NCBI RefSeq assembly: GCF_008274585.1
Contig: NZ_VTRT01000004.1
Span: forward strand, 310,001-374,000
Source: Pedobacter sp. BS3
GTDB taxonomy: Bacteria; Bacteroidota; Bacteroidia; Sphingobacteriales; Sphingobacteriaceae
Direction: 5' to 3'
Length of the DNA: 64,000 bases
Shown here: piece after piece, positions 1-64,000 of the stretch
Layout of the letters: every line of letters starts with the position of its first letter
How positions within the stretch are numbered: the stretch's first letter is position 1
Program-made: the position numbers and the translations under genes
Notes under the pieces: generated by a model
Database searches by the model: none
What the model was told of the DNA's origin: nothing
Seen by the model: the letters and a program-made list of their open reading frames with translations, nothing else

Positions 1-1970
1 TTTTTATCCCGGCAGTTTTACTATGCTTCATGGCAAGTATAAGTGTAGCACAAAACGGGATGTCGGGTCAATCTGACGGAATATATGATTATAACGAGGT
101 GTTTAAACCCATGTTTTACACTAAAGACGGTAACGAGTTGCGTTCTGCGAGTGGTAAGCCCGGGCCGAAATACTGGCAAAATAAAGCCGATTATCAGCTG
201 CGGGCTACACTGCACGAAGATATCAATGAAATTGCAGGTACTGAAATATTGACGTACACCAATAACAGCCCGGATGAACTATCATTTTTGTGGATGAACC
301 TGGATCAAAACCTGTTCAAAGACAATTCACGCGGTGAAGCTATTGTGCCCATAACCGGCAGCCGTAACGGGCATCACGGTCAGCAGTTCAATGGCGGATT
401 TAATATAAAGTCGGTGACATTGCTTGGTGCAGGAAAAAATCAGGCCGAAACACCGCTCAAATATCTTATTGACGATACCCGGATGCAGGTTTTTCTGCCA
501 TCGTTGCTGAAAAGCAGGGGTGGCCAACTGAAGTTAAAAATAGAGTTTTCCTTCATTTCGCCCGATTACGGTTCAGACCGGATGGGCGTAGTTCAAACCG
601 CCAATGGTAAAATATTTACGGTAGCCCAGTGGTATCCGCGGATGTGTGTGTACGACGATATCTCAGGCTGGAATACGATTCCGTACACCGGCCCCAGCGA
701 ATTTTACCTGGAATACGGCGATTTTGATATGTACATTACTGCGCCGGCAAATCACATTGTGGTAGGTTCGGGTCAATTGCAAAACCCGGAAGAAGTTTAC
801 ACCACGCAGCAGCTGCAACGCTGGAAACAGGCAGCACAAAGCGATAAAACCGTACTTGTGCGTTCTGCGTCGGAAGTTACCCAGGCATCATCGCGTCCTG
901 CCGGAAAAAAGCAATTAACCTGGCATTTTAAGGTCAGCAATGCCCGCGATGCTTCCTGGGCGTCATCGCCGGCCTTTGTGATCGATGCAGCCAGAATTAA
1001 CCTGCCAAGCGGTAAAAAATCACTGGCTATTTCAGCATACCCGGTTGAGAGCGCTACCGATACTGCCTGGAATCGCTCTACCGAATACACCAAAAAAAGC
1101 ATTGAATATAACTCGGCCAAATGGTATGAATATCCGTACCCGGCGGCTACGAATGTGGCGGGCAATGAAAATGGTATGGAATATCCCGGCATTGTTTTCT
1201 GTAATCTGAGATCGTCTAAAGCACGCTTATGGGGCGTAACCGATCATGAATTCGGGCATACCTGGTTCCCGATGATCGTTGGCTCGAACGAGCGCTTATA
1301 TGGCTGGATGGACGAAGGCTTTAATACTTTTATTAACTCATTGAGCACCGATAATTTTAATAATGGCGAATATCGCGATCCCGAAATTGACATGCATAAA
1401 GCTGCCCGGGTATATTGTAATCCGGTACTGGAGCCAATAATGAGCAGTCCCGATAATATGAAAGAAAAGCATATTGGTACGTTGTGCTATCGAAAACCTG
1501 CTGCCGGGCTAACCTTGCTGCGGGAACAGATACTGGGAACAGAGCGGTTTGACCGGGCATTTAAAACCTATATTGAGCAATGGGCATACAAGCATCCTGC
1601 GCCCGATGATTTTTTCCGTACCATAGAAAATGTGGCCGGCGAGAACCTGAGCTGGTTCTGGCGTGGCTGGTTCTATAATAACTGGAAGCTCGACCAGGCT
1701 GTCAGGCAGGTAAATTACGTTAACGATGACCCGAAGCAGGGAGCGCTGATAGCTATTGATAACCTGGAAAAAATGGCTATGCCGGTTATTATAGAGATTA
1801 AAACGGTTTCCGGGAAAGTTAACAGGGTTACCTTACCCGTTGAGATCTGGGAGCGTAATAGTACCTGGACATTTAAATATCCTTCACAGGAGCCGGTCTC
1901 GTCGGTAGTTATTGACCCGGATCATGTTTTCCCGGATTATAATTCTGAAAATAATACGTGGAGCAGGTAG
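1..1970 (+). CDS. M1 family metallopeptidase, 5' end outside the window
   Basis: A secreted zinc aminopeptidase-like protein. The frame is already open at base 3: the codons before the first ATG (base 30) encode a hydrophobic run ending in ASISVAQ, which looks like the end of a signal peptide. The true start is therefore upstream of the window and the ATG at 30 is internal. The zinc site is complete: HEFGH at bases 1245-1259 and the third ligand in WMDEGF, with the 18-residue spacing of M1 enzymes. The substrate-binding GAMEN loop appears as the variant ENGMEYPG just upstream. The C-terminal 150 residues are beta-rich. Such proteins are usually periplasmic or surface peptidases that clip N-terminal residues from peptides; the substrate is unknown. 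The family call is firm. Confidence 0.93.
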
Positions 1971-2093
1971 TGCTAAGTAAAAATTCAAAACTCAAAAGTT
2001 AAAATTCAAAAGCTAAGCGCAGTGAGATCCTCCGGGTAATTTCGGGGTTCGGAATGAAAACAGGCAGGCCTTTGATAGAAATGCATTTCCCTG

Positions 2094-2138
2094 AAAAGTA
2101 AAATTTTTTCTTTCAGGATGAAAGAGAATTTTACTTTT
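2094..2138. terminator. Long AT-rich inverted repeat (probable terminator)
   Basis: Arms AAAAGTAAAATT (2094-2105) and AATTTTACTTTT (2127-2138) pair perfectly, and an inner TCTTTCA/TGAAAGA continues the stem around a short loop. The U-rich 3' arm lets it act as a terminator after the M1 peptidase in either direction. It also covers an ATG at 2118, which makes that ATG an unlikely start for the next gene. Confidence 0.55.
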
Positions 2139-2168
2139 GCTTTAACCGATCATAAAAAAAATAGGGGA

Positions 2169-3434
2169 ATGAAATACATCTTTACAAGCATGGCCATGCT
2201 GCTGGCCTGGATGGCCTATGGCCAGGCAAACTACCAGCCCGGATTTGTAGTAACCACGCAAAACGATACACTGAAAGGATTTATTGATTATAGGGAATGG
2301 AATAATAATCCCGCATTCTTTTTATTTAAGCCGGCGCCCGATAGTGAGATAAAGAAACTTGGCGTTCGGGATGTAACTTATATTAGCATTGATAGCATGG
2401 ATGCTTATCGTGCCATGATTATTCCTATCAGTAAAGACAGAATTGATGGCGACCTGTCATCAGGGGTAGATACCAGTAGTGTAATTGACACTGTGTTTCT
2501 GAAAACGGTATATCAGGGGCCGAAAGTTAAGCTGCTCTCTTATACAGATAAAATAAAATCACGTTACTATATACAGCATAATACAGACGCTGCTCCGGTA
2601 GAACTGGTATACCGGCAATACTATAATAAAGGGAGCGAAAGAACGATAACTATTGTAAGAGGATATCAAAAGCAATTGATCGCTGCTGCAATGCAGGCAA
2701 AAAATTACACTGCCGATGTTGAGAATGCCATTCGGTTTGCTGGTTATACGGCAGCAGATTTAATAAAATGTGTTGCAAAAATAAACGGCGACAACCGGGC
2801 TAAAGTTAAAAGATACGATCTGTCGCGTATCCGCTGGGTAATTGGAGCCGGCATTAATGCAAGCACAGCTTATTATAAAGGAGATCATGACCTGGCCGCA
2901 CCGGATGCAGTTAACAAAACCTCTTATCTGCCTGTAGCCTCCGTGAGTTTAGATTGATTATTTAATCCCAATATTGGCCGGAGTATATTTCGTATAGAGT
3001 TATCCGGCTCGGTTTCTAAACCAGAGATCAGTGCAAACACATCGGGCGGAAAAGTAGAGCATAACCATTCTTTTACACAATATACGGTTTCTCTTGCTCC
3101 TCAATACATCTATAATATCTATAACAAGAAACAACTGAAATTTTTTATGGGTACAGGCCTGTCATTTAATTGGTCTCAATATCAGCATAATATCAGTACT
3201 ACAAACCGTTATTCATCATCAGGAGTATCAACAACTTACCCTGCTGTTAAGCTTGAGCCATATTGGTGGAGTGTACCGGTTAAAGCAGGCATTATACTTA
3301 AACGTAATTACGGTATTACAGTTGCCTATTTGCAGCCGCTTATTCCGATAACCAATTATGTATATTATAAAGTTAATAACCGGATGATGCAGGTATCGTT
3401 TAGTTATTTTTTGAATAAATCGGCATCCAAATAA
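2169..3434 (+). pseudogene. Outer-membrane beta-barrel protein broken by an in-frame TGA
   Basis: The first of two tandem paralogues. Start MKYIFTSM at 2169 matches the start of the intact copy at 3542, and a signal peptide ends at AYGQ. Both copies share ANYQPGF, DTLKGFI and EWNNNP near the N-terminus, then a C-terminal barrel-like region beginning near RWVIGAGINASTAYYKGD. Reading stops at TGA 2955-2957, exactly where the paralogue has Trp (GLDW versus SLD-stop). Downstream, the same frame stays open and homologous (LFNPN, SKPEIS, HSFTQYT) to the stop at 3434. A single TGG to TGA change explains the break. The two halves would otherwise appear as ORFs ending at 2957 and starting at 3147. Function is unknown; a barrel-type outer-membrane location is inferred. 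Confidence 0.85.
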
Positions 3435-3541
3435 AAACAGGGAAGGGGCTTACAGGATCATTATACTCCATAATGCCAGCATCCTTTCTCAATAAAAATA
3501 GAAATGTTTTTTTCAGATAGATATTAATTAACAATGAGGGA

Positions 3542-4792
3542 ATGAAATATATTTTTACAAGTATGATCATGGCTTTGGCCAGCTTTGTTTATGGCCAGGC
3601 AAACTACCAGCCCGGATTTGTAATAACCACGCAAAGCGATACACTGAAAGGTTTTATTAATTACCAGGAATGGAATAATAATCCTAAGAAAATTGCATTT
3701 AGAAAAACGCCCGATGGAAAAACAATTGAATTTACGCCGCAAACCATTAGGGGATTTAATGTTTCGGATTTAGAAATATACAAAAGTGCCATAGTTTCAA
3801 TCAGTACAGACAAGGTTAGTGATTTGTCTTTGTTATCTACAGGAGCAGATAGCACGAGTATAACTGATACGGTGTTTTTAAAGGTGCTATATCCTGGTAA
3901 AAAGCTGCTGTTGTATGCCTATATAGATGAAATAAAACCTCGTTATTATATTCAAACTGCCGAAGATCATACTCCCAAAGAATTAACCTACCGTGAATAC
4001 TATGATTCGGCCTCTAAAGTTGTTACCAAAAGGAAATACCAGCAACAGCTTATTCTTATCGCTATAAAATTAGGAGTATATAACGCTGATATAATGAACA
4101 CTATAGCAGGCACAGGCTATAATGCCCAGGATCTGAAAAAATGTGTGATGCAGATTAATGGCGACAGCGAAAAAAGGAAGAACGGTTCAGCATCGCATAT
4201 TCGTTGGATTGTAGGCGCAGGAATAAATGCAAGTACGGCTTATTACAAAGGCGACAATGCTTTAGCGGGGGTAAATGCAACAAGTAAGGCGTCTTATACG
4301 CCGCAAATTTCGGGTGGATTAGATTGGCTGTTCAATCCAAATACAGGGCGTAATCTTATTCATTTTGGCTTGTCCGCTTTGGTATCTAAGCCCGAAATAA
4401 CTTTGGGAAAACCTGGTGATAATGTTTTTTATAAACATTCATTTACGCAATATACTTTATCCTTTTCTCCGCAATACGTTTATAATATTTACAATAAAGA
4501 GGCTTTTAAATTTTTTGTGGGTACCGGGTTTGCCATAAATCTTTCTAAATATTATAACAATAAAAACCTTACCGTATACTCAAATAATTCAGCAACGTAC
4601 GACCATCCCGTTGATCTGCAACCTGCTTGGTTAAGTATTCCTGTAAAAGCAGGGGCTTTAATTAACCGTAATTATGGATTCACGCTAACCTATCTGGCTC
4701 CGGCCGGTTCTATAACAAACTACCTGTTTTATGGTATTTATAACAGAATGATACAGGCATCATTTAACTATGTGCTTGGTAAGCATAAATAG
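3542..4792 (+). CDS. Putative outer-membrane beta-barrel protein, intact paralogue
   Basis: A 416-residue exported protein with a signal peptide (MKYIFTSMIMALASFVYGQ). The N-terminal half (about residues 20-210) is an unrecognised domain rich in DTLKGFI/EWNNNP-type motifs. The C-terminal half (about 225-416) shows alternating hydrophobic/polar strands, many aromatic residues, and ends in a strand-like IQASFNYVLGKHK, consistent with a small outer-membrane barrel of the PorT/OmpW-like kind. It is the undamaged sister of the broken gene immediately upstream, separated by about 107 bp without a strong terminator. No function can be assigned from sequence alone. Confidence 0.75.
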   Translation: MKYIFTSMIMALASFVYGQANYQPGFVITTQSDTLKGFINYQEWNNNPKKIAFRKTPDGKTIEFTPQTIRGFNVSDLEIYKSAIVSISTDKVSDLSLLSTGADSTSITDTVFLKVLYPGKKLLLYAYIDEIKPRYYIQTAEDHTPKELTYREYYDSASKVVTKRKYQQQLILIAIKLGVYNADIMNTIAGTGYNAQDLKKCVMQINGDSEKRKNGSASHIRWIVGAGINASTAYYKGDNALAGVNATSKASYTPQISGGLDWLFNPNTGRNLIHFGLSALVSKPEITLGKPGDNVFYKHSFTQYTLSFSPQYVYNIYNKEAFKFFVGTGFAINLSKYYNNKNLTVYSNNSATYDHPVDLQPAWLSIPVKAGALINRNYGFTLTYLAPAGSITNYLFYGIYNRMIQASFNYVLGKHK

Positions 4793-4808
4793 GTACCGAT
4801 AATAATAC

Positions 4809-4852
4809 CGGCAAACGGCCTCGTGTCTCTATAAACACAAGGCTGTTTGCCG
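4809..4852. terminator. Bidirectional hairpin terminator between convergent genes
   Basis: Arms CGGCAAACGGCCTCGTGT (4809-4826) and ACACAAGGCTGTTTGCCG (4835-4852) pair with one mismatch and one G-T wobble around an 8-nt loop. It lies between the plus-strand barrel gene (stop 4792) and the minus-strand DinB gene (stop 4880), as expected for a shared terminator. Confidence 0.75.
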
Positions 4853-4879
4853 TATCTGAGCGACTGTTTTGGAATGGCA

Positions 4880-5380
4880 TTAACTAAAATCAGATTCATC
4901 AGCGCTGGGGCCATAGCTGCCTGGGAGGGGAATGTCCAGCAGGCGAAGATAAACGCCTAATTGAGCCCGGTGGTGTACAATCTGGCAAAAAGCCATACGG
5001 ATAACCTCATACCTGGTTGAAGTGCTGTATATTTCATCGCCGTTGCGTAAGGTCCAGCTGCCGGTAAGGTCGCTTTCCTGTGCTTTTTCCAGATGGGCTT
5101 TTCCGTCGGCCCAACACTCTTCAAAGTAGTTTACCAGCTCTTCGGTACTTTTAATGTCTTTGGGGTTGTACGGGCTGCTGGCAAAATCAAGCTCTGAAGT
5201 GGTTAATGTCATGGTTACCCATGAGGGTAGTTCGGCCACATGCGTAGCCAGCCGTTTCAGGATCATGCTTTTGGGATGAGGCTGCCAGTTGAACTTATCG
5301 GCGGGTACACGGCTTAGCATTTTACGGGTTGTCTGAGCCTCCTGCTCCATTTCTTTCAATAATAATTCAATGATTTGCAT
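4880..5380 (-). CDS. DinB family protein
   Basis: A 166-residue all-helical protein of the DinB/YfiT four-helix-bundle superfamily. Typical signatures are an N-terminal MEQEAQTTRKMLSRVP helix, HVAELPSW with the first metal-site histidine, and the C-terminal HHRAQLGVYLRLLDIPLPGSYGPS segment, where HHRAQ supplies the other metal ligands. Members are divalent-metal-binding proteins, some thiol-dependent S-transferases, many of unknown function. It follows the WYL regulator on the same strand with an 83-bp gap. This pairing is common in Bacteroidota and suggests that the regulator controls it. The substrate is unknown. Confidence 0.88.
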   Translation of the reverse strand: MQIIELLLKEMEQEAQTTRKMLSRVPADKFNWQPHPKSMILKRLATHVAELPSWVTMTLTTSELDFASSPYNPKDIKSTEELVNYFEECWADGKAHLEKAQESDLTGSWTLRNGDEIYSTSTRYEVIRMAFCQIVHHRAQLGVYLRLLDIPLPGSYGPSADESDFS

Positions 5381-5463
5381 AACAGTATTTTTTAATAGTT
5401 ACTGCAAAGCAAACCGCCCGCACTGACAACCCTATGGCAGTGTATTTTGAAACATGAAAAAAA

Positions 5464-6153
5464 CTAATAATTCACCGGCAGAAACTCCATATACTCGTTC
5501 AGCGTAATATGATCAGTTTTGCGGAAAGGTATATCCAGGTTGCGGATCTTCTGGATACGTGATACCCGGAAATCGCGGTATTCATTACGTTTGTGACACC
5601 AGGCAATTAAATGCCAGTTTAAGGCGTAAAATACTAATCCGATAGGCTCAAGCTCACGACGGCTGATCTCATCCTGGCTGTTCCTGTAATCAATATCAAT
5701 TATCTTTTTTGCTGATATGGCATTTTGAAGCGCAGACAAATAGTTAAAATTATAGTTAAAGCAGGACGGAAGCTGTAATCTGATGTTTTCATTCAGGGCT
5801 TCGAGCTTTTCTTTCTGCGCCGATCGTAATACGGCCTTGATCTTATTCAAAGCGCTGGCATAATAGGTCTGTATGGATTTGTCTGTAAATCCGCTGACAA
5901 GCGATTCTATTAACAGCAGGGCATTGGCTTCTTCGGTGTTAAACGATACGGGCTGTAAAAAATATCCTTCGGCCAGGAAATAACCTTTGTTCGGTTCAAA
6001 TCCTACCGGGATTCCCTGCTCGTTCAGCGCCCGTATATCCCGGTAAACGGTTCGGATGCTGATATCAAACGTTTGGGCTATGGTTTCGGTAGTGACATAT
6101 TTTCGCGATTGCAGCAACGTGGATATTCCAAAAAGTCTGTCAATGCGGTTCAT
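5464..6153 (-). CDS. YafY-type HTH and WYL domain transcriptional regulator
   Basis: A 229-residue cytoplasmic regulator. Residues 1-55 form a winged helix-turn-helix (RLFGISTLLQSRKYVTTETIA, SIRTVYRDIRALNEQGIPV). Residues 130-215 form the WYL domain, with LVFYALNWHLIAWCHKRNEYRDFRVSRIQ carrying the family's conserved aromatic and arginine positions. WYL regulators sense nucleic-acid or nucleotide ligands. The ORF starts 8 bp downstream of the amidase stop and reads toward dinB, so the three minus-strand genes could share a transcript. The family is certain; the target genes are inferred from position only. Confidence 0.92.
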   Translation of the reverse strand: MNRIDRLFGISTLLQSRKYVTTETIAQTFDISIRTVYRDIRALNEQGIPVGFEPNKGYFLAEGYFLQPVSFNTEEANALLLIESLVSGFTDKSIQTYYASALNKIKAVLRSAQKEKLEALNENIRLQLPSCFNYNFNYLSALQNAISAKKIIDIDYRNSQDEISRRELEPIGLVFYALNWHLIAWCHKRNEYRDFRVSRIQKIRNLDIPFRKTDHITLNEYMEFLPVNY

Positions 6154-6161
6154 GATATTGC

Positions 6162-6941
6162 TTACTCGGCCTGTAATTTGTATGCTTTTATACCATTAAG
6201 CAGGTTGCTGATCACTTCTTCCTGGCCTTTTTCAGAATTGAGATAATCTTCTTCTTCGGTACTGCTAATATACCCAATTTCTGTAAGTACAGCGGGCATG
6301 CCGGCACGGGCCAGCACGGCCAGGCTTTGTTCCCGTACGCCGCGGTCTATACGTCCGGCCGCTTTGAACTGATCCTGGATATAGGTTGCCAGCGCCAGGC
6401 TTTGCTTGCGGAACTGGTTTTTCATGAGCGACAGGATGATGATACTTTCCGGGTCTTTCGGATCGTAACCACCATAATTGTCTTTATAATCTTTTTCAAG
6501 CAGGATAGAGGCGTTTTCGCGTATGGCGACATCCTGCTCATTTAAGCGGTTAAACCCCGATACCAGCGTTTCAGCGCCCCGGTATGAGCTTCTGCCCGGC
6601 GTTTTATAGGGGAGGGAATTACAGTGGATGGAAATAAACAGATCGGCTTTTGCATTGTTGGCTATGCCAATACGGTCGTATAATTTTACATAAACATCGG
6701 TGGTGCGGGTATAGATTACCTTCACATCCGGCAGCTCTTTTTTAATGGCTTTGCCTAAACCAAGCGCTATTTTAAGCGCTACGTTTTTCTCTTTGGAATA
6801 GGCGCCCGATGCACCGCTGTCTTCGCCGCCGTGACCGGCATCAATAACAATGGTTTTTACCTTGCCGGATAAGCTTTGTGCATGAACTGCAACGCTGCAA
6901 ATACATAAGAAATAAAGGAGGATTGTCTTTAAGCCGTTCAA
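6162..6941 (-). CDS. N-acetylmuramoyl-L-alanine amidase (Amidase_3)
   Basis: A periplasmic cell-wall hydrolase that cuts the bond between N-acetylmuramic acid and the stem peptide, as in AmiA/B/C. The catalytic domain is complete: VIDAGHGGEDSGASG (zinc His), KEKNVALKIAL (zinc Glu), LFISIHCNS (zinc His) and the catalytic Glu in VLTEIGYISSTEEEDYL. A signal peptide (LKTILLYFLCICSVAVHAQ) precedes it. The longest frame starts at a TTG at 6977, but that TTG lies inside the -7 box TATATTTG on this strand. The in-frame TTG at 6941 (MNGLKTILLYF) is preferred; no ATG is available. It is divergent from higBA. Confidence 0.9.
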   Translation of the reverse strand: MNGLKTILLYFLCICSVAVHAQSLSGKVKTIVIDAGHGGEDSGASGAYSKEKNVALKIALGLGKAIKKELPDVKVIYTRTTDVYVKLYDRIGIANNAKADLFISIHCNSLPYKTPGRSSYRGAETLVSGFNRLNEQDVAIRENASILLEKDYKDNYGGYDPKDPESIIILSLMKNQFRKQSLALATYIQDQFKAAGRIDRGVREQSLAVLARAGMPAVLTEIGYISSTEEEDYLNSEKGQEEVISNLLNGIKAYKLQAE

Positions 6942-6974
6942 AACTGTAGTATTTATAGTTACGTATCTGGCCGG

Positions 6975-7005
6975 CAAATATACTGATGTTTATCTAACGT
7001 ATAAA
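6975..7005 (-). promoter_or_regulatory. Bacteroidota-type promoter for the amidase gene
   Basis: On the minus strand TTTA (7002-7005) is followed after 19 nt by TATATTTG (6975-6982), a perfect TAnnTTTG -7 element of the primary Bacteroidota sigma factor. The transcript would start near 6970, which supports the 6941 translation start. Confidence 0.6.
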
Positions 7006-7032
7006 CCGGAGAGGCTGAAAGATAATTAAGAA

Positions 7033-7063
7033 TTGGAATGTTACCATTTTGGTAATATATTTG
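7033..7063 (+). promoter_or_regulatory. higBA promoter with palindromic operator
   Basis: TTG (7033-7035), a 20-nt spacer and TATATTTG (7056-7063) form a consensus Bacteroidota promoter. The spacer holds the perfect inverted repeat TTACCA-TTT-TGGTAA (7041-7055), placed where bound antitoxin would block sigma factor. Autoregulation by HigA through such a palindrome is established for the family; the exact site here is inferred. The -7 box ends 3 nt before the toxin ATG, so the mRNA may be leaderless. Confidence 0.65.
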
Positions 7064-7066
7064 TAT

Positions 7067-7378
7067 ATGCGAATAATCGCTAAAAAGACACTGGTTGGAT
7101 TTTATCAGGAAAATGCTTCGTCTAAAAAGCATTTAGAGGCTTGGTTTAAGGAAGCGGAGGATAGTAATTGGGAGAAACCGGGAGATATAATTAATGATTA
7201 TCCTTTTGCGGATGTGATTACGGGAAAGAGGTTTGTGTTTAATATTAAAGGCAATGATTTCAGGTTAATTGCAGATATTGAGTTTCGGTTGAAAATAGTA
7301 TTTATTGTATGGATTGGTACGCATGCTGCGTATGATAAAATTAATGTTAAGGAGATTAAGTATGTTAAGGCTCATTAA
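7067..7378 (+). CDS. higB: HigB-type toxin (mRNA interferase)
   Basis: A 103-residue RelE/HigB-superfamily toxin. Recognisable are MRIIAKKTLVGFYQ, the AWFKEAEDSNWEKPGDI segment, VFNIKGNDFRLIADI and the C-terminal VFIVWIGTHAAYDKINVKEI, which is characteristic of the HigB_toxin family. Such toxins cleave mRNA on the ribosome and stop growth when released from antitoxin. The start at ATG 7067 is preferred over an upstream in-frame TTG (7049), which lies in the operator. The antitoxin gene overlaps its last 17 bases, in the toxin-first order typical of higBA. Confidence 0.88.
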   Translation: MRIIAKKTLVGFYQENASSKKHLEAWFKEAEDSNWEKPGDIINDYPFADVITGKRFVFNIKGNDFRLIADIEFRLKIVFIVWIGTHAAYDKINVKEIKYVKAH

Positions 7379-7718
7379 AACCGAGGAAGAATACGAAAAT
7401 GCACTTGAAGATGCATATAGCCTCATGCAGCGAGATAATTTAGAAGGTGAAGATCAAGACAGGCTGGAACTTTTAACGCTTTTAATAGAACATTATGAGA
7501 AAGAGCATTACACGGTTATGCCTCCAAATCCCATTGATGCAATAAAGTTCAGGTTGGAACAATTAGGCAAACCGGAAACAGAACTCTCGAAGATTTTGGG
7601 CGCCAGAAGCCGGCAGTCTGAAATACTGAGCGGCAAACGTAAACTAAGCTTAGAAATGATTCGGCGGTTACACGACGCTTTGGGAATACCTGCGGTAAGC
7701 TTAATTGGTAAGTATTGA
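7362..7718 (+). CDS. higA: HigA-type antitoxin with XRE helix-turn-helix
   Basis: A 118-residue antitoxin that should bind and neutralise the overlapping HigB and repress the shared promoter. The N-terminal part (about 1-55) is a charged, helical toxin-binding region. The C-terminal part carries a Cro/C1-type helix-turn-helix (PETELSKILGARSRQSEILSGKR, then KLSLEMIRRLHDALGIP). The start ATG 7362 has a good AAGGAG ribosome-binding site at 7349-7354, 7 nt upstream. This is unusual for the window and suggests that coupled translation keeps antitoxin in excess. A longer frame from 7305 lies inside higB and is not needed. Confidence 0.9.
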   Translation: MLRLIKTEEEYENALEDAYSLMQRDNLEGEDQDRLELLTLLIEHYEKEHYTVMPPNPIDAIKFRLEQLGKPETELSKILGARSRQSEILSGKRKLSLEMIRRLHDALGIPAVSLIGKY

Positions 7719-7733
7719 TGTATGAAAATAATA

Positions 7734-7762
7734 AACGCTGCCCGGAATATTCCGGCAGCGTT
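7734..7762. terminator. Hairpin terminator after higBA
   Basis: AACGCTGCC, one bulged C, then a GGAATATTCC palindrome and GGCAGCGTT form a strong stem 16 nt after the higA stop. The plus-strand tail is only moderately T-rich (TTATT). Confidence 0.6.
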
Positions 7763-7799
7763 ATTAAAAGGGCGTTAATTATTAATAGAAGCATTGCAA

Positions 7800-7822
7800 G
7801 GTGTGAGCTACAGGCTCACACC
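7800..7822. repeat. REP-like palindrome
   Basis: GGTGTGAGC-TACAG-GCTCACACC has perfect 9-bp arms, followed by AGC. The right arm resembles the CTCGCACCAGC arm of the larger palindrome at 45720-45777, so the two appear to belong to one dispersed family. It sits between the higA terminator and the stop of the minus-strand lipoprotein gene and could also end transcription there. Confidence 0.6.
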
Positions 7823-7838
7823 AGCGTAGGGATGTTTT

Positions 7839-8351
7839 TTAGTAACTTTTAACTTTTAAATTAAAAGAACCGTCTGTGATCTCTTTGAAATCGTTACTAT
7901 CATTTTGATTTCTTGCTTTAAATTTAAAAGTGCCTTTTACATTTCCGGTTTTAGAGAATTCAGAGATTTTTACTTCTCCTATAGCCCCACTGCCTGAATA
8001 GGGTGCTGCCCAGGTTTTTGAGCCGCTAACACTTGCTTCCACATAAGATGCGGTAACCGCAATAGCTACTCCGCCACTGGTTATTTCATAAGTGCCGGGT
8101 TTTTCATCATAACCAGTAATAATAAGGTTAATGGTTTTACCTCCCATATCTACCCCCATCATCGTTAAAGCTTTACCTGTCGACACAAAATTTGCACTGG
8201 CCGTCATTGAAACCCAACTTGAGCCTGCTATTTTAGCTTTAATAGTGCCTTCCGCGGCATTTCCGCCATCGCCGCCGTCTTTGTCTTTTTTGCATGCAGC
8301 AATAGAGAATAAAATTAATCCGGCTGCCATGAGTGTTTTGAGCGTTTTCAT
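7839..8351 (-). CDS. Small lipoprotein, DUF6252-like
   Basis: A 170-residue predicted lipoprotein. The start MKTLKTLMAAG at 8351 gives a signal peptide ending in the lipobox IAAC, followed by a Lys/Asp/Gly-rich linker (KKDKDGGDGG). The mature part begins with IKAKIAGSSWVSM and contains NLIITGYDEKPGTYEIT and a C-terminal GTFKFKARNQND...GSFNLK strand pattern. This resembles the Bacteroidota DUF6252-type beta-sandwich lipoproteins, whose function is unknown. The 69 in-frame bases upstream, to an ATG at 8420, add a non-signal-like N-terminus and are rejected. The family match is from memory of the pattern only. Confidence 0.75.
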   Translation of the reverse strand: MKTLKTLMAAGLILFSIAACKKDKDGGDGGNAAEGTIKAKIAGSSWVSMTASANFVSTGKALTMMGVDMGGKTINLIITGYDEKPGTYEITSGGVAIAVTASYVEASVSGSKTWAAPYSGSGAIGEVKISEFSKTGNVKGTFKFKARNQNDSNDFKEITDGSFNLKVKSY

Positions 8352-8420
8352 AATTAATACTGTTAAATTGTTTTGGTTATTGTTTACCACAAAAGAATCC
8401 GGTTTCGGTGCAGCATTCAA

Positions 8421-8680
8421 TCCGTAATTCCACGGATTTTTGCTTTTTGTTGTAACGATATTCTTATGTTCCCGGGAGGCTAAAATCCAGCCTTTAAACG
8501 GTTCTACAGATACCGGGATCCTGGTATTTTGATAAAATGGTTGGATGGCATTGCCGATTTAAACCCGATTGTAATGGATACCGGCCTGTGTGGAAGGCTT
8601 GCAGGCGTATGAATGGAAAGCGGGACTACCGGTTCCGAAGTGCTTCCGGCAGTGCTTTTCAAAAAATATCAAGAGGTATT
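8421..8680. other. Intergenic stretch without a recognised gene
   Basis: The 260-330 bp between the start of the lipoprotein gene and the stop of the T9SS-sorted protein gene hold no convincing ORF, repeat or strong hairpin. A frame at 8537-8809 runs antisense into the T9SS gene and is treated as a shadow. Confidence 0.5.
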
Positions 8681-9244
8681 TTATTGAACGGAAATCCGTT
8701 TCACGATGGACTCGTTGCCAACCATAAGGCGAATAAAATAGACGCCGCTGTTGAGCTTGTTGGCAACATAGAAGGTGTTACTTTGCTCGCCGGCCGATAC
8801 CCGTTGTGATAACAGGGTGGTAATTTCATTGCCAAGCACATCCATTACCTTGATGGTAACATTGGCATTCCTGTTAACGTGATAGGAGAGGTTTAACAAA
8901 TCTGACACGGGATTAGGATAAACCTTAACGTTGCTGACTGTTTTATCGTCGGGTTGTAACAGGTTTTGTGGTGTGCTGTTGATAATAAGCGAAGAGCTTT
9001 TAAGCGTATTGGGATTGAACGGAATAAAACCGAATATAGAAGAAGTGATGCGGGTTAACAGAGGTCTGTTAGGCCGGGTATCTGATATTTTGCTGGTTGA
9101 TTTGGCAGACGACTGTTGTTTAATCTGCGATGAATCGCTCAATGTTGGAGCTACCGCTGCATACAAACTTATATTGCATAAAACTGTTATAGCAGCTAAT
9201 GCAACAGATACAGGGCCAAACAACTTAGAGTAAAGTTTTTTCAT
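8681..9244 (-). CDS. Short protein with a type IX secretion C-terminal sorting domain
   Basis: A 187-residue exported protein. Residues 1-30 are a signal peptide (MKKLYSKLFGPVSVALAAITVL). Residues 31-100 are a low-complexity Ser/Asn-rich stretch with no domain. The last 80 residues are a type A Por secretion-system sorting domain: VKVYPNPVSDLLNLSY, NVTIKVMDVLGNEI, LNSGVYFIRLMVGNESIVKRI. The domain directs export through the type IX system and is usually attached to a large cargo; here there is almost no cargo. A good promoter lies just upstream. The function of the mature part is unknown. Confidence 0.85.
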   Translation of the reverse strand: MKKLYSKLFGPVSVALAAITVLCNISLYAAVAPTLSDSSQIKQQSSAKSTSKISDTRPNRPLLTRITSSIFGFIPFNPNTLKSSSLIINSTPQNLLQPDDKTVSNVKVYPNPVSDLLNLSYHVNRNANVTIKVMDVLGNEITTLLSQRVSAGEQSNTFYVANKLNSGVYFIRLMVGNESIVKRISVQ

Positions 9245-9262
9245 CCAGTTTAAAATTCAATA

Positions 9263-9295
9263 CAAAAGTAATAATATTATATAGATAGTATCAAA
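9263..9295 (-). promoter_or_regulatory. Consensus promoter for the T9SS-sorted protein gene
   Basis: On the minus strand TTTG (9292-9295), a 21-nt spacer and TACTTTTG (9263-9270) match the Bacteroidota primary promoter exactly. The -7 box is 18 nt before the ATG at 9244, giving a leader of roughly 12 nt. Confidence 0.7.
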
Positions 9296-9381
9296 ATTTA
9301 CGCTTACTCTGATTAATAATTTAACAAAATTTAACATACATGGTTCGCAAAATTTATACCTTAAAAAAGGCTGAAAATCAA

Positions 9382-9412
9382 ATTGATTTATTGGTTATAA
9401 GGTGTACTTTTG
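9382..9412 (+). promoter_or_regulatory. Promoter for kup
   Basis: ATTG (9382-9385), 19 nt, then TACTTTTG (9405-9412), a perfect TAnnTTTG. It overlaps the longest possible kup start codon (TTG 9410), so that codon cannot be in the transcript. Confidence 0.65.
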
Positions 9413-9439
9413 TGCCCGTATTTAACGAACTGCTTAAAG

Positions 9440-11386
9440 GTGACTAATCATAAGGATTTACACAAGCTCTCATCTGCCGGTCTGCTTATTAGTTTAGGTA
9501 TTATTTATGGTGATATCGGTACATCGCCTTTATATGTTTTTAAAGCGATAATTGGTACCCAGGCTATAGCGGCAGATACCATATTGGGCGGCTTATCGTG
9601 TATTTTCTGGACGTTGACGTTGCAAACCACTGTTAAATATGTGATCATCACGCTCAGGGCGGATAATAAGGGTGAGGGTGGTATTTTTTCGCTGTTTTCG
9701 TTAGTGCGCAGAAAGGCAAAGTGGCTGATCTACCCGGCCATGATAGGTGGTTGTACGCTGCTGGCCGATGGTATGATTACGCCTCCGATAACGGTTTCGG
9801 CCGCTATTGAAGGTTTAAATGCCAAATATGCGGGTTTGCCTACGGTGCCTATTGTGGTAGCCATTATCACGGCGCTGTTTATCATACAGCAATTTGGTAC
9901 GTCGTTGGTTGGACGGGCATTTGGCCCCCTGATGTTCATCTGGTTTACCATGATGGCGATATTGGGCGGGGTTTACGTATTCCAGTTTCCATCTATTCTT
10001 AAAGCTATTAACCCGTATTATGCCGTTCATTTGCTGTCGGCCAAGCCAGGTTCGCTATTGATTTTAGGGGCTGTATTCCTGTGTACTACGGGAGCTGAGG
10101 CTTTGTATTCTGATTTGGGACATTGTGGCCGGTCTAATATTCGCATTAGCTGGATTTATGTAAAAACCTGCCTGCTGCTCAACTACATGGGACAGGGCGT
10201 ATGGCTATGGCAGCATCAGGGAAATACGCTTACCGCCGGCGTGGATAACCCATTTTATGCGCTTATGCCCGACTGGTTCCTGATGTTTGGTATCGCTATT
10301 GCTACTATTGCGGCTATTATTGCCAGCCAGGCAATGGTAACCGGGTCGTTTACGTTGATTTCGGAAGCTGTCCGGCTTAATTTATGGCCGAAAGTTAAAA
10401 TTAACTATCCGTCAGACCAGAAAGGTCAATTATATGTGCCTTCCATTAACTGGATATTATGGTTGGGCTGTATCGTGGTGATCCTTATTTTTAGGAAGTC
10501 GGGTAATATGGAAGGCGCTTATGGATTAGCCATTAACATGACTTTCCTGATGACTACGATTTTAGTCTCTGTATATCTTAAGCGTAAAAAGTTCCCGAAC
10601 TATCTTATCGCCCTGTTTTTAATTGTCTACCTGAGCATTGAGTCTACGTTTTTTGTAGCCAATATGTCTAAACTGCTGCATGGCGGCTGGTTTACCATCC
10701 TGTTAAGCGGAGTTTTGTTTTCGGTGATGTGGACATGGGCATCGGCACGCCGGATAAAGAACCGGTATGTAAAGTTTGTTGAGATAGAAGATTATTATCC
10801 TATCATCAGCGAGCTGAGCGAAGATACTTCGGTGCCTAAATATGCTTCGCAACTGGTATATCTTACCAGCGCCAATTTCAAGTCGGAAATAGAATCAAAA
10901 ATCATGTATTCTATTTTGCAGAAAAAGCCCAAGCGTGCCGATGTGTATTGGCTGGTGCATGTGGATGTAATGGATGAGCCATATACCCGTGAATATATTG
11001 TTGACGAGCTTATTCCCAATAAGCTTATCCGGATAGATTTTAAGCTCGGGTTCAGGGTTGAGCAGCGTATCAACCTGCTATTCAGGCTGGTGGTTGAAGA
11101 GCTGGTGAAAAACGGCGAGGTAGATATTACCAGTCGTTATGCTTCGCTGAACAAGTATAAAATAGTAGGCGATTTCCGGTTTGTTGTACTGGAGAAAATC
11201 CTGTCGCGGTCAAACAAATTAAATTTGATAGAGCGCTTTATTATGGATTACTATTTTATTTTGCGTCATTTCAGCTTGTCGGAAGAGCGGGGTTTTGGCT
11301 TAGACCTGAGCTTTGTTACAGTAGAGCAGGTTCCGTTGATTGTAACCACTACAGAGAACGTAAAACTGAATCGGATACGGATTTAG
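9440..11386 (+). CDS. kup: Low-affinity potassium transporter Kup
   Basis: An inner-membrane K+/H+ symporter of the KUP/HAK/KT family, about 648 residues. The hallmark N-terminal motif LGIIYGDIGTSPLYVFKAI is present, followed by about 12 hydrophobic segments (for example GGCTLLADGMITPPITVSAAIEGL in the loop/TM region) to about residue 450, and a hydrophilic cytosolic C-terminal domain of about 190 residues. The length is usual for the family. GTG 9440 (VTNHKDLHKLSSAG) is chosen as start because the upstream in-frame TTG lies in the -7 promoter box. It stands alone, flanked by divergent and repeat-rich DNA. Confidence 0.93.
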   Translation: MTNHKDLHKLSSAGLLISLGIIYGDIGTSPLYVFKAIIGTQAIAADTILGGLSCIFWTLTLQTTVKYVIITLRADNKGEGGIFSLFSLVRRKAKWLIYPAMIGGCTLLADGMITPPITVSAAIEGLNAKYAGLPTVPIVVAIITALFIIQQFGTSLVGRAFGPLMFIWFTMMAILGGVYVFQFPSILKAINPYYAVHLLSAKPGSLLILGAVFLCTTGAEALYSDLGHCGRSNIRISWIYVKTCLLLNYMGQGVWLWQHQGNTLTAGVDNPFYALMPDWFLMFGIAIATIAAIIASQAMVTGSFTLISEAVRLNLWPKVKINYPSDQKGQLYVPSINWILWLGCIVVILIFRKSGNMEGAYGLAINMTFLMTTILVSVYLKRKKFPNYLIALFLIVYLSIESTFFVANMSKLLHGGWFTILLSGVLFSVMWTWASARRIKNRYVKFVEIEDYYPIISELSEDTSVPKYASQLVYLTSANFKSEIESKIMYSILQKKPKRADVYWLVHVDVMDEPYTREYIVDELIPNKLIRIDFKLGFRVEQRINLLFRLVVEELVKNGEVDITSRYASLNKYKIVGDFRFVVLEKILSRSNKLNLIERFIMDYYFILRHFSLSEERGFGLDLSFVTVEQVPLIVTTTENVKLNRIRI

Positions 11387-12074
11387 AGAGCCCACCCCGA
11401 CTCTCTCTAGGGGAGCTATCGTGCGTACACATCCTATCACTCTTAGCTATGAATCCGTTGTTATGTATGCGGTATGCCTACTAAGCAAATCGTCAGGTTA
11501 CTTTGATAAAAGTAAGAGATTTTCCGAAGTACGCCGTCAATCCCCAAGAGCCGGACAAATCAAAAAAACAGTTGCAGAATAGTATCTTTAGCACAGCCAA
11601 GCCTTAAACGTAGTGGTTTTGTGAACAAGTTTGCATAAAGCGTTCGATCTGTACTAACGAACAAAACGAAGCGCCGCTGTTTTTTTGATGAGCGTAGGCT
11701 ATGTGGATAAAGGCTCCTAGTGGGATTGACAAGCATTTTTGCCTACTTTTTGATGCCTCAAAAGTAGGATGCCCCGCGGTATAGAGCGAAATAATATTTG
11801 TGTCCACACGATAGCTAAGGGAGGGAGCAGGGCAGTGTTCTTCTGTCTTGTCTCTTGCTTCTATTCTCTTGTTTAGCCTCACCCCCAACCCTTATCCGAA
11901 GGAAAGGGGAGGCCGGCAGTGCTTCTACCTTGTTTCTTACTTCTATGCTCTTGTTTCTCACTATTGCTTTCTGACTTTCCCGACTTCCGGACTGTTCGCC
12001 ATAGGCTATGAACCATGAACTATCAGCCACATGTATCTTCCTAATTTCAATTTCCAGTTTTCATAAATTATTTC
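11387..12074. repeat. Repeat-rich intergenic region between kup and guaB
   Basis: About 690 bp without a credible gene. It begins with a TAGAGAG/CTCTCTCTA hairpin (11384-11409), then a 404-bp element with terminal inverted repeats (listed separately). Next are two imperfect copies of a GGCAGTG...CTCTTGTTT unit (about 11830-11875 and 11913-11957), a Bacteroidota-style CCTCACCCCCAACCC stretch, and a segment at 11968-12030 that recurs inverted at 18983-19037. Small frames here (11604-11888, 11815-12030) are translations of repeats. Confidence 0.6.
11414..11817. mobile_element. MITE-like non-coding element with 18-bp terminal inverted repeats
   Basis: The left end AGCTATCGTGCGTACACA (11414-11431) and the right end (11800-11817, reverse complement AGCTATCGTGTGGACACA) match at 16 of 18 positions. 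The 404-bp interior has no ORF of note but contains a 10-bp-arm hairpin, CCTACTTTTT/AAAAAGTAGG (11742-11769). The form suggests a non-autonomous transposable element, but no target-site duplication was identified, so the mobile interpretation is inference. Confidence 0.45.
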
Positions 12075-12082
12075 TATCTTTG
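12075..12082 (+). promoter_or_regulatory. -7 promoter element for guaB
   Basis: TATCTTTG is a perfect TAnnTTTG, 33 nt before the guaB ATG. The matching -33 box is weak (TTTC at 12051-12054, 20-nt spacer). Confidence 0.5.
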
Positions 12083-12103
12083 CCCGGCAAATAATAGTTC
12101 TAA

Positions 12104-13591
<1,488 letters not shown>

Positions 13592-13712
13592 GATAATGAG
13601 AGGATGACCTTGTGGAAAGAGTGATGCATAAGGTTTCAAGGAACTTTCCATATTCAAAGTAGAAAACTCTCAGAGCCTGTTAAAATTTCAAAAATTTCAC
13701 AGGCTTTAATGA

Positions 13713-13736
13713 ATGGACGGTGAAGACACCGTCCAT
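13713..13736. terminator. Perfect 10-bp hairpin between guaB and the convergent SDR gene
   Basis: ATGGACGGTG-AAGA-CACCGTCCAT is a perfect stem with a 4-nt loop, 122 bp after the guaB stop and 152 bp from the SDR stop. It lacks a T-run on either side, so it may be a REP-like structure rather than a classical terminator. Confidence 0.45.
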
Positions 13737-13887
13737 GGCTTCCTGCCCCGGATGACGGGAGCTTTTTGGTCAGCCCCGGCTTCCCGACAAGCATCCGGTT
13801 TGTTATATCTCTGTTGTCAATTCGCTGAAAATCAGCGATATGGCAAGAAAAGCTGTGCAAAGGCGCCGGGTTGTCCTGCCATCATCC

Positions 13888-14592
13888 TTATGGCGTACTC
13901 ACCGCTACCGGCAGGATCTTCCCGTTGTAAAACTTATGCCCGGTCAGGGCGAAATCGGCAATATATTTGCCCATCTCAAAAGCCAGTACCGGCGATTGAA
14001 ATCCGGGGAAGGCAAGCTCCAGCATCTCTGTTTGTGCTGAGCCTAAAGCCAGGCAGTTCACCTTGATCTTCCGGTCGGCAAGCTCATAGGCCAGGCACTC
14101 GGTTAAGGTATGCAAAGCGGCCTTACTGGCCGAATAAGCCGATAAGCCCGGGAATTTTACGCTGCCCTGGAAACCACCCATACTGCCTATATTTACAATA
14201 TGTCCGCCTTCGTTGATCAGGGGCAGCAGGTTCTGGATCATTTTTACATGCCCTAAAAAATTGCTTTGCAGCATTTCGGCAAAGTCGATCTGTGTGGTTT
14301 CGGTAAACGGCTTATTAGCAAGCAAACCGGCATTATTGATCAAAATATCTACCGGGCCCAGGTACTGCTTCACAAAAGGGATAAGTCCTTCGGCATAATC
14401 GTCGTGAACAATATCAAACTTAGCAGGAAACAGGCTGCAATCCGGGTTCAGACCTTTGGCAATTTCATACAGGCGTTGCAGCTTGTTTTCAGACCTTGCC
14501 AGGGCAACTACGTGATTATCATTATCCATAATCAGGTCAAGCACCGCCTCAAAACCTACACCACTACTTGCCCCGCTAATTACAATATTCAT
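13888..14592 (-). CDS. Short-chain dehydrogenase/reductase
   Basis: A 234-residue NAD(P)-dependent oxidoreductase of the classical SDR family. The nucleotide-binding motif is SGASSGVG near the N-terminus (normally TGxxxGIG), followed by ILINNAGLL, the catalytic Ser in IVNIGSMGG and YSASKAAL with the catalytic Tyr and Lys. The C-terminal LALGSAQTEML follows the usual substrate-loop position. The substrate cannot be inferred. It is followed on the same strand only by the hairpin region; the Mpo1-like gene precedes it by 71 bp and could be cotranscribed. Confidence 0.9.
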   Translation of the reverse strand: MNIVISGASSGVGFEAVLDLIMDNDNHVVALARSENKLQRLYEIAKGLNPDCSLFPAKFDIVHDDYAEGLIPFVKQYLGPVDILINNAGLLANKPFTETTQIDFAEMLQSNFLGHVKMIQNLLPLINEGGHIVNIGSMGGFQGSVKFPGLSAYSASKAALHTLTECLAYELADRKIKVNCLALGSAQTEMLELAFPGFQSPVLAFEMGKYIADFALTGHKFYNGKILPVAVSTP

Positions 14593-14663
14593 GTTGTACG
14601 ATAATTAATTATTTAATTCTTACTGTTTTAACAGCTGCACTGTCAGCCGGTTTTAAAATAGCA

Positions 14664-15170
14664 TTAATACCTGATGCCAAGCCGTTTAAAAATAAAATGC
14701 AGCAGCCAAAGCGGCCCGATCAGCAGAAACCGGAGGTCATCAAAAAACGATGGCTTTTTCCCTTCAATTTTGTGTCCGGCAAACTGCCCGATCCACGATA
14801 GTGCAAAAATAATCAGGCAGCTTATCCACATCGGCGGCCAGCCCTGGTTTTCGTGCAGCTTTTCCAACCCTACAATACCGGCAGAAGCCACCATCAGGAA
14901 GATCAGCATAATATACGATAGTACCGGCGATAAACGGTAGTAATAGTACACAACCGCCGCCAGCAGGAACGATGCCCAGTTAATAAAACCGTTATAACGT
15001 CCTAAAAAATCCAGGTGAGGAAAAGGGATGGCCCACACCAATCCAAACAGGCTGAAAACAATCATCGGAACACAGATCCAGTGGATCAGCTTATTAACAG
15101 GATGTTGGTGGGCCGCCGCATATTGTTCAAAATAAGTATCTATCGGCCGTTTTTGTTCGGTTTTTGCCAT
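14664..15170 (-). CDS. Mpo1-like (DUF962) membrane protein
   Basis: A 168-residue integral membrane protein of the DUF962/Mpo1 family. Conserved features are the N-terminal YFEQYAAAHQHPVNKLIHWICVP, where the HPVN and H residues are the iron ligands in Mpo1, and the C-terminal GHKIEGKKPSFFDDLRFLLIGPLWLL. Four to five hydrophobic segments lie between. Yeast Mpo1 is an Fe2+-dependent dioxygenase that alpha-oxidises 2-hydroxy fatty acids; the bacterial role is not settled. A -7-like TACTTTTA with TTG 21 nt further up lies only 4 nt before the ATG, hinting at a leaderless transcript. Confidence 0.88.
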   Translation of the reverse strand: MAKTEQKRPIDTYFEQYAAAHQHPVNKLIHWICVPMIVFSLFGLVWAIPFPHLDFLGRYNGFINWASFLLAAVVYYYYRLSPVLSYIMLIFLMVASAGIVGLEKLHENQGWPPMWISCLIIFALSWIGQFAGHKIEGKKPSFFDDLRFLLIGPLWLLHFIFKRLGIRY

Positions 15171-15174
15171 GCCC

Positions 15175-15206
15175 TAAAAGTACATAAAAGGGCCAATGCC
15201 TGTCAA
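15175..15206 (-). promoter_or_regulatory. Probable promoter of the Mpo1-like gene
   Basis: On the minus strand TTG, 21 nt, then TACTTTTA (15175-15182), one mismatch from TAnnTTTG. Only 4 nt separate it from the start codon. Confidence 0.4.
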
Positions 15207-15298
15207 TAATTATTTACCGGGGCCAAATGCCGGAAAATGTGACGAATTAAGAAGGTATAATTGAAACAATTAACCGGTAAAAGCCGGCTGGTATCCGG

Positions 15299-15306
15299 TA
15301 ATTTTG
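15299..15306 (+). promoter_or_regulatory. -7 promoter element for the esterase gene
   Basis: TAATTTTG fits TAnnTTTG and lies 23 nt before the ATG at 15330. No good -33 box is seen. It argues against translation starting at the upstream in-frame TTG 15261. Confidence 0.4.
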
Positions 15307-15329
15307 AACCGTACCTAATTATAACGAAT

Positions 15330-16742
15330 ATGACCAGATACCCACTACCGCTTTACATCATTTTATTACTGTTGTTTCCTGTTCTTTTACGTGCCCGTGT
15401 TAAGCTGCCGGCATTTATTGGCGATAATATGGTTTTACAGCAGCAATCGCAGGCAAAGCTATGGGGATGGAGCAAAGCCAACAGCACTGTAAATATTGAA
15501 ACTTCGTGGGATCATAAACGATACAAGGCAACGTCTGACACAAAAGGTAGCTGGACTGTCAAGGTATCTACACCCATTGCGGGAGGCCCTTACAACATCA
15601 CGTTTAATGATGGTGAAACCTTAACGCTCAGCAATGTGATGATAGGCGAGGTCTGGTTCTGTTCCGGCCAGTCGAATATGGGAATGCCCCTGGCCGGAAA
15701 TTCTTCGCCCATTTTAAATGGCAATGAAATTATCCTGAATGCCGATAATAACAACCTCCGCCTGTTTAGCGCCGGATTGGCCGCAACACTATCGCCTCAA
15801 ACAGATTGCAAAGGCCAGTGGAACGTATCCACATCAGAAACTGCAAGAAATTTCAGCGCCATAGCTTATCAATATGGCGATATGCTGCAAAAAAAACTGC
15901 ATGTGCCTGTTGGCCTGATCGTATCCAGCAGCGGCGGCACCATGATCGAATCGTGGATGAGCAAAACCAGCCTGGCCGGCTTTCCGCAGGTAACTATCCC
16001 AACCAATATTGATACCGTTAAACGGCCAAATAAGCTCCCGACCACCCTGTTTAACGGCATGATAGTGCCCTTTATCGGCTTCAACATCAAAGGGTTTATC
16101 TGGTACCAGGGCGAAAGTAACCGCCACGAGCCGCAACTTTACGGAAAGCTTTTCCCGGCTATGGTTGCCGACTGGCGCAAGCGGTGGCAAATGGGCGACC
16201 TGCCATTTTATTATGTGCAAATTGCGCCTTTTGGCTCTAAAGATAAAACCCGGAGCGGCCCGCTTTTACGCGAAGCCCAGTTAAAGGCCATGAGCCTCAT
16301 TCCCAACTCGGGCATGGCGTCGGCTTTGGATGTAGGCATGGAAAAGGACATCCATTATATGGATAAAACCACTCCTGCGCACCGGCTGGGATACTGGGCG
16401 CTGGGCAACACGTACGGCATAAAAGGCATTGGCTATCGGGCGCCTATGCTTAAAAACATGACCGTAAAAGGCAACGAAGTTCTGTTGAGCTTTGACAATG
16501 CCCCCTATCTCACTTCGTTCAGAAAACCGTTAACCCTGTTTGAAGTGGCTGGCAGCGATAAGAAATTTTACCCGGCGCAGGCTACCATAAAAGGCAACCA
16601 GGTAACCGTAAAAAGCGACCAGGTTAGCGCACCGGTGGCGGTACGTTATGCGTTCAAAGAATTTGTTGTGGCCGAGCTGTACAATAACGACGGCATACCG
16701 GCATCTTCATTCAGAACAGACAACTGGGACGAGGTACGGTAA
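15330..16742 (+). CDS. Sialate O-acetylesterase-like SGNH esterase
   Basis: A secreted carbohydrate acetylesterase of about 470 residues. ATG 15330 gives a clean signal peptide (MTRYPLPLYIILLLLFPVLL); the 69-nt in-frame extension to TTG 15261 does not. The mature protein starts with LPAFIGDNMVLQQ, typical of this family. The SGNH blocks are GEVWFCSGQSNMGMPL (nucleophile Ser), IWYQGESN, and the C-terminal Asp/His in EKDIHYMDKTTPAHRLG. Relatives remove acetyl groups from sialic acid or from plant and bacterial polysaccharides. It lies 2.7 kb before the polysaccharide locus with the VWA gene between, so participation there is possible but unproven. Confidence 0.85.
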   Translation: MTRYPLPLYIILLLLFPVLLRARVKLPAFIGDNMVLQQQSQAKLWGWSKANSTVNIETSWDHKRYKATSDTKGSWTVKVSTPIAGGPYNITFNDGETLTLSNVMIGEVWFCSGQSNMGMPLAGNSSPILNGNEIILNADNNNLRLFSAGLAATLSPQTDCKGQWNVSTSETARNFSAIAYQYGDMLQKKLHVPVGLIVSSSGGTMIESWMSKTSLAGFPQVTIPTNIDTVKRPNKLPTTLFNGMIVPFIGFNIKGFIWYQGESNRHEPQLYGKLFPAMVADWRKRWQMGDLPFYYVQIAPFGSKDKTRSGPLLREAQLKAMSLIPNSGMASALDVGMEKDIHYMDKTTPAHRLGYWALGNTYGIKGIGYRAPMLKNMTVKGNEVLLSFDNAPYLTSFRKPLTLFEVAGSDKKFYPAQATIKGNQVTVKSDQVSAPVAVRYAFKEFVVAELYNNDGIPASSFRTDNWDEVR

Positions 16743-16857
16743 AAAGCCTTGTTTGCACATTTTTAAAATAACTGTGTAAAACCATCAGCAGGTTCACATA
16801 TTTTATTGTTCGGCATCCGTATTTTTCAATAAAAGTGGCATATTTACGTTTTGTAGT

Positions 16858-18939
16858 ATGCCGTTTTTATTGAATATCCTTTTTAGCTCGTTCCACTTTT
16901 TCTGGCTGTTGTTAAGTCTGCTGCTTGGAGCGCTTTATGCCTGGCTGCTTTACAAACCGCTCGGTAAGCTGCGTTTAACGTACAGCCTTTTTGCCCTGCG
17001 ATGCATTACTGTTGCGGCATTATTCTTTTTATTGTCTGCCCCGCTGATTAACCGCATTAGCCGCAGCGTAGAAAAGCCCCTTATTATTCTTGCGCAGGAT
17101 AATTCTTCGTCCATAAAAATAAGTCCGGCCAAGGGCTTTGATTTCGGCGTCTATAAAAATGCACTTAATAAGCTGCAGCAGGCGCTGGCTGAGGATTACG
17201 AGGTAAAAACCGTTTCATTCGGTTCGAAGGTAAATCCGGGTCTTCGTTTCGCTTATAATGAGCCGTCAACCGATATAGCTGCCGTTTTCAAAACAGTAAC
17301 CGGCCAGTTCTCGGGCCGCAATATCGGGGCGGTTATCCTGGCTTCGGATGGTATTTACAATACCGGCGACAACCCGGTTTATCTTGCCCGGCAAAACAAA
17401 TTCCCGGTTTATACCATCGCCCTGGGCGATACCATACCCAAACGGGATGTGGTGATCAGCACTATTAATTATAACCGCATTGTTTACCTGGACAATAAGT
17501 TTGAGGTTGAGGTATTTATTGACGCGTACCAGTGTGCCGGTCAATCCACAAACCTTACCATAGCCGATAGCTCGGGCGTAATATTCAGCAAACCGGTTGC
17601 TATTTCGTCAGGGAGCTACCACACCATTATCCGCACGGCTTTGCCGGCAAAGAAAAAAGGGATTCAGAAATTCACATTCAGGCTATCGCCGGTTAGCGGA
17701 GAGCTTTCTGCCGAAAATAACACACAACATATTTTTGTGGATGTGCTGGACGACAGGCAGAATATCCTGATCATTGCCAATGCTCCGCATCCGGATATCT
17801 CGGCCCTGAAGCAATCCATTGAATCTAACAAAGGTTACGAGGTGAAAACCACGCTGGCGGCCGATGTCAAGCCACAAGATATTGCCAAGGCCGGGTTGAT
17901 TATCCTGCATCAGCTGCCATCGCAAACGCAAGCAGCTCAGGATATTTTTAAGGCCGTTCAACATAAGCCCTGCTGGTTTATTTTAGGTGCGCAAAGCGAT
18001 GTAAACCGGTTCTCGCAAATGCAGCATGCATTGAGTATTTCGGGGAATAATACCGTTCAGGAAACTACGGCCAGGCCCAATACAGGATTTTTCACCTTTG
18101 CGGTATCTGACAGCACACTCGGCAAAATTCAAAATTTTGCACCGCTTACTGCCCCTTTCGGGAATTACACGCCGAAGGCACAAAGTACGGTTTTGCTGAA
18201 CCAGCAGGTTGGGAAAATTGTGACAGCGAATCCATTATTATTATTTTCGGATGAAAATCAACGTAAAATCGCGGTTTTAACGGGCGAGGGCATTTGGCGC
18301 TGGCGTCTAAACGATTTCGCCGAGCATAACAATCACGATGCTGTGAATGAGCTGGTTTCTAAAATCATCCAGTATTTATCTGCCCGCGATGACCAACGGA
18401 AATTCAGGGTTTATCCCACACAAAACGCTTTCCCCGAAAACTTGCCCGTACAGTTTAACGCCGAATTGTATACCGATGCTTACCAGCTAATTAACACCCC
18501 GGAGGTTAGCCTGACGGTAAAAAACAAGCAAAATAAAACCTATAATTACCTGTTTACACGCAACCAGAATGCTTATGTGCTTAACGCGGGCACCTTACCT
18601 GCGGGCGAATACACGTTCAGTGCTGCTACACAACTGGCCAATCATAAGCTTACCGCAAGCGGTCGCTTTATTGTGGAGCAGCAACTGGCAGAATTGCAGC
18701 AAACAACCGCCAATCACCAGTTATTATTTCAGTTAGCACAAGCTACGGGTGGCAGTATGCTTTATCCTGGTAAGATAGCCCAATTGCCTGAACTGCTGAA
18801 AAAGAACGAGCTGATCAAATCGGTAAGTTACGAGGACAAACGCTATGAGGATATGATCAACCTGAAAGCGGTCGCTATCCTGCTGCTCCTGTTATTATCT
18901 GCCGAATGGTTTTTACGCAAGCGTAACGGGGAGGTCTGA
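16858..18939 (+). CDS. VWA-domain membrane protein
   Basis: A 693-residue membrane-anchored protein. Two N-terminal membrane segments (FFWLLLSLLLGALYAWLL and CITVAALFFLLSAPLI) precede a von Willebrand A-like domain with an intact-looking metal site: DNSSS (the DxSxS motif) at about residues 80-84 and LASDGIYNTGD further on. A second alpha/beta domain follows (NILIIANAPHPDI ... WFILGAQSD), then a beta-rich part and a C-terminal membrane helix (AVAILLLLLLSAEWFL). The architecture resembles Bacteroidota BatA/BatB-related proteins and the larger VWA proteins found with MoxR systems, but no MoxR gene is nearby. The function is unknown. Confidence 0.8.
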   Translation: MPFLLNILFSSFHFFWLLLSLLLGALYAWLLYKPLGKLRLTYSLFALRCITVAALFFLLSAPLINRISRSVEKPLIILAQDNSSSIKISPAKGFDFGVYKNALNKLQQALAEDYEVKTVSFGSKVNPGLRFAYNEPSTDIAAVFKTVTGQFSGRNIGAVILASDGIYNTGDNPVYLARQNKFPVYTIALGDTIPKRDVVISTINYNRIVYLDNKFEVEVFIDAYQCAGQSTNLTIADSSGVIFSKPVAISSGSYHTIIRTALPAKKKGIQKFTFRLSPVSGELSAENNTQHIFVDVLDDRQNILIIANAPHPDISALKQSIESNKGYEVKTTLAADVKPQDIAKAGLIILHQLPSQTQAAQDIFKAVQHKPCWFILGAQSDVNRFSQMQHALSISGNNTVQETTARPNTGFFTFAVSDSTLGKIQNFAPLTAPFGNYTPKAQSTVLLNQQVGKIVTANPLLLFSDENQRKIAVLTGEGIWRWRLNDFAEHNNHDAVNELVSKIIQYLSARDDQRKFRVYPTQNAFPENLPVQFNAELYTDAYQLINTPEVSLTVKNKQNKTYNYLFTRNQNAYVLNAGTLPAGEYTFSAATQLANHKLTASGRFIVEQQLAELQQTTANHQLLFQLAQATGGSMLYPGKIAQLPELLKKNELIKSVSYEDKRYEDMINLKAVAILLLLLLSAEWFLRKRNGEV

Positions 18940-19453
18940 TGTAAAGGCAAGAGGGTTTTAAGTTGTAAGTTTTACGTTGTACGTGGCTGATGGCTTATGG
19001 TTCATAGCGGATAGTCCGGAAGTTAGAAAGACCGAAAGTCCGGAAGCTTACTCCCTCCCTTGCGCCATCGCTAAAGCTAAGGCGGCACGCGGTTGGGAGG
19101 GTCGGGGTGGGCCACGTTCCTGGTTTCTTACCTGCTGCCTGCAACTTGCAAGCTATGGCCTATCAATTGAAAGTTTATGTAAGAAAGTCTATTTGCTTGT
19201 TAAAAAGATGGACTTTGTTTGATGATATCCCGGGCAATTTTTCTAAATATTTAACTCTATAGGTATTTTGGTGAGGTTTTTCGCAGTTTTATTTAATTGA
19301 AATGAAATCGGGGATATCTTTAATGGATAAGAAGAATGTCCATTATTTTCCTAAAAACCTCTATTTATAAGCCTCGGTTTAACTCTAATCTTTGTCTAAG
19401 AAAATTGTTATCCGAGTAAACCAATTATTCCAAACTTCTAAATTTTAAGCAAT
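18940..19453. other. Repeat-containing region and leader before the polysaccharide locus
   Basis: 514 bp without a credible gene. The left part (18983-19037) is an inverted copy of 11968-12030, and 19048-19120 contains a GC-rich stretch sharing GCCCACCCCGAC (on the minus strand) with 11389-11400. The frame at 18977-19222 simply translates these repeats. The right part is AT-rich and should hold the promoter of the first susC. A degenerate candidate is TTTA (19364-19367), 19 nt, AATCTTTG (19387-19394), giving a leader of about 55 nt. Confidence 0.5.
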
Positions 19454-22400
19454 ATGAAAAAAAACATACTCATTCTTACATGGGTATTCTCCTTGTTGCT
19501 GTGCGGGCGAAGTTTCTCTCAAACAGTAACGGTTAAAGGAAAGGTAATGGAGGGCAATGAGCCTGTACCAGGAGCCAGCGTACGTGTAAAAAATACCAAC
19601 ATCGGTACCAGCACGGATGCTGACGGAGAGTTCTCAGTAAATGCACCGGCAAACGGTGTTCTGGTCATTACCTCGCTGGGGTACATTACCCGGGAAATAC
19701 CCGTAAACAACAAAACGTTTATCACCGTAAACCTGCAAACTAACCAGAAAGAATTAGATGAGGTTGTTGTAGTGGGTTATGGTGAGCAAAAGAAGCTAAC
19801 CCTTACCGGGGCGATTTCAACTGTTTCGGGGGCCGATCTGGTAAAAGCGCCTGTAGCCGGTATCAGTAACGCTTTAATCGGTATGGCGGCAGGTATATCG
19901 GCAGTTCAAAAATCCGGAGAATTTGGAAGTGACAAGGCTACCATTTACATCCGGGGAAGGGCTACTCTGAATAGTGGGGGAAGGGAGCCCCTGATTATGA
20001 TTGATGGGGTAGCACGGGATACCTATAATAACCTTGATCCTAATGAGATAGAATCCATCAGTATTTTAAAAGATGCCTCAGCTACAGCTGTGTACGGTGT
20101 TCAAGGTGCTAACGGCGTAATCCTGATTACTACGAAACAAGGTAAGCCGGGAAAACCACAAGTAAATGTTACCACGAATGCCGCGGCCATTCAGCCTACC
20201 ATTTTACCGAAATATCTTGGTTCATACGATTACGCTGTGCTAAGGAATGAGGCCGAGGTAAACGGGGGGAAAACACCTACGTTTACCCAGGAGGATCTGG
20301 ATCTTTATAAGTCCGGTGCCGACCCGATCTTTCATCCCAGTAATGATCTGATCAATGACCTGATCAAACCCTTTTCATTTCAGCAGCAGTATAATACCAA
20401 CATTTCGGGTGGTACCGATAAAATGCGATACTATACCTCATTAGGCTACTTTAATCAAAGCGGGGGATATAAGAAACCGGAGCAAAGCCTGGGATTTCCG
20501 TTTAAGCAAAACTATGATAAGTATAATGTCAGGATGAATTTTGATTTCAATGTTAATAAAGACCTGACTGTATCGCTTAAATTAGGTAACCAGATCACCA
20601 ATAACTATATTCCGAACGGAGGCGCCTGGGGAGCTTTTGATAAAGCAGCTAACCGGCCGCCTATGACGAGCCCGTTATTTGTTGACGGTAAATATATTGA
20701 GAAAGTTATTGGTTTACCCGGTGCTAATAGTAATTTACCCAATTTTAATCCCTGGGGTGATGCCGGGCCAACGAGCACTGTGGGAGCATTTATTACAGAG
20801 GATTATTCCAGCACCCTGAATACCAATCTATCAGTAAACTATAAGCTGGATAAAGTTACACCCGGCTTATCGGTAAGGGCTATGGGTGCTTATGACAGTT
20901 ATTACTTAAAACACAAGGTTAGAACCAGTAATTTTCCGAAGTGGACGGTTGTAAAGGACGCTAATGCCCCCGAAGGTTACCGTTTATACCAAAGCTCAGA
21001 TGATGGCCCTTTTACCAGTTTATCTGAAGGTATTGGCGATGCCAATAAAGTGCGTAAGGTGTATACAGAAGCAGCCATTGACTATAAGCGCTCTTTCAAT
21101 TCAACGCACAATGTCAGCGGTTTGATATTGGGTAACTTTTCCAGGGAGGTTGCTCCTGCTATGCTATATAAATTACCTCATGTTTATTTAGGCATAGTTT
21201 CCAGGGTTACCTACGATTATAAGAATCGTTATATGACCGAAGTGAATATGGGGTACAACGGTTCCGAGCAATTTCCCGAAGGCAAGCGCTTTGGCTTTTT
21301 TCCTTCCTTCTCGCTGGGATGGATACCTACAAACGAGCCCTTTTTTCCAAAGAACGACTATGTTTCGTTTATCAAGTTCAGGGGCTCGTATGGTGTAGTA
21401 GGGAATGACCAGATTGGAGGACAACGATATTTATACCTTGATCCACCATATACGCTCTCCAATGGAGGAAATCAGGCGGTTACATTTGGTAACCCGGGTG
21501 TGGATTTTGCCCGGTATAATATGTATAAAGAAGGCGCTATTGGAAATCATGATGTTACCTGGGAGCGGTCCAAGAAACTGGATATTGGCGCAGAAATAAA
21601 GTTCTTTAACGATAGGTTATCCTTTACCGGCGATTATTTCAGAGAAAAGCGGGATAACATTTTATGGAATTTGAGCACAGTACCTGAACTTGTAGCGGCA
21701 GCATTACCACCGGCCAATATCGGTAAAGTAAATAACCACGGTTTCGAATTAGAGCTGGGATGGGACGGCAAAGTTAACCAGGTGCAATACTGGGTAAAAG
21801 GAAGCTATTCGTTTGCCCGCAATAAGATCATTTTCCAGGATGAGGCCAGTCGTAAGTATGAATATTTGTTAAGAACCGGCCGGTCGCTGGGGCAATACTT
21901 CGGTTTAACGTACGAAGGCTTTTACAATACCATAGATGAGATCAATGCCGGTCCGCAGTCAAAATGGGCTACGGGAGGTTTGCAGCCTGGTGATATGAAA
22001 TATAAGGATTTAGATAATAGTGGTATTATCGATGACGATGATATGGGGCCTGTTGGATATTCAGACTGGCCGGAGATTGCCTATACCATGCAGGGCGGTT
22101 TTTCATGGAAAGGATTTGATCTGTCTGTGTTATTCCAGGGAACAGCCCACGTATCGGTAAGCTTTAGCTCGGCTGCCGCATATCCCTTTGTATCATCGTG
22201 GGGATCTGCCCAGGAATGGCATTTAGAGCGCTGGTCGCAGGAGCGGTATGACAATGGTGAGAAAATTGACTTCCCGAGGGTAGAGCTTTCTCCGGATCAG
22301 GGACATAATTATAAGCCTTCCAGCTTCTGGATACAGGATGCATCGTACATACGCTTAAAAAACCTGGAGCTGGGTTACCGGTTCACCGCAAAATCATTGA

Positions 22401-22561
22401 AAAGGATCGGGTTAAATTCCATGCGGGTGTATGTGAGCGGTAATAACCTCATTACCTGGGATCACCTGAAATACAGTAAAGATCCGGATGCCCGTGAAGC
22501 ATGGGGACGTGTATACCCTACCATGCGGGTGTTTAACGGAGGGGTTAATTTTCAATTTTAA
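19454..22561 (+). CDS. SusC/RagA-type TonB-dependent receptor 1
   Basis: A 1035-residue outer-membrane importer for oligosaccharides, working with the SusD lipoprotein encoded next. In order: signal peptide (MKKNILILTWVFSLLLC), carboxypeptidase-regulatory-like domain (about 24-105, VKGKVMEGNEPVPGASVRVK), TonB-box region DEVVVVGYGEQKK, plug domain (about 115-230, ending YGVQGANGVILITTKQGKPG) and a long beta-barrel ending in GGVNFQF. All parts of a standard SusC are present. It is the first gene of the locus, 17 bp before SusD 1. The substrate is inferred only from the enzymes downstream. Confidence 0.97.
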   Translation: MKKNILILTWVFSLLLCGRSFSQTVTVKGKVMEGNEPVPGASVRVKNTNIGTSTDADGEFSVNAPANGVLVITSLGYITREIPVNNKTFITVNLQTNQKELDEVVVVGYGEQKKLTLTGAISTVSGADLVKAPVAGISNALIGMAAGISAVQKSGEFGSDKATIYIRGRATLNSGGREPLIMIDGVARDTYNNLDPNEIESISILKDASATAVYGVQGANGVILITTKQGKPGKPQVNVTTNAAAIQPTILPKYLGSYDYAVLRNEAEVNGGKTPTFTQEDLDLYKSGADPIFHPSNDLINDLIKPFSFQQQYNTNISGGTDKMRYYTSLGYFNQSGGYKKPEQSLGFPFKQNYDKYNVRMNFDFNVNKDLTVSLKLGNQITNNYIPNGGAWGAFDKAANRPPMTSPLFVDGKYIEKVIGLPGANSNLPNFNPWGDAGPTSTVGAFITEDYSSTLNTNLSVNYKLDKVTPGLSVRAMGAYDSYYLKHKVRTSNFPKWTVVKDANAPEGYRLYQSSDDGPFTSLSEGIGDANKVRKVYTEAAIDYKRSFNSTHNVSGLILGNFSREVAPAMLYKLPHVYLGIVSRVTYDYKNRYMTEVNMGYNGSEQFPEGKRFGFFPSFSLGWIPTNEPFFPKNDYVSFIKFRGSYGVVGNDQIGGQRYLYLDPPYTLSNGGNQAVTFGNPGVDFARYNMYKEGAIGNHDVTWERSKKLDIGAEIKFFNDRLSFTGDYFREKRDNILWNLSTVPELVAAALPPANIGKVNNHGFELELGWDGKVNQVQYWVKGSYSFARNKIIFQDEASRKYEYLLRTGRSLGQYFGLTYEGFYNTIDEINAGPQSKWATGGLQPGDMKYKDLDNSGIIDDDDMGPVGYSDWPEIAYTMQGGFSWKGFDLSVLFQGTAHVSVSFSSAAAYPFVSSWGSAQEWHLERWSQERYDNGEKIDFPRVELSPDQGHNYKPSSFWIQDASYIRLKNLELGYRFTAKSLKRIGLNSMRVYVSGNNLITWDHLKYSKDPDAREAWGRVYPTMRVFNGGVNFQF

Positions 22562-22578
22562 TTATAATAGTTTTTGAT

Positions 22579-24351
22579 ATGAAACGAAACGTATTCAATA
22601 AAATACTTGTAGTAAGTATGAGTATATTGATGCTGACCTCCTGTACCAAATACCTGGAAAAACCGGAGAGCAGCGACATCAAAATAGATGATATTTTTTC
22701 TTCGGCCGAGCGGACAGAGCAGTTTTTATGGACTGTTTATCAAACATGCTCTATCTTTGAATTTCCGTATTACTGGGCATCCGGCGAAAATGGCTATTAC
22801 CATTACGGCGCAACGTACACTATTGTAGCTGCGGCTGATGATGAAGCCGACGCTTATTCGAATATTACAGGAGCTGAAGCTTTCAATAAAGGGAACTGGA
22901 GCTCAAGCGATATTTACTGGTATGAATTCAGAAGCGAATTTTGTTACAAGGGGATCCGTAATGCCAACCTGTTCATAGAAAATATCGACAAAGCCCCTTT
23001 CTCGGATAAAGAAAAAGCGTCGATGAAAGCAGAAGCCATTTTTCTACGGGCTTTAATGCACTTTGATCTGATGCAACGTTTAGGCGGGGTTGCCATTGTT
23101 GACAAATCGTTGAAAGTAACCAGTGCCGAAGATGTCCCCGAGGTACGTATTCCACGAAGCACCTATGAGGAGACTGTAAACTTTATCGTGAAAAGCTGCG
23201 ATGACGCCGCAAAAGATCTGCCCAATAGCTACCCAAGCAAGTACCGTGGCCGGATTGTTAAAGGAGCGGCATTGGCATTAAAAGCCAGGACACTATTATA
23301 TGCAGCCAGCCCCTTGTTTAATTCGGCGCAGTCGTATGTGCCGGTAGCCGATCCTGAATTGCGGAAAATGATAGGTTATACCAATTACGACCCTCACCGT
23401 TGGCAGCTGGCAGCAGATGCCAGCAAAGCGGTTTTAGACTGGGCCGCAAATGAAAGTGGGTGGTGTAAATTGTACCGTGAAAAAAGTAACCTGGTTGACC
23501 GTTACGAGGAGATATTTATTAATCCAAGTGTAAACGAGACCATACTGGATGCCGGATTTATGGGTACAAGTACGAACAACTATTTTGTACGTTTCATGAC
23601 TCCGGGAACAGTAGTTTACACCGGTACAGACCCAATTAATATCGGTGTTACGCTTAATTTTACTAAGTTCTATCAGAAAGCAGACGGTACCGACCAAACC
23701 TGGGATGAGCAACCCGGAGTTAATTATCCTTATTCAGAGTACCGCAGGAAATTGAAAGAGTTAGAGCCTCGTTTCCAGGCATCAGTATTCTATTCCGGCG
23801 AGGAATGGGCACGGGGAACCGGTACCGTTTATCACTTTTATGAGCAGCATGGCAAATTGCTGGATGCCTATAATGGCGTTGGTTTCCTGCGCAAATTTGT
23901 GAAAGGCGTTAGAAACGGTTCTAATCCTCCTCCAAAATGGATCACCTTCCGTTTAGCTGAATTTTACCTCAATTATGCCGAAGCGTTGAATGAGGTTAAT
24001 GGCGATCCCAACCAGATCACCTGGGCAATTAACGAGATCAGGGACCGGGCCGGTATGCCTGGATACTCCTATACCAACCAGGAAGATATGCGTAATAAAA
24101 TTCACCGGGAGCGGGGTGTAGAGCTTGCGTTTGAAGAGCACCGGTATTTTGATGTACGCCGCTGGAAAATTGCCGGAAATGAAGGAGTAATGAAAGGCGG
24201 AATGTATGGTCTCCGTTTAGTAGGAGGAAGCAGCCCAACCTATCATTTAGAGAAGTTTGAAGACCGGGTGTGGGATGATAAGATGTATCTGTATCCGTTC
24301 AGGATCAGTGAAATTAACCTCGGATACATTGTTCAGAATCCCGGATGGTAA
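22579..24351 (+). CDS. SusD/RagB-type surface glycan-binding lipoprotein 1
   Basis: A 590-residue lipoprotein that forms the lid of the SusC 1 channel and captures glycan at the cell surface. The signal peptide ends in the lipobox LTSC with Cys22, followed by TKYLEKPESSDI. Typical SusD features are the TPR-like helices with FLRALMHFDLMQRLGGVAIVD, the KGAALALKARTLLYAASPLFN segment, and the C-terminal RERGVELAFEEHRYFDVRRWK followed by a YPFRISEINLG closing motif. Gene order and the 17-bp gap show cotranscription with SusC 1. Confidence 0.97.
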   Translation: MKRNVFNKILVVSMSILMLTSCTKYLEKPESSDIKIDDIFSSAERTEQFLWTVYQTCSIFEFPYYWASGENGYYHYGATYTIVAAADDEADAYSNITGAEAFNKGNWSSSDIYWYEFRSEFCYKGIRNANLFIENIDKAPFSDKEKASMKAEAIFLRALMHFDLMQRLGGVAIVDKSLKVTSAEDVPEVRIPRSTYEETVNFIVKSCDDAAKDLPNSYPSKYRGRIVKGAALALKARTLLYAASPLFNSAQSYVPVADPELRKMIGYTNYDPHRWQLAADASKAVLDWAANESGWCKLYREKSNLVDRYEEIFINPSVNETILDAGFMGTSTNNYFVRFMTPGTVVYTGTDPINIGVTLNFTKFYQKADGTDQTWDEQPGVNYPYSEYRRKLKELEPRFQASVFYSGEEWARGTGTVYHFYEQHGKLLDAYNGVGFLRKFVKGVRNGSNPPPKWITFRLAEFYLNYAEALNEVNGDPNQITWAINEIRDRAGMPGYSYTNQEDMRNKIHRERGVELAFEEHRYFDVRRWKIAGNEGVMKGGMYGLRLVGGSSPTYHLEKFEDRVWDDKMYLYPFRISEINLGYIVQNPGW

Positions 24352-24401
24352 GGCTATGTTACGGAATATAACAAGTGTGTTTATTAGAAACAAACCTAAT
24401 T

Positions 24402-24505
24402 ATGAACCGAACATGATGGCAGGCAATTACACAGGAAGCTTAAGAAGAATGATATATCATTCTATGTGCTCCGCCATCCCATTTAAAAACAAAAAATATT
24501 GTCAG
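24402..24505 (+). repeat. Structured leader repeat, copy 1, before SusC 2
   Basis: About 104 bp directly upstream of the SusC 2 start that closely matches the segment before SusD 2 (27379-27481). Both begin with ATGAACCGAACATGATGGC and end with CCATTTAAAAAC, AAAAAATATT and TCAG just before the ATG. This copy contains a perfect 18-bp palindrome AGAATGATATATCATTCT (24436-24453), enclosed by GATGGC (24415-24420) and GCCATC (24473-24478). A regulatory or RNA-processing role is inference. Confidence 0.6.
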
Positions 24506-27367
24506 ATGAAACATCAATTCAATAAAAATATATCCGCACAACCTGGTGTTACGGGCCTGAGCTTTTCAGGGCTTAGGTTGAAAAAGGTTGTGCCGCTATT
24601 GCTATGCTGCTCCGCATTTTTGCTTAAGCTGAACGCACAGCCTGTTCAGTACGAAGCCAATGTTGATTCGATAGCCCGGGTAGCTTATGGTACACAAGCC
24701 AAAGACCAGGTTACTTCAGCAATATCGAGTGTGAGCGGAGCCGAGCTGCGTAAAATTCAAACCGCAACCTTAACCAATGCCTTGATCGGTAAGCTGCCGG
24801 GAGTAACCATTATGGGTACAGGCGGGGCGCCCGGTTTTGATGAGCCCAGCATTACAGTACGTGGACAGCATACCTCGTTAAGTAATGGCGTTTTACTTCT
24901 TGTAGATGGCATCCAGGTTAATAACATCAGCTTTTTATCGCCCGATGAGATTGAAAGCGTAACCGTGTTGAAGGATGCTGCGGCATTAGCCTTATATGGG
25001 GCCAAAGGTGGAAACGGCGTATTGCTGGTAACTACCCGGCGGGGGAATCTCAGCAATAAAACAAATATTTCACTAAACGCCAGGTACGGCTCCCAGTCGG
25101 CAATACAGTTGCCCAAGCTGGCCAACTCGTATGACTTTGCCAGGCTTTATAATGAAGCGAGGCAGAATGATGGATTGCCGCCTACCTATACAGCCACCCA
25201 GTTAGAAGGTTACCGGTTGGGAACAGATCCTTACCTGTATCCCAATGTAAACTGGTTTGACGAGATCCTTCGAAAAAATTCGCCGATACAGGATTACTCC
25301 GTAACCTTTGACGGAGGCAACCAGACCGCCAAATACTTCGTAATGGCAGGTTTTATGAATAACCAGGGTTTATATGCAGGTACAGACCAGACACATAATT
25401 CTAACCTGAACTACAACTGCTTAAATTTCAGGGCCAACCTTGATCTGAACCTGTCCAAAGGCTTTTCTGCCCAGGTGGGTTTGGGAGGAAATATCCAGGA
25501 CCGGAGATTTCCGCCTGTAGCTACGGCAACCTTCTGGCAGAACATGATCACTTATGCACCTAATTTGTATTCTGTAAGAACCCCGGATGGCCGGGTTACA
25601 GGTTCGGCAAATTATCCGAGCAACCCTTTGGGCGATCTGTTAGAAAGAGGTTATCAGTCCCGGCATGACCGTAACATCCAGATGAATGTGCGGGCTACCC
25701 AGAAGCTTGATTTTATAACAGATGGATTAAAAATATTCGGAGCGGTATTGTTTGATAACCTGTTACAAAACCGGTATGATAAAACCCGTAACTACGCCTA
25801 CTACGAGCCATTGCTGACCACCGGATCAAACGGACAGGATTCTATTTATTATCAGCAACAGGGACTGGATTCAGATTTGTCGGTAGTTACCGGTAATGAC
25901 TACGAAAACAACCGTATCATTTTTCAGGGTGGTTTTGATTTCGACCGCAAGTTTAACCAGCACGAAGTGGGAGGAATGATCTTCTTCCAGCAGGATAAAT
26001 ATACGGTGTTAGGCAACCAGTCGGCTTTTGCCATGCAAAACCTGGCAGGCCGCATAACCTATAACTACAAAGAGAAATATTTTGCCGAAGGTGCTTTTTC
26101 GTACAGCGGCCTGGAGAATTATCCTCCGGGACACCGGTTCGGTTTCTTCCCGGCAATTTCAGCTGCCTGGTTAATGCATAAAGAAGATTTCTTAAAATCA
26201 AGCAAATGGATCAATTACCTGAAGCTGCGTGCATCTGCCGGTATGGTTGGTAATGACCGTGGCGCTTCACGCTTTAACTACAACCAGTATTGGGGCACGG
26301 CCAGCAGCCAGGGCTATTATTTCGGAACCGGACAGAACTTTTCCAGCGCACTGGTACAGTTGGGAATGGCAAATCCGGATATCACCTGGGAAACAGGGCG
26401 CATTCTTAACTTTGGTGTAGATGCTGCCTTGTTTAACAACAAGCTGAGCATAAATGCCGATGTATTCCATGAAAACCGTTCGGATATTCTGGTAAATATG
26501 TCAGGTGTTACATCCGCATTAGCAGGTTATACGGCGGGTGTAACAGCCAATAAGGGCCGCGTAATTGATTACGGAACAGAAATAGCCGCAACCTATAATG
26601 GCGATGCCGGTAAGGTTAAATATTATGTAGGCGGACAGTTTACGTATGCGTTCAACAAGATCAAGGAGAGCTATGAAACCCCTAAAAAAGAAACCTATAG
26701 TTACCGCCAGGGTCACCCGGTTGGACAATATTTTGGACTGGAAGCTATAGGCTATTTCAGAGATGAAAGTGATATTATATCCAGCCCGGTGCAAACCTTT
26801 TCTACGGTACGCCCCGGCGATTTAAAATACAAAGATCAGAATGGCGATGGCATAATCGATGTGAACGATCAGATCGCTATTGGTAAGGCAAACTATCCGC
26901 AGATCAATTATGGAGTGAATACCGGTGTTGCCTTTAACGGGTTTAATCTCGACCTGTTCTTCCAGGGTGTAGCTAACCGGAGCGTGTATCTGAGTGGCTA
27001 CCTGTTTCAGCCATTTACCAATAATGCCAATGTGTTAGATTGGGCAGTAAACGGTCGCTGGACTCCCGAAACCCGTGCCACCGCTACATATCCCAGGTTA
27101 ACAACACAGTCTAATGCCAATAATTACCAGGCATCGACATTCTGGGTACGTAACGCCAATTTTTTAAGGCTTAGAAATATTGAATTAGGCTATACCTTAT
27201 CTAAAAAAGCGGTAGCTAAAATGGGGCTTGAAAGCATTAAGTTTTATGTAAGCGGTATGAACTTACTTACATGGGATGACTTAGCTGTTGATGTTGACCC
27301 CGAAACGTTGAGTATGGGATATCCTACGCTGAAATCCTACTCGGCCGGAATTAGTGTTAAATTTTAA
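24506..27367 (+). CDS. SusC-like TonB-dependent receptor 2, without the N-terminal regulatory-like domain
   Basis: A predicted outer-membrane importer of 953 residues. The ATG at 24506 gives a signal peptide (LRLKKVVPLLLCCSAFLLKLNAQ). A longer open frame back to 24257 overlaps SusD 1 and runs through the repeated leader, so it is rejected. Unlike SusC 1, the mature protein has no carboxypeptidase-regulatory-like domain. It goes within about 20 residues to SIARVAYGTQAKDQVTSAIS, a TonB-box-like remnant of the usual VVVGYGTQ motif, and then to the plug (ALIGKLPGVTIMG ... LYGAKGGNGVLLVTTRRG) and barrel, ending AGISVKF. The barrel is full-length. It is paired with SusD 2. Confidence 0.93.
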   Translation: MKHQFNKNISAQPGVTGLSFSGLRLKKVVPLLLCCSAFLLKLNAQPVQYEANVDSIARVAYGTQAKDQVTSAISSVSGAELRKIQTATLTNALIGKLPGVTIMGTGGAPGFDEPSITVRGQHTSLSNGVLLLVDGIQVNNISFLSPDEIESVTVLKDAAALALYGAKGGNGVLLVTTRRGNLSNKTNISLNARYGSQSAIQLPKLANSYDFARLYNEARQNDGLPPTYTATQLEGYRLGTDPYLYPNVNWFDEILRKNSPIQDYSVTFDGGNQTAKYFVMAGFMNNQGLYAGTDQTHNSNLNYNCLNFRANLDLNLSKGFSAQVGLGGNIQDRRFPPVATATFWQNMITYAPNLYSVRTPDGRVTGSANYPSNPLGDLLERGYQSRHDRNIQMNVRATQKLDFITDGLKIFGAVLFDNLLQNRYDKTRNYAYYEPLLTTGSNGQDSIYYQQQGLDSDLSVVTGNDYENNRIIFQGGFDFDRKFNQHEVGGMIFFQQDKYTVLGNQSAFAMQNLAGRITYNYKEKYFAEGAFSYSGLENYPPGHRFGFFPAISAAWLMHKEDFLKSSKWINYLKLRASAGMVGNDRGASRFNYNQYWGTASSQGYYFGTGQNFSSALVQLGMANPDITWETGRILNFGVDAALFNNKLSINADVFHENRSDILVNMSGVTSALAGYTAGVTANKGRVIDYGTEIAATYNGDAGKVKYYVGGQFTYAFNKIKESYETPKKETYSYRQGHPVGQYFGLEAIGYFRDESDIISSPVQTFSTVRPGDLKYKDQNGDGIIDVNDQIAIGKANYPQINYGVNTGVAFNGFNLDLFFQGVANRSVYLSGYLFQPFTNNANVLDWAVNGRWTPETRATATYPRLTTQSNANNYQASTFWVRNANFLRLRNIELGYTLSKKAVAKMGLESIKFYVSGMNLLTWDDLAVDVDPETLSMGYPTLKSYSAGISVKF

Positions 27368-27378
27368 AAGGCTTTACG

Positions 27379-27481
27379 ATGAACCGAACATGATGGCGAG
27401 CAATCACGCAATGGTATGAAAAGAATAAGATGCCATCATGTGAGCTCCATCTGTCCATTTAAAAACAAAAAATATTTTCAG
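27379..27481 (+). repeat. Structured leader repeat, copy 2, before SusD 2
   Basis: Second copy of the leader at 24402-24505. Here ACATGATGGC (27388-27397) is fully complementary to GCCATCATGT (27432-27441), so pairing between GATGGC and GCCATC is kept in both copies although the intervening sequence differs. Both copies contain the mini-frame ATG AAC CGA ACA TGA. Confidence 0.6.
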
Positions 27482-29203
27482 ATGAAAATCAATTACATGA
27501 AATTAATGAAGCTAACAGTTGCTTTTATAGCAATTTTAGTTACCTGCGCAAGTTGCAGTAAGTTTTTAGATCGAGAACTGGAAACTAATTACAAGCAGGA
27601 GGATGTTTTCGTAAATTACGACAGGATGCAGCAGGCCGGCTTCGGGGTGTATGCCTACCTGTTTAACCGCTTTGGATATCAGCGCATAGACAATGCCATG
27701 CTGGCCTCTGCCTGCGATGAAGCCGATCATGCCGATCCCGGCTCCAGCATTCAGAAGTATAATACAGGCACATGGACGGCTGCTTCCAACCCGGAAGATT
27801 GCTGGGCCTACTTTTATCAGGGTATACGCAGCGCTAACCTGTTTCTTGAAAATTCTAAGAACTATAAACAAATTATTTACCGCGATACCATCGACCCTGC
27901 AAACAAAAGCACCTATGAAACCAATGTAAAAGATATCGCGTGGTTGCGGGCCGAAGCTCGTTTTTTAAGAGCCTTGTATTACTTTGAGTTGATCAAGCGC
28001 TACGGAGGTGTGCCCATTGTTGACAAATCAACCTACACCGATGAGGAATTAAAGCAGTTTAAACGGAAAACCTTTGATGAATGCGCTAAGTTTATTTCAA
28101 ACGAATGCGATACCGTGTATCCCCAGCTTAAAGATACCTGGGTTGGCTATGCCTCAGAAAGATGGCGTGGAAGGGTTACGCAGGGAGCGGCTCTGGCCTT
28201 AAAAGCCAGGGTGTTGCTATATGCCGCCAGCCCGTTAAATAACCCGTCGAACGATGTTACAAAATGGGAAGCCGCAGCCAAAGCCGCACACGATGTGATT
28301 GCCACAGGCAGGTATGCGCTGCACAGCAGCTATAGCGGCTTATTCAGGTTGGGTAACGGCGCCGATGGTAACTCTGAAGTGATCTTTGCCATACAGGGCT
28401 GGTCCAGGAATGATTTTGAAAAAACAAATTACCCGATCGGTTATCCTCAGGGCGGCCAGGGGAGTACAAGCCCATCGCAGAATTTGGTAGACGCTTATGA
28501 GATGAAAGCTACCGGAATGCAAATTGGTGAGCCTGGTTCGGGGTACAACCCGGCAAATCCTTACAGCGGGAGAGACCCGCGTTTAGGCATGTCAATTCTA
28601 ACCAATAACACTACGTTTAAAGGCCGCCCGGTAGAATGCTGGGTGGGCGGCTTAGACGGACTTGGCAAGCTCTACGCTACAACAACCGGCTACTACATCC
28701 GTAAATTTGTTGACGAAAGTCTTGATCTGACAAAGAACTCAACCAGTGTGCATACCTGGATATTATTCCGGTACGCCGAAATATTGCTTGATTATGCCGA
28801 GGCAATGAACGAAGCCTATGGGCCCGAAGCTACCCACGGCTACACCATGACTGCCAAGGCTGCTGTAGACAGGGTGCGCCAAAGGGCAGATGTGCTTATG
28901 CCAATTCTGTCTCCGGGGCTTTCAAAAGAAGAAATGCGGGAGCATATTCGTAATGAACGCCGTGTAGAGCTGGCTTTTGAAGAGCATCGTTTCTTCGATG
29001 TGCGCCGCTGGAAAATTGCCGAACAAACCGAAAATAAACCCATAATGGCTATGAAGATTACCAAAGAGCCTAATGGTAGCTTTACTTACCTGGTACAAAA
29101 AGCCGAAGACCGGGTTTTTAATCCCAAAATGTACGTATATCCCATTCCGGAGACCGAAGTACTGAAAAGTGAAGGTAATTTAACACAAAACGAAGGCTGG
29201 TAA
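27482..29203 (+). CDS. SusD/RagB-type surface glycan-binding lipoprotein 2
   Basis: A 573-residue lipoprotein partner of SusC 2. ATG 27482 gives MKINYMKLMKLTVAF and a lipobox CASC with Cys25; the in-frame extension to 27416 only translates the leader repeat. SusD signatures are FLRALYYFELIKRYGGVPIVD, QGAALALKARVLLYAASPLNN, a C-terminal RNERRVELAFEEHRFFDVRRWK and a terminal YPIPETEVLKSEG. It differs enough from SusD 1 to suggest binding of a different part of the polysaccharide or a different oligosaccharide, which is inference. Confidence 0.96.
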   Translation: MKINYMKLMKLTVAFIAILVTCASCSKFLDRELETNYKQEDVFVNYDRMQQAGFGVYAYLFNRFGYQRIDNAMLASACDEADHADPGSSIQKYNTGTWTAASNPEDCWAYFYQGIRSANLFLENSKNYKQIIYRDTIDPANKSTYETNVKDIAWLRAEARFLRALYYFELIKRYGGVPIVDKSTYTDEELKQFKRKTFDECAKFISNECDTVYPQLKDTWVGYASERWRGRVTQGAALALKARVLLYAASPLNNPSNDVTKWEAAAKAAHDVIATGRYALHSSYSGLFRLGNGADGNSEVIFAIQGWSRNDFEKTNYPIGYPQGGQGSTSPSQNLVDAYEMKATGMQIGEPGSGYNPANPYSGRDPRLGMSILTNNTTFKGRPVECWVGGLDGLGKLYATTTGYYIRKFVDESLDLTKNSTSVHTWILFRYAEILLDYAEAMNEAYGPEATHGYTMTAKAAVDRVRQRADVLMPILSPGLSKEEMREHIRNERRVELAFEEHRFFDVRRWKIAEQTENKPIMAMKITKEPNGSFTYLVQKAEDRVFNPKMYVYPIPETEVLKSEGNLTQNEGW

Positions 29204-29234
29204 TAAAATCAGGAAAAATTAAATCATAAAGGTC

Positions 29235-30824
29235 ATGAAAAAATTATTCTTAGAATTAGCAGGTATTGCCATTGCATTATGCTGCATCGTTTCATGCAGT
29301 GAGCCGTTATTGTTCTCAGATACCGGTTCACCGGATCTTCCACAATTACAAGATGCTTCTGCACAATTATTGTGGATCGGGCCCGAATACAAAGTAGCCG
29401 TGCAGGCCCAGCTTAAAGATGAAGATGGCATCAGCAAAGTGCAGCTAAAAAACGGCGAGTGGCAGCTGGATACAACCTTCGCGGTAAATAACCAGACCAC
29501 GTATGTGGTGAAAGATACCTTTCTGGTTACCAAAGATGTGAATCCAACAAAGCATACCATTGAATTCACCATTACCAACAACAAAGGCGGTGTGGTAAAA
29601 GGCAATGTAGAGGTAGAAGATTTATCGGCAGAAAATCAGGTTCCGGGTTATAACCCTGATCTGCTTCCGCCAAGTATAACGATGATAAAACCAACGGTTA
29701 CTAAATTTTTAGGCTTTACCAGCGCACCGGTTAATGTAGATGTTGAAGCAAATATTACCGATGCAGAAATTGCTTCGATAGAAGTCAAAGTCTGGGGTGA
29801 AACAGCCGATGGTCAGTCGGTAGACCTCTCCGAAATGATAACTCCGCAAAATACTACGGAAAAAACCGCTTATCATGTGGTAAAAACATTTGCACTGCCT
29901 GCAGGGAAAGTCGGACAGTATCAATATATTGTGCGCTCGGTAGATGCCAGCGGCAATAAAAAAACGGTAGGTGGTAACATTACAGTAGGTTATGTAGACA
30001 GATTATATCTTTCTGATGCCGAAACAGATGCCGAAGTAACCAACCAGGGATACGATAATGGTGGAAATGCCCGTGGGATAGGAACATTACTTTCGATGAA
30101 AAAGCAGGGTGCTAACAGCTTTGTTGTTGATTATTATTACAGGAACGAGGCAAGTGATAATATCCGTTTTGTTGCTTTTATCGGCAATGATAAGCCGTTT
30201 ACTACCAATCAGGCTGCTCCCACATATACGTTAAACGGACCGAATATACTGGGTCAAAGCGCAACAACCCAAGGGACGGTCACTACTGACCTGAGCAGCG
30301 CTAACTTTAAATTACCGGTAAGTCAGAAAGGTTACTACCATGTATTGGTAGATATGACTGCACGTACCATTACAGCAACGCCATTTACCCCTTCCAGACC
30401 TTTTATGGATCCTGTTAAATATCCCGGATGGTCTGAAAGTACGCCCTGGCCCTACCTGGCAGTGATCAGTAATATCGTTGTCGGTAGTAATGGTGGGTGG
30501 TCAGAGACTGCTACTTCGCCAAAGCTGATGAAAGAAGCCGGACACAGTTATTTGTATACAGGTACATTTAAAACAACCGGCTCAGCAGTTAATATCAGCT
30601 TTACTGCCCCCAAAGATGTAATAGGCAGCGGAGGCTGGTTCAGGTTAACAGCCGCACGGGCAAATATGAAAGATGATTACGGCGATTTTATAGATATCGT
30701 AGGTGCTGTTGGCCCAAGCGGCACATCGCCTAACTACGGATTCTCGCATAATATGGCCGGTACGTTCAAAGCCACATACGATCTGGCATTGCAAAGACTG
30801 CGGTTAATAAGAACTGGAAATTAG
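29235..30824 (+). CDS. SusE/SusF-position surface glycan-binding lipoprotein
   Basis: A 529-residue predicted surface lipoprotein (lipobox IVSC, Cys21). The N-terminal half contains two Ig-like/cadherin-like units (about 50-135, VAVQAQLKDEDGISKVQLKNGEW, and 140-255, VNVDVEANITDAEIASIEVKVWG). The C-terminal half has SusF-type carbohydrate-binding patterns (RFVAFIGNDKPFTT, YYHVLVDMTARTITATPF, FKTTGSAVNISFTAPKDVIGSGGWFR). No catalytic motif is seen. Its place directly after the second SusCD pair is that of SusE/F or surface glycan-binding proteins, so it probably presents the polysaccharide at the outer membrane. Confidence 0.82.
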   Translation: MKKLFLELAGIAIALCCIVSCSEPLLFSDTGSPDLPQLQDASAQLLWIGPEYKVAVQAQLKDEDGISKVQLKNGEWQLDTTFAVNNQTTYVVKDTFLVTKDVNPTKHTIEFTITNNKGGVVKGNVEVEDLSAENQVPGYNPDLLPPSITMIKPTVTKFLGFTSAPVNVDVEANITDAEIASIEVKVWGETADGQSVDLSEMITPQNTTEKTAYHVVKTFALPAGKVGQYQYIVRSVDASGNKKTVGGNITVGYVDRLYLSDAETDAEVTNQGYDNGGNARGIGTLLSMKKQGANSFVVDYYYRNEASDNIRFVAFIGNDKPFTTNQAAPTYTLNGPNILGQSATTQGTVTTDLSSANFKLPVSQKGYYHVLVDMTARTITATPFTPSRPFMDPVKYPGWSESTPWPYLAVISNIVVGSNGGWSETATSPKLMKEAGHSYLYTGTFKTTGSAVNISFTAPKDVIGSGGWFRLTAARANMKDDYGDFIDIVGAVGPSGTSPNYGFSHNMAGTFKATYDLALQRLRLIRTGN

Positions 30825-30856
30825 TCGGGATAATTAACTTTTGAATATCATAAAAA

Positions 30857-30987
30857 GGGGTTCTAGAGTCAACAAAACCATCAAATCACAGTCACGCTGA
30901 CCCCGAATTCTCGGGGGAAGCGTCTGTAGCCATAATGAACTAATCCTTCGACAAGCTCAGGATGACCATAGTTGACTTTAGAGCCCC
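30857..30987. mobile_element. MITE-like 131-bp element upstream of the GH30 gene
   Basis: The ends GGGGTTCTAGAGTCAAC (30857-30873) and, inverted, GGGGCTCTAAAGTCAAC (30971-30987) match at 15 of 17 positions. Inside are a CCCCGA-ATTC-TCGGGG hairpin (30901-30916) and the intergenic motif CTTCGACAAGCTCAGGATGA, also found inverted near 36904 and partly at 45781. The element lies between the SusE/F-like gene and GH30, 40 bp before the GH30 ATG, and may separate transcription units. Confidence 0.5.
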
Positions 30988-31027
30988 TTCTTTTATAACT
31001 ACTATCTCAACGAATGAGTGTAAAGAA

Positions 31028-32674
31028 ATGAAGAACAATTTTAAGCCGAAACGTCTGATAAAAAGATTTAAACAAAGAAAAGTACATAATCTGTTCCGTA
31101 ATGCCTGTTCTGTTTTTGTGCTGGTGCAGATCCTGCTGCCGCAAACAGCCTGTGGTAAACCCAAAGTAAGCACAGTAGACAATCCGGAGGTCAAAGAAAA
31201 AATTACCATAACCATTCATCCGGATGATGAAAAACAGACCATCCACAGTTTTGGGGCTTCCGATTGCTGGGCAGCCAAATTTGTGGGAAAGTGGGCGGAT
31301 ATTCAGAAGAAGAATCATATTGCCGATTTACTGTTTAGCCTGGATACATTGTCTGATGGAAGCCCGAAAGGAATCGGATTATCCTTATGGCGGTTTAATA
31401 TTGGCAGTGGGAGCTACGAACAAGGCGCAGCCAGTAACATTACCGATGAGTGGCGTCGTGAAGAATGTTTTCTGAACGAAGACGGTTCTTACAACTGGCA
31501 GAAACAGCAGGGACAGCAATGGTTTTTACAGGCCGCCAAACAGCGTGGCGTAAAATATACACTGGGTTTTTCGTTAACGCCGCCGGTATTTATGGCCCAG
31601 AACGGTAAAGCGTACAATTCATCGGGTACAACCAAGCTGAATATACAGAATGGGAAATTAGAGGCTTACGCCGATTTTATGGTGCAGGTAATCAAACACT
31701 TCGGGTTTGACTTCCTGAGCCCAATCAACGAGCCGCAGTGGACATGGGGAAGAGTTGATGGCGCAAGCCAGGAAGGCACACAAGCCGAGAATACCGAAAT
31801 TACTTCACTGGTAAAACTGCTTTCACCCAAACTTGCCGGAACAAACGCCAAAGTAGTGATAGGAGAAGCCGGGCAGTGGGATTTCCTTTATGGAAGAAAC
31901 ACGGATGGTCGCGGCGACCAGATCAACCAGTTTTTTTCTCCCTATTCGTCCAACTATATTGGTAATTTGCCCAATGTCGCGTCAATTATTTCGTCGCACA
32001 GTTATTTTACGACCTGTCCGGATAACAACATGATCAATGTGCGTAACCTGGTAGCCGCACAAGTAGAGCGGGTTAAACCGGGGCTTGAAACCTGGCAAAC
32101 CGAATTCGGCATCCTGGGAAATATCTGCGATCAATACAGCGGTTCTCCACGGAATACAGGAATAAATTACGGTATATACGTAGCCAAAGTACTGCACCAT
32201 GATTTAACCATTGCCAATGTAACTTCCTGGCAGTGGTGGCTGGCCATGAGCCCGTATAATTACAGCGATGCGCTGGTTTATATCAATGCGCCATCGGGAC
32301 AGATCGATATTCCCGGTTCAAAAAATGACGGCATGGTTTCAGATTCCAAGCAACTGTGGGCGTTTGGAAACTTTGCACGCTTTGTAAGGCCGGGCATGAA
32401 ACGTGTCGCCGTTTCGGTAAGCGGTATCAGCACGCCCGAAGAAGCTGCCGGCAGGCTAATGGTTTCTGCCTATAAAGACCCGGCTGCGAAACAAGTCGTA
32501 TTTGTTATTATCAATCCGCAAAGCATACAGAAAACCGTGCAGCTTGCCGGTATTTCCGGTAATTTAAAAGCATATATTACAGATAATACCCGGAATCTTA
32601 AAAAATCAGTAGTAAAGGCTGAGAATATCACGCTAAGTCCACGATCAGTGGTAACCCTGATTGGAAGTTATTGA
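31028..32674 (+). CDS. GH30 family glycoside hydrolase, lipoprotein
   Basis: A 548-residue retaining beta-glycosidase of clan GH-A. ATG 31028 gives a signal segment ending in QTAC (Cys42), a plausible though imperfect lipobox. The catalytic barrel begins at IHSFGASDCWAAKFVGKW and GIGLSLWRFNIGSGSYEQGA. The acid/base is Glu235 in FLSPINEPQW and the nucleophile is probably Glu359 in WQTEFGILG. A C-terminal beta-sandwich follows. GH30 members include beta-1,6-glucanases, beta-1,6-galactanases, xylanases and glucuronoxylanases; I cannot fix the subfamily. The frame start at 30962 lies inside the MITE-like element and is rejected. Confidence 0.87.
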   Translation: MKNNFKPKRLIKRFKQRKVHNLFRNACSVFVLVQILLPQTACGKPKVSTVDNPEVKEKITITIHPDDEKQTIHSFGASDCWAAKFVGKWADIQKKNHIADLLFSLDTLSDGSPKGIGLSLWRFNIGSGSYEQGAASNITDEWRREECFLNEDGSYNWQKQQGQQWFLQAAKQRGVKYTLGFSLTPPVFMAQNGKAYNSSGTTKLNIQNGKLEAYADFMVQVIKHFGFDFLSPINEPQWTWGRVDGASQEGTQAENTEITSLVKLLSPKLAGTNAKVVIGEAGQWDFLYGRNTDGRGDQINQFFSPYSSNYIGNLPNVASIISSHSYFTTCPDNNMINVRNLVAAQVERVKPGLETWQTEFGILGNICDQYSGSPRNTGINYGIYVAKVLHHDLTIANVTSWQWWLAMSPYNYSDALVYINAPSGQIDIPGSKNDGMVSDSKQLWAFGNFARFVRPGMKRVAVSVSGISTPEEAAGRLMVSAYKDPAAKQVVFVIINPQSIQKTVQLAGISGNLKAYITDNTRNLKKSVVKAENITLSPRSVVTLIGSY

Positions 32675-32772
32675 GTTAATTTATAGTTGTTTAGGTTTTG
32701 GGCTGATTAGTTTTTTCGTTCATTATAAATTGCAATTTCTCATATCTCACTTCTCATATATAGAATCTTATT

Positions 32773-35538
32773 ATGAAGTATAGCCGTTCCCTTCTTTCTC
32801 TGTTAGTAAGCCTTTTAACAGGATTTTCTGTATTTGCACAGAGTAATATAACCAAACTTCCTTTGGAAGGCATCTGGAAATTCAAGCTCGATCCGTTTGA
32901 AACCGGTGTAAACAGTAACGGTGTACAGTTACTGCCGCAGCTTGCGGAAACCATTACTCTGCCCGGTTCAACCGATGTGGCAGGAAAGGGGTACAAAACA
33001 CAGGGTATGACCTCGCTGCGCCTGACCCGCGAATTTGAATATAAAGGCATTGCCTGGTACGAGAAGGAAATTTATGTTCCGGCAAGCTGGAAAGGCAAGG
33101 AAGTGCAGCTTTTCCTGGAACGGGCGCATTGGGAAACACGGGTTTGGGTAAATGATAAACCGGCAGGCCGTCAGGAAAGCCTTTCTGTGCCGCACACTTA
33201 TATGGTGTCCTCGCTTATCCGGCCAGGGCAGAAAAATAAGATACGCATACGTGTAAATAATGATAAAATCTATGATATTGAATATGCTCATGCCATTAGC
33301 GCTGAAACGCAAACCAACTGGAACGGCATTATCGGGAAGATGGAGCTTAGAGCTTTTGACCCTGTAAGTATAGCCGATGTACAGGTTTATCCCGATGCGG
33401 CCAAAAAGCTAGCGAAAGTTAAGGTCAGTATCCGGAATTTCGCTAAAAAAGCAGTACAGGGAACACTAACCTTTTCGGGGAATACCATCAATACCAATCA
33501 GTCGCAAGCCATTACCACGCAAAGCACCCGGTTTTCCGGCAGTGATTCGCTGATTACGGTTACAGCGACTGTCAATTTAGGAGAAAACATCCGGTTATGG
33601 GATGAATTTAACCCGGCGCTGTACCAGCTAAATATTCAAATGAACGCCGAAGCCGGCGGCGCAGACAACAGCGATTTTAAAACGCTGAAATTTGGCGTTC
33701 GTGAGCTTAAAACCGAAGGAACCCGGTTTGTATTTAACGGGCATCCAACGTTTATCCGCGGAACGGTAAACTCCTCCGAATTTCCGTTAACGGGATATCC
33801 GCCTACGGATATCAATGAATGGCTCCGGATTTTTAAAACCTGCAAAGATTACGGTTTAAACGCTATGCGTTTCCATACCTGGTGCCCACCGGAAGCCGCT
33901 TTTGACGCCGCGGACCAGTTGGGGCTGTATTTGCAGGTTGAAAATCCCGACTGGCGGTTCACCGTTGGAAAGGACTCTGCGGTAAACCGTTTCCTTAAAG
34001 AAGAAGGCGAAAGAATATTGAAAGCTTATGGTAACCACCCATCCTTTGTATTTTTCTGCGAAGGCAACGAAATGGTAGGCCCGAAAGTAAAGGAATTTCT
34101 CAGTGCCCAGGTTACGCATTGGAAAGCAATTGATTCCCGGCATTTATATACCGGTAGTGCAGCTTATCCCTTAATTCCCGAAAGCGATTACCATGTGCTG
34201 TATGGGGCACGTCCGCACCGCTGGAAAGAAGGACTGAAAAGCCGGTTTAATGTAAAGCCGCTGGATACCAGATACGATTATTCGGATTATGTGTCTAAAA
34301 ATAAAGTACCCATGATTACCCACGAAATAGGGCAGTGGTGCGTATATCCCAACTTTAACGAAATTCCCAAATATACCGGTGTGCTGAAACCATACAATTA
34401 TGAATTGTTTAGGGAATTGCTTCGTGACCGGAAGATGCTGGACCAGGCAGAGGCCTTTACCACCGCATCAGGAAAATTTCACGTAATCATGAAGAAAGAG
34501 GAAGTGGAGTCTTACCTGCGTACACCTGGTTTTGGCGGGTATCACATGCTGCAACTGAATGACTTTCCCGGTCAGGGAACGGCGCCTGTGGGTGTGGTAG
34601 ATATTTTCTGGGACCCTAAACCGTATGTAACGGCAGCCGAATTCAGTAAATTTCAAAACGCACGGGTTCCCTTATTGCGCACCGCGGCATTTACCTGGAC
34701 AAAAGACCAGACCTTTAAGGCCACCGCTCAGTTTGCCAATTTTGGCAATGCGGCCATGAACGGAGCTGTAGCACACTGGTCGTTAAATTATCCGGACGGA
34801 ACCGTATATGCGGCCGGAGATTTCGGTAAAACCGATATCCCGATAGGTAGTCCGTTTACATTAGGCGAACTTTCTGTTCCCTTAAATAAAATTGAAAAAG
34901 CCGCTCAGCTTAATTTAACCATCAGCATTCAGGGGACAACGTATAGTAATCGATGGGAAATATGGGTATATCCCAAACAATTACCCGAAGTGAAATCGAG
35001 TAAAGTGATGCTGGCCCATAACTGGGATGATAAAGTAAAAAAATACCTGGGAAAAGGAGGAAAAGTTCTGCTGTTAGCCGATACAGCGAATATAATATCT
35101 GATGCGGCGCCGGTATTTTCAGGAATTTCCTGGAATACCGTGTGGTCAGGGATGCCGCCTAACCTTTTGGGGATATTGTGCAACCCGGAAAATCCTGCGC
35201 TCAGGTATTTTCCAACCGAGTTTCATTCCAACTGGCAATGGTGGGATGTGGTTGCCCATTCAAAACCGATGGTATTAGACCAGTTACCGTTTGGTTTTAA
35301 GCCCCTGGTGCAAATGATTCCCGATTGGAATAACCCGCGTAAAATTGCACTGGTATTTGAAGCCAGAGTAGGGAAGGGAAGTTTATTGGTTTCGGCTGTT
35401 GACTTAAAGAATAATATGGACAAGCGTCCGGTTGCCCGGCAATTTTTATACAGTTTGGAAAAATATGTAAACAGCAGCGATTTTGAACCACGGGAAGAAG
35501 TAACCATGGAGATGATTGATAAGCTGTTTAAAAAGTAA
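32773..35538 (+). CDS. GH2 family glycoside hydrolase 1
   Basis: A 921-residue periplasmic enzyme. A signal peptide (MKYSRSLLSLLVSLLTGFSVFAQ) is followed by a jelly-roll sugar-binding domain (about 25-200, AWYEKEIYVPASWKGKEVQLFLERAHWETRVWVND), an Ig-like domain and a TIM barrel beginning around FVFNGHPTFIRGTVNS. The likely acid/base is Glu433 in FFCEGNEM and the nucleophile Glu518 in ITHEIGQW. A C-terminal extension of about 300 residues follows. GH2 enzymes include beta-galactosidases, beta-mannosidases and beta-glucuronidases; specificity cannot be read here. Two paralogues lie at 45.8 and 48.7 kb. It is followed at 20 bp by a GH88 gene. Confidence 0.85.
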   Translation: MKYSRSLLSLLVSLLTGFSVFAQSNITKLPLEGIWKFKLDPFETGVNSNGVQLLPQLAETITLPGSTDVAGKGYKTQGMTSLRLTREFEYKGIAWYEKEIYVPASWKGKEVQLFLERAHWETRVWVNDKPAGRQESLSVPHTYMVSSLIRPGQKNKIRIRVNNDKIYDIEYAHAISAETQTNWNGIIGKMELRAFDPVSIADVQVYPDAAKKLAKVKVSIRNFAKKAVQGTLTFSGNTINTNQSQAITTQSTRFSGSDSLITVTATVNLGENIRLWDEFNPALYQLNIQMNAEAGGADNSDFKTLKFGVRELKTEGTRFVFNGHPTFIRGTVNSSEFPLTGYPPTDINEWLRIFKTCKDYGLNAMRFHTWCPPEAAFDAADQLGLYLQVENPDWRFTVGKDSAVNRFLKEEGERILKAYGNHPSFVFFCEGNEMVGPKVKEFLSAQVTHWKAIDSRHLYTGSAAYPLIPESDYHVLYGARPHRWKEGLKSRFNVKPLDTRYDYSDYVSKNKVPMITHEIGQWCVYPNFNEIPKYTGVLKPYNYELFRELLRDRKMLDQAEAFTTASGKFHVIMKKEEVESYLRTPGFGGYHMLQLNDFPGQGTAPVGVVDIFWDPKPYVTAAEFSKFQNARVPLLRTAAFTWTKDQTFKATAQFANFGNAAMNGAVAHWSLNYPDGTVYAAGDFGKTDIPIGSPFTLGELSVPLNKIEKAAQLNLTISIQGTTYSNRWEIWVYPKQLPEVKSSKVMLAHNWDDKVKKYLGKGGKVLLLADTANIISDAAPVFSGISWNTVWSGMPPNLLGILCNPENPALRYFPTEFHSNWQWWDVVAHSKPMVLDQLPFGFKPLVQMIPDWNNPRKIALVFEARVGKGSLLVSAVDLKNNMDKRPVARQFLYSLEKYVNSSDFEPREEVTMEMIDKLFKK

Positions 35539-35557
35539 GAGTTACCGGACAATACGC

Positions 35558-36832
35558 ATGTGTACAATAGAAAATAAGATGATTCGTTGTTTGGGTTTAT
35601 TATTACTGCTGATAACGCTAAATAACGCCAATGCACAAAAGCGATATGCTATCAGGCCACAGAAAACGCTGCTGCAAACGGTTGATACCAGTTTGAAGCA
35701 ATCCGTTGAGCAATACAAAATATTAATGCACCACCTGCAACCTGAACAATGGCCGCGTACGTTTGAGAACGGCCGTCTGATGACGGTTACTCCCTATGCC
35801 TGGACAAGCGGTTTTTATCCGGGTACGTTGTTATACCTGTACGAGTTTTCCGGCGACAGCACCTTGTTAAGCGAGATACAACGTCGCCTGAAAAATATGG
35901 AAAAGCTCAAAACGGTTACGGTGAATCATGATTTAGGCTTTATGATGAATTGTAGTTTCGGAAATGCTTACCGTCTGTTTAACAATCCGCATGACAAAGA
36001 TGTCCTGGTGCGTTCAGCCAAATCATTAGCTACGCGGTTTGACCCGCGGGTTGGCTGTATTAAATCGTGGGATGAGGTGAAATCGCTTGACGGGAAGCGA
36101 ATGCTTAACTTTCCGGTAATTATTGATAATATGATGAACCTGGAGCTGCTGTTTTTCGCATCAAAAGTTACAGGCGAACCTTATTACAAGGATATTGCCA
36201 TAAAACATGTAGAAACAACGATGAAAAATCACCTGCGGCCGGATTTTAGCAGTTACCATGTAGTTAATTACGATGTAGAAACCGGGGAAGTAAAAAGCAG
36301 GGAAACGCAGCAGGGATTCTCGGATAATTCCACCTGGTCGCGTGGGCAGGCCTGGGGGATTTACGGTTTTACCATGGTTTATCGCGAAACCGGGGATAGA
36401 CGTTTTTTAGAAACTGCACAAAAAATGGCTGATTTTTTCATTAACCATCCCAACCTGCCGGAAGATAAAATTCCTTACTGGGATTTCAATGTCGGACAGC
36501 CGGGCTTTAATCCGCCCTGGAAATATGATCCGGCAAAATATCCGGTAACACCCCGCGATGCCTCGGCAGCGGCAATTACCGCTTCGGCCTTGATTGAGCT
36601 GGCTGGGTATGTGAAGCATAAAGTTGGCGAGAGCTACTTAAAAGCTGCGGAGGCTATGTTACAATCGTTATCATCACCGGCTTACCGGAGTGAAATTGGG
36701 AAGAATAGCGGGTTTATTTTGATGCATGCATCGGGCGGTGTACCGGGCAATGCCGAGGTGGACGTACCGCTGAGCTATGCAGATTATTATTACACCGAAG
36801 CGCTGATGCGTTACCGGGCTTTGAGAAAATAG
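35558..36832 (+). CDS. GH88 unsaturated glucuronyl hydrolase 1
   Basis: An exported enzyme of about 424 residues that removes the 4,5-unsaturated uronic acid left at oligosaccharide ends by a polysaccharide lyase. An (alpha/alpha)6 barrel is evident from repeated helical pairs. Both conserved aspartates are visible: VNHDLGFMM and FPVIIDNMMNLELLF. Other family signatures are DNSTWSRGQAWGIYGFTM and DKIPYWDFN. The start is ATG 35558 or ATG 35579 (MIRCLGLLLLLITL, an equally good signal peptide); the longer frame overlaps GH2 1. It is closely related to GH88 2 at 51.5 kb, and the PL8 gene that would make its substrate is next. Confidence 0.92.
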   Translation: MCTIENKMIRCLGLLLLLITLNNANAQKRYAIRPQKTLLQTVDTSLKQSVEQYKILMHHLQPEQWPRTFENGRLMTVTPYAWTSGFYPGTLLYLYEFSGDSTLLSEIQRRLKNMEKLKTVTVNHDLGFMMNCSFGNAYRLFNNPHDKDVLVRSAKSLATRFDPRVGCIKSWDEVKSLDGKRMLNFPVIIDNMMNLELLFFASKVTGEPYYKDIAIKHVETTMKNHLRPDFSSYHVVNYDVETGEVKSRETQQGFSDNSTWSRGQAWGIYGFTMVYRETGDRRFLETAQKMADFFINHPNLPEDKIPYWDFNVGQPGFNPPWKYDPAKYPVTPRDASAAAITASALIELAGYVKHKVGESYLKAAEAMLQSLSSPAYRSEIGKNSGFILMHASGGVPGNAEVDVPLSYADYYYTEALMRYRALRK

Positions 36833-36845
36833 TATGATGTTGATT

Positions 36846-36990
36846 ACGCTCGTTTGTAACGAGCGTATCTTGTCAGGCGTTTACAACGCCGGATATGCGT
36901 TGCCTGAGCCTGTCGAAGGATTGGTTTATGCTTGCGCTCGTTTATAACGAGTGCATTTTTATCCGACGTTACAACGCCGATGTGCATTTG
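36846..36990. repeat. Two REP-like hairpin units around a shared intergenic motif
   Basis: Unit A (36846-36902) and unit B (36934-36990) share CGCTCGTTTNTAACGAG, a TTTATCCG/TGTCAGG-type spacer and GTTNACAACGCCG. Each can fold into two small hairpins (CGCTCGTT/AACGAGCG and GGCGTT/AACGCC in unit A). Between them lies GCCTGAGCCTGTCGAAGGA (36902-36920), the inverted relative of the motif at 30945. The rest of the 322-bp gap up to the PL8 gene is AT-rich with no gene; the small frame at 36895-37125 translates these repeats. Confidence 0.6.
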
Positions 36991-37154
36991 TTCAATGATA
37001 CAATTATCAAAAATAGAGAAGCTGTCCAAAAAGTAATACTTTGCTACAAGACGTTAGGACGCAAAAAGATAAAGTATGCAAAATATAGATTTAGTGTCTT
37101 TGAAACTTTGTGGCATATCTTCTAAACAGCTTTAACTGACAATATTTTTAAGCG

Positions 37155-39173
37155 ATGAAATACAGGATCATATTCATTATCATATTCCATTCATTCTTTT
37201 TATTCCGGGCGCAGGCACAAACAGATACGTTGTTAAACCGGTATCGTGAATACCTGTTTCGTACCAGTCCGCTTCAAACGGAATCCGTAAAAACCTGGAT
37301 AGCCACATTAAATCCGGCAGGACAATGGCCGGATATTGATTATAAAGATAAAGAGCCTGCCGGGTGGAAACCTTCCCAGCATCTGCTCCGGATACGGGAA
37401 ATTGCCCTGGTGTGGGCAAATCCGCAATCGCCGGATTATCATAACGGGCACTTGTTGAATAAGATTACTATCGCTTTAGACCATTGGCTCGCAAAACGTT
37501 ATCAAAGCAGTAACTGGTGGCATAATGAAATCGGTATTCCCCGTCTTATGCGGGATATCCTCATCCTGGTTCGCGGAAATTTAGATGCTGAACGAATGAA
37601 ACAGGCGCTCGAAGTAATGGCACAGCTGCGGGTGCACGATGATTATTTAGGAGGCAACCTGGTTTGGTGTGCCGACCTGGGATTACATTACGGAGCGTTG
37701 ACCGGCGATGAAAAGTTAATTAATCATTGCAGGGAGCTTATTATTCGCGAAATTAAGATTACCACCGGCGAAGGCATTCAACCCGATTACAGCTTTCACC
37801 AGCATGGTAAGCGGCTGCAAATGTACCAGTATGGCAAAGCATACCTGTGGGAAAGCCTGCGTGTTGCCTGGCAGCTTCGTGAAACACCGCTGGCATTTCC
37901 GGCAGAAAAAGTGACGATACTGACCGATATGGTGCTGAAAGGCTGGCAATGGATGGCTCGTGGAATTTATACCGTTCCCGGAACGATGGACCGTTCCGCA
38001 TCCCGCAAAGGCGAGTTGAAAAGCGCCGATTTACGTCCGCTGCTTCCCTTTATCATTGCGCTTCAGCCTGCAAAAGCAAACGAACTGAAAACCATGGAAG
38101 CCATACAGAACGGAAAAGGAGCGCTGAATGGTTTCCGGTATTATCCGTATTCTGATTTTGCTGCTTTTCACCGGCCCGGTTTCAGTTTTTTTCTGAAAAC
38201 CATTTCAGACCGGACGCTGGTTACAGAGTCCATCAATCACGAAAACCTGAAGGGCAAGCTGCTGAACAGCGGCGATGCGTACCTGATTAGAAATGGTAAG
38301 GAATATACAGACCTGCTGCCCGTATGGGACTGGACTGCGCTGCCCGGCGTAACAACCTTTAAAGATGCTTACCAGGTAAACCGGCTGCCTTTTGTGGGTA
38401 GTGTGAGCGATAAAACGGATGGTTGCTCGGCAATGGATTATCAGCTTAAAGATAAAACCGGGAAGCAGGTGCTTTCGGCCCGAAAATTCTGGGCTTGTTA
38501 CCAGGATGCGGTAGTTTGCCTGATAGCGGATATAAAAGCCGGGAATATTCCGGGAAACATCTATACCGCTTTAGACCAATGTCGCTGGCAGGGCGATGTA
38601 ACGGTAAATAAGGTGGGCAACGTGTTGGATACAGGTGTGCATCAGCTTGAGCATGTAACCTGGATACAGCATGCCGGATTTGCCTATATTCCGCTGCAAC
38701 CCGCCTCGTTTGAGCTTCGTTTACAGGAAGTTTCCGGCTCATGGACAACCATCAACGCATCCGAAACCACGGAACCGGTTGCCGGAAAAATGTTCACGCC
38801 GGTTATGCTCCATCATCCCGAACAGAATTCCGCTGCCGGGTATGTGCTGGCACGCTGCGAAACTCCGCGGCAGGCTAAAAAGCTTGCCGGCAAACCAAGC
38901 TGGAAGATACTGCAAAACGATAAAAACTGCCAGGCCGTGCAGTTTAAGGATGGCGCAATGATGGCTGTATTTTATACTCCGGCTAAGCTTCAAACCGGCA
39001 AGCAGCAGTCCATACAGGCAGACCAACCGTGTTTGGTTTTGCTAAAGAACGGTAAGCTGTACGCCAGCGACCCTTCGCATAAAGGATTGCAGGCTAACTT
39101 CATTCTAAATAATAAAACGGTTAGCATGACCTTACCGGCAGATGGTACTACGGTTGCTGAAACAATAAAATAA
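37155..39173 (+). CDS. Polysaccharide lyase family 8
   Basis: A 672-residue exported lyase that cleaves next to a uronic acid by beta-elimination, leaving an unsaturated uronate. Signal peptide MKYRIIFIIIFHSFFLFRAQAQ. Alpha/alpha toroid with active-site residues in family order: Asn124 in NWWHNEIG, His217 in SFHQHG, Tyr226 (9 residues later), Arg280 in TMDRSASRKG (63 after His) and the Glu in INHENLKGKLLNSGDAYL. The His-Tyr-Arg spacing equals that of chondroitin AC lyase as I remember it. PL8 enzymes act on chondroitin, hyaluronan or xanthan. The absence of sulfatases and the presence of GH92 fit an unsulfated, mannose-containing polymer better. At 672 residues it is compact for the family. 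Confidence 0.9.
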   Translation: MKYRIIFIIIFHSFFLFRAQAQTDTLLNRYREYLFRTSPLQTESVKTWIATLNPAGQWPDIDYKDKEPAGWKPSQHLLRIREIALVWANPQSPDYHNGHLLNKITIALDHWLAKRYQSSNWWHNEIGIPRLMRDILILVRGNLDAERMKQALEVMAQLRVHDDYLGGNLVWCADLGLHYGALTGDEKLINHCRELIIREIKITTGEGIQPDYSFHQHGKRLQMYQYGKAYLWESLRVAWQLRETPLAFPAEKVTILTDMVLKGWQWMARGIYTVPGTMDRSASRKGELKSADLRPLLPFIIALQPAKANELKTMEAIQNGKGALNGFRYYPYSDFAAFHRPGFSFFLKTISDRTLVTESINHENLKGKLLNSGDAYLIRNGKEYTDLLPVWDWTALPGVTTFKDAYQVNRLPFVGSVSDKTDGCSAMDYQLKDKTGKQVLSARKFWACYQDAVVCLIADIKAGNIPGNIYTALDQCRWQGDVTVNKVGNVLDTGVHQLEHVTWIQHAGFAYIPLQPASFELRLQEVSGSWTTINASETTEPVAGKMFTPVMLHHPEQNSAAGYVLARCETPRQAKKLAGKPSWKILQNDKNCQAVQFKDGAMMAVFYTPAKLQTGKQQSIQADQPCLVLLKNGKLYASDPSHKGLQANFILNNKTVSMTLPADGTTVAETIK

Positions 39174-39600
39174 ACATGAAAACGATTGACATTTCTGCGT
39201 TATTTAACCAGTTGAGTAATGATTGACGTCTGCTTTAAGATTTCTTTAAGAAGGAAACGCGTTCAATAATGGCAAAAGCACCTCCCCCTTCCTGCGCACA
39301 TTGCCAACACGCCCCCCTCAAAGAGGGGGACAGGCACAGTTCGATACTAATTTTTACAAAAGTTAGGCAGGTTAGGGCGCTTGCATATCCCCCGCCGGAG
39401 GGGGTAGGGGGAGGATTTACCCTTAACTTGACGCTAATGCGAGACTTCGGGAACGAAAATAGGAGCGTCATTGCTTCTCCGCCAATTGTCGGAGAATAAA
39501 TCTGATAATCAGTGTTTTACAAACAAGGTTAATGGTAACGAAGCAATCTTTAACCGTTCAGCTAAACAATGAATTATAATAATCACCAAATAAAACTCAC
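39174..39600. repeat. Direct repeat copy 1 in a 427-bp gap
   Basis: The gap between PL8 and the SGNH gene is mostly a GC-rich repeat (39248-39439) that recurs in direct orientation at 42022-42222. It contains the palindrome CCCCCTCAAAGAGGGGG, the block AGTTAGGCAGGTTAGGGC and a CCGCCGG...GGGTAGGGGGAGG end. A frame of about 60 codons stays open through both copies. The remaining 160 bp are AT-rich leader for the next gene. Confidence 0.65.
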
Positions 39601-40323
39601 ATGAACAAAATATCTTCAATTATTCTCGGTCTGTTACTAACCATTACTACTGTTCAAAACAGCTTTGCCCAGGCAAATCCCCAAACCTATCTGAATGACA
39701 TTAAAACTGAACTGACAAAGGCCTGGCCGAAGAACCGTACCATTAACCTGGTATTTCACGGGCATTCCGTGCCAACCGGTTATTTCAGAACACCGGAAGT
39801 GCATAAGCTTGAGGCTTATCCTTCCTTGCTGCTTGAGCGGCTAAAGGCCGTTTATCCCAACGCGGTGATCAATATAATTACCACGTCTATTGGCGGCGAA
39901 AATTCTGTTCAGGGCGAAAAACGGTTTAAGCGTGATGTGCTGACCCATAAACCGGATGTGTTGTTTATTGATTATGCCCTGAACGACCGGGCTGTTGGCC
40001 TGGAAAAATCCCGCGAAGCGATGGGGAAAATGATCAGGAAAGCGCTTAAACGGAAAATAAAAGTGATTTTGATGACTCCATCTACTGACCTGACCGTGGA
40101 TATTCTGAAACCTGATAATGTGCTGGCCCAGTTTTCCAAACAATTGATTGGCCTGGCAGAACAATATCATATCGGTTTAGTAGATAGTTATGGTGCTTTC
40201 TATGACCTGGCTAAATCCGGTAAAAACCTCAAAGATTATATGGCACAAAGTAATCATCCCAACAAAAAAGGGCACCAGGTTATTGCTGATAAAATAATGG
40301 ATTGGTTTAAACTTATCGAATAG
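39601..40323 (+). CDS. SGNH/GDSL-family hydrolase with variant catalytic blocks
   Basis: A 240-residue exported hydrolase (signal MNKISSIILGLLLTITTVQNSFAQ). The nucleophile block reads VFHGHSVPTGYF, with His in place of the usual Asp of GDS. Block II is TTSIGGENS, block III YALNDR. The C-terminal block is QSNHPNKKGH, where Gln stands three residues before the His, at the position normally held by the third catalytic Asp. The fold is clear, but catalysis may rely on a Ser-His dyad. Such proteins often deacetylate polysaccharides. Between two direct repeats with the following MFS gene, it belongs to the polysaccharide locus by position. Confidence 0.82.
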   Translation: MNKISSIILGLLLTITTVQNSFAQANPQTYLNDIKTELTKAWPKNRTINLVFHGHSVPTGYFRTPEVHKLEAYPSLLLERLKAVYPNAVINIITTSIGGENSVQGEKRFKRDVLTHKPDVLFIDYALNDRAVGLEKSREAMGKMIRKALKRKIKVILMTPSTDLTVDILKPDNVLAQFSKQLIGLAEQYHIGLVDSYGAFYDLAKSGKNLKDYMAQSNHPNKKGHQVIADKIMDWFKLIE

Positions 40324-40474
40324 TGTAAGATTGTCCATTGAGGTATGAAAAATATGAACAATTATAACGCTATCTGTACAGTTATGACGTGTTTTATAAA
40401 ATAGTCCTGTTGCGAGTGGAAGATTGTCTATCTTTTTCGAGGGATAAACCATTTTAAAATTTGCATTTCTCCCC

Positions 40475-40482
40475 TACGTTTG
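40475..40482 (+). promoter_or_regulatory. -7 promoter element and long leader for the first MFS gene
   Basis: TACGTTTG matches TAnnTTTG 130 nt before the MFS start. The -33 box is poor. The implied 125-nt leader contains CACCTGC (from about 40504), later AGCTTTTGCAGGT and then CAGGTG, which can pair with the same upstream segment in two mutually exclusive ways. Confidence 0.4.
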
Positions 40483-40611
40483 AATAACCGATTAATCCTG
40501 ATTGCACCTGCGAAAAACGGAAAGACAGAGTTTGTAGCTTTTGCAGGTTAAACAGGTGAAAATGTGAGGAGTATAAAAATAAATAACCAATTTTAATCTA
40601 TATAACAAAAT

Positions 40612-41961
40612 ATGACGACCAACCAGCCTGCCACTTTTAAGAATACCTATATCCTTGGCATATCGTTTATTTCTGCCCTTGGCGGATACCTGTTCGGGTT
40701 TGATTTTGCCGTCATCGCGGGAGCCTTACCCTTTTTACGGCCTGAATTTCAGTTGAGCGCCTGGTGGGAGGGTTTTCTTACCGGTTCGCTGGCTTTGGGC
40801 TGCATTGCAGGTTGCCTGCTGGCAGGAGGCTTAGCCGACCGCTATGGCCGCAAACCGGGATTAATGCTGGCAGCGCTCATTTTTGCTCTGTCATCGCTTG
40901 GTATGGCCTTTTCGCATGGACTGACCATTTTTGTTATGATGCGCTTTGCCGCGGGTATCGGTGTGGGAATGGCTTCCATGCTGAGTCCGCTCTATATTGC
41001 CGAGGTTTCTCCGGCTGCTATCCGTGGTCGCAATGTGGCTATTAACCAGCTCACCATTGTAATCGGTATTTTAGTTACCAACCTGGTAAACTATACGCTG
41101 GCAGATAACGGCCCTGAAGCCTGGCGCTGGATGTTCGGTTTAGGTGCTGTGCCGTCCGCTTTATTTTTTCTGGGTGTTATCTGGCTTCCCGAAAGTCCCC
41201 GCTGGCTGATTAAAGCAGGGAAAGAAACCCAGGCAAAAGCGGTGCTGGAAAAAATCGGTAGCACGTCATTCGTAGAAAACACCTTCCGGGATATTCAGCA
41301 TTCCCTTGAAGGAGCAAAGCCACAGTCATTCAGGGCGGTGTTTGAAAAAGGCGTTCGTCCGGCAGTTATAATAGGGGTAACGCTGGCCGTTTTCCAGCAG
41401 TTGTGCGGCATTAACGTCGTATTTAATTACACCTCTACCATTTTTGAATCTGTGGGCGCAAACCTCGACCGGCAATTGTTCGAGACCGTAGCTATTGGCG
41501 TAGTCAATTTGCTGTTTACCATGGTGGCCATGTGGCAGGTAGACAAGCTGGGCCGCCGTCCGCTGATGCTTATCGGCTCACTCGGATTATCTATTGTGTA
41601 CATTGTGCTGGCATTTTTACTGCAAAGCCAGGCTGCTGCCGGTTTGGTATCCGTTTTTGTGCTGCTGGCTATCGCGATGTATGCCACCTCTCTGGCCCCG
41701 GTAACCTGGGTGCTTATCTCGGAAATTTTCCCCAATAAAATACGTGGTGTAGCCTCGTCTGTAGCTATCGTATCCCTTTGGGGAGCTTACTTTATCCTGG
41801 TGTTCACTTTCCCGATACTGGCAGAAGTGCTTGGCGCATACGGGCCGTTTTACCTCTATGCGGTTATCTGTTTATTGGGTTTCCTGTTTGTGAAAAGCAA
41901 GGTGAAGGAAACCAAAGGGCAAACCCTGGAAGAATTAGAGCAAAATCTGATAAGACATTGA
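40612..41961 (+). CDS. MFS sugar porter 1
   Basis: A 449-residue inner-membrane transporter of the sugar porter family with 12 predicted membrane segments. Motifs: GGYLFGFDFAVIAGALP in TM1, DRYGRKPGLM in loop 2-3, RFAAGIGVGMASMLSPLYIAEVSPA, PESPRWLIKAGKE after TM6, FQQLCGINVVFNYT in TM7, DKLGRRPLM and the C-terminal VKETKGQTLEELE. It should carry a monosaccharide or small product of the locus (hexose or uronate) into the cytoplasm by proton symport. A second, diverged porter lies at 55.8 kb. It is followed by repeat DNA and the DUF5107 gene. Confidence 0.94.
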   Translation: MTTNQPATFKNTYILGISFISALGGYLFGFDFAVIAGALPFLRPEFQLSAWWEGFLTGSLALGCIAGCLLAGGLADRYGRKPGLMLAALIFALSSLGMAFSHGLTIFVMMRFAAGIGVGMASMLSPLYIAEVSPAAIRGRNVAINQLTIVIGILVTNLVNYTLADNGPEAWRWMFGLGAVPSALFFLGVIWLPESPRWLIKAGKETQAKAVLEKIGSTSFVENTFRDIQHSLEGAKPQSFRAVFEKGVRPAVIIGVTLAVFQQLCGINVVFNYTSTIFESVGANLDRQLFETVAIGVVNLLFTMVAMWQVDKLGRRPLMLIGSLGLSIVYIVLAFLLQSQAAAGLVSVFVLLAIAMYATSLAPVTWVLISEIFPNKIRGVASSVAIVSLWGAYFILVFTFPILAEVLGAYGPFYLYAVICLLGFLFVKSKVKETKGQTLEELEQNLIRH

Positions 41962-42320
41962 ATGAAGTCAAAAGTTAAAAGTAAAAAGTTGAATCCCGTA
42001 CGTATGCATTAGAGTCAAGATAAGAAAGAAATACGTTCAATAATGGAAAAAGCACCTCCCCCTCCCTGCACACATCGCCAACACGCCCCCCTCAAAGAGG
42101 GGGACAGGCACAGTTGGACACTGATTTTTACAAAAGTTAGGCAGGTTAGGGCATTTGCATATCCCTCCGCCAGCTGGCGGAAGGGGGTAGGGGGAGGATT
42201 TACCTTTAACTTGATATCAATATGACCATCGGGATTAAAAGTGGAAGGCAGTTTATCTCATAGAAAATATAATAAGCATTTAAGTAATTAACATATCCTT
42301 AGAAAATCAGTAAAAATAGA
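41962..42320. repeat. Direct repeat copy 2 in a 359-bp gap
   Basis: Positions 42022-42222 match 39248-39439 in the same orientation, 2.77 kb apart. Relative to copy 1 this copy has 9 extra bases that create the palindrome CCGCCAGCTGGCGG. The open frame (42043-42225) survives because the insertion is a multiple of three. No other feature is seen in the gap apart from an AT-rich leader before the DUF5107 gene. Confidence 0.65.
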
Positions 42321-45300
42321 ATGGACGAATTTGTTGTCAATGTTTGGGAAGAGAAAGTGATTATCCCGACATACGGAACGGGAAAACCGGAAAAAAATCC
42401 GATGTTCTTTGAAAAACGTGTGTACCAGGGAAGCAGCGGTGTGGTATATCCCAACCCGGTTATTGAAAAAATTTACGACGATAAAGAAAATGTAGCTTAT
42501 ACCGGTTTATTCCTGGAAAATAAATACCTCAAAATCATGATTCTGCCCGAGCTTGGCGGACGGGTGCAAATGGCTTACGATAAAGTTAAGCAACGTCATT
42601 TCATCTACTATAACCAGGTGATAAAACCGGCGTTGGTGGGTTTATGTGGCCCCTGGATTTCGGGTGGAATAGAGTTTAACTGGCCACAACACCACCGTCC
42701 CAGCACCTTTGAGCCGGTAGATTATACCATTGAAGAGCATGCCGATGGCAGTAAAACCGTATGGGTAAATGAGGTGGAGAAGATGTTCCGGACCAAGGGA
42801 ATGGCTGGTTTTACGCTGCATCCGGCTAACGCTTACCTGGAAATAAAGGCGAAATTATATAACCGTACCAGCCTGCCGCAAACCTTTTTATGGTGGGCAA
42901 ATCCGGCAGTAAAAGTAAACGACTATTACCAGTCGGTTTTTCCGCCCGATGTTAACGCCGTTTTCGACCACGGCAAGCGGGATGTAAGCAGCTTCCCGAT
43001 TGCTACAGGCACGTATTACAAGGTAGATTATTCGCCCGGAACCGATATTTCCAACTATAAAAATATTCCCGTTCCAACCTCTTATATGGCTATCCGTTCA
43101 GATTACGATTTTGTGGGTGGCTATGAAAATGATACACAGGCCGGCGTGCTTCACGTGGCCAATCACCACGTATCGCCAGGCAAAAAGCAGTGGACCTGGG
43201 GCAATGGCGATTTCGGCAAAGCCTGGGACCGTAACCTGACCGATGAGGATGGGCCGTATATTGAGCTGATGACCGGCGTTTACACCGATAATCAGCCCGA
43301 CTTTACCTGGCTGATGCCTTACGAGGAGAAATCGTTTACCCAATATTTTATGCCTTACCGGGAACTCGGTGTTGTAAAAAATGCGACAAAAGACCTACTG
43401 GTTTATGTGGATATTGAGGGTAAAAAAGCCATTCTGAAAGTTTTTGCGACATCCATACAAACGAACCTGGAACTGAGCTTCTCTGCGGGAGATGAGCTGT
43501 TGTTTTCAGAAACCATGCATGTGTCGCCGGAAAATCTTTGGAAAAAAGAGCTGCTGTTGCCACATGAAATAAACGAGGAAGATATATTGCTTCGGATTGA
43601 AAACCAATCCGGTAAAGAGCTTATCCGTTATCAGCCCTCAGCAAACCGGAAGAACGAAATTCCCGAGCCTGCAAAAGCTGCCCTGGAGCCAAAAGACGTA
43701 GAAAACAACGAGCAGCTTTTCCTTACCGGCCAGCACCTGGAGCAATACCGTCATGCTACGTACAACCCGGTAGATTACTATGAAGAGGCCCTTCGTCGTG
43801 ACCCGAAAGATGTGCGGAACAATAACGCACTCGGAAAATGGTATTTACGTCGCGGGCAGTTTGCCAAAAGCGAGCCGTATTTCCGTAAGGCGATAGAGAC
43901 GCTTATCCAGCGCAATCCTAATCCTTACGATGGAGAGCCGTATTATAACCTGGGATTAAGCCTGAAATTACAAGGTAAAACGGATGAAGCCTACGAAGCC
44001 TTTTACAAATCGGCCTGGAACAGCGCCTGGCAGGACAGCGCTTATTTTTCACTGGCACAGATCGATGTTGCAAAAGAGGATTTTACGCAGGCGCTTGAGC
44101 ACATTGAGTGGTCTGTTGACCGGAATGCCCGGAACAGCAAGGCCAGGGCGTTAAAAGCAGCTATCCTGCGTAAGCAGCATCGTTTGGAAGAAGCCCTGGA
44201 TGTATGTACGGAAGCTATTAAGCGGGATTTATTCAACCTGAATATTTATTTCGAACAGCACAGGATATATCAGCTGCTGGACAGAAAAGAAGATGCCGAT
44301 GCGGCATTAGCCACATTAATGCGTCTGTCCAGGCGAAATGCGAATAGTTTTATAGAATATGCGCTGGATTATGCCTCGGCCGGTTTATATTCCGAAGCCA
44401 TTGCACTGATAAGCTATGCCATAGGAAACCGTGATGAAGAAACTTACCCGATGGTATTTTATTACCTGGGATGGTTCAGCCTGCAAGCCGGGGATGAGGA
44501 AGAAGCACTGGCATGGTTCAGAAAGGGTGCTGCCGCGGATGCAGACTTGTGTTTTCCTAATCGTATAGAAGATGTGAATGTGCTGCAATCGGCATTAACC
44601 CTGAACCCCACAGATGCCCGTGCACCGTACTATTTAGGCAATTTATGGTACGATAAGCGTCAGTATGCCGAAGCGATAGCGATGTGGGAAATAGCGGCCG
44701 GACGGGATAATGCTTTCCCGACCGTTTTCCGCAACCTGGGTATCGCTTATTTTAATAAACAGCATAATGCGGCTAAGGCGCTGCAATGTTTTGAAAAGGC
44801 ATTTGCGCTTGATGAAACCGATGCCCGTGTCTTTATGGAACTCGACCAGTTGTATAAACGGCTTAACAAATCGCCCGAAGAGCGGCTGGCATTCCTGGAA
44901 AAATATCCCGAATTGGTTGATTTCCGCGATGATGTTTACCTCGAAAGAGCCGCCCTGTATAATTTCCTGGGACAATATGAAAAAGCCTATGAATTGATTA
45001 GTACCCGGCAGTTTCACCCCTGGGAAGGCGGCGAAGGAAAAGTCTCCGGCCAGTATATCTACAGTTTGGTTGAATTAGCAAAGCAGGATATCCGCCACAA
45101 GCGGTTTACCGAGGCCATAGAAAAATTACAGCAAGCCCAGTTTTATCCGCATAACCTTGGCGAAGGAAAACTATTCGGCGCCCAGGAAAATGATATTTTC
45201 TACTGGTTAGGATGTGCTTTCCAGGGATTAGGTCAGGAGGAAAAGGCAAAGCAGTACTTTGAGAAAGCTACCGAGGGACTTTCTGAGCCTTCGGCCGCCA

Positions 45301-45680
45301 TGTTTTATAACGACCAGCAGCCGGATAAAATATTTTACCAGGGGCTGGCCTGGATACAATTGGGTGAGAAAGAAAAGGCCCAGATTATTTTCCGGAAGCT
45401 GGTAGATTACGGTCAACAGCATTTAAATGACAAGGTGAAGATTGATTATTTCGCGGTATCGCTACCTGATTTGCTGATTTTTGAAGATGATTTGAATGTT
45501 AGAAATGTAATTCATTGTCATTACCTGATGGGATTGGGATATTTAGGTTTGAGTAATTTAAAAGAAGCAAAATTCGAATTAGAGCAGGCGTTGCAACAGG
45601 ATGCGATGCATTTTGGCGCCGAAACGCATCTAAGACAAGCCGTGCAGGAAGAAGAAACCGTAATGAATGTGGCGGGGTAA
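42321..45680 (+). CDS. DUF5107 and tetratricopeptide-repeat protein
   Basis: A 1119-residue protein without signal peptide or membrane segment, hence probably cytoplasmic. Residues 1 to about 410 are a beta-rich DUF5107 domain resembling the galactose-mutarotase/glycosidase-associated fold (YLKIMILPELGGRVQMAYDK, GLCGPWISGGIEFNWPQHHRPST). From about 470 to the end are many TPR units (for example PYYNLGLSLKLQGKTDEAYEAFYKSAW, AYFSLAQIDVAKEDFTQALEHIEW, PYYLGNLWYDKRQYAEAIAMWEIAAG). Family members are often found next to sugar porters in Bacteroidota; to my knowledge the activity is not clear. Position suggests handling of an imported sugar or oligosaccharide. It is the largest gene in the window. 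Confidence 0.88.
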   Translation: MDEFVVNVWEEKVIIPTYGTGKPEKNPMFFEKRVYQGSSGVVYPNPVIEKIYDDKENVAYTGLFLENKYLKIMILPELGGRVQMAYDKVKQRHFIYYNQVIKPALVGLCGPWISGGIEFNWPQHHRPSTFEPVDYTIEEHADGSKTVWVNEVEKMFRTKGMAGFTLHPANAYLEIKAKLYNRTSLPQTFLWWANPAVKVNDYYQSVFPPDVNAVFDHGKRDVSSFPIATGTYYKVDYSPGTDISNYKNIPVPTSYMAIRSDYDFVGGYENDTQAGVLHVANHHVSPGKKQWTWGNGDFGKAWDRNLTDEDGPYIELMTGVYTDNQPDFTWLMPYEEKSFTQYFMPYRELGVVKNATKDLLVYVDIEGKKAILKVFATSIQTNLELSFSAGDELLFSETMHVSPENLWKKELLLPHEINEEDILLRIENQSGKELIRYQPSANRKNEIPEPAKAALEPKDVENNEQLFLTGQHLEQYRHATYNPVDYYEEALRRDPKDVRNNNALGKWYLRRGQFAKSEPYFRKAIETLIQRNPNPYDGEPYYNLGLSLKLQGKTDEAYEAFYKSAWNSAWQDSAYFSLAQIDVAKEDFTQALEHIEWSVDRNARNSKARALKAAILRKQHRLEEALDVCTEAIKRDLFNLNIYFEQHRIYQLLDRKEDADAALATLMRLSRRNANSFIEYALDYASAGLYSEAIALISYAIGNRDEETYPMVFYYLGWFSLQAGDEEEALAWFRKGAAADADLCFPNRIEDVNVLQSALTLNPTDARAPYYLGNLWYDKRQYAEAIAMWEIAAGRDNAFPTVFRNLGIAYFNKQHNAAKALQCFEKAFALDETDARVFMELDQLYKRLNKSPEERLAFLEKYPELVDFRDDVYLERAALYNFLGQYEKAYELISTRQFHPWEGGEGKVSGQYIYSLVELAKQDIRHKRFTEAIEKLQQAQFYPHNLGEGKLFGAQENDIFYWLGCAFQGLGQEEKAKQYFEKATEGLSEPSAAMFYNDQQPDKIFYQGLAWIQLGEKEKAQIIFRKLVDYGQQHLNDKVKIDYFAVSLPDLLIFEDDLNVRNVIHCHYLMGLGYLGLSNLKEAKFELEQALQQDAMHFGAETHLRQAVQEEETVMNVAG

Positions 45681-45719
45681 ATTAGCAGTTTCAAGTTAAT
45701 TCTCATTGGTCTGTCTTTC

Positions 45720-45777
45720 GCTGGTGCGAGCTTGTAGCTCGTACCGCTGACGATACGAGCTACAAGCTCGCACCAGC
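45720..45777. repeat. Large REP-like palindrome upstream of GH2 2
   Basis: Perfect 24-bp arms starting GCTGGTGCGAGC and ending GCTCGCACCAGC, around a 10-nt loop (45744-45753). It is followed at 45781 by GCTCAGGATGACCGTAATTG, which matches the right end of the 30857-30987 element except for two transitions. In RNA it would form a very stable stem and may stop or stabilise transcripts between the DUF5107 and GH2 genes. Confidence 0.75.
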
Positions 45778-45832
45778 ATATGCTCAGGATGACCGTAATT
45801 GGCTCAGAGAGTAAACTTTGGAATAAAACATC

Positions 45833-48661
45833 ATGCCAAAGAAGTTAATAACCTATATTTCGGCTTTTTTGCTTTGTTTCCTGTTTGCCGGTCTTCGGAC
45901 TATTGCGCAGGAGACTACTGTTAGGGAAAAACTTCACCTTAACGGGATATGGAAATTGCGGCTGGATGCTTCAGGAATTGGTGTAAAAAATAACTGGCAG
46001 GACAGCAGTTTCAGCGAAAATGTGAAACTACCGGGTTCTCTGGAAGAGAACCAAAAAGGAACTATTGTCAGTGAGGCTACAACGGCACACCTGAATCAAA
46101 CCCGGCAATATATTGGCGCTGCCTGGTATCAACAGGAGGTTGATATTCCCGGCTCGTGGAAAGATAAGCAGGTGGAATTATTTCTGGAGCGTACCAAAGC
46201 AACCCGGGTTTGGGTAGACCGGCAATTTGTTGCCAAAAGCACCTTACTGTCGGCACCGCAGGTGTACAATCTCACGGGTAAGCTGGCTCCCGGTAAGCAT
46301 AGGCTGACAATCCTGGTGGATAATTCACCCAACCTGGTATCGGTCGGCGGGTCGCATGCCCTTAGTGAGCATACGCAAACCAACTGGAACGGGATTATCG
46401 GTGATATGTACCTGGAAGCAACCGGTAAGTTGAAAATTGACCGGGTGCGGCTTGCGCCGGATGTTAAAACCCGAACCGTAAATATGGCATTGAGCCTGCT
46501 TAATGCCGGACAGTATTCGGGCAATATTGTTGTGGAATTGCAGGCTGCTTCCGGTAATCTGCCGGTAACCCACACGGCAGAACCGTTGCGTTTTAAGGTA
46601 AAGTTAGCCGGAAAAGATACCACGTTAAACCTGGCTTATCCTTTGGGTGAAAAAGCGTTATTATGGAGTGAATACACGCCCGCTTTATACAAATTGGCTA
46701 TCTGCATCCGGGAGAAAAAGCAGCTTTGCGACAGCACTTCGGTGGTTTTTGGCTTACGCGAATTTAAGCCCGAAGGGACACAGTTCAGGATAAACGATGT
46801 GATAACCTTTCTTCGCGGAAAAAACGAGAGCTGTGTATTTCCCTTAACCGGTTATCCGCCAACAGATACTGCGGCCTGGCGAAAGCTGTTCCGCATTGCA
46901 AAAACTTACGGCATTAATCATTACCGTTTCCATTCATGGACACCGCCCGAAGCCGCTTTCGAGGCTGCCGACCGGGAAGGTATCTATATACAGGCCGAGC
47001 TGCCGAATTGGGCTAACTTTACTGTAAAAGATACCTTCCACACGCAGTTTCAATACCAGGAAGGAAAAGCGATTTTGGATGCTTATGGCAATCATCCTTC
47101 GTTCGTGCTGTTTACATTGGGCAACGAGCTTGTCGGCGATGAAGCCCTTATCAATAAAATGGTGAGCGATTTCAGGACGTATGACGATACCCGCAGGTTG
47201 TATGCACACGGCACAAACGCTTTTTATAACGAGCCGCATCCCGGCAAAACCGACGATTTCTGGGTGACTATGCGCACCGGCAAAGAAACTCCCGATGGAA
47301 AATACGATGTAAGAGGCTCTTTCGCTACTACCGAAGATACCGGTAACGGAATCATCAATTCACAAAAACCGTCCGTACGCCGTGATTTTTCGACGGCAAT
47401 TAAGGCATTAAAGCTACCGGTTATTGGGCATGAGATTGGGCAATACCAGGTGTACCCGGATTATACCGAAATACCAAAATATAGCGGTGTTTTACGGCCG
47501 CTGAATTTTAAGATATTTCAGCAGCGGCTAAGTGAGGCTGGTATGGGTGATGAGGCTGCGGATTTTTTCAGGGCATCGGGCAAGCTGGCGGCACTTTTAT
47601 ACCGTGAAGAGATTGAGATGGCCTTACGGACACCGGGTTTTGCCGGATTCCAGTTGTTGGATTTAGAAGATTTTCCGGGACAGGGAACTGCCTTGGTTGG
47701 TCTGCTCAATGCGTTTATGGAAAATAAGGGACTGATTACACCCGGAGAATTTCGCCGTTTTAATAATGATGTGGTTATCCAGCTATTGATGGATAAATAC
47801 ACCTGGACAACTGATGAAACGTTTACGGCGGATGCACAATTGGTCAATTACAGTGCGGAAAATATTTTGGGTAAAGAATTGGCCTGGACAATCATTGATA
47901 AAAATAAAACACTTGCTTCCGGTAAACTTCCGGTTCAGGCAGAAAAAGGAAAAATCAATCCCTTGGGAAAAATTTCTTTTCCGTTACAGGGTATTTCAAA
48001 AGCCGAAAAATTAACAATAACACTTGCTCTTACAGGTACAGAACTCCGTTCGGAATATCCTGTATGGGTTTATCCTGCGAAAGCAGATATAACAGTTCCC
48101 CAAAATGTGACCGTTGCTACCAGATTAGATGAGAACGCAATTGCCACGCTGGACAGTGGTGGCCGGGTATTGCTTTTTCCAGACCACCAGGAAATTAGGG
48201 ATAAGTCGGTTAAAGGGCAGTTTATCAGTGAATTCTGGAACTGGAAAGTATTTAAAGGGGCCGCCGAAAATATGAAACGACCGGTTTCTGCCGGAACCCT
48301 CGGTATTTTCACTCATCCGGAACATCCGGTATTCAATTCTTTTCCTACAGATTTTTATAGCAACTGGCAGTGGTGGACTATTGTAAAAAATTCCCGGCCG
48401 TTAATTCTGGATGGTACCGATAGAGCTTACCGGCCCATTGTACAGGTAATTGATAACATCGACCGGAATCATAAGCTGGGGATAATTTTTGAGTTTAAAA
48501 CCGGCAGGGGAAAGCTGCTTATTTGCACGGCTAACCTTCTGCAACTGATGAATGACCCTGCCGCCCGTCAGCTGTATCATAGCATGTTGCATTATGCATC
48601 CTCAGATAAATTCAATCCGCAGAAAAACATTAGCCTGCAGCAATTAAAAGAACTTTTATAA
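45833..48661 (+). CDS. GH2 family glycoside hydrolase 2
   Basis: A 942-residue exported enzyme paralogous to the GH2 genes at 32.8 and 48.7 kb. Signal peptide MPKKLITYISAFLLCFLFAGLRTIAQ, jelly-roll domain (LHLNGIWKLRLD, AAWYQQEVDIPGSWKDKQVELFLERTKATRVWVD), Ig-like domain, then barrel. The likely acid/base is Glu432 in FTLGNELVGDE, the nucleophile Glu534 in VIGHEIGQYQVYP. It has an insertion around residues 475-510 (GKTDDFWVTMRTGKETPDG) that shapes the active-site surroundings differently from copy 1. GH2 3 follows at 21 bp, so the two are probably cotranscribed. Sugar specificity is unknown. Confidence 0.85.
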   Translation: MPKKLITYISAFLLCFLFAGLRTIAQETTVREKLHLNGIWKLRLDASGIGVKNNWQDSSFSENVKLPGSLEENQKGTIVSEATTAHLNQTRQYIGAAWYQQEVDIPGSWKDKQVELFLERTKATRVWVDRQFVAKSTLLSAPQVYNLTGKLAPGKHRLTILVDNSPNLVSVGGSHALSEHTQTNWNGIIGDMYLEATGKLKIDRVRLAPDVKTRTVNMALSLLNAGQYSGNIVVELQAASGNLPVTHTAEPLRFKVKLAGKDTTLNLAYPLGEKALLWSEYTPALYKLAICIREKKQLCDSTSVVFGLREFKPEGTQFRINDVITFLRGKNESCVFPLTGYPPTDTAAWRKLFRIAKTYGINHYRFHSWTPPEAAFEAADREGIYIQAELPNWANFTVKDTFHTQFQYQEGKAILDAYGNHPSFVLFTLGNELVGDEALINKMVSDFRTYDDTRRLYAHGTNAFYNEPHPGKTDDFWVTMRTGKETPDGKYDVRGSFATTEDTGNGIINSQKPSVRRDFSTAIKALKLPVIGHEIGQYQVYPDYTEIPKYSGVLRPLNFKIFQQRLSEAGMGDEAADFFRASGKLAALLYREEIEMALRTPGFAGFQLLDLEDFPGQGTALVGLLNAFMENKGLITPGEFRRFNNDVVIQLLMDKYTWTTDETFTADAQLVNYSAENILGKELAWTIIDKNKTLASGKLPVQAEKGKINPLGKISFPLQGISKAEKLTITLALTGTELRSEYPVWVYPAKADITVPQNVTVATRLDENAIATLDSGGRVLLFPDHQEIRDKSVKGQFISEFWNWKVFKGAAENMKRPVSAGTLGIFTHPEHPVFNSFPTDFYSNWQWWTIVKNSRPLILDGTDRAYRPIVQVIDNIDRNHKLGIIFEFKTGRGKLLICTANLLQLMNDPAARQLYHSMLHYASSDKFNPQKNISLQQLKELL

Positions 48662-48682
48662 ACCGAATTAAAAACAATACGA

Positions 48683-51454
48683 ATGATTATCACACAAGTA
48701 ATAAACCGATTTTTCAGCGTTTTTATTATTGCCAGTTTATGCTGTACGATATTCCAGGCCGAAGCACAGGAGACGATTTCGCTGGCAGGAGAATGGTCTG
48801 TAAAGCTGGACTCTGCGAACGTAGGCGTGAAGGGGCAATGGTATAAGCAGCAGTTTGAAACACGGGTGCATTTACCCGGTACACTGGATGATGCGGGGAT
48901 AGGCAAGCCTTCCGGTCTTACCGCCGATAAGCTGACAAAAGAAGTGCTGTTAAAGCTTACCCGGAAACATAGCTACGTCGGTGCGGCATGGTATGCCAAA
49001 GAAGTTGTTATTCCGCAAAACTGGAAAGGGAAGGACGTTCAATTGCTTTTAGAACGGGTAATTTGGAATACCCGTGTATGGATAGACGGGCAGGAAGTCG
49101 GTTCCGGCGAAAGCCTGAGCGTGCCGCACCGGTTTGATGTAAGTACCTTACTTGCTCCCGGCAAACACCGGCTGGTTATCCGTATTGATAACAGCAAACA
49201 GTACGATATTTCTTATAAGGATATGGCTCATGCTTATACCGATGGCACACAGATTATCTGGAACGGGGTGATTGGCAACATACAGCTTATCGCGAAAAAT
49301 AAGCTGCATATCCGTTCGGTGCAAACCTATCCGCATGTTGCCGATAAGTCGGTGACAGTGGCTGTAACTTTGCAGAATAAGTTAGCAAAAGCGGAAAATG
49401 CCGTGTTGCAGGTTCAGGTCATCGGAAAGGATAAACGTGTCGCAGCTTCGCAGAAAATCAGTTTGAAAGTTTCTGCCGGGGAGTTAAAAAAAGAAATCCG
49501 GCTTGAACTAGGTAAAGACGCTTTACTGTGGGATGAATTTAGCCCGGATATATATACGGTGAGGGCGCAGCTTACCGGTAAGAAAGATGAAGATATGGCC
49601 GAAACCACGTTCGGCTTACGCGAAATTACTGCCCGCAACAGCGAAATTCAGGTAAACGGGCGGCGGGTGTTTATGCGGGGAACGCTGGAATGCAATATTT
49701 TCCCGTTAACCGGACATCCGCCTATGGATAAGGCAGGCTGGATGAAAGTGTTCAATACCGCTAAGGCTTATGGGCTGAACCACCTGCGATTCCATTCCTG
49801 GTGTCCGCCAGAAGCCGCTTTTGAAGTGGCTGATGAAATGGGTTTTTACCTGCAGGTAGAGCTTCCGTTGTGGAGCCTTACCGTAGGCAAAGATATCAGC
49901 ACCAACCGTTTCCTTGGGGAAGAAGCCCGGCGAATCAGCGAAGAATATGGTAATCACCCTTCGTTTTGCCTGTGGTCGTTGGGTAATGAGTTGCAGGGAG
50001 ATTTTAACTGGTTGAGTAAATTACTGCAGGAGTTAAAATCGCTGGATAAACGGCATTTGTACACCACCACAACGTTCACTTTTGAAAAAGGTCACGGAAC
50101 ATGGCCGGAGCCGGGCGATGATTATTTCATTACGCAATACACCAAAAAAGGCTGGGTACGCGGGCAGGGAATTTTCAACAGCTATCCGCCAAATTTTTCA
50201 ACCGATTATACCAAAGCTATCGACGGACTGGAAGTTCCGCTGATTACGCATGAAATTGGCCAGTATTCAGTTTATCCCAACCTGGAAGAGATAAGGAAAT
50301 ATACCGGCGTGCTTGACCCGCTGAATTTTAAGGCCATCAGGAACGACCTGCAACGAAAAAATATGCTGGCTTTAGCCCCGGCATTTACAAAAGCCAGCGG
50401 AAAATTCGCCGCCAACTTATATAAAGAAGAAATAGAACGGGCGTTGAAAACCAAAGGAATCAGTGGTTTCCAACTGCTGGATTTGCATGATTTCCCGGGA
50501 CAGGGAACGGCATTGGTGGGTATCCTGGATGCCTTCTGGGATAGCAAAGGATTTGTCAGTCCCGAAGAGCATCGACTGTACACATCGGCCGTAGTGCCAT
50601 TAATTCGTTTCGCGAAAGCAACCTATACTAATTCAGAGCAGTTTGAAGCCGAAGCGGAAATTGCCAATTTCAGTGCTGGTGGGCTGAAAAATGTCACGCC
50701 GGTATGGATGGTGAAGAATCGCCAGGGAGAAGTACTTTTCAGCGGTGAGCTGGATGGAAAGGATATCCCGGTAGGTAGTGGTATAAACTTAGGTAAAATC
50801 GCGTTTTCTTTAAGCGGGATTGTACAAGCCGAAGCATTAACCATCGAACTGGAATTGAAGGGAACAACATACAAAAATCACTGGAACATCTGGGTATATC
50901 CCGAAAAGGTAAACACAACGGACAAAAATGTACTGTTCACCACTTCGCTTAAAGATGCGCTTAAATACCTGGAAAATGGAAAAACGGTATTGCTGAATCC
51001 CGATACGGCTCATATCAGGGGCGTTCAGGGGCGTTTTGCGCCGGTATTCTGGAGTCCGGTACATTTCCCTGACCAACCCGGCACTATGGGAATCTTATGC
51101 GACCCGGCACATCCTGCGCTGAAAAATTTTCCTACAGATTTTTACAGTGACTGGCAATGGTGGGATTTGATTACTTCCTCAAAAACAATGGTAATTGATT
51201 CGCTTCCGCCGATGGAACCGGTAGTAAGGGTAATTGATAACTTTTTCAAAAACCGCAAAATGGGCAATATTATCGAGGCGAAAGTTGGCAAGGGAAAACT
51301 CTTGCTGACGTCAATTAACCTGACTGATAATTTAGAGAGACGACCTGCGGCACGGCAGCTTCGTTACAGTTTGATGCAGTATATGGGCAGCAATGCGTTT
51401 TCGCCGGTGACCGCATTAACAGCGGAACAATTGAATAATCTGGTAAAGAAATAA
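48683..51454 (+). CDS. GH2 family glycoside hydrolase 3
   Basis: A 923-residue exported paralogue of GH2 1 and 2 (signal peptide ending in QAEAQ). Domain order is the same: ISLAGEWSVKLDSANVGVKG, jelly roll with AAWYAKEVVIPQNWKGKDVQLLLERVIWNTRVWID, Ig-like domain and barrel. Glu436 in LWSLGNELQGD and Glu524 in ITHEIGQYSVYP are the predicted catalytic pair. The C-terminal region (from about 640) ends with a small alpha/beta domain shared with the other copies (FPTDFYSDWQWWDLI). It is followed at 7 bp by GH88 2, repeating the GH2-GH88 order of 32.8-36.8 kb. Confidence 0.85.
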   Translation: MIITQVINRFFSVFIIASLCCTIFQAEAQETISLAGEWSVKLDSANVGVKGQWYKQQFETRVHLPGTLDDAGIGKPSGLTADKLTKEVLLKLTRKHSYVGAAWYAKEVVIPQNWKGKDVQLLLERVIWNTRVWIDGQEVGSGESLSVPHRFDVSTLLAPGKHRLVIRIDNSKQYDISYKDMAHAYTDGTQIIWNGVIGNIQLIAKNKLHIRSVQTYPHVADKSVTVAVTLQNKLAKAENAVLQVQVIGKDKRVAASQKISLKVSAGELKKEIRLELGKDALLWDEFSPDIYTVRAQLTGKKDEDMAETTFGLREITARNSEIQVNGRRVFMRGTLECNIFPLTGHPPMDKAGWMKVFNTAKAYGLNHLRFHSWCPPEAAFEVADEMGFYLQVELPLWSLTVGKDISTNRFLGEEARRISEEYGNHPSFCLWSLGNELQGDFNWLSKLLQELKSLDKRHLYTTTTFTFEKGHGTWPEPGDDYFITQYTKKGWVRGQGIFNSYPPNFSTDYTKAIDGLEVPLITHEIGQYSVYPNLEEIRKYTGVLDPLNFKAIRNDLQRKNMLALAPAFTKASGKFAANLYKEEIERALKTKGISGFQLLDLHDFPGQGTALVGILDAFWDSKGFVSPEEHRLYTSAVVPLIRFAKATYTNSEQFEAEAEIANFSAGGLKNVTPVWMVKNRQGEVLFSGELDGKDIPVGSGINLGKIAFSLSGIVQAEALTIELELKGTTYKNHWNIWVYPEKVNTTDKNVLFTTSLKDALKYLENGKTVLLNPDTAHIRGVQGRFAPVFWSPVHFPDQPGTMGILCDPAHPALKNFPTDFYSDWQWWDLITSSKTMVIDSLPPMEPVVRVIDNFFKNRKMGNIIEAKVGKGKLLLTSINLTDNLERRPAARQLRYSLMQYMGSNAFSPVTALTAEQLNNLVKK

Positions 51455-51461
51455 AAGGCAG

Positions 51462-52730
51462 ATGAGCATGAAGAAATCCTTTAACCTTTGGGGGCTTTTG
51501 TTGCTGAATCTGGCTGCAATTAATGTTGTTGCTCAGCAGAAGAACGAGTTAAAACCGCTGAAAGCTGTATTAAAAACGGTCAATCAAAGTTTGAGCCAAT
51601 CGGTAAAGCAATATATGTTTTTGGCGAAAGAGCTTCCGCAGGATAAGTTTCCCCGTTCGTATGAAAACGGCTGGTTGCTTACCAGTGGTATTCACGCCTG
51701 GACCAGCGGTTTTTATCCCGGAACCTTGCTTTATCTCTATGAGTATGCTAAAGATTCAACCTTAAAACGGGAAGCATTAACGCATCTGAAGCCGCTTGAA
51801 AAGCTGCAATTTGTTACCACCACCCACGATTTGGGTTTTATGATGTATTGCAGCTTTGGTAACGCTTACCGGATATTTGGAGATAAACCGTACAAAGATA
51901 TTTTGGTGCAGTCGGCCAAATCGCTGGCAACGCGGTTTAACCCCAAGGTAGGATGCATCAAATCGTGGGATAAGGTGCAGTCGCTGGATGGCAAAACCTG
52001 GTGGGAGTTCCCGGTAATTATTGATAATATGATGAACCTGGAACTGCTGTTCTTCGCTTCGAAAGTAACCGGCGATGCTTCGTTCAGGAATATTGCAATA
52101 AAGCACGCCGAAACCACGATGAAGAATCATATCCGGCCCGATTACAGCAGTTATCATGTGGTCAATTATGACCCTGAAACGGGAAAAGTGAAAAGCCGGG
52201 AAACGCATCAGGGATATGCCGATAACTCTACCTGGGCAAGGGGACAGGCCTGGGGCATTTATGGGTTTACCATGGTTTACCGTGAAACAAAGGACAAGCG
52301 TTTCCTGGAAACCGCTTGCAAAATGGCCGATTTCTTTTTAAACAATCCCAATTTGCCGAAAGACAAAATTCCCTATTGGGATTTTAACATAAACCAGCCG
52401 GGTTTTCGCCCGCAGTGGAACTATGATGCGGCCAAATTTCCGGTTATCCCACGCGATGCTTCAGCGGCAGCTATTACCGCCTCCGCTTTAATTGAGCTGT
52501 CCGGGTATGTGGCAGCACCGGAAAGTAAAAGATACCTGGAAGCTGCCGGGGCCATGCTCACTTCTTTGTCTTCGCCGGCCTACCGTGCACCGGTAGGTGA
52601 TAACGGCGGGTTTATTTTAAAGCACAGCACGGGCGGCGTTCCAAGTAACGCCGAAATAGATGTGCCGCTTACGTATGCCGATTATTATTACGTAGAGGCA
52701 TTATTGCGATATAAAAATCTGGGAAAATGA
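51462..52730 (+). CDS. GH88 unsaturated glucuronyl hydrolase 2
   Basis: A 422-residue exported enzyme, very similar to GH88 1, for example in WGIYGFTMVYRET, DKIPYWDFN and PRDASAAAITASALIEL. Both catalytic aspartates are present in TTHDLGFMM and FPVIIDNMMNLELL. The signal peptide is LWGLLLLNLAAINVVAQ; ATG 51462 or 51468 may start it. Its stop overlaps the start of GH88 3 (ATGA at 52727-52730), a sign of translational coupling. The role is removal of unsaturated glucuronate from lyase products; why two near-duplicates are kept is not evident. Confidence 0.92.
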   Translation: MSMKKSFNLWGLLLLNLAAINVVAQQKNELKPLKAVLKTVNQSLSQSVKQYMFLAKELPQDKFPRSYENGWLLTSGIHAWTSGFYPGTLLYLYEYAKDSTLKREALTHLKPLEKLQFVTTTHDLGFMMYCSFGNAYRIFGDKPYKDILVQSAKSLATRFNPKVGCIKSWDKVQSLDGKTWWEFPVIIDNMMNLELLFFASKVTGDASFRNIAIKHAETTMKNHIRPDYSSYHVVNYDPETGKVKSRETHQGYADNSTWARGQAWGIYGFTMVYRETKDKRFLETACKMADFFLNNPNLPKDKIPYWDFNINQPGFRPQWNYDAAKFPVIPRDASAAAITASALIELSGYVAAPESKRYLEAAGAMLTSLSSPAYRAPVGDNGGFILKHSTGGVPSNAEIDVPLTYADYYYVEALLRYKNLGK

Positions 52731-53944
52731 TAAGGAATAGAATAATAAAAAATGGTCTTTTTGCCATCCTGTTGCTTTGTCCATTTGCGATACAGGCACA
52801 GCAGCGAAGCTTAAAACCAAAGGCTGACCTTTTAAAAATAGTAAGCCAAAGCCTGGAACAATCGGCACAGCAGTATCACATCATGATGAAACGCTTGCCC
52901 GCCGGCCGTTTCCCGGTAACATACTATGCGGATAAGGATAAGCTGGTAACCAGTGGTTCCGAACCCTGGGTGGGTGGATTTTATCCCGGGGGATTATTGT
53001 ATCTATATGAACAGACCGGCGATACTGCGTTATATCACGAGGCTTTGCGTAAGCTGGAAGTATTAAAAAAGGAACAATTCAATAAAACTACGCACGATTT
53101 GGGCTTTATGATGTACTGTTCTTTCGGAAACGCCAATCGTATTGAACCAAAGCCGGAATATAAAGATATCATCGTAAATAGTGCCAAATCGCTGGCAACC
53201 CGCTTTAGCGAGAAGGTGGGCTGTATCCGTTCCTGGGATTCGGATGCCGGGCGCTTTATGGTGATCATCGATAACATGGTGAACCTGGAACTGCTGTTTG
53301 CTGCAACCCGTTTCACGGGAGATTCATCCTATTACAAAATTGCTGTCGCTCATGCCAATACCACCATGAAACAGCATTTTCGTCCCGATTATAGCTCCTA
53401 TCACCTGGTAATTTATAATCCAAAAAATGGTGAAGTTTTGAAAAAGCAGACCGTTCAGGGCGCTTCTGATTCATCGGCATGGGCACGCGGACAGGCATGG
53501 GGATTATATGGCTACACCGTAATGTATCGTGAAACCAAAGACCCGAAATACCTGGCACAAGCTAATCACATAGCGCAGTTTATTCTCAATCATCCCAATT
53601 TACCTAAAGATAAAATTCCTTACTGGGATTTTAACGCACCCGGTATTCCCAATGTGCCCAGAGATGCTTCGGCAGGAGCCGTAATCTGCTCAGCTTTAAT
53701 GGAGCTGGCCGGCTATGCATCACCTATAGAAAGTAAACGATATATGAAAGCCGCCGAAACCATGCTGCGCTCGTTGTCTTCACCGGCGTATCGTGCCTCA
53801 ATCGGCACAAATGGCGGTTTTATATTAGAACATGGCGTTGGCAATTATCCGAGGAATGCGGACATCGATGTGCCGCTTATTTATGCAGATTATTATTACC
53901 TGGAAGCGCTGAGTCGCTATAAGCAATTGAAAAAGAAAAGGTAA
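52727..53944 (+). CDS. GH88 unsaturated glucuronyl hydrolase 3, diverged
   Basis: A 405-residue exported family member (signal NGLFAILLLCPFAIQAQ), more distant than the other two. It keeps the catalytic motifs TTHDLGFMM and FMVIIDNMVNLELL and the DSSAWARGQAWGLYGYTVMYRET signature. It lacks two loops present in copies 1 and 2: the segment between the GCIRSWD and IIDN motifs is shortened, and the roughly 16 residues after YWDFN are missing (it reads YWDFNAPGIPNVPRDAS). Those loops flank the substrate cleft in the family, so a different leaving group or sulfation preference is plausible. It overlaps GH88 2 by 4 bp. Confidence 0.9.
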   Translation: MIRNRIIKNGLFAILLLCPFAIQAQQRSLKPKADLLKIVSQSLEQSAQQYHIMMKRLPAGRFPVTYYADKDKLVTSGSEPWVGGFYPGGLLYLYEQTGDTALYHEALRKLEVLKKEQFNKTTHDLGFMMYCSFGNANRIEPKPEYKDIIVNSAKSLATRFSEKVGCIRSWDSDAGRFMVIIDNMVNLELLFAATRFTGDSSYYKIAVAHANTTMKQHFRPDYSSYHLVIYNPKNGEVLKKQTVQGASDSSAWARGQAWGLYGYTVMYRETKDPKYLAQANHIAQFILNHPNLPKDKIPYWDFNAPGIPNVPRDASAGAVICSALMELAGYASPIESKRYMKAAETMLRSLSSPAYRASIGTNGGFILEHGVGNYPRNADIDVPLIYADYYYLEALSRYKQLKKKR

Positions 53945-53965
53945 CCTCAAATTACAGACAATATA

Positions 53966-55789
53966 ATGAATGATACAAGCGCATGGCGTTCCGGTTCTCA
54001 GCCTTTGTTACCCATAAACGTTAAGCCGCAACATACGGATGGGTATAACATATATCCTTACCATTCCGTTGGTAGCGGGAAAATTCATAAAGGCTACCAG
54101 TCGCTGGCTCAGTGGATAGCAGGACAGAAAAACCTTGTGATTGATGGCTTTTCGGGTGTTTTGTGGCAGGAAGTACAGCGGCATCTTCATGACGAGCTGG
54201 AGCGTTTGGGAGTAAAGGTTAACTGGATAAAGATGTCGGACTTTCTTAAGCCTGAATCAACAATTCAGCAATTGGTTGCACCCTTTATTGGAGAATCGGA
54301 TGCTGTGTGGGGTACAAAATGTTCGCTTTCTGTTCACGATTTTTACGACATCAGCGGGTTACGTCAGCCGGATAACAAAACTGGTATTACTATTTTGATA
54401 GGGCCCGGTGCTGCCATATCAGGCTGGTCTGCACCCTTAATTTACCTGGAGCTCCCCAAGAATGAGCTGCAATTCAGAATGCGTGCCGGTTCGGTCACTA
54501 ATTTCGGAAATCCGGCTCCTGAGAATCCTTCGGCGATGTATAAACGTTTTTACTTTGTGGATTGGGTGATCTTTAACGGGCATAAAAAGAATATCCTTGA
54601 TCGTATTACAATTGTAGCGGATGTACAGTGGAAGGATGATCTGAACTGGATGCTGGCAAAAGACCTGAAGGCTGGCTTATCCGAATTGTCCCAAAATGTA
54701 TTCAGGGTTCGGCCGTGGTTTGAGCCCGGTGCCTGGGGCGGGCAATGGATGAAGCAGCATATAAACGGACTGAATAAGAATGAAATAAATTATGCCTGGT
54801 CGTTTGAGCTGATTATTCCCGAAAACGGACTTGTGTTTGAAAGTGACGGCAATTTACTGGAGGTTTCTTTTGATTTCCTGATGTTTACCGGGCATCGTGC
54901 CGTTTTAGGAAAACATGCCGATATATTCGGATATGAGTTTCCCATTCGTTTTGATTTTTTAGATACCTGGGACGGAGGAAATTTATCCATACAATGCCAT
55001 CCCTCATTAGCCTACATTAAAGAACACTTTGGCGAAAATATCACCCAGGACGAGACGTATTATATTCTTGATTGCCAGAAGCAGGCCAATGTGTATTTGG
55101 GTTTCCAGGAAGATATTGATGCCGCGAAATTCAGGACAGAGCTGGAAAATAGTCGCGATTTTGGTACTGAAGTTGAAATTACCAGGTATGTCTGCTCATT
55201 ACCTGCAAAAAAGCACGATCTGTTCCTGATTCCGAATGGTACGGTGCACAGTGCAGGAGCCGGAAACCTGGTGTTAGAGATCAGCGCCACACCTTATATT
55301 TTTACCTTTAAGATGTACGACTGGCTGCGGCTGGATCTGAACGGAAAGCCGCGTCCCATTAACCTGGAGCACGCTTTTAACAACCTGAGATTTGACCGTA
55401 AGGGCGATAGGGTAGTTAAGGAGTTGATCTCACATCCTCAGGTAATTGCAGAAGGATCAGACTGGCAGCTTATCCATTTGCCAACACATCAGGAGCATTT
55501 TTATGATGTGCACCGGATAGAATTTGATTCAGAGCTTACCATTGAAACAGAGGATTGCTGCCATGTGCTCATGCTGGTTGAGGGAAGCACTGTAAGCGTT
55601 AACACCGCGAATGGTATGTCGGTATATTTTCACTATGCGGAAACCTTTGTTGTGCCAGCCGCCGCAAAAGCATATACATTAACCAATATGGGTCAAAGCC
55701 GGGCCAAGGTTATCAAAGCATTTCTGAAAGTTAATTCCGATAACGACACCCGGCAATCTCAACAGTATAAGTATGATACCTCATTGTAA
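53966..55789 (+). CDS. Class I mannose-6-phosphate isomerase with N-terminal kinase-like domain
   Basis: A cytosolic 607-residue protein. The C-terminal part (from about 255) is a type I phosphomannose isomerase (cupin): LSIQCHP with Gln343 and His345 as zinc ligands, ETYYILDCQKQANVYLGF, and IPNGTVHSAGAGNLVLEISATPYIFTFKMYDW with His428. It interconverts mannose-6-phosphate and fructose-6-phosphate. The N-terminal 220 residues look like a P-loop sugar/nucleoside kinase fold (NLVIDGFSG), but the P-loop lysine and threonine are replaced (GVLWQE), so ATP binding is doubtful. No signal peptide. It supports mannose as a product of the locus, matching GH92 downstream; the MFS gene follows at 10 bp. 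Confidence 0.85.
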   Translation: MNDTSAWRSGSQPLLPINVKPQHTDGYNIYPYHSVGSGKIHKGYQSLAQWIAGQKNLVIDGFSGVLWQEVQRHLHDELERLGVKVNWIKMSDFLKPESTIQQLVAPFIGESDAVWGTKCSLSVHDFYDISGLRQPDNKTGITILIGPGAAISGWSAPLIYLELPKNELQFRMRAGSVTNFGNPAPENPSAMYKRFYFVDWVIFNGHKKNILDRITIVADVQWKDDLNWMLAKDLKAGLSELSQNVFRVRPWFEPGAWGGQWMKQHINGLNKNEINYAWSFELIIPENGLVFESDGNLLEVSFDFLMFTGHRAVLGKHADIFGYEFPIRFDFLDTWDGGNLSIQCHPSLAYIKEHFGENITQDETYYILDCQKQANVYLGFQEDIDAAKFRTELENSRDFGTEVEITRYVCSLPAKKHDLFLIPNGTVHSAGAGNLVLEISATPYIFTFKMYDWLRLDLNGKPRPINLEHAFNNLRFDRKGDRVVKELISHPQVIAEGSDWQLIHLPTHQEHFYDVHRIEFDSELTIETEDCCHVLMLVEGSTVSVNTANGMSVYFHYAETFVVPAAAKAYTLTNMGQSRAKVIKAFLKVNSDNDTRQSQQYKYDTSL

Positions 55790-55799
55790 TTAAACACAA

Positions 55800-57161
55800 A
55801 TGAAAAAAGGAATAAACCTGGGCATAGTAACGCTGGTAGCATCGTTGGGCGGATTTTTATTCGGCTTCGATATGGCCGTCATATCAGGTGTTTTACCGCT
55901 CATCCAGAAACAATTTTTGCTAACGCCGGCCCAGGAAGGATGGTTTGTATCTTCTGCTCTGGTAGGATGCATTATTGGTGTTGCATTTTCCGGAGAGCTG
56001 AGCGACAGGCTGGGCCGAAAAAAGATATTGCTGATAGCGGCATTGCTGTTCTTTTTTTCAGCTCTGGGCTGTGCGTTTTTGCCCGGTTTTTCTATGGTGG
56101 TGGCGGCACGCATTATTGGCGGTATAGGTATCGGCTTTGCTTCAAATGTGGTTCCGTTGTATATTTCAGAAATAGCTCCTGCCAAAATCCGCGGAAGATT
56201 GGTGACCTGTTACCAGTTTGCACTTACTTTTGGTATCCTGGTTGCCTATTTAAGCAATGCGACTTTACTTCATTATTATCGTGCCACTCCCGAAGTGTGG
56301 CGTATCATGTTTGGTGTGGGGATAATTCCGGCGTTGTTATTTATGTCGGGACTTTCTATCATACCCGAAAGTCCGCGATGGCTGATGCTGCAAGGGAAGC
56401 ATGCCGAAGGTCTGGAGATCAGTAACAGGATCAATACCGAAGCTGTAACCGGGATTCAGTCAGGTCGGCCTGATGCCGGGATTCAAAGGCAGGGCCCATA
56501 TAAAGAATTGCTTGCTCCTGGTATGCGCAGGGCTTTATTTATCGGTATTCTGCTGCCACTGCTATCGCAGTTTAGCGGTATCAATGCCATTATTTATTAT
56601 GGGCCAAGCATACTCCATAATGCCGGCGTTTCCTTGAGTAATTCGCTGGCAAGCCAGGTGATTTTCGGGGTAGCCAATATGTTGTTTACCTTAATTGCTA
56701 TCTGGAAAGTAGACAGATGGGGAAGACGTCCATTATACTTGCTGGGTACAGCCGGTGCTGCTGTCGCATTGCTGCTTACAGGCTTCTGCTTTTATTACTC
56801 AGTTACAACAGGCATCTGGTTATTTTTGTGCGTACTGGCATTTCTTGCCTGTTTTGCGTTCTCTATAGGGCCGTTAAAGTTCGTAGTAGCCTCCGAGATT
56901 TTCCCCAATGCCATACGGGGCCGGGCGCTTGCCATTAGCATTATGGTAATGTGGGTGGCCGATACTATTGTAGGGCAGATAACACCTCTTATGCTTAACG
57001 GGGTAGGAAGTGCCGCCACATTTTGGTTTTTTGCCTTATTTTGTCTTATCGCCTTTATCTTAGTGTTTTACTATCTTCCGGAAACCAAAGGACGATCATT
57101 GGAGCAGATCGAAGCATCCTGGCAAAAAGACGGATTAAAAGATAAATCCCTTAAAGATTAG
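55800..57161 (+). CDS. MFS sugar porter 2
   Basis: A 453-residue 12-TM sugar porter. Motifs are GGFLFGFDMAVISGVLPLI, DRLGRKKILLIAA, ARIIGGIGIGFASNVVPLYISEIAPA, PESPRWLMLQGKHAEG, LSQFSGINAIIYYGPSIL, DRWGRRPLYLLG and PETKGRSLEQIEASW. The QFSGINAIIYY segment resembles xylose/glucose-type porters more than porter 1 does. Ten bases separate it from the mannose-6-phosphate isomerase gene and 13 from GH92, so mannose is the most economical substrate guess. The family is certain; the substrate is inferred. Confidence 0.94.
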   Translation: MKKGINLGIVTLVASLGGFLFGFDMAVISGVLPLIQKQFLLTPAQEGWFVSSALVGCIIGVAFSGELSDRLGRKKILLIAALLFFFSALGCAFLPGFSMVVAARIIGGIGIGFASNVVPLYISEIAPAKIRGRLVTCYQFALTFGILVAYLSNATLLHYYRATPEVWRIMFGVGIIPALLFMSGLSIIPESPRWLMLQGKHAEGLEISNRINTEAVTGIQSGRPDAGIQRQGPYKELLAPGMRRALFIGILLPLLSQFSGINAIIYYGPSILHNAGVSLSNSLASQVIFGVANMLFTLIAIWKVDRWGRRPLYLLGTAGAAVALLLTGFCFYYSVTTGIWLFLCVLAFLACFAFSIGPLKFVVASEIFPNAIRGRALAISIMVMWVADTIVGQITPLMLNGVGSAATFWFFALFCLIAFILVFYYLPETKGRSLEQIEASWQKDGLKDKSLKD

Positions 57162-57174
57162 AATAGGTCAATTT

Positions 57175-59499
57175 ATGCTTATGACAATACTTAAAAGATT
57201 ATTCGGACTGGTGTTATGGTGTAGTATCGTCTTTTTAGAGAAAAGTTTTGCACAGACAGCGCATTCTAATGCGTACGACCCTGTAGAATATGTAAATCCA
57301 CTGATGGGAACAGCCTCGAAGCCTTCACTTTCGAACGGGAATACTTATCCGGCTATTGCATTGCCCTGGGGGATGAATTTCTGGACGCCTCAGACAGGGA
57401 AAATGGGTAATGGATGGATTTACACCTATGATGCCGATAAGATCCGTGGGTTTAAGCAAACGCATCAACCTTCCCCCTGGATGAAAGATTACGGGCAGTT
57501 TTCACTAATGCCTGTAACCGGTAAGCTGAAAATTAATGAAGACGAACGGGCAAGCTGGTTCTCGCATAAGTCGGAAATTGTAAGGCCTTATTATTACTGT
57601 GTTTACCTGGCAGATTACGATGTAACTACAGAGATAGCGCCTACCGAGCGGGCAGCCTGCTTTCGCTTTACCTTTCCGCAAACAGACAGTGCCTACATGG
57701 TTATTGACGCTTTTGATAGCGGTTCATACATCAAAATTATCCCCGAGCAGCAAACTATTATTGGTTATACCACAAAAAATAGCGGCGGCGTACCGGATAA
57801 TTTCAGGAACTATTTTATCATCCGGTTTGATAAAAAGTTTGCTTTTAACACTGTGTGGAGCGATGGAAAAACGGTGGACAAAAAGCTGGAACTAGAAGGC
57901 AATCATGTCGGAGCGATTATCGGCTTTAAAACCTCGCCAGGCGAAAAAATACAGGCGCAGGTTGCTTCTTCGTTTATCAGCCATAGTCAAGCCCGGATAA
58001 ATTTGAATGAAATTGGTTCGGATAGTTTTGAGACTATTAAACAGAAAGCCAGAGCTAGCTGGAATAAGGAATTAAGCCGGATACATGTAGAAGGAGGTAC
58101 AACAGATCAGTTCCGCACCTTTTATTCCTGCCTGTACCGCTCGCTTCTTTTCCCAAGGAAGTTTTATGAGATAGATGCCAATGGTAAGATAGTGCACTAT
58201 AGTCCTTATAACGGTAAAACAGAGGCTGGATATATGTTTACCGATACAGGATTCTGGGACACCTTCCGGGCGCTTTTTCCGTTCCTTAATCTGATGTATC
58301 CATCCCTGAATGCTAAAATTCAGGAAGGGTTGGTTAACGCGTACAAAGAAGGAGGATGGCTGCCGGAATGGGCCAGTCCGGGACTACGGAATATTATGAT
58401 AGGCTCCAATTCAGCGTCGATAGTTGCGGAAGCCTGGTTGAAAGGTTGCCGTGGATACGATATTAACACGTTATATGAGGCCCTGTTAAAAAATGCAGAA
58501 CATGAAGGCCCGCTCACTGCTGTTGGGCGTAAAGGCGCAGCCTATTATAATCAGTTGGGCTATGTGCCTTGCGATGTAGGAATTAAAGAAAGCGCCGCCC
58601 GTACATTGGAATATGCCTACGATGATTTTGCCATTTATCAATTAGCTAAGGCATTGAAACGGCCGCAGGCTGAAATAAACCGTTTTGCCGAACGATGCCG
58701 GAATTACCGGAACCTGTTTGACCCGTCTACCGGTTTAATGCGGGGTAAAAAAGAAGATGGCACTTTCCAGTCGCCGTTTAATCCCTTTAAATGGGGCGAT
58801 TCCTTTACCGAGGGTAATAGCTGGCATTATACCTGGTCGGTTTTCCACGATGTGCAGGGCTTGATTAATTTGATGGGAGGCAAAACGCAATTCATAGCAA
58901 GGCTCGACTCCGTATTTTCGCTTCCGCCGGTATTTGATGAAAGCTACTATAAATCGGTTATTCACGAGATACGGGAGATGCAGATAGCCAATATGGGGCA
59001 ATATGCTCACGGAAATCAGCCTATACAGCACATGATTTATTTGTACAACTATGCCGGAGCTCCCTGGAAAGCTCAATATTGGATACGAGAAACCATGAAT
59101 CGCATGTATCTTCCTACCCCCGACGGCTATTGTGGTGATGAAGATAATGGCCAGACATCGGCCTGGTACGTATTTTCGGCTATGGGATTTTATCCAGTAT
59201 GTCCGGCATTAGGTCAGTATGTTATGGGGGCGCCATTGTTTAAGAAAATGATCCTGAGTTTAGAAAATGGCAAACAGGTGGTTATAAATGCAGCACTGAA
59301 TGGTCCGGAGAATAGATATGTCCGATCTGTTACCTGCAATGGGCAACCCCATACCAAAACCTGGTTCAGTCACCAGCAGCTTATGCAGGGAGCGGTTATT
59401 AATTTTACCATGTCGCCTGTACCATACAAAAACCGGCGTTTATTACCTGCAGACCTGCCTTTTTCGCTGAGTTTAGAAGTATCAGATCCTGTAAAATAA
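57175..59499 (+). CDS. GH92 alpha-mannosidase
   Basis: A 774-residue exported, calcium-dependent exo-alpha-mannosidase. The signal peptide is MLMTILKRLFGLVLWCSIVFLEKSFAQ, followed by the family opening YVNPLMGTASKPSLSNGNTYPAIALPWGMNFWTPQTG. Further signatures are the DTGFWDTFRALFPFLNLMYP region, AHGNQPIQHMIYLYNYAG and YCGDEDNGQTSAWYVFSAMGFYPVCP, which carries the acidic catalytic/calcium residues. GH92 enzymes remove alpha-1,2-, -1,3- or -1,4-linked mannose by inversion. Its presence with a mannose-6-phosphate isomerase is the best evidence that the target glycan contains alpha-mannose. The stop overlaps the HAD start (TAATG). Confidence 0.95.
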   Translation: MLMTILKRLFGLVLWCSIVFLEKSFAQTAHSNAYDPVEYVNPLMGTASKPSLSNGNTYPAIALPWGMNFWTPQTGKMGNGWIYTYDADKIRGFKQTHQPSPWMKDYGQFSLMPVTGKLKINEDERASWFSHKSEIVRPYYYCVYLADYDVTTEIAPTERAACFRFTFPQTDSAYMVIDAFDSGSYIKIIPEQQTIIGYTTKNSGGVPDNFRNYFIIRFDKKFAFNTVWSDGKTVDKKLELEGNHVGAIIGFKTSPGEKIQAQVASSFISHSQARINLNEIGSDSFETIKQKARASWNKELSRIHVEGGTTDQFRTFYSCLYRSLLFPRKFYEIDANGKIVHYSPYNGKTEAGYMFTDTGFWDTFRALFPFLNLMYPSLNAKIQEGLVNAYKEGGWLPEWASPGLRNIMIGSNSASIVAEAWLKGCRGYDINTLYEALLKNAEHEGPLTAVGRKGAAYYNQLGYVPCDVGIKESAARTLEYAYDDFAIYQLAKALKRPQAEINRFAERCRNYRNLFDPSTGLMRGKKEDGTFQSPFNPFKWGDSFTEGNSWHYTWSVFHDVQGLINLMGGKTQFIARLDSVFSLPPVFDESYYKSVIHEIREMQIANMGQYAHGNQPIQHMIYLYNYAGAPWKAQYWIRETMNRMYLPTPDGYCGDEDNGQTSAWYVFSAMGFYPVCPALGQYVMGAPLFKKMILSLENGKQVVINAALNGPENRYVRSVTCNGQPHTKTWFSHQQLMQGAVINFTMSPVPYKNRRLLPADLPFSLSLEVSDPVK

Positions 59500-60137
59500 T
59501 GTCAATAAAACCCGACAGCATCATTTTTGATATGGATGGAACCTTATGGGATCCGATGAACGTTTATACAGAGGCCTGGAACAGAGGTTTCCTGGAGTCG
59601 GGCTTAAACCGGCCTATCTCAAGAGCGGAATTAATGGCGATGATGGGTTGGGAGAAACAGAAAGTGATGGATAAGCTATTACCAGGCTACGATACGGCGG
59701 TACAAGAAAAGGCCTATTTATCTGTAAGTAATTGGCTGACATCGCTTATGAATGAGAAGGACGGAGTTATTTACGAAGGTGTACAGGCGGGACTGGCGCA
59801 ACTGGCTAAAAAATACAAGTTATTTATTGTAAGCAATTGCCCCGAAGGTATTATCCGGTTATTTATGAAACGAGCGGGAATAGAGCAGTATATCACCGAT
59901 GAGATGGCCCATGGTGTAAATCTTCAGCCTAAAAGCTATAACATAAAGCTGTTGATGGATAAATATCAGCTAAAACGGCCGGTATATGTTGGCGATACCA
60001 ATGGTGATAGCGAACAAAGCCGCCTTGCCGGCATTCCCTTTGTGTTTATGAGCTACGGATTTGGCACCACAGAACGATATGATATGAAATTTGAAGATTT
60101 CAGCGCTTTTACGGATTATTTTATGCGGATAGTGTAG
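59499..60137 (+). CDS. HAD-family phosphatase (phosphoglucomutase/phosphoglycolate type)
   Basis: A 212-residue cytosolic HAD hydrolase: motif I FDMDGTLWDP (nucleophile and acid Asp), a helical cap at about 15-85, motif II IVSNCPEG, a lysine in LQPKSYNIK, and motif IV YVGDTNGDSEQSRLAGIPFVFMSYGFG. It probably dephosphorylates a small sugar phosphate. Its start codon overlaps the GH92 stop by one base, so it is the last gene of the polysaccharide locus and is translationally coupled. A terminator follows at 60166. Confidence 0.9.
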   Translation: MSIKPDSIIFDMDGTLWDPMNVYTEAWNRGFLESGLNRPISRAELMAMMGWEKQKVMDKLLPGYDTAVQEKAYLSVSNWLTSLMNEKDGVIYEGVQAGLAQLAKKYKLFIVSNCPEGIIRLFMKRAGIEQYITDEMAHGVNLQPKSYNIKLLMDKYQLKRPVYVGDTNGDSEQSRLAGIPFVFMSYGFGTTERYDMKFEDFSAFTDYFMRIV

Positions 60138-60165
60138 GTAGTAGGTATTAGGAGGTATTAACAAA

Positions 60166-60203
60166 AAGAGGCCGCCTCATAATTACTTATGAGACGGCCT
60201 CTT
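60166..60203. terminator. Bidirectional terminator closing the polysaccharide locus
   Basis: AAGAGGCCG-C-CTCATAA-TTAC-TTATGAG-A-CGGCCTCTT: a 16-bp stem with one mismatch, preceded by an A-run and followed by AAAATAAA. It lies between the convergent HAD and rny genes and serves both. Confidence 0.85.
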
Positions 60204-60232
60204 AAAATAAATCAATTTATCCTTTTCGACGG

Positions 60233-61786
60233 CTACTTAGCGTACGATACCGACCGGGTTTCGCGGATAACTGTTACTTTGATCTGTCCGGGGTAGGTCA
60301 TTTCCGTTTGGATACGATTTGAAATATCGGCAGCTAAGATTTCGGCCTGTGCATCGGTAACGCGTTCGCTTTCTACCACTACACGTAATTCGCGGCCGGC
60401 CTGGATAGCGAAGGTTTTTTCTACACCAGGATAAGATAATGCAAGGGATTCAAGCTCCTTTAAGCGCTTGATATAACTCTCTACTACCTCACGGCGTGCT
60501 CCGGGCCGGGCGCCTGAAATGGCATCACAAGCCTGAACAATAGGTGAAATAAGCGAGGTCATTTCAATTTCATCGTGGTGAGCGCCAATGGCATTGCAAA
60601 CATCCGGATGCTCTTTGTATTTTTCGGCCAACTGCATCCCTAAGATGGCATGCGGCAGCTCCGGGTTATCATCCGGCACTTTACCAATATCATGGAGCAG
60701 TCCGGCACGTTTGGCTAGTTTCACATTCAGCCCAAGTTCTGCAGCCATAGTGGCGCAGAAGTTGGCTACCTCGCGGGAGTGTTGCAGCAGGTTTTGTCCG
60801 TACGAAGAACGGTAACGCATACGTCCAACCATACGGATAAGCTCCGGATGCAGTCCGTGAATGCCCAGGTCGATCACGGTACGTTCACCAATTTCTACAA
60901 TTTCTTCTTCAATCTGCTTTTTGGTTTTAGCCACTACTTCCTCAATACGGGCCGGATGAATACGGCCATCGGTTACCAGGCGGTGGAGGGCTAAGCGTGC
61001 AATCTCACGACGAACAGGGTCAAATCCCGACAGGATAATGGCTTCGGGTGTATCGTCTACAATGATCTCTATCCCGGTAGCGGCTTCCAATGCCCGGATG
61101 TTCCGGCCTTCACGACCGATCACACGGCCTTTAATTTCATCGTTTTCAATGTTGAAGATGGAAACCGTATTTTCGATGGCGGCTTCGGTAGCCGTACGTT
61201 GTATGGTCTGGATTACTACCTTTTTGGCTTCTTTGGCGGCAGTGAGCTTGGCATCATCCACAATATCCTTGATCTGCGCCATAGCCTTGCTGCGGGCTTC
61301 TTCCTTGAGTGTTTCCATCAGCTGATTTTTAGCCTCCTCGGCAGATAAGCCAACAATAGTTTCCAGTTGCTGAACATGTTGTTCTTTCAGCAAATCAACT
61401 TCTTCCTGCTTTTTCAGGGCAATTTCGGTTTGCTTTTCGAGGTTTTTACGCAGGTTCTCCAGTTCCTGCTCCTTGCGGTTAGCATTCTCAAGCTTTTGGT
61501 TTAACGATTGCTCTTTTTGCTTGATGGAGTTTTCCCGCTGACTGATTGCATTGTTTTTGCTGTTAATCTCCTGCTCATGTTCGGCCTTAAGCTGAAGAAA
61601 TTTCTCCTTAGCTTCGAGCAATTTATTCTTTTTCAGGATTTCGGCATTGTTTTCGGCCTCCTTCAGAATTTTCTTGACCTTGTTCTGGGCTGACACTTCC
61701 TGCCCTTTGAGCAGTTTGCGGAGTAAAAACCGCCCTATAAATACGCCTATGGCTATTCCGAGTAAAACGTAAAGTATAATTTCCAT
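60233..61786 (-). CDS. rny: Ribonuclease Y
   Basis: A 517-residue membrane-anchored endoribonuclease that initiates mRNA decay. N-terminal membrane helix ([20 protein letters not shown]), long coiled coil (about 25-200, rich in Glu/Lys/Gln), KH RNA-binding domain ([48 protein letters not shown]) and HD phosphohydrolase domain with the metal-binding [19 protein letters not shown] and AHHDEIE. C-terminal [16 protein letters not shown] is typical. The length is usual for the family. It lies downstream of the 6S RNA candidate on the same strand. Confidence 0.98.
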
Positions 61787-61802
61787 AATTAATCTATCAT
61801 AT

Positions 61803-61970
61803 AAAAAAACCGCAACTAAATTCTAAGTCTCATGTATTAAAAGCTTCTTCATTCAGGTTTAGAGTATCACATTTTGCAAAAGCACGCTTTTGACATGTTC
61901 TTTTACTCTTCTAATATAGAAGCGTTAAGCTTAAAATAGTGAAACCTAAAAATTTAACTGCGGTTAAATC
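61803..61970 (-). ncRNA. ssrS: 6S RNA candidate
   Basis: On the minus strand between zapA and rny, a stretch of about 168 nt folds into one long interrupted hairpin. The 5' end AACCGCAGTTAAATT pairs with the 3' AATTTAGTTGCGGTT, which is followed directly by seven Ts. Inner helices follow (GTTTCAC...TTTTAAGCTT with AAGCTTTTAATACATGAGAC), then a large open region, then an apical stem (AGAGTA...AAAAGC with GCTTTT...TACTCT). Closed terminal stem, central bubble, U-tract and the location beside zapA and rny all fit Bacteroidota 6S RNA, which mimics an open promoter and binds RNA polymerase. The 5' end is approximate; no consensus promoter was seen. Confidence 0.78.
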
Positions 61971-61999
61971 TTTGGCGCTCAGTATTGATAAAGAACGTA

Positions 62000-62290
62000 T
62001 TATTCTGAGAAGAATTCAGTAAGCAACTGGTCTAACTGATATACTTTTTCGGCTACCTCGGTGTCTTCATTAATTACTTTCTTTTCTGCTTTTAACGTAG
62101 CAGTAGCATAATGAAGCACACACATGGATAGCAAATCTTGTTTATCCCGAACCGCATAATTCTCCTGATATTCCTTTATGCGGTCATTTATCAGCTTCGC
62201 TGCCCTCCTTATCACTTCCTCTTCCTCCATAGCTACCTTTAAGGGGTAGATTCTGTCGGCAATATTTATTTTAATGGAGATTTCTCCCAT
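62000..62290 (-). CDS. zapA: Cell division protein ZapA
   Basis: A 96-residue cytosolic protein that cross-links FtsZ filaments at the division ring. The N-terminal beta-strand part (MGEISIKINIADRIYPLKVAMEEEEVIRRAAKLINDRI) is the ZapA globular domain, followed by a C-terminal coiled coil (ATLKAEKKVINEDTEVAEKVYQLDQLL). The length is typical. It sits 22 bp after the small coiled-coil gene and just before the 6S RNA candidate, the usual Bacteroidota order. Confidence 0.93.
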   Translation of the reverse strand: MGEISIKINIADRIYPLKVAMEEEEVIRRAAKLINDRIKEYQENYAVRDKQDLLSMCVLHYATATLKAEKKVINEDTEVAEKVYQLDQLLTEFFSE

Positions 62291-62312
62291 TTGAGCTATG
62301 TTTCACTTTGTA

Positions 62313-62624
62313 TTACTTTTTAAGCAATACAATGCACTTATCTATTTCCCGCACAAAATCGTTAATTTTTTGTTTGATGTCAAGGCTTTTTTCATCAGTA
62401 TTTTCAGAACCTTCGTTTTTGCCTTCCAGCGAGCGTGCCAGCTTCAATACCCGCAGACGTTCTTCCAATTCTGCAATATTTTTCTTTGAAACCTCATTAT
62501 CCTGCTTTAGCGATTGATTCTCAAGTTGTAATACATTGTTTTCTTCCTGCAACGTAGCGCACAAATCAATCAGCTTTGCTGTTTTTTCAATAACTTCATT
62601 TAACTGATTTGCTAACTGCGACAT
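62313..62624 (-). CDS. Small coiled-coil protein between pheT and zapA
   Basis: A 103-residue hydrophilic protein that is almost entirely coiled coil (about residues 5-70, ATLQEENNVLQLENQSLKQDNEVSKKNIAELEERL), ending in a short helix KINDFVREIDKCIVLLKK. No enzyme motif, signal peptide or membrane segment. Its place next to zapA and its ZapB-like size and heptads suggest a cell-division accessory role, but this is inferred from position and shape; I do not recognise it as a named orthologue. Confidence 0.8.
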   Translation of the reverse strand: MSQLANQLNEVIEKTAKLIDLCATLQEENNVLQLENQSLKQDNEVSKKNIAELEERLRVLKLARSLEGKNEGSENTDEKSLDIKQKINDFVREIDKCIVLLKK

Positions 62625-62675
62625 GACACTTGATTACACTAAAGTTTTCTGTTTACGTATGTTTATGCGCTCTGT

Positions 62676-64000
62676 TTAATTTTTTCGTATTTCGGCTCCG
62701 GCTTCTTTTTCTAAGTTAAGAATTAATTTTTGCATGATGGCATCAATCTGCTTATCGGTAAGCGTTTTCTCTTCATCCTGCAAGATAAAGCTTAATGCAT
62801 AAGATTTTTTTCCTTCGGGGAGTTTATCTCCTTCGTACACATCAAATACATCTACTGATTTTAGCAGATGTCTTTCGGTGCGTTGTGCAATCAGCCTGAG
62901 TTGATTAAACCGGACATCTTTATGAATAAGCATAGAAAGGTCGCGGCGTACCGACGGATATTTAGGTATTTCTGCAAATGTAGTCTTGTTTTTTCGGATG
63001 AGCTTTAGAACCAGATCCCAATCGAACGAAGCATAAAATACATCCTGTGAAATATCAAAGGTTTTAAGCAATTGTTTGTTGACGCTGCCAAAGTCGGCCA
63101 ATATTTTTTCGCCCTTACGGTACGTTAAACCATACTGTAGATCCGGCAAACCGGTTTCTTCAACCGTGTATCCCGTAATATTTAAGCGATCGATCACCTC
63201 GTCGGCAACAGCTTTGAGATGGTAAAAATCTGCCGGTTTGCTTTTTACATTCCAGCGTTCGGTATGCGCATTGCCCGATAGCCATATTCCCAGCCAGTTG
63301 TTTTCTGCAAACCAGTCGTCAGTTTTCCGGTAAGTCTTCCCGAACTCGTATAGTTTCAGGTCAGAGCTTTTGCGGTTTTGATTATAGGCGATTACCTCAA
63401 GCCCGGAATACAAAAGTGTTTGGCGCATGGTGTCCAAATCGCTGCTTAACGGGTTAAGGAGTTGCACGGTATCAGGAGCTCCTTTGTAATAAGCAGACTT
63501 GGTTAACGAGTTGGTCAGCAGCTCATAAAAACCGTTAGCGGTAAGTATATCGGCAATTTTATTTTGTACCAGCTCTTTATCGGGCTTGGCCGAAGGAATT
63601 AACGATGCTTTTACCTGTTGCGGAATTTCAATGTTATTGTACCCGTAAATACGTAGTATTTCTTCAATAATATCCACTTCGCGGGTAACGTCTACTTTAT
63701 AAGGAGGTACTTTTAATTGCAGACCTTCGGCGGTTTCGGCTGCAATTTTAATATGCAGCGCCGTTAGAATATCGCGTACCTCGTTATGTGGAATTTCCTT
63801 GCCTATCAGGCGATTGATATTGGCATAGGTTACCGTAACGTTAAACGGTTCAGCTTTTTGCGGGTAGAAATCGGATATTTCTGATGATATTTCTCCGCCG
63901 GCAACTTCCCGGATCAGCAATGCCGACCGTTTTAGCGCTGTAATGGTTATATCGGGATCGGTGCCCCGCTCAAAGCGGAAAGAAGCATCGGTTTTGAGCC
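62676..64000 (-). CDS. pheT: Phenylalanine-tRNA ligase beta subunit, partial
   Basis: C-terminal part of PheT, which charges tRNA-Phe as an alpha2-beta2 complex with PheS. The frame is open to the window edge: codons 63921-63998 read KTDASFRFERGTDPDIT, a highly conserved PheT motif. A TTG at 63920 is thus internal, and the gene start lies beyond 64000. Visible domains are the B5 domain (FNVTVTYANINRLIGKEI), the catalytic-like core (RIYGYNNIEIP, NPLSSDLDTMRQTLLYSGL) and the C-terminal ferredoxin-fold anticodon-binding domain (PKYPSVRRDLSMLI ... YALSFILQDEEKTLTDKQID). The coiled-coil gene and zapA follow. Confidence 0.96.
   Translation of the reverse strand, partial: LKTDASFRFERGTDPDITITALKRSALLIREVAGGEISSEISDFYPQKAEPFNVTVTYANINRLIGKEIPHNEVRDILTALHIKIAAETAEGLQLKVPPYKVDVTREVDIIEEILRIYGYNNIEIPQQVKASLIPSAKPDKELVQNKIADILTANGFYELLTNSLTKSAYYKGAPDTVQLLNPLSSDLDTMRQTLLYSGLEVIAYNQNRKSSDLKLYEFGKTYRKTDDWFAENNWLGIWLSGNAHTERWNVKSKPADFYHLKAVADEVIDRLNITGYTVEETGLPDLQYGLTYRKGEKILADFGSVNKQLLKTFDISQDVFYASFDWDLVLKLIRKNKTTFAEIPKYPSVRRDLSMLIHKDVRFNQLRLIAQRTERHLLKSVDVFDVYEGDKLPEGKKSYALSFILQDEEKTLTDKQIDAIMQKLILNLEKEAGAEIRKN

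Follow-up and report, generated by a model that had tools for sequence, protein, structure and literature searches.

Two members of a previously uncatalogued hairpin element, dispersed across Bacteroidota, precede susC2 and susD2 in Pedobacter sp. BS3

Why do two neighbouring genes of one operon begin behind the same leader? The question arises in a stretch of 64,000 nucleotides from Pedobacter sp. BS3 (the window, contig NZ_VTRT01000004.1), where about 105 bp in front of susC2 recur in front of susD2. SusC and SusD are different protein families, so the repeated leader is no by-product of gene duplication, and the initial annotation read it as a selected RNA element controlling each receptor component. 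We compared the leaders with each other, with the rest of the genome and with other Bacteroidota. They are two members of a previously uncatalogued dispersed hairpin element, roughly 80-135 bases long, that occurs across many Bacteroidota genomes.

Two leaders in one operon

The leader lies at window positions 24402-24519 and 27379-27496, on the forward strand like all features below, and stands in the same register relative to both genes. The copies (~105-118 bp each) share 77-78% identity (E 3.6e-15), and a DNA search of the 4.81 Mb genome with copy 1 gives copy 2 as its sole strong match, the next (E 0.04) being a self-palindrome. Each leader runs from ATG AAC CGA ACA TGA through a palindrome and an A-rich stretch to the gene's ATGAAA. 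Recurrence upstream of both genes, the mini-frame and the AT-rich tail (TTTAAAAACAAAAAATATTNTCAGATGAAA) are thus common to both copies, as originally described.

The pairing of GATGGC with GCCATC fared less well: both motifs are present in each copy, but the two GCCATC sequences are non-homologous, lying 58 nt from GATGGC in copy 1 and 40 nt in copy 2. The GCCATC of copy 2 is part of a 10-bp stem, ACATGATGGC (27388-27397) with GCCATCATGT (27432-27441), an inverted repeat that covaries across the element family and is its conserved stem. That stem is degraded in copy 1, where GCCATC (24473-24478), predicted to pair with GATGGC at 24415-24420, sits at the position of a second conserved motif, the anti-start; the fold, the family alignment and the covariance-model match (model R1, below) mark its CATC (24475-24478) as an anti-start remnant. 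The anti-start of copy 2, CATCTG (27448-27453), is the complement of CAGATG (27479-27484), which comprises the susD2 start codon and the three bases before it; this pairing is predicted by folding and covaries in 97 distinct sequences.

Measured from old start ATGAA to new start ATGAA, copy 1 spans 24402-24510 (R1 69.1 bits, E 2e-10 in the window; 77% identity to copy 2) and copy 2 spans 27379-27486 (R1 92.2 bits, E 1.3e-14 in the window). Copy 1 is partly degraded and has lost most of the basal stem; copy 2 is intact and well preserved. The mini-frame (encoding MNRT) occupies 24402-24416 in copy 1, where the insertion model drawn from empty sites of other copies would make it the old start-codon site plus the beginning of the 5' arm, and 27379-27393 in copy 2. 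A-rich initiation regions common to the family follow at 24480-24505, evidently supplied by the element, and at 27457-27481. Folded as single sequences, copies 1 and 2 are unremarkable (z -0.8 and -1.3), so it is the family that supplies the evidence for structure.

The gene susC2 (24506-27367), a TonB-dependent receptor with a plug domain (PF07715), has its new start at 24506, and its frame is open upstream as far as 24257. The gene susD2 (27482-29203; PF07980 and PF14322) is given a start at 27416 in the list of open reading frames, 22 codons too early and within the element (27416-27481); its closest orthologues align with this longer frame from residue 22 or 28 onward. Automatic start calls at element-bearing sites are likely to be wrong.

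A widespread element family

Searching about 400 genomes of the taxonomic family with copy 2 by BLAST gave matches mostly on its 3' half, adjoining the same 5' motif, together with many weak matches to the A-rich tail only. A covariance model, R1, built from an alignment of 17 members, matched 164 of 251 sampled genomes of the family at E <= 0.01, often with at least 15 matches per genome, and 40 of 295 genomes of the class at E <= 1e-4, spanning many families. With blastn and the covariance model together, copies located in Chitinophagaceae and other Bacteroidia run into the hundreds. The genome of Pedobacter sp. BS3 itself holds 11 R1 matches at E <= 0.01 and several weaker ones, which are older members; a separate hit in this genome (L003) was discarded as chance, lying within a LacI-like coding frame.

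Rfam 15 returned no family at the gathering threshold and none convincing at a relaxed E-value. BLAST against plasmids gave weak matches to the A-rich tail only (E 0.02-0.09) and BLAST against phages gave none, while an exact 16-mer scan of viral contigs yielded 22 raw matches. A literature search confined to open-access papers found nothing matching the element.

Two covarying pairings

Covariation was assessed on 97 distinct sequences, whose relatedness inflates the counts that follow. In the long hairpin 88.2% of pairs are standard, and double-change cells number 100 where shuffles give 31.6 (0/500); the alignment was itself fitted to that structure. The anti-start (CAUNNG) and the new start (CNNAUG) are paired in 97.1%, with 29 double-change cells where shuffling leaves 5.0 (0/500); this pairing is absent from the covariance model, and controls slid along the alignment reach 12-40%. 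All four Watson-Crick pairs occur at position -1 of the anti-start pairing (C-G 63, A-U 11, G-C 8, U-A 5), and matched variants include CATCTG/CAGATG, CATATG/CATATG, CATGTG/CACATG, CATTTG/CAAATG and CATCCG/CGGATG. When the anti-start is set against the old-start flank, covariation stays near control (31 of 97 paired at that flank's -1), which is expected if the flank is host sequence. At one stem position the orthologous traN leaders (L279, L360, L361) vary between C-G, U-G and U-A, a pattern suggesting that the structure is maintained in place at the RNA level. Tested on the family alignment, the idea of a structured element is thus borne out, with strong covariation in two pairings.

Position at gene starts

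Among 84 copies read with their context, the terminal ATGA(A) opens a frame of at least 38 amino acids in 76; the others are tandem copies or are followed by very short frames, and two run straight into a second start. All copies in the Pedobacter sp. BS3 genome, the weaker ones included, terminate at gene starts. For scale, ATGAA sites in the window fall at 14 gene starts, at 30 intergenic positions and at about 145 positions within genes, so that starts make up 14/44 of the start-or-intergenic sites. In two loci (L203, L132) the element's start opens a six-codon frame (MKGDAK), and the stop of this frame overlaps the following gene's ATG in a way that resembles translational coupling. Elsewhere, the 3' half of an element stands just upstream of two tRNA genes (L114), and in L482, where no gene is obvious, repeats of gtccctacaggac surround two copies, one of which ends in ATTAA.

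Further copies do precede susC/susD genes in relatives (L101, L102, L104, L131, L119). The proposed restriction to receptors, or to one operon, did not survive this survey, since copies also stand before many other genes, rpmJ, ilvE, ppa and tra among them, and two Niabella and one Chitinophaga have an orthologous susC2-susD2 junction of just about 15-30 bp, without the element. Read from sequence, the downstream genes include rpmJ, ilvE-like, pirin-like and tra genes, pyrophosphatase (ppa), RidA, sus genes and lipoproteins. A link to exported proteins, hinted at by the copies in the Pedobacter sp. BS3 genome, failed in other genomes.

Some copies in recently active genomes lie in 5' regions yet off the start (L403, L407, L408, L426, L427), and a degenerate antisense copy sits inside a Y1 (RAYT-like) pseudogene among a cluster of broken Y1 genes (L505, about 1365-1465, in genome G642). 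These copies imply that start specificity may be largely selection; occupancy of starts probably reflects some preference plus selection.

Filled and empty sites

We sought orthologues of element-bearing genes in nine genomes and compared their upstream DNA. The filled locus L260 reads '..aaacgtaaaatgtATGAA[..]ATGAAAAACAGTG' and the empty locus L361 '..aaacgtaaaatgtATGAAAGACAGTG'; their flanks are identical (..cttaaaacgtaaaatgt) up to ATGAA, and the gene continues after the element's own ATGAA. Other pairs agree: L237/L334, L247/L342, and L360 and L361 (filled) against L362 (empty). Empty sites place the insertion directly after ATGA(A), and both ends are usually ATGAA, which would mask any target duplication. 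Comparison of L274 with L360 shows an old ATGAT kept at the left end and a new ATGAA at the right; because these ends differ, the new start arrives with the element and the old start survives as the mini-frame's first codon, an arrangement that argues against target duplication.

The mini-frame is therefore a displaced old start codon and is not conserved across the class, contrary to the first reading of it as a retained feature: its stop, and even the old ATG, are missing in several copies (L376-L378, L380, L392, L400), and no conserved leader reading frame of the kind found in an attenuator with a leader peptide was seen. For the two window copies, close relatives yielded no clean empty site, the Niabella orthologues being empty but diverged; the comparisons demonstrate insertion after ATGA(A) of a start codon for other copies, and the window copies presumably entered in the same way. 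In some genomes successive genes of a conjugative-transposon tra operon (L274 and L279, on contig C12 of the Pedobacter sp. BS3 assembly at about 210-211 kb; L360-L362) have separate copies in front of them, and other genomes have none there, which makes these loci useful filled/empty pairs.

Recent mobility

Two copies in G566 (L409, L410) are 100% identical with unrelated flanks, and other copies there are 95-99% identical; ten copies in G657 have a mean identity of 95% with flanks at background. Both genomes also hold head-to-tail arrays. Arrays of this kind, and identity between copies at unrelated loci, show that the element has moved recently. In the G657 arrays of near-identical copies (L423-L431), the new ATGAA of one copy is the old start of the next. 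In many G566 copies (L479-L481, L473-L476, L411, L415) the loop encloses a nested second palindrome (CCTGTGTGCCGAAACACTTCGGTGTGCAGG); an extra hairpin lies within the 3' arm of some, and in some it falls exactly between the two pairing regions. No long autonomous version was seen in G566, nor half-elements 1-3 kb apart.

How the leaders may have arisen and act

Very probably each leader belongs to a single dispersed family of short, non-coding palindromic elements and reached its place by inserting at the start codon of its gene, susC2 or susD2. The element would enter immediately behind the ATGA(A) of a start codon, leaving the old start at its 5' end as a short dead-end frame and bringing its long hairpin, its A-rich initiation region and an ATGAA that serves as the new gene start. 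The gene would then use the new start, at which the closest orthologous proteins begin, and copies at start sites may persist, others being lost or decaying, since the element supplies a usable start. With less assurance, the anti-start could pair with the old or the new start, so that ribosomes on one site would alter the other and a copy could shift the translation of its downstream gene. The element's position makes an effect of this kind plausible. Predicted folding does not fit a simple model in which the old start is hidden and the new one exposed, the new start being no freer than the old: over 134 copies, mean open probability is 0.34 for the old and 0.25 for the new start, compared with 0.40 in 26 native starts, and both starts are predicted to be partly closed. 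We offer only tentatively, as a reading that may well not hold, that this is a class of element living on start codons, in which insertion is directed to starts or kept only there, the host start lies in a hairpin, the element's own start lies in the covarying anti-start hairpin, and each insertion creates a competing two-start switch.

A true cis-regulatory RNA would read the same features differently, as a translational switch shared by a regulon: the anti-start would keep the gene start hidden and release it once captured by the 5' arm. Two mutually exclusive covarying pairings, one with the start codon, fit such a switch, as do the compensatory changes in the orthologous traN leaders and the effect of blocking the 5' arm, after which the new start is predicted to be less open in 96 of the 134 copies. 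We nevertheless judge it unlikely: the gene set is incoherent, showing no recurrent tie to one pathway or gene family of the kind a riboswitch or dedicated leader has; orthologous genes of sister species are without the element; tandem arrays, and near-identity between copies at unrelated loci, point to recent spread; and the mini-frame is not conserved in the class. Given the filled/empty pairs and the mobility, the presence of the leader is better explained by insertion of a dispersed element than by a regulon.

Nor does recombination within this operon, copying one leader onto the other, seem a probable account. The window copies are indeed closer to each other than to other copies in the genome, and their similarity extends 8-10 nt beyond the start (ATGAAAcATCAATT), but at least nine other copies lie elsewhere in the genome and the family is widespread; local duplication could account for the origin of one copy, not for the nature of the element. 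The two operon copies are possibly separate insertions, or one was possibly copied from the other. Chance likeness of A-rich initiation regions combined with chance palindromes has next to no standing. The A-rich tail is common at Bacteroidota starts and accounts for many weak matches of copy 2, but the E of 3.6e-15 between the copies, together with the covariance-model and covariation statistics, already refutes it.

Insertion of a mobile element raises the question of the machinery that targets start codons. Within the insertion explanation, and not in competition with it, we considered as a proposed mobiliser a Y1 transposase acting on a non-autonomous IS200/IS605 or REP/RAYT-type element, binding the hairpins and cutting after ATGA(A) with the anti-start guiding cleavage. 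The ends favour it, being ATGAA on both sides with the left one belonging to the old site and the right one to the element (L274 against L360), and so does an internal guide complementary to the right end; the anti-start arrangement fits the guide/cleavage-site logic of IS200-type elements (PMC6006769). Y1 genes are present in G566, G657, G642 and G444, all sampled for many or near-identical copies, and also in G000, G165 and G124. Against it, Y1_Tnp was not found in the element-rich genomes G088, G072, G114, G093 and G078, and the Y1/RAYT genes examined are flanked by other palindromes, the element itself having no GTAG-type foot. No cognate RAYT gene flanked by the same repeat appeared among 17 Y1 loci, and only two Y1 loci have the element nearby (L500 and L505/L509), not as a flanking pair forming the gene's own ends. 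Neither a transposase nor an autonomous copy could be tied to the element among the genomes and loci examined. We find this mobiliser rather doubtful, and dropped a Y1 transposase as the sure mobiliser as unproven.

In some Bacteroidota lineages, then, a mobile element appears to provide the start codon from which many genes are translated, among them those for ribosomal protein L36, pyrophosphatase, conjugation and sus receptors. This also affects start-site annotation, as the susD2 frame listed from inside the element illustrates. Natural pairs of filled and empty alleles would allow control of translation by leader structure to be measured in bacteria without Shine-Dalgarno initiation.

Comparison with known systems

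Small dispersed repeats such as BOX/RUP and Correia are probably mobilised in trans and alter the expression of their neighbours. The element resembles them in being small, interspersed and probably moved in trans, and differs in its start-codon position and in having no MITE-type terminal inverted repeats; its ends are direct repeats, unlike the terminal inverted repeats and target-site duplication of a MITE of a DDE transposase. Rickettsia palindromic elements, of ~100 bp, insert into genes without killing them and are translated in frame within proteins. The likeness is a palindrome of about that length entering genes that survive; here, however, the element sits at the start, replaces the initiation site and is not translated, ending at the gene start where the closest orthologous proteins begin. 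Non-autonomous derivatives of IS200/IS605 (PATE type) have terminal hairpins and keep the target on the left. The element shares the terminal hairpins, the retained left target, the lack of true duplication in L274 and the guide-like complementarity, but its left and right ends match no Y1 element found and its anti-start pairs with the new start codon.

REP/REPIN sequences with their RAYT (TnpA_REP) are likewise short imperfect palindromes in many dispersed copies, mostly outside genes, and the Bacteroidetes RAYT subclass 2.6 is associated with 'atypical secondary structures' copied in the genome (PMC6006769). The element shares with them, as with IS200/IS605 derivatives, a hairpin joined to a short fixed site, but it is longer, inserts in sense orientation at start codons and has ATGAA as its foot in aligned copies in place of GT[AG]G (or CGTC); it does not flank the RAYT genes examined, and several element-rich genomes have no detected Y1. 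TAACTGA heptamer repeats occur in many copies just upstream of the starts of unrelated genes, some in Bacteroidetes (PMC4679880), but they are simple direct heptamers with neither a hairpin nor a supplied start codon. Since it fails the tested REP features (foot and cognate RAYT flanks) and has no tie to Y1, we place the element among the small mobile palindromic repeats, outside any named family, where its occupancy of start codons is an unusual feature.
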